From NCBI GenBank assembly GCA_024696725.1, contig JAILGO010000176.1, forward strand, positions 1-14,248: a stretch of 14,248 nt of DNA, in the 5' to 3' direction. Of this stretch, positions 1 to 14,248 are shown one piece after another. The notes below the pieces were generated by a model. That model saw nothing but the letters and a program-made list of their open reading frames with translations, was not told where the DNA came from and ran no database searches. How positions within the stretch are numbered: the stretch's first letter is position 1; each line of letters opens with the position of its first letter. The position numbers and the translations under genes are program-made. Origin of the DNA: Eubacterium sp. (GTDB lineage: Bacteria > Bacillota > Clostridia > Oscillospirales > Acutalibacteraceae).

Positions 1-358
1 TACCTACTATAGCGGGCTTTATTCCGTCTACCGCAGCCCGTATTCCCTTACTGTTCAGCGCGTTTTTCATAACTCTCATCAAGAGAAGAATAATCGTAAA
101 CGCGGGAAGGACCACCGCCGCCGTCGCTACGATTGCGCCTAAAACGCCGCCGTGCGTTGCGCCGATATAAGTAGCAAGATTAACCATAATCGGACCGGGC
201 GTGCTTTCGCTTACTGCAATCATATCCGCGAGCCTGTCATCCTCGAACCAGTTATTCGCGAGCATAGTTTCCCTAATCAGCGGAACCGCCGCATATCCGC
301 CGCCGAAGGCAAATAAGCCGACCTTAAGGAAAGCGAGAAAAAGCTTAAGATAAATCAT
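1..358 (-). CDS. Chromate transporter family half-protein, 3' end outside window
   Basis: Only the first 119 residues are inside the window; the gene continues past position 1. The protein is a short-type CHR family (ChrA-like) membrane transporter. The visible part carries the family signature: a hydrophobic N-terminal helix ending in FGGGYA (residues 18-23), then ESTPGP (51-56) and a long hydrophobic stretch at about 70-95. Short CHR proteins usually occur as adjacent pairs that together correspond to one full-length ChrA, and the gene immediately upstream is the partner. The ATG at 356-358 lies inside the partner's last codons (14-base overlap) and has a good AAGGAG ribosome binding site, so translation is probably coupled. 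Chromate efflux is the family's named activity. In an anaerobic gut-type organism the physiological substrate could be another oxyanion. Confidence 0.9.
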   Translation of the reverse strand, partial: MIYLKLFLAFLKVGLFAFGGGYAAVPLIRETMLANNWFEDDRLADMIAVSESTPGPIMVNLATYIGATHGGVLGAIVATAAVVLPAFTIILLLMRVMKNALNSKGIRAAVDGIKPAIVG

Positions 359-923
359 TTTTTTCTCCTTTCCCTTTACCTGTTCCGAGATAAACGAAGA
401 AGCTGACCGCCGCCGCGGCTATAAGAATAATAACCGAGGAAAATCTTACGCCGAGAAAATCAACCGTAAGAATTACCGAGCAGGACACGAGGAGTATCGT
501 TATCGGCAGGAGCTTTTTAGGAAGCTTCTTAAAGAGCCTTACCGCCGCGTCGATAATAAGAACGGCAACCGCGATTTTAATACCCTTAAACGCGCTTGAA
601 ACCCACTTGATTTCAAGAAAGCGCTCAAGGAATGAAGAGATAAGAAAGATTATAAAAAACGAGGGAGTAACCATACCGAGCGTTGAAAAGAGCGCGCCCG
701 CGAAGCCCTTTTTCTTATTGCCGACAAAGGTCGCGCAGTTAATTGCGAGGGGTCCCGGGGTCGACTCAGCCATAACGGTAACGTTAAGCATATCCTCTTC
801 GGTAAGCCACTTCTTTTTTTCGACGCAGGTACGCTCAATAAGCGGGAGCATTGCATATCCCCCGCCGAAGGTAAATAATCCTATTTTCGCAAAGCTGAAA
901 AACAGCTCAAAAAGCAGTTTCAT
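345..923 (-). CDS. Chromate transporter family half-protein
   Basis: This 192-residue integral membrane protein belongs to the short CHR (ChrA-like) family. It shows FGGGYA at residues 19-24 and ESTPGP at 53-58, hydrophobic segments around 5-25, 73-98, 115-130 and 138-178, and a charged tail. Length and motifs match single-domain CHR proteins, which act in pairs; the downstream partner starts within this gene's end. The ATG at 921-923 is preceded only by a weak Shine-Dalgarno (GGCGGA or a more distant AAAGGA), although a good promoter lies at 961-990. The expected role is oxyanion (chromate) efflux across the cytoplasmic membrane, known for the family but not shown here. No adjacent regulator gene was seen. 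Confidence 0.92.
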   Translation of the reverse strand: MKLLFELFFSFAKIGLFTFGGGYAMLPLIERTCVEKKKWLTEEDMLNVTVMAESTPGPLAINCATFVGNKKKGFAGALFSTLGMVTPSFFIIFLISSFLERFLEIKWVSSAFKGIKIAVAVLIIDAAVRLFKKLPKKLLPITILLVSCSVILTVDFLGVRFSSVIILIAAAAVSFFVYLGTGKGKGEKNDLS

Positions 924-960
924 AGTATGGTATTCCGCCGTTTTCCTTTTATTCAGTATT

Positions 961-990
961 AATATACATTATTTTCGGATATAATGTCAA
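961..990 (-). promoter_or_regulatory. Sigma-A-type promoter of the chromate transporter pair
   Basis: Read on the minus strand, a perfect TTGACA -35 box (985-990) is followed after 18 bases by TATATT (961-966). It lies about 40 bases upstream of the first transporter start. The 18-base spacer is slightly long. Confidence 0.65.
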
Positions 991-1045
991 ATCGTTTAAC
1001 GCCGCGCGCTTCAGGTAAAAACAATAAATCTTTTAAAAGATAAAA

Positions 1046-1065
1046 GACCTGCGTTACGGCAGGTC
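1046..1065 (-). terminator. Intrinsic terminator overlapping the phosphoesterase stop codon
   Basis: GACCTGC and GCAGGTC form a perfect 7-bp stem with a 6-base loop. On the minus strand it is followed by a T-rich run (TTTTATCTTTT). The stop codon of the metallophosphoesterase gene (1054-1056) lies in the loop, so the last codons form one arm. A T-run also follows on the plus strand, but no plus-strand gene runs into it. Confidence 0.75.
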
Positions 1066-2175
1066 CGTTTTTTCTGTAATATTGTGCTTTGAGTCGGTAA
1101 ACGCTACGGTGATTTTTCCGTCCTCAAGCATTATTGCGCAGCCGATAAAACCGGCTTCTCCGTTTTCCTTACCGACATTACGGGAGCCGATAATAACGGG
1201 ACACGGCTGTCCCTTGGAGTCGAGTCTGCCGCCGATTTCGCTGACGCAGGTTTCGTGCAGGTGGCCCGATATAATCGCGTTCGGCTTTATACCGTTCTTA
1301 AGAATATCCGCCCATTCCGTAAAGAGCTCCTGCTCAATGTCAAACGGCGGCTCGAGAGTATAGGTAAAGGGATTATGAACTATAACGAAGCGGTATTCGA
1401 TTCCGTCCGAAAGGTATTCCCCTTTTTCCGTAACGGATTTTAAGAACCCGGTTTCCTCTCTTCTGAACTGAGAACAGGCTACGGTTTTTCCGTACTCCTC
1501 GTGTGAGTCGACCTTATCCTCCCCGCAGTCCATTACTATTCCCCATATTTTACCGAGACGGAAGGTATAATAGCTTTTTCCGTTATCGTTCGGACAGTAA
1601 TCAGCGAGCCTTTCGGCATAAAAGCCGCGAAGGTCGTGGTTTCCTCTTGAGAAAACGCAGGGATGTTCTCCGCAGGTAATCGCTTCACAGAGTTTAAAGG
1701 TCAGAAGGAAGTTTTCAATTTCGCCGCTGTGGTCGAGGATATCGCCGTTAAGAATCAGAAGGTCAATTCCGTCGCCGAAAAACGAGCCCGTTTCGGCGGG
1801 AAGCGAGAAGCTTCCGTGAGTGTCGGAAAGGTGGTAAATATTAATCCGTCCCTCGCTTCTTACGGGGAAGAATTTATAAGTCAGCCTTACCTCGTCCTCC
1901 GTTTCGGTATAGTACGGCTTGCGCTTAATAACCTTATTAAAGAACAGGGTGTACTCTCCCGTTTTATCGAGCGCCTCCATAGGAACGCTCACGCGGTGAA
2001 TACGGGTATCCGAGCGGATTATACCGTTAGAGTGGTCATAGTATTTTTTACCGCCGATTTCCGCGCCGAAAAGAAGCTCGCAGCTTACGGGAACCATAAT
2101 CTGATAGCAGTTTCCCACAGCAAAGACCGCAGGAGCGGTAATAAATTCAGCGGGAAGCGGTTTATTGTTTTTCAT
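1054..2175 (-). CDS. Calcineurin-like metallophosphoesterase
   Basis: This protein belongs to the binuclear metallophosphoesterase superfamily. Counted from the upstream GTG (3 residues earlier), the metal-ligand motifs appear in canonical order: D-T-H at 121-123, GD at 147-148, GNHD at 181-184, an isolated His in VIVHN at 270, and GHLH at 307-310. The roughly 110 residues before the first motif look like a beta-rich N-terminal domain. No signal peptide is evident, so it is probably cytoplasmic. A GTG at 2182-2184 would give 376 residues, but it falls inside the Shine-Dalgarno AAAGGTGA that serves the ATG at 2173-2175, so the ATG (373 residues) is preferred. It begins 11 bases after the SGNH hydrolase stop and is probably co-transcribed with it. 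The substrate is unknown; such enzymes hydrolyse phosphomono- or diesters. Confidence 0.9.
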   Translation of the reverse strand: MKNNKPLPAEFITAPAVFAVGNCYQIMVPVSCELLFGAEIGGKKYYDHSNGIIRSDTRIHRVSVPMEALDKTGEYTLFFNKVIKRKPYYTETEDEVRLTYKFFPVRSEGRINIYHLSDTHGSFSLPAETGSFFGDGIDLLILNGDILDHSGEIENFLLTFKLCEAITCGEHPCVFSRGNHDLRGFYAERLADYCPNDNGKSYYTFRLGKIWGIVMDCGEDKVDSHEEYGKTVACSQFRREETGFLKSVTEKGEYLSDGIEYRFVIVHNPFTYTLEPPFDIEQELFTEWADILKNGIKPNAIISGHLHETCVSEIGGRLDSKGQPCPVIIGSRNVGKENGEAGFIGCAIMLEDGKITVAFTDSKHNITEKTDLP

Positions 2176-2186
2176 AGCAATCACCT

Positions 2187-2807
2187 TTAAAACGCGTCGG
2201 CGTAGGCGCGCGCAATAACCTTTTTACCCTCTTCGGCGGGATGTACCCCGTCCTCGGAGAGAAGTCTTTTTTCGGTAGTCAGCGCCGCTTCGGACATTAT
2301 TTCGTCAAGCGGAACGTATATACATCCGAACTCCTTTGCAAGCTTTTTCGTAAGCTCCTTTTTAGGGTCCAAATCCTCGCGCCACTCCTTCTGAGCGGGA
2401 GTCATCTCGATAAGAAACGGGGAGAGGAGCATTACGGGAACGCCGAGCTTTTCCTTAGTTTCGTTAAGGATATACCTTAAATTCCTTTTAAATTCCTCCG
2501 CGCTTGTCGGGTCGCCGGAATCGTATCTTCGCCAGGTATCGTTTATTCCGATAAGTATTGACACGAAATCGGGTTTTAAAGAGATACAGTCCTTGCTCCA
2601 CCGGCGCACGAGGTCGGCGCTTCTGAAGCCGCTCACGCCCTTATTTATAAACGTGAACGAGCAGTCGGGATATTTTTTCTTTATAAATTCAGCGGCGTAC
2701 CTCGGATACCCGTCGCCGAGGTCGTAAAGCTCACCGTAATTTCTTCCGCAATCCGTTATACTGTCGCCCTCAAAAAGCACGGTAAAGCTCTTATCGGATA
2801 TATTCAT
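2187..2807 (-). CDS. SGNH/GDSL-type hydrolase (esterase family)
   Basis: This 206-residue protein fits the single-domain SGNH hydrolase size. The four family blocks are present: FEGDSITD (nucleophile Ser16), GVSG (57-60, block II Gly), GIND (87-90, block III Asn89) and DGVHP (catalytic Asp186 and His189). There is no signal peptide, so a cytoplasmic esterase or carbohydrate deacetylase is more likely than a secreted lipase. The ATG at 2805-2807 has a strong GAGGGGTGAG ribosome binding site and a promoter just upstream. It is the first gene of a two-gene unit with the metallophosphoesterase. The PIG-L family deacetylase across the divergent promoter region may belong to the same metabolic theme of removing acyl groups, but that is inference. 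The exact substrate cannot be told from sequence. Confidence 0.92.
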   Translation of the reverse strand: MNISDKSFTVLFEGDSITDCGRNYGELYDLGDGYPRYAAEFIKKKYPDCSFTFINKGVSGFRSADLVRRWSKDCISLKPDFVSILIGINDTWRRYDSGDPTSAEEFKRNLRYILNETKEKLGVPVMLLSPFLIEMTPAQKEWREDLDPKKELTKKLAKEFGCIYVPLDEIMSEAALTTEKRLLSEDGVHPAEEGKKVIARAYADAF

Positions 2808-2833
2808 ATTCTCACCCCTCTTTTCTTTATTTC

Positions 2834-2862
2834 AGTATATAACATCAGCTCAGAACAATCAA
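2834..2862 (-). promoter_or_regulatory. Promoter of the SGNH hydrolase-phosphoesterase pair
   Basis: On the minus strand, TTGATT (2857-2862) and TATACT (2834-2839) are separated by 17 bases, about 27 bases upstream of the SGNH start. The -35 matches consensus at 4 of 6 positions and the -10 at 5 of 6. The rest of the divergent gap, to about 2988, is A/T-rich with no recognised element. Confidence 0.55.
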
Positions 2863-2988
2863 TTAAATTCAACCGTATTTTTAAAAATCAGCAGTTTAAA
2901 CCGTCTTTTCTTCTCCCGAATTAATACAGTTAACGGGTAAATCAACAAAACCGCGGCATTCAGTACAGTAACAACCGTTTTATATATC

Positions 2989-3016
2989 TTGTAAATTCCG
3001 TAAAAAATGTTATAAT
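2989..3016 (+). promoter_or_regulatory. Extended -10 promoter of the PIG-L deacetylase gene
   Basis: TTGTAA (2989-2994) and a perfect TATAAT (3011-3016) are 16 bases apart. A TG at 3008-3009 makes an extended -10 element. The gene starts 31 bases further on, behind the strong site GAGGAG (3035-3040). Confidence 0.7.
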
Positions 3017-3047
3017 ACAATAAAGTTATTCAAAGAGGAGAATTGTT

Positions 3048-3776
3048 ATGTTAACAAAACCGAGCAATACCGTATTATATTTCGCGCCGCATCAGGACGA
3101 CGAGCTTCTTACGATGGGAATTGATATCGCTGCTTCCGTAAAGAACGGATACGACGTACATATTATTATGTGTACCGACGGCGCGAGCTCTAACGTAAGA
3201 CTTCGTCTCGGCAACCGTGAATTCTGTGAGCAATGCGGCACTCAGCACGTTTATGACCTTACGAGAGAGGACTTCACCGCAACGAGAGACCGTGAGTTTT
3301 TCGGAAGCTGCGCGGCACTCGGCGTAAAGAAGGAGAACGTTCATTTTGCCGACGAGAGAATCGTAGACGGTCAGGTTACGCTTGACGGCGCGAAGGATAT
3401 AATCAGGACCTTTGTCGAAAGAATCGACCCCGACAGCACGGTATGCACAATCTATCCCAACGACCCGAAGGAGCAGCACAAGGACCACAGGACGCTCGGT
3501 CTTGCGGCTAAGGAGTTATTCGACGAGGGCGCAGTAAAGCACCTCGTATTAATGGAGGAACCCTACGTTGCCGTTGCGGTAGAGCACGCACAGGGCGAGG
3601 AGCCGACCGTCTTCTACGCTCCCGACGATATTGCAGCTCAGATAGAAAAGGCGGTAAGCGAATACTTCTTATGGGACCCCGACGACAAGCGCTACGCGGT
3701 AGGCTTCCACAGCGTGCCTAACGAGATGGAGCAGCTTAAAACAGAAAAAGGTCTTTACTATCACACCTACGAATAA
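3048..3776 (+). CDS. PIG-L/LmbE family deacetylase
   Basis: This 242-residue protein matches the PIG-L (LmbE-like) zinc deacetylase family, which removes N-acetyl groups from GlcNAc-containing lipids, thiol precursors or other amino sugars. The zinc-binding motif near the N-terminus is PHQDDE (residues 14-19, where His15 and Asp18 would bind metal and Asp17 would be the general base). The second motif, HKDH (144-147), supplies the other ligand. Alternating hydrophobic beta strands (VLYFAPH, VHIIMCTDG) suggest a Rossmann-like core. No signal peptide is seen. The start is well supported by GAGGAG seven bases before the ATG. It is a single-gene unit with its own promoter and a terminator 2 bases after the stop. 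A bacillithiol-type BshB role is possible but not supported by any neighbour. Confidence 0.88.
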   Translation: MLTKPSNTVLYFAPHQDDELLTMGIDIAASVKNGYDVHIIMCTDGASSNVRLRLGNREFCEQCGTQHVYDLTREDFTATRDREFFGSCAALGVKKENVHFADERIVDGQVTLDGAKDIIRTFVERIDPDSTVCTIYPNDPKEQHKDHRTLGLAAKELFDEGAVKHLVLMEEPYVAVAVEHAQGEEPTVFYAPDDIAAQIEKAVSEYFLWDPDDKRYAVGFHSVPNEMEQLKTEKGLYYHTYE

Positions 3777-3777
3777 A

Positions 3778-3813
3778 AAAAGCTGTCACGCAGACAACTG
3801 CGCGGCAGCTTTT
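3778..3813. terminator. Bidirectional terminator between convergent genes
   Basis: An 8-bp lower stem (AAAAGCTG/CAGCTTTT) and a 5-bp upper stem (CGCAG/CTGCG) flank a 3x3 internal loop and an ACAA tetraloop. T-runs follow in both directions. It lies between the stop of the PIG-L gene (3774-3776) and that of the small acidic gene (3818-3820), and should end transcription from both sides. Confidence 0.88.
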
Positions 3814-3817
3814 ATTT

Positions 3818-4018
3818 TTACCTTCTTATTTCGATTACAAGCTGTTCAAGATTAGCATATACCGACTCAACCTCAAAATCAGCGTATTCCGAAATGTCCT
3901 CGCCCTCGATATCGTTAGTTTCAAGGATAATATCGTCCATATCGTTTTCGTCGTCAAAGGCTCTGACGAGAACGTCACCCTGAATCATAACATCGTCGAC
4001 AAACGTCTGTAACGTCAT
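3818..4018 (-). CDS. Small highly acidic hypothetical protein
   Basis: This 66-residue protein is not recognised. It contains 20 Asp/Glu and only 3 Arg with no Lys (about -17 net charge). The negative charges cluster between residues 20 and 50, and the C-terminus (LEQLVIEI) is a likely beta strand. There is no membrane segment or cysteine. Expression is well supported: AAAGGGGGAA lies about 8 bases before the ATG, a near-consensus promoter lies at 4045-4073, and a terminator follows. It is the last gene on the strand of the phage-derived lysis cassette and could be read through from it. Small acidic proteins like this occur in phage and Firmicutes genomes. A DNA-mimic or protein-binding role is possible but is speculation. 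Confidence 0.75.
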   Translation of the reverse strand: MTLQTFVDDVMIQGDVLVRAFDDENDMDDIILETNDIEGEDISEYADFEVESVYANLEQLVIEIRR

Positions 4019-4044
4019 AAGCTATTCCCCCTTTGCTACTTATC

Positions 4045-4073
4045 AATATATATTAAACATATTCTAAAGTCAA
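4045..4073 (-). promoter_or_regulatory. Promoter of the small acidic protein gene
   Basis: On the minus strand, TTGACT (4068-4073) is followed after exactly 17 bases by TATATT (4045-4050), each one mismatch from consensus. It lies just after the endolysin stop codon (4093-4095), so the small gene can be expressed independently of the lysis genes. Confidence 0.75.
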
Positions 4074-4092
4074 GCAAAAAGCAAGGGCAGGG

Positions 4093-4932
4093 CTAAGGTT
4101 TAATCAGCTTTCCCTTTTTCAGAAGGCTGAGAAGCCTTAAGTTCTGCTTAGCAGAGCCGATATAGCCCTTTATTCCGTTAACCGCGGCGATTTTTCTTCT
4201 GTAGGAAAAGCCCGATTTTGCGCCGACGGAGCCAAGCGCGTCGACGAGCGATTTAATGCCGTTTTCGCATCTTTTAAAATACTTTACCACGTTTTCGGGA
4301 TTGATATTTTCCTGCTCAATCGGACGAAGAAAGCCCGAAACGCCCGCAAGACTGTGGCGGACTTTTTTCATTTGTGCTCCGCCCCAGTTCTGGTCATAGG
4401 TAGTAATTGAGCTTTCGTCCTGAACGCCGGTGGCGACGGCTATATGACCGTAAGGCGACTTTCCGTTATAGTACAGTCCCCACACGACGAGGTCTCCCCT
4501 CTTTGCCCTTACGCCGTTCTTATACGGAATTTTTATAAAATGCTTTTTAAGATACGTACCGTCAAAATTATCATAGTAGCAATGTGCGTTACCGACGCTC
4601 TGTGGCTTTATGCCGAGCACCTTGTCTATATAGAGCTTCGCGAGGTCGACGCATTGAACGCCGTAGGTACCGTCGTAGTCGGTACCCTTTCCGAGATATG
4701 CGTTGACGAACTCCTTAAAGCTCATTTTAGCCGCCGCGCCCTGCTCGCCGTCGGGCGTTTCAAGGTTCATAACAGCCGCGAGTCCTGCGGCAAGGAGTCC
4801 GATAACGAAGCCCTTTACAACCGTTTTATCCGAAAAATCAACGCCCGCCTTTATTTCGACGAGAGCGTACGCGGTAACAGCCTGTAAGAAGGTTCTTAAG
4901 GCTCTTTTAAAGGTTTTCTTTGTAAATCTCAT
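4093..4932 (-). CDS. CHAP-domain endolysin with fused holin-like N-terminus
   Basis: This 279-residue protein has three visible regions. Residues 1-57 begin with basic residues, then two hydrophobic stretches (about 11-28 and 38-56, the latter rich in G/A/L/V). They resemble small r1t-type phage holins. Residues 70-205 form a CHAP amidase/endopeptidase domain: catalytic Cys94 in QCVDLAKLY, His163 in YGHIAVATG, and D180/N182 in DQNWGG. Residues 215-279 resemble the C-terminal repeat of clostridial phage lysins (LVDALGSVG then LLKKGKLIKP) and probably bind cell wall. The expected role is peptidoglycan cleavage. The fused N-terminus could anchor the enzyme in the membrane or help it cross. The ATG directly abuts the TGA of the upstream gene and has a GGGAG site, indicating coupled translation. 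The CHAP call is secure; the holin assignment is inferred from pattern. Confidence 0.88.
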   Translation of the reverse strand: MRFTKKTFKRALRTFLQAVTAYALVEIKAGVDFSDKTVVKGFVIGLLAAGLAAVMNLETPDGEQGAAAKMSFKEFVNAYLGKGTDYDGTYGVQCVDLAKLYIDKVLGIKPQSVGNAHCYYDNFDGTYLKKHFIKIPYKNGVRAKRGDLVVWGLYYNGKSPYGHIAVATGVQDESSITTYDQNWGGAQMKKVRHSLAGVSGFLRPIEQENINPENVVKYFKRCENGIKSLVDALGSVGAKSGFSYRRKIAAVNGIKGYIGSAKQNLRLLSLLKKGKLIKP

Positions 4933-5172
4933 TCAGTATCTCCCTTCGAGGTCGTCTATTCTGTGGTCGGCTACCTTCTGTCCCTGCTCAAGAAGCGCCG
5001 TTTTTTCCTCAAGCGCGTAGGTGCGCTCAATGAGGTTATTATGCTTATCAACCTTTTTTTCAAGCTGCTCGAGTCTGTAATCGGACAGTTTCGAATTAAT
5101 AAGCACGCCCGCAAGCGAGCCGGTAGCGCTTCCGCAAAGACCTATAAGCGCAACTAATATTTCACTTCTCAT
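4933..5172 (-). CDS. XhlA/holin-like membrane and coiled-coil phage protein
   Basis: This 79-residue protein has one hydrophobic segment (about residues 5-25, ALIGLCGSATGSLAGVLI) followed by a charged, heptad-like coiled coil (about 30-77) ending VADHRIDDLEGRY. This is the layout of the XhlA/haemolysin-like or small holin-associated proteins found between tail-fibre and endolysin genes in Firmicutes prophages. A longer reading could start upstream at 5223, but it would overlap the fibre gene. The ATG at 5170-5172 lies 4 bases after the fibre stop codon and is served by AAGGTG (5180-5185), so it is preferred. It probably inserts in the cytoplasmic membrane and assists lysis. Its stop codon abuts the endolysin start. 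Confidence 0.8.
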   Translation of the reverse strand: MRSEILVALIGLCGSATGSLAGVLINSKLSDYRLEQLEKKVDKHNNLIERTYALEEKTALLEQGQKVADHRIDDLEGRY

Positions 5173-5176
5173 TTCG

Positions 5177-6427
5177 TTACACCTTCGTATAGCGCACGGT
5201 AACGAAGCCGCTCCTGTTATCAAATTTAAAGTCGCCCGTAGAACCGCAGTTACCGCTTACGCTCAGCATTTTCGTATCGGTATTTTCGGGGATAATAACG
5301 TAGCAGTTCAGGTTGTTATACGCGTTTACCTGAGGTGAAAATCTATAGTCGGTATTCATAAAGAGGATATCCTCCTCGCCGATAACCGCAGTATAAACGA
5401 AGCCCTCGGCGGAAATTATTTTATCCGCAAAGGAAATATCCTGTTCCCAGTAAGCGTCCGGGTCAAAGGTGAACGAATAGGTTCTCTCATAGATTGTTTT
5501 ACCGTCAAGCCATTTCCCGACAGAGTGCTCGTAAGTGCTGTAAACGTGTCCGGCGTTAGCTGTTCTTCCGAGAGCGAGTACGCTTGAAAAGCAAAAATCC
5601 GACGCGAAGAGCATATAAAAGCTGAGTCCGTTATACAGCATAACCGTATCGTGCTGTAAAAGCGTACTGTCCGGAAGGCGCATACCGTGAGTCTTTATAT
5701 AGATTTCGTTTTCCGTCTTGTCAACGCTGAAAACGCTGCCTGCGGGAATCACGGCGTTTAACGAAGAGTGAGAGACCGCGGAGGAGATATCTCCGCCCGA
5801 AGCAATAAGCTCGGCAAGGCGTAAGCTGTCGCTGTAATCGCGGAAAATCACCGCCTCGTTAAGAAGCCTTACGCTTATATCGTTTTCGGCGATATAAAGT
5901 CCCGGCTGCGCGAGGTCAGCCCAGCCGCCTTCGGTAAAGGAAGAAAGCGAGAGGGAGGTAACCGAAACAGGAATAAACTCGCTTTCGCCCTTATCTCCCT
6001 TCTCACCCTTCAGCTCTCCGTTTTCATACGCCGTATAGACCGTATCCGCCTTATTTGCCGCGGTATCGCATCTTGCGATTATCCGTGAATAGACGTCGGG
6101 CTCGGGCTCGGAGGGAGTATCGCCCTCACAATAGCCCGAAGGGATAACGTTTACATATACCTTATTCGCGGTAATTCTGTCGCCGCAGAAGCAGGAAACG
6201 GAAAAACGTCCCCCGCTAATCACCTCCCACGGAACCTCACAGCGTCCGTTTTCGTCAAGAACGGTGTTATATGCCGCGCCGTCTTTTTTAAAGACTGCGG
6301 TTATAATACCCGTCCATTCAGAAGTGAAGGTAAAGCAGGCGTAAAGATAATTTCTCGAATCGGCTACTACCTTATTACTGTCGCTTCGCGTAATAATCTG
6401 GTTTTCGACATTGAAGCTAATGTCCAT
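5177..6427 (-). CDS. Phage tail-fibre / receptor-binding-like protein
   Basis: This 416-residue protein looks like a modular phage fibre. Residues 1-96 form a beta-rich N-terminal domain (opening MDISFNVENQIITR) of the kind found at the start of clostridial baseplate or fibre proteins. A Pro/Glu hinge (TPSEPEPD, about 104-111), a short helical stretch (112-136) and a collagen-like GEKGDKGE (141-148) follow. The long beta-rich C-terminal half contains KWLDGKTIYERT (305-316), a motif type common in tail-fibre C-termini, and ends in VRYTKV. Such proteins attach a phage tail to the cell surface. Here no tail, baseplate or capsid gene is nearby, so its partner is unclear. The start is well supported by TAGGAGG, about 9 bases before the ATG. 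It is the first gene of the cassette, behind a leader hairpin. Confidence 0.8.
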   Translation of the reverse strand: MDISFNVENQIITRSDSNKVVADSRNYLYACFTFTSEWTGIITAVFKKDGAAYNTVLDENGRCEVPWEVISGGRFSVSCFCGDRITANKVYVNVIPSGYCEGDTPSEPEPDVYSRIIARCDTAANKADTVYTAYENGELKGEKGDKGESEFIPVSVTSLSLSSFTEGGWADLAQPGLYIAENDISVRLLNEAVIFRDYSDSLRLAELIASGGDISSAVSHSSLNAVIPAGSVFSVDKTENEIYIKTHGMRLPDSTLLQHDTVMLYNGLSFYMLFASDFCFSSVLALGRTANAGHVYSTYEHSVGKWLDGKTIYERTYSFTFDPDAYWEQDISFADKIISAEGFVYTAVIGEEDILFMNTDYRFSPQVNAYNNLNCYVIIPENTDTKMLSVSGNCGSTGDFKFDNRSGFVTVRYTKV

Positions 6428-6449
6428 ATTAAAACCTCCTAAAAAATAT

Positions 6450-6486
6450 AAAGCCTTTACCGCAGCGCCATTACGGTAAAAGCTTT
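6450..6486 (-). promoter_or_regulatory. Terminator-like hairpin in the leader of the phage cassette
   Basis: On the minus strand, AAAGCTTTTACCG and CGGTAAAGGCTTT form a 13-bp stem with a single G-U wobble and an 11-base loop, followed by ATATTTTTT and then the AGGAGG of the fibre gene. On the plus strand the same pair is a C-A mismatch, so the structure fits minus-strand RNA. It could be an attenuator, or the terminator of a lost upstream gene. Leader bases 6496-6502 (TGAAGCC) could pair with the 3' arm (6449-6455) as an alternative fold. Confidence 0.6.
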
Positions 6487-6510
6487 TTGCCCTTCGGCTT
6501 CAGCACCCTT

Positions 6511-6539
6511 ATATTAGGAGCGTAAAACACGTCGGTCAA
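6511..6539 (-). promoter_or_regulatory. Candidate promoter of the phage cassette
   Basis: On the minus strand, TTGACC (6534-6539) is followed after 17 bases by TAATAT (6511-6516). The -35 is 5 of 6 and the -10 is 4 of 6. Transcription from here would give a leader of about 75 bases that includes the 6450-6486 hairpin. Confidence 0.45.
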
Positions 6540-6619
6540 TATAATACGGACTTAATTTACAAAATATGCTAAACAGAGACTGAATTATACATAATAATTA
6601 ACGAAAATATATTTTTTTA

Positions 6620-6648
6620 TTGAATATTAATTCATTTTGTGTAATAAT
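6620..6648 (+). promoter_or_regulatory. Promoter of the gltX-glnS-typA-hemW operon
   Basis: TTGAAT (6620-6625) and AATAAT (6643-6648) are 17 bases apart. A TG at 6640-6641 gives an extended -10. The region is very A/T-rich, so other weak boxes exist. The leader to the gltX ATG would be short (about 25 bases), leaving no room for a T-box. Confidence 0.5.
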
Positions 6649-6678
6649 ATTATGACTAATTATTTATATAGGTGAGTT

Positions 6679-8337
6679 ATGGATTATTTAAAGCTTTCGG
6701 AGCTGCTGTTTCCGAACATCGACAAAACGCCGGACTATTACGAAAACCTTTATCCCGAAAGACAGCTTAAGGAGGGAGCGCGCGTTACGCGTTTTGCTCC
6801 GAGTCCGACGGGCTTCCTTCACTTCGGTAACCTTTTTACCTGTCTTGTATCTTATAAAACCGCCGAAACCACGAACGGCGTGTTTTACGTTCGTGTTGAG
6901 GACACGGACAGTAAGCGTAAGGTAGAGGGCGCTATCGAGGTAATGCTTAAGGGACTTTCCGTTTACGGAATCGTTCCCGACGAGGGCGTTATCGGCGAGA
7001 ATACCGAAAAGGGAGAATACGGTCCCTACTATCAGAGCAACCGTAAGGACATTTATCAGGCTTACGCTAAATCGCTCGTTATTCAGGGACTCGCCTACCC
7101 CTGCTTTATGACTCCCGACGAGCTTGACGAAATCCGCTCGGCTCAGGAAAACGAGAGCATTAAGGGTATATGGGGAAAATGGGCGAAGCACCGCGATTTA
7201 AGCTATGAGGAAATCGAACGGCGCATTAACGCGGGCGAGCTGTGGACTCTCCGTCTCAGGTCGACGGGAACTCCCGAGGGAAAATGCTTCTTCGACGATA
7301 TGATCAAGGGAAAAATCGAAATGCCCGAAAACGTTCAGGACGTCGTAATTCTTAAATCCGACGGAATACCGACATATCACTTCGCTCACGCGGTCGACGA
7401 CCATCTTATGAGAACAACTCACGTTGTAAGAGGCGACGAATGGATATCCTCGACTCCGATTCACCTTCAGCTCTTCAGGGTACTCGGCTTCAAGCCGCCG
7501 AAGTACGCGCATGTTGCGCCGATTATGAAAGAGGAAAACGGCGGAAAGCGCAAGCTCTCAAAGCGTAAGGACCCCGAAGCCGCGGTAACCTATTACGCCG
7601 AGGAGGGATATCCGAGCGAAAGCGTTAACGAGTATATGCTCACTCTTGCGAATTCAAACTTTGAGGACTGGCGCAGAATGAACAAGACCGAGAGTCTTGA
7701 AAAATTCCCCTTCAACCTAAAAAAGATGAGCGTATCGGGCGCGCTGTTCGATATGGCGAAGCTCAGCGACGTCAGTAAGAACGTAATCAGCACGATGTCC
7801 GCTCAGAAGGTATTTGAGCTTTCTTACGAATGGGCGAAGGAATATAACGCAGAGCTTGCGGCGCTTTATGAAAAGGACAAGGAAAGAGCCGCGGCGATAC
7901 TCAATATTGACCGTGAAAACAAGAAGCCGCGTAAGGATATTGCGAAATGGAGCGATATTCCCGATTACATCAGCTATATGTACGACGAAACCTTTAAGCC
8001 GTGCTACGAGCTTACGGGAAACGCAACGCCCGCGCTTGCGGTTAAAGTGCTTGAAAAATACATTGACACGGTTAACCTCAGCGACGACAAGGACGCCTGG
8101 TTCTCAAGAATCAAGGATATGTGCGAAGGCGTAGGCTGTACTCCGAACGTAAAGGATTACAAGTCTGAGCCCGAAAAATTCGCAGGTCACGTCGGCGACG
8201 TATCGACGGTAATCCGCGTTGCGCTGACAGGCAGAACGAACACGCCCGACCTTTATTCAATAACCGCGCTTCTCGGTGCGGAAACGGTAAAACAAAGACT
8301 TACGGACGCGCTTAAGCATTACAGGGAGGAAGCATAA
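6679..8337 (+). CDS. gltX: Glutamyl-tRNA synthetase, long Clostridia type
   Basis: This class I synthetase ligates glutamate to tRNA in the cytoplasm. The hallmark RFAPSPTG (38-45) is followed by the HIGH-equivalent HFGN (48-51). Other family features are RVEDTD (72-77), the tRNA-acceptor region around [12 protein letters not shown] (231-242), VVRGDEW (249-255) and the KMSKS-equivalent KLSKR (292-296). At 552 residues it is longer than the usual GluRS of about 470-490, with an N-terminal extension of some 35 residues before the catalytic motif and a longer C-terminal half. This matches a branch seen in gut Clostridia. The ATG is preceded by AGGTGAG. Its stop overlaps the glnS start by one base (TAATG), which indicates translational coupling. 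Presence of glnS suggests it may charge only tRNA-Glu, but specificity cannot be read from these motifs. Confidence 0.93.
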
Positions 8338-10016
8338 TGGCACTTGACGAGATTAAGAACGAGGAAATCGCCTCCAATTTTATTCACGATTTTATTGACG
8401 AGGATTTGGAAAACGGCGTATATTCGAGAGTTCAGACGCGTTTTCCGCCCGAGCCGAACGGTTATCTTCATATCGGTCACGCTAAGGCGATATGTATTAA
8501 CTTCGGCGTAAAAAATAAATATAACGGTATATGTAATCTCCGTCTCGACGATACAAATCCCACTAAAGAAGACACGGAATACGTCGAGGCTATCGAGGAG
8601 GATATCAAGTGGCTCGGCTTCGACTACGATAACGTTTACTACGCGTCCGACTACTTCGATTTTCTTTACGAATGCGCGATTAAGCTCATTAAAAAGGGCA
8701 AGGCTTACGTTTGCGAGCTTACCCCCGAGCAGATGAGGGAATACCGCGGAACGCTCACCGAGCCCGGTAAGAATTCCCCGTACCGCGACAGACCGATTGA
8801 GGAGAATCTCGATTTGTTCGAGCGAATGACGAAGGGCGAATTCGAGGCGGGCTCGAAGGTTCTCCGCGCTAAGATAGATATGGCGTCGCCTAACCTCAAT
8901 ATGCGCGACCCGATAATCTACCGTATTATGTACGCGACTCATCACAGAACGGGAGACAAGTGGTGCGTATATCCTATGTACGACTTTGCTCATCCGCTTT
9001 CCGACGCGTGCGAAAAGGTTACTCACTCGCTGTGTTCGCTTGAATTCGAAAACCACAGACCGCTTTACAACTGGTTTGTCGACGAGCTTATAGAGGGCGA
9101 AAAGCCGAGACAAATTGAGTTCGCAAGAATGAATCTTAACTACACTCTCACGTCGAAGAGAAAGTGCCTGAAGCTCGTTCAGGACGGAATCGTAGACGGC
9201 TGGAACGACCCGAGAATGGCGACAATAAGCGGTATGAGAAGGCGCGGCTATCCCGCCGAGGCAATCCGTGATTTCTGCGAAAAAATCGGCGTTTCGAAGG
9301 CATACAGCGTTATTGATTTCGCTCTGCTTGAAAGCTGCGTACGCGATACGCTCAACAGAACCGCTCCGAGGGCTATGGCGGTGCTTGACCCGATTAAGCT
9401 CATTATCGACAACTATCCCGAGGATAAGTTCGAAATGCTTGAGGCTGAATATCACCCCGACCGTCCCGAGCTCGGCAAGAGGACTATCCCCTTCGGACGC
9501 GAGCTCTATATTGAGCGCGACGACTTTATGATTGAGCCGATTAAGAAATACAGACGTCTTTTCGTAGGAAACGAGGTAAGGCTTTACAAGGCTTACTTTG
9601 TAACCTGCACGGGCTACGACCTTGACGAAAACGGCGAGGTATGCGCGGTTCACTGCACCTACGACCCCGAAACTTTCGGAGGCGACGCGCCCGACGGACG
9701 TAAGGTCAGAGGCACGATTCAGTGGGTTTACACTAAGGATTGCGCCGAAGCCGAGGTAAGACTTTACGACAGGCTTTTCAACGTACCGAATCCGAGCGAC
9801 GAGGAGGGAGTAAGCTCCTTCGAGGATAACCTCAACCCCGATTCGCTCGTTGTAAAAAAGGCGTATATTGAAAAATCGCTCAGCGGCGTTAAGCCCGGCG
9901 ACACGTATCAGTTTATGAGAACGGGTTACTTTTGTGCCGACACGGACAGCACTCCCGAGAAAATTGTATTCAACAGAACGGTTGCCTTAAGAGACAGCTT
10001 TAACACTAAGAAATAG
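8337..10016 (+). CDS. glnS: Glutaminyl-tRNA synthetase
   Basis: This protein charges tRNA-Gln directly with glutamine. It has the GlnRS signature [16 protein letters not shown], with a perfect HIGH (45-48), the nucleotide/amino-acid pocket LDDTNP (70-75), and LTSKRK (271-276) as the KMSKS-type loop. The C-terminal part is the two-beta-barrel anticodon-binding region typical of GlnRS (about 340-559). Its length (559) equals that of bacterial GlnRS. GlnRS, rather than transamidation by GatCAB alone, is not universal in Firmicutes; the bacterial enzyme is regarded as acquired from eukaryotes and spread by transfer. The start overlaps the gltX stop and is preceded by GGGAGGA. Its base and codon style is the same as its neighbours. 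Confidence 0.97.
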
Positions 10017-10028
10017 ACAAGGCGCTTT

Positions 10029-11852
10029 ATGGAAAGAAAAGACATTAAAAATATAGCAATTATCGCTCACGTTGACCACGGAAAGACGACGCTTGTTGAC
10101 GAGATGCTTCATCAGAGCGGCATTTTCCGCGATAACGAGGTTGTTGAGGAGAGAATTATGGACTCAAACGACCTTGAACGCGAGCGCGGTATTACGATAC
10201 TCTCAAAAAACACGTCCATTCATTACAAGGACACAAAAATCAACATCGTTGATACTCCCGGTCACGCAGATTTCGGCGGCGAGGTTGAGCGTATACTGAC
10301 TATGGTCGACGGCGTTCTTCTTCTAGTCGACGCCTTTGAGGGCTGTATGCCTCAGACGCGCTTCGTGCTTAAAAAGGCGCTCGGTCTGCATAAGACTCCG
10401 CTTGTAGTGGTTAACAAGGTTGACCGCGACGGCGCACGTCCCGAGGAGGTAGTCGACGAGGTTCTCGACCTCTTTATCGAGCTCGGCGCGGACGACGACC
10501 AGATTGAATTTCCCGTCGTTTACGCCTCGGCAAGAAACGGTTATTCCTCGCTTGACCCGAATGCGCGCGAAGGAGATATGAGACCTCTTCTCGACGCGAT
10601 TCTTGAAAACATCCCCTCGCCCGAGGGCGACGCCGAGGGTCCCGCTCAGATTCTTTTCTCGTCGCTTGAATATGACGATTACGTAGGAAGAATCGGCGTA
10701 GGCAGAGTTGAACGCGGAAGCATTAAGGTTAATACCCCTTACGTTCTCTGTAAGCAGGACGGAAACACGGAGAACATTAAATTTTCACAGATTTATCAGT
10801 TCGAGGGACTTAAGCGCACAGCCTGTGACGAGGCGCATTTCGGAGACCTTGTATGCGTAGCGGGCGTACCCGACCTGAATATCGGCGAGACCGCCTGCGA
10901 CCCCGAACATATCGAGGCGCTTCCCTTCGTAAAAATCGACGAGCCGACTATCTCGATGAATTTCATAGTCAACGACTCGCCGTTCGCAGGCAGAGAGGGA
11001 AAATACGTCACCTCGAGAAACCTTCGCGACAGGCTTTTCAAGGAGGTCGAAACCAACGTTTCAATGCGCGTTGAGGAAACCGACAGCATGGACACCTTCA
11101 AGGTTTCGGGGCGCGGCGAGCTTCACCTTTCGATTCTTATAGAAACTATGCGCCGTGAAAACTACGAATTCGCGGTTTCACGCCCGACTGTAATTCTTAA
11201 AAAGGATAAAAACGGTCAGACGCTCGAGCCGATGGAAACGGCTATAATCGAGGTACCCGAGGAATACGTCGGCGCGGTAATGCAGAAGCTCTGCTCACGC
11301 AAGGGCGAAATAGAGAATATGGACACGCGCTCAACGGGTATGACGCATCTTGAGATAAAAATCCCGTCGAGAGGCTTAATCGGATACAGAAGCGAATTCC
11401 TTACGGACACTAACGGAAACGGAATTATGAACCAGCTTTTCAGCGGCTACGAGCCGTACAAAGGCGATATTGAAACGAGAAACCGCGGCTCAATCGTCGT
11501 TCACGAAACGGGAACGACAACAGGCTACGGACTGTGGAACACTCAGGACAGAGGCAGACTTTTCGTAGGTCCCGGAGTTGAGGTTTACGAGGGAATGATA
11601 GTCGGCGAGTGCGCGAAGGACGAGGACATCGTTTGTAACGTATGTAAAAAGAAGCACGTTACGAATACCCGTGCGAGCGGCTCCGACGAGGCGCTGAAGC
11701 TCATTCCGCACACCGTGCTTTCGCTTGAGCAGAGTATGGAATTTCTTGCGGACGACGAGTTGCTTGAGGTTACGCCGAAAAGCATAAGACTCCGTAAAAC
11801 AATACTTAATAAAGAGCTTCGCCTTAAGGCTGAAAGCAGGGCGAGAAGATAA
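10029..11852 (+). CDS. typA: Translational GTPase TypA/BipA
   Basis: This 607-residue protein is the ribosome-associated GTPase TypA (BipA), which acts in ribosome assembly and stress or low-temperature growth. G motifs are all present: AHVDHGKT (G1, 13-20), RGIT (G2, 53-56), DTPGH (G3, 75-79), NKVD (G4, 129-132) and a SAR G5 (about 166). The following regions match EF-Tu-like domain 2, the EF-G-like III and V domains, and the BipA-specific C-terminal domain. Length is typical of the family. It begins 12 bases after the glnS stop with AAGG as Shine-Dalgarno, and its stop overlaps the first possible hemW ATG. It is distinguished from LepA by the BipA C-terminal domain and overall sequence style. 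Confidence 0.97.
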   Translation: MERKDIKNIAIIAHVDHGKTTLVDEMLHQSGIFRDNEVVEERIMDSNDLERERGITILSKNTSIHYKDTKINIVDTPGHADFGGEVERILTMVDGVLLLVDAFEGCMPQTRFVLKKALGLHKTPLVVVNKVDRDGARPEEVVDEVLDLFIELGADDDQIEFPVVYASARNGYSSLDPNAREGDMRPLLDAILENIPSPEGDAEGPAQILFSSLEYDDYVGRIGVGRVERGSIKVNTPYVLCKQDGNTENIKFSQIYQFEGLKRTACDEAHFGDLVCVAGVPDLNIGETACDPEHIEALPFVKIDEPTISMNFIVNDSPFAGREGKYVTSRNLRDRLFKEVETNVSMRVEETDSMDTFKVSGRGELHLSILIETMRRENYEFAVSRPTVILKKDKNGQTLEPMETAIIEVPEEYVGAVMQKLCSRKGEIENMDTRSTGMTHLEIKIPSRGLIGYRSEFLTDTNGNGIMNQLFSGYEPYKGDIETRNRGSIVVHETGTTTGYGLWNTQDRGRLFVGPGVEVYEGMIVGECAKDEDIVCNVCKKKHVTNTRASGSDEALKLIPHTVLSLEQSMEFLADDELLEVTPKSIRLRKTILNKELRLKAESRARR

Positions 11853-11869
11853 TGAGAGGATGTGAAGAT

Positions 11870-12904
11870 ATGAACGTTAAAGGCGGCTTATATTTTCACG
11901 TCCCTTTTTGCAGGAATAAATGTCCGTACTGCGATTTCTATTCCGTAAAATACTGTAAAGCGGAGGCGGAGGCTTACGTCAAAGAGCTGATTTCAAAAAT
12001 GAAAGAGTTCAGCGGAAGCTTTGATACGGTCTACTTCGGCGGCGGTACGCCGAGCATAGTCGAGCCCGGACTTATCGGGGAAATTCTCGGTGAAGCGAAA
12101 AAGCAGTTCGACATTGACGGCAAAAGCGAAATAACGATAGAGTGCAATCCGCGCGAGGATTTAACCGGGGCGTTCAGGCTATACGCGGACTACGGCATAA
12201 ACCGAATCAGCATAGGTATGCAAAGTGCGGTCGACAGCGAGCGCTTCGCTCTCGGTAGAAGCGCGGGCAGAGCAGAGGTTAAAAGAACCGTCGAAGCGGC
12301 GAAGAACGCAGGCATTGAAAATATCAGCCTTGATTTAATGCTCGGCATACCGAAGCAGACGCTTTCTTCGCTCGACGAGAGTCTTGATTTTATAGATAAA
12401 ATGAAGGTTAAGCACGTTTCGGCGTATATGCTGAAAATCGAGGAGAACACTAAGTTTTTCGGGATGCGCGACAGGCTTGAGCTTCCCGACGAGGACGAAA
12501 CGTCGGCGCTCTACTTAAAAACGGTCGACGCGCTGAATTCGCTCGGCTTAAAGCAGTATGAAATAAGCAACTTTGCAGAAAGCGGCTTCGAGAGCAGGCA
12601 TAATTTAAAATACTGGACTCTTGCTCCGTATCTCGGAATAGGAAAAAGCGCCCACTCGTTTCGGGACGGCAGACGCTTTTATTTCGACAGCGACTTCAAC
12701 GCCGTTTATGACGGAGAGGGCGGCGGCACGGAAGAAAGAATTATGCTCGGTCTGAGGCTCTGCGACGGGGTTAAAAAGGAGCTTATCAATAAGCCATACG
12801 AACAGTTTATTGAAATGGGATTAATGAAAGAGCTCGGCTCAAGAATCGCGCTTACTCCCGAAGGAATGCTCGTTTCCAACGTGATAATCAACGAACTTAT
12901 ATAA
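11870..12904 (+). CDS. hemW: Radical SAM heme chaperone HemW
   Basis: This protein belongs to the HemW family (formerly annotated as oxygen-independent coproporphyrinogen oxidase-like), which binds heme and a radical-SAM [4Fe-4S] cluster. The cluster motif is CRNKCPYC (Cys at 14, 18, 21 from the chosen start), then GGGTPS (57-62), HNLKYW (the HNxxYW motif) and a HemN C-terminal-type domain ending TPEGMLVSNVIINELI. Two starts are possible. The ATG at 11852 overlaps the typA stop and adds 6 residues. The ATG at 11870 is preceded by AGAGGA and gives the family's usual short N-terminus, so it is preferred. It is the last gene of the operon, before a strong terminator. No heme biosynthesis gene is in the window. 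Confidence 0.9.
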   Translation: MNVKGGLYFHVPFCRNKCPYCDFYSVKYCKAEAEAYVKELISKMKEFSGSFDTVYFGGGTPSIVEPGLIGEILGEAKKQFDIDGKSEITIECNPREDLTGAFRLYADYGINRISIGMQSAVDSERFALGRSAGRAEVKRTVEAAKNAGIENISLDLMLGIPKQTLSSLDESLDFIDKMKVKHVSAYMLKIEENTKFFGMRDRLELPDEDETSALYLKTVDALNSLGLKQYEISNFAESGFESRHNLKYWTLAPYLGIGKSAHSFRDGRRFYFDSDFNAVYDGEGGGTEERIMLGLRLCDGVKKELINKPYEQFIEMGLMKELGSRIALTPEGMLVSNVIINELI

Positions 12905-12906
12905 CA

Positions 12907-12934
12907 AAAAGCTCACGGTTTCCCGTGAGCTTTT
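12907..12934. terminator. Strong bidirectional terminator after hemW
   Basis: AAAAGCTCACGG and CCGTGAGCTTTT form a perfect 12-bp stem with a TTTC loop and T-rich flanks on both strands. It lies 2 bases after the hemW stop and 4 bases before the stop of the convergent export permease gene, so it serves both. Confidence 0.92.
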
Positions 12935-12938
12935 ATTA

Positions 12939-13784
12939 TTAAAGATGATAAATTATCGTATCGCTCTTCCAGTCAAAGACTATCATACCGATTATCAGGG
13001 TGATGAGCGCCGTAACGCTTGCGTAAAGAAGCATTTTCGGGTGCATCCACTCGCCCGTCAGAACGCATTGTCTGAACAGCTCAATCATCGAATACATCGG
13101 GTTTATCTGAATAACAAGACGGAGCTTGCTGCCCTCCTTAAAGCGCTCTACGCTGTAAAGAATCGGAAGCAGGTACATAAGAAGTCTTGTGAATACGTCG
13201 TAGATATATTCAATATCTCTGAAATAAACGCACAGCACGCTTAAAATCAAGCCTATTCCCGTAGAAAACACGAGCATAATGAACATCGGCACGAAAAGCA
13301 AAAGGAAGTGCCACGAGAACACGAGGTCCTTACCGCCGCTTATACCCGTAAGCTTAAAGAACACCCAGACCATAACGTAGCACAGCATCGAAATCGAAGT
13401 AGTTACGAAGGTCGAGAGAATAGAGGAAAGCGGATACATATATTTAGGCACGTAGACCTTTTTAATAATCGCCGCGTTTCTTCTGAAGGCTGTCATCGCC
13501 TGTTTAGTAGAGGTTACGAAGAACTCGTACATTATTCTTCCCGAGAAAAGATATACGGGGTAACAGATAATTCCCGCGCCGCCCCGTCCGAGAAGACGGC
13601 TGAACACGACGGAAAGAACAATCATATTCAGAAGCGGCTGGAAAAAGCTCCACAGAATACCGAGCCAGGAATTCCTGTATTTAAGCTTAATGCTTTTTCT
13701 CGTTAACTCGCCTAAAAGATTTTTATATTTCTTAAACATGCTGACGCCGTGGTTTAACTCGGCCTCTGCTGTTTTAGCGTTCAT
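12939..13784 (-). CDS. ABC-2 type polysaccharide/teichoic acid export permease
   Basis: This 281-residue membrane subunit resembles TagG/Wzm/RfbA-type permeases of ABC exporters for teichoic acid, O-antigen or other surface polysaccharides. Typical features are KLKYRNSWLGILWSFFQPLL (34-53), hydrophobic segments near 50-65, 72-90, 118-145, 158-185, 198-210 and 252-270, and the conserved YFRDIEYI (187-194). A longer reading starts at 13808, but the ATG at 13782-13784 directly follows AAAGAGGTG and is preferred. Such permeases need an ATPase partner (TagH/Wzt), usually encoded next door. Here the downstream neighbour is convergent hemW and the upstream neighbour is aroK, so the ATPase must be elsewhere or absent. 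It has its own strong promoter. Confidence 0.92.
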   Translation of the reverse strand: MNAKTAEAELNHGVSMFKKYKNLLGELTRKSIKLKYRNSWLGILWSFFQPLLNMIVLSVVFSRLLGRGGAGIICYPVYLFSGRIMYEFFVTSTKQAMTAFRRNAAIIKKVYVPKYMYPLSSILSTFVTTSISMLCYVMVWVFFKLTGISGGKDLVFSWHFLLLFVPMFIMLVFSTGIGLILSVLCVYFRDIEYIYDVFTRLLMYLLPILYSVERFKEGSKLRLVIQINPMYSMIELFRQCVLTGEWMHPKMLLYASVTALITLIIGMIVFDWKSDTIIYHL

Positions 13785-13837
13785 AATTACACCTCTTTTT
13801 AAAAGCATAATAAACTGCAGTCGTTTAAATATGTGAC

Positions 13838-13866
13838 ATTATACCACATTAGATTATATTTTTCAA
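13838..13866 (-). promoter_or_regulatory. Near-consensus promoter of the export permease
   Basis: On the minus strand, TTGAAA (13861-13866) is followed after 17 bases by a perfect TATAAT (13838-13843), preceded by TG (extended -10). It lies about 54 bases upstream of the permease ATG. This is the best promoter match in the window. Confidence 0.85.
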
Positions 13867-13888
13867 CTTTTTATTTATTTAAGACCAA

Positions 13889-14248
13889 TTACTTAAAAAT
13901 CGCCGCTATCGTAAGCGCGGTTTTTCTTGCGCTCATATCGCCGTCCACGACGTAATCGGCGGCTGATAAATACTTATCTCTTCGCTCGTCGTAAAGCGCC
14001 TTAGCCTTATCCAAATCCTGAAACAGCGGTCTTGTAGTATTATCCCCTATCCTTTCGCATATAGTTTCAAAGGAGGCGTCAAGGAATACGACCTTTCCGC
14101 TTTTTTTAACCGCCTCAACGTTTTCGGGAAAGGTAAGCGCGCCGCCGCCCGTTGAAACGACGGAGTTTTTAGTTTCGCCTATTTTTTTACATACCTCTTT
14201 TTCAAGAGAGCGGAAGTATTCCTCTCCGTGCGCCGCGAAAATCGCTTT
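13889..14248 (-). CDS. aroK: Shikimate kinase, 5' part outside window
   Basis: The last 119 residues of a shikimate kinase are present; the P-loop N-terminus lies beyond the window. Shikimate kinase phosphorylates shikimate with ATP in the aromatic amino acid (chorismate) pathway. Visible family features are the FxxxGExxFRxxE segment (FAAHGEEYFRSLE) at the start, STGGGA (32-37, shikimate-binding Gly-rich loop), TTRPLF in the lid region (Arg73 of the fragment), and LYDERRDKYLSAADYVV near the end. The stop is at 13889-13891. No clear terminator separates it from the permease gene, so some read-through is possible, but the permease has its own promoter. The gene may lie in an aro operon that cannot be seen here. 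Confidence 0.93.
   Translation of the reverse strand, partial: KAIFAAHGEEYFRSLEKEVCKKIGETKNSVVSTGGGALTFPENVEAVKKSGKVVFLDASFETICERIGDNTTRPLFQDLDKAKALYDERRDKYLSAADYVVDGDMSARKTALTIAAIFK

Follow-up and report, generated by a model that had tools for sequence, protein, structure and literature searches.

A phage-type fibre, XhlA-like and endolysin operon divergent from gltX in a Eubacterium species and its relation to lysis cassettes of the genus

The three-gene operon and its products

The window, i.e., the whole stretch of 14,248 nucleotides analyzed here, carries an intact three-gene operon divergent from gltX and encoding a fibre-like protein, an XhlA-like membrane protein and a holin-CHAP endolysin (Table 1). 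The first-pass annotation had described these genes as consecutive, and the ORF coordinates confirmed it, with 4 bases between the fibre and XhlA-like genes and 0 bases between the XhlA-like and lysin genes. All three ORFs are complete and their GC content (0.48–0.49) is close to that of the window (0.478), in line with the host-like composition that had been stated. ORF reading recognized no phage structural genes anywhere in the window, again in agreement with that annotation. The gene set it had named was found in full, but the lysin also possesses a holin-like N-terminal segment of its own. A promoter-like and a terminator-like site corresponding to those said to bound the block do exist, but the span noted also contains a separate 66-aa ORF, preceded by its own promoter-like site and probably lying outside the operon. 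Scanning of the window revealed 11 promoter-like and 9 terminator-like sites, compared with 4.1 and 3.9, respectively, in shuffled sequences.

Table 1. Positions of the features of the gltX-site operon and its surroundings in the window.
Feature	Position	Strand	Basis
Fibre-like protein, 416 aa; phage-type N-terminal domain, variable C-terminal part	5177..6427	-	ORF, PHROGs, alignment
XhlA-like membrane protein, 79 aa	4933..5172	-	ORF, phrog_1863; Pfam below cut-off
Endolysin, 279 aa; CHAP peptidase preceded by a holin-like segment; LLKKGKLIKP at the end of the C-terminal part	4093..4932	-	ORF, Pfam, PHROGs
Operon promoter-like site, TTGACC-17-TAATAT	6511..6539	-	consensus match
Leader hairpin, 14 pairs, loop ATGGCGC, then T-rich run	6449..6487	-	covariation, model search
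gltX, conserved divergent neighbour	6679..8337	+	ORF list, conservation in relatives
66-aa ORF	3818..4018	-	promoter-like site before ORF at 4073-4045
Terminator-like hairpin after 66-aa ORF	3787..3804	-	sequence scan

The fibre-like protein matched phrog_19695 (E 5.4e-28) over residues 3-123, and one phage record, Butyrivibrio phage Ceridwen, contained a related N-terminal part (36.5% over fibre residues 1-121). This domain is common to phage proteins by both sequence and predicted fold; 2 of 50 models among the matches listed were named tail fiber. For the whole fibre, no solved structure was convincing and no PDB match reached E 0.001 or better. The length of the XhlA-like protein is counted from an ATG, with a TTG start further up. 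It matched phrog_1863 (E 1.2e-13) and scored 18.6 bits against Pfam XhlA PF10779, under the curated cut-off of 34.7, and is therefore called XhlA-like only. The third protein was identified as an endolysin-type peptidoglycan hydrolase by its CHAP domain (PF05257, E 3.9e-10, over the cut-off), by PHROG endolysins (phrog_8781, E 3.9e-28) and by matches to lysins in the PDB; C94, H163 and N182 are unchanged across five aligned lysins. Its N-terminal segment, with a single hydrophobic stretch (residues 36-60), matched phrog_443 weakly (E 0.0046). No signal peptide was recognized in the lysin by reading.

Among the window neighbours, PIG-L, GDSL lipase, metallophosphoesterase and ABC-2 permease genes were assigned by Pfam, and gltX, glnS, typA, hemW and the remaining genes by reading and conservation in relatives. 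The 66-aa ORF product found no family match in Pfam, PHROGs, NCBIfam or PADLOC and no counterpart in the 40 relatives' loci examined. A defence system was considered and set aside, the four proteins compared having no PADLOC match at E 0.01.

The gltX-site block and its leader in related species

Among 37 testable genomes, four have the block divergent from gltX, namely those of the window species and three further species, and it is intact in all of them. A PIG-L deacetylase gene adjoins it in none of the three relatives; hence, the setting between deacetylase and gltX proposed by the first-pass annotation holds for the window, but only its gltX side is conserved. None of the gltX loci fetched showed a complete prophage. 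Neither integrase nor capsid genes, nor other structural or packaging genes, were recognized in the fetched flanks of two relatives (G030 and G036), the flank of the third (G019) being short. The suggested dN/dS check gave omega below 1 for the cassette genes (0.13-0.52 by an NG86 script, with dS near saturation and the XhlA of G030 left out). Because dS approached saturation and the lysin had a larger value than gltX, this selection may partly reflect phage history.

The promoter-like motif TTGAC, 17-18 bases, TAAnnT occupies the same position in all four gltX-site leaders. The hairpin that follows sits before the ribosome site, keeps TGGCGC invariant in its loop and covaries in its stem: 9 of the 14 pairs changed on both sides among the four sequences, with 94.6% of cells paired. 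We propose that it is an attenuator or regulator site. In a search of 80 genus genomes, only the four gltX-site loci exceeded 46 bits in the hairpin model, and 12 weaker matches elsewhere reached at most 32 bits. The best of these (G032, 32 bits) has TGGCGC in the loop and is terminator-like, at an unrelated gene between other genes; among the five weaker matches inspected, another (G058) has a different loop and the others seem unrelated, which does not support a general motif. No Rfam family matched the leader at gathering score, and 12 sources gave tRNAs only. Within the 350 bases upstream of XhlA genes, TGGCGC was detected for 2 of 45 XhlA matches, both at a single G001 locus and within a coding region. 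On one viral contig, L120, a different hairpin occupies the corresponding place before the fibre gene.

Taken together, the intact blocks in four species, omega below 1 even with dS near saturation, and the covarying leader support the maintenance suggested by the first-pass annotation.

Lysis cassettes at argC and elsewhere in the genus

Of 42 testable genus genomes, 27 carry a lysis cassette that lacks a fibre gene and is divergent from argC; XhlA is present in 25 of these, and 13 of the 42 argC loci have no cassette. The argC cassettes are intact and compact, with spacing repeated between loci. Their lysins belong to at least three catalytic types (CHAP-type, C39-type and M23-type) and their holins to two, a clear SPP1 holin or another type. 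Such swapping of lysin and holin types at one site is compatible with a function that is retained as its components are replaced. On the gltX+glnS tree, the argC-cassette label is present on both deep branches and needs 3 changes, compared with 9.8 in shuffles. The three testable gltX-site relatives have no cassette at argC; in the window's own species the argC locus is cut off. In 15 of 25 argC-site loci, a tRNA-Thr gene, mostly accompanied by tRNA-Asp, is found no more than about 3 kb beyond the lysin. TCTCAG is frequent close to the gene in argC-site leaders, with no clear common fold.

Other arrangements were also encountered. One genome (G005) has a lysin at argC and the fibre block at another place, and in G019 a further set of XhlA, holin and lysin genes adjoins phage-like ORFs; genomes are thus not generally limited to a single cassette. 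In Eubacterium coprostanoligenes ATCC 51222, a named strain of the same genus, the cassette lies behind dnaJ. A contig of another genome (G022:C77) seems to be a prophage carrying the fibre domain and a lysin; this call and that for G013:C16 come from ORF reading, with no family search. Movement of the cassette as a free unit was considered for two genomes that share a cassette at different sites (G011 and G025), but the same tRNA pair is retained in both, in inverted orientation, and a chromosomal rearrangement explains the change of site equally well.

In an XhlA tree of 88 rows and 67 alignment columns, whose bootstrap values had not settled, 20 of 25 argC-site XhlA proteins fall in one group. 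The gltX-site proteins are not monophyletic: those from G000 and G030 cluster with three viral rows, that from G036 clusters with one viral row, and that from G019 has no settled position. The viral ORFs compared numbered 822 and came from the phage loci fetched. Among the open-licence PMC articles listed, none dealt with a solitary lysis cassette at argC or gltX.

A proposed resident lysis operon, its rivals and known systems

The gltX-site set behind its conserved hairpin, together with a similar set at another fixed spot in many relatives, resembles a retained bacterial function more than fresh phage debris. We consider it probable, on balance, that the operon is phage-derived and retained by the bacterium as a resident function for gated lysis or release; the domesticated lysis module was the best of the three readings offered by the first-pass annotation. 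Transcription would start near position 6510 and then be stopped or held at the leader hairpin until a cue, or a factor binding the hairpin loop, releases it. The XhlA-like protein and the holin segment would then open the membrane and the CHAP enzyme would cut peptidoglycan, so that part of the cells would lyse or leak and release their contents. The fibre, once outside, might bind a target or surface via its variable C-terminal part, which is the weakest step of the scheme.

Repeated capture from phages and remnants at insertion hot spots are serious rivals, given that the gltX-site XhlA proteins are not one clade. Phages may have repeatedly inserted close to gltX and to argC, which has tRNA genes, and decayed to leave their distal lysis end, selection being then mostly phage history. 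This explanation, to which we assign a low but appreciable probability, agrees with the gene order of the operon, which matches the distal end of a phage, with the presence of the fibre domain and a lysin in the prophage-like G022:C77, with the tRNA genes near 15 of 25 argC-site loci, and with the grouping of gltX-site XhlA proteins with different viral rows. It accounts poorly for intact, compact cassettes with repeated spacing at 27 of 42 argC loci, for the single group formed by 20 of 25 argC-site XhlA proteins, and for gltX-site blocks that have a common covarying leader and no recognized flanking integrase or capsid genes. The recent prophage remnant of the first-pass annotation gains from the same viral groupings but loses by the lack of a complete prophage at gltX in the loci fetched and by the presence of related argC cassettes in much of the genus.

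It is improbable that the operon is a secreted weapon or surface tool, whose fibre and lysin act on other cells while XhlA and the holin part merely export them. The variable fibre C-terminus and the swapped lysin types would fit changing targets, and a lysin without a recognized signal peptide would need a holin route, but most related cassettes have no fibre and no immunity gene was recognized. Still further down, we regard as highly improbable another reading of the first-pass annotation, in which the operon would provide lysis and fibre functions to a dispersed phage-like particle or a gene-transfer agent. The fibre N-terminal domain is indeed common to phage tail proteins, but the recommended search for orphan head/tail modules found none of HK97 capsid PF05065, TerL PF03354 and tape measure PF10145 in the window's own genome (93% complete), which removed a gene-transfer agent as first choice. 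Among the five block-bearing genomes, two of them 68-73% complete, these three families were represented by the HK97 capsid in G030 alone.

Beyond the kept lysis or release operon at gltX, a wider idea is offered tentatively, as one we find somewhat doubtful. A prophage-independent lysis/release system might extend across this genus of gut and rumen Clostridia, as an XhlA-holin-lysin operon beside argC, dnaJ or gltX, with lysin and holin swapped with phages like cartridges, while site, order and gating leader stay constant and one branch adds a fibre aiming or tethering the released material. If so, an operon for regulated lysis or release, which annotation would class as prophage debris, would be built into a large group of rumen and gut bacteria that are mostly uncultured. 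Controlled lysis would influence how these communities release enzymes and vesicles, cross-feed and shed DNA. The dnaJ-site cassette of E. coprostanoligenes ATCC 51222 makes the idea testable in a real organism.

XhlA-holin-endolysin lysis modules are part of Firmicutes prophages of the PBSX type. The gltX-site operon resembles them in gene content, order, upstream fibre and lysin families, and differs in having no recognized phage genes around it, its own promoter-like site and a conserved leader hairpin; the cassettes described here, moreover, have gltX or argC as fixed sites. Type 10 secretion systems, described as a holin plus an endolysin (PMC13284979, PMC9527704), likewise pair a phage-derived holin with a peptidoglycan hydrolase outside a prophage, the holin part being weak in the window itself. 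Unlike them, the present block includes XhlA and a fibre, and no cargo gene was recognized beside it. TcdE is presented as a phage-derived holin kept in the Clostridioides difficile chromosome (PMC12150058, PMC9527704); at that locus the endolysin is a fragment and a toxin adjoins, whereas the gltX-site lysin is seemingly intact and no toxin gene was recognized. For the E. coli cryptic prophage DLP12, the host is proposed to retain a lysis operon to control its cell wall and vesicles (PMC7918800). DLP12 is a recognizable cryptic prophage of a Gram-negative host, whereas nothing else phage-like was recognized around the gltX-site block and cassettes recur across the genus.

The three genes and their occurrence at gltX

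Re-reading of the window confirmed the intact frames and the spacing of 4 and 0 bases described for the fibre-like, XhlA-like and hydrolase genes in the first-pass annotation. The hydrolase has a CHAP domain scoring over the Pfam cut-off, matches phage endolysins in the PHROGs search and solved lysins (e.g., 6ist), and its C94, H163 and N182 were identical across all five lysins aligned. Residues 1–65 weakly matched the holin family phrog_443; in other genomes of the genus the holin-like part is often encoded by its own gene before the lysin. Since the holin–lysin fusion was also present at phage-like loci (G022:C77 and G014:C19), it is by itself no sign of domestication. The XhlA-like protein scored under the Pfam XhlA cut-off and matched phrog_1863. 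The whole fibre model reached pLDDT 69.5 and pTM 0.33, with a predicted N-terminal beta domain (residues 1–100) at pLDDT of at least 90 in each block. This domain is shared at the sequence level with phage proteins, its predicted fold matched 55 viral models at E ≤ 0.001 (two of the best 50 being named tail fiber), and the C-terminal part differs from species to species. The 66-aa acidic ORF, which has its own promoter-like site, gave no family match and had no counterpart in the 40 gltX-region loci compared.

Coordinates of the block and adjoining features in the window
Feature	Position	Strand	State
Promoter-like site of the leader	6511–6539	minus	
Leader hairpin	6449–6487	minus	
Fibre-like protein gene	6427–5177	minus	intact
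XhlA-like protein gene	5172–4933	minus	intact
Peptidoglycan hydrolase gene	4932–4093	minus	intact
66-aa acidic ORF	4018–3818		

The gltX region was fetched from 39 further genomes of the genus, and three with fewer than 150 bases before gltX were set aside, which left 37 testable genomes including the window. Conservation of the three-gene block divergent from gltX held for four of them (the window's own genome G000 together with G019, G030 and G036) but not for the other 33; for the remaining gltX-bearing genomes, covered through the search listings, these gave no fibre or lysin match adjoining gltX. The genes next to the lysin in the direction away from gltX were not alike among the four. 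The fibre model matched 9 of 80 genus genomes: the four gltX-site genomes, G005 and G216 (fibre elsewhere in both), G022, G026 and G032. The three genes of G005 lie at a contig end adjoining a glycosyltransferase-like gene, and G022:C77, read by eye, resembles a prophage in which genes for packaging and tail can be recognised. Beyond the block of G030 a very long repeat-rich protein of at least 2346 aa is encoded (L355, G030:C98 20000–29577); a large repeat protein also occurs near gltX in G044 (L081), where there is no block.

Related cassettes at argC and other sites

Lysin searches of 60 genus genomes (match in 45) and of genome_contigs (43 loci) led to a second setting, a fibre-less lysis cassette divergent from argC. 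Among 50 argC loci, 42 had at least 1 kb upstream and were testable, the other eight including that of the window's own genome (368 bases). The cassette stood directly at argC in 27 of the 42 and a holin with a lysin 2–3 kb away in two; 13 gave no profile match. XhlA was matched in 25 of the 27 cassettes, its open frame beginning 89–309 bases from argC, and 19 of these 25 also had a recognised holin, either between XhlA and lysin or lysin-fused; in G005 and G031 the lysin alone was recognised. By profile, the 27 lysins comprised 15 CHAP-type, nine C39-type and two M23-type proteins, and one (G025) with the wall-binding part alone recognised. The C39-type protein of G022 is lipoprotein-like (562 aa), with its holin 2.4 kb off. 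C39-type lysins scored over the Pfam cut-off in G036 and under it in G047; an SPP1 holin and an M23 peptidase each scored over theirs.

The argC copy was absent from all three testable gltX-site species. The two settings are not strictly exclusive: the argC site of G005 carries a lysin although its fibre block lies at another place, and an additional XhlA–holin–lysin set adjoins phage-like ORFs in G019. In many argC-site leaders (e.g., L251, L252, L254, L256 and L257) TCTCAG recurs between promoter and XhlA, often inside a short stem. G032, G026 and G029 (L289, L290 and L291) have an HTH-like gene of 81–83 aa divergent from argC and no lysis cassette.

The cassette was found behind dnaJ in two more genomes, one of which (G004) matches E. 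coprostanoligenes ATCC 51222. The G011 cassette, located away from argC, shares 78% DNA identity with the cassette at argC in G025 across 1193 bases, the match beginning about 55 bases ahead of XhlA, yet it adjoins the same tRNA pair, inverted. Of the 25 argC-site loci scanned, 15 have a tRNA-Thr gene no more than about 3 kb beyond the lysin, in most cases accompanied by tRNA-Asp, and contig ends cut short some of the remaining ten; these tRNA neighbours hint at an old tRNA-site integration. In the order, XhlA was matched in 31 of 147 genomes, two of them from this genus, and none of the 28 other XhlA loci inspected had argC within 1.5 kb. By eye, XhlA-type genes of other genera were seen with a lysin beside ribosomal protein genes (G177, L315) and near typA (G169, L314; G183, L320). 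Another CHAP lysin, which ends in an SH3-like part and stands by itself with no XhlA or holin, was noted at L231 (G000:C39 6874–8376), L305 (G030), L246, L247, L248 and L249, preceded by a gene that matches DUF6548 weakly; several relatives have similar CHAP genes standing alone.

History and selection

When mapped onto a 40-genome tree of gltX+glnS, the label for an argC cassette required three changes against a shuffled mean of 9.8 and was present on both deep branches, which makes an ancestral cassette with subsequent losses plausible. Together with G001, where the gltX site lacks the block, the four gltX-site species formed one supported group of five; the gltX-site block may have a single origin, but the four were joined alone in only 6% of bootstrap trees. 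In the XhlA tree, 20 of 25 argC-site rows fell into one group and five into another, G000 and G030 clustered with three viral rows and G036 with one, and the G019 row had no settled placement. Site and leader thus look to be shared among these genomes, whereas the protein modules appear to have undergone exchange with phages or more than one capture.

Omega was 0.13–0.41 for the N-terminal part of the fibre, 0.15–0.42 for XhlA and 0.13–0.52 for the lysin, with the peak against G036, whose catalytic domain differs. The maintenance suggested earlier is supported in so far as all three genes stayed below 1, but their values exceeded those of gltX (0.06–0.11), with dS of 0.8–3. Selection on the cassette genes inside the host is likely. 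That the block is instead a remnant at an insertion hot spot appears rather improbable, although we give this reading appreciable weight.

Leader hairpin and proposed function

The best reading of these comparisons is that the block could be a gated lysis or release operon, in which XhlA and the holin would open the membrane, the lysin would cut the cell wall, and a gate would act on the operon. We infer that the leader hairpin works as an attenuator. All four leaders show, in order, TTGAC, 17–18 bases, TAAnnT, the hairpin, a T-rich run and then the ribosome site. The hairpin loop has seven bases including an invariant TGGCGC; 9 of 14 stem pairs vary on both sides among the four sequences, 94.6% of cells being paired, and the covariation score was equalled in 0 of 500 shuffles.

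Across 80 genomes, the covariance model scored 46–49 bits at exactly the four gltX-site loci. The next-best match (G032, 32 bits) is a terminator-like hairpin also with TGGCGC in the loop, and a match of 31 bits in G058 has a loop that is not the same. On 30 viral or prophage loci the model gave two weak matches alone (17–19 bits). A different hairpin occupies the same position ahead of the fibre gene on the viral contig L120, so the leader layout may derive from phages.
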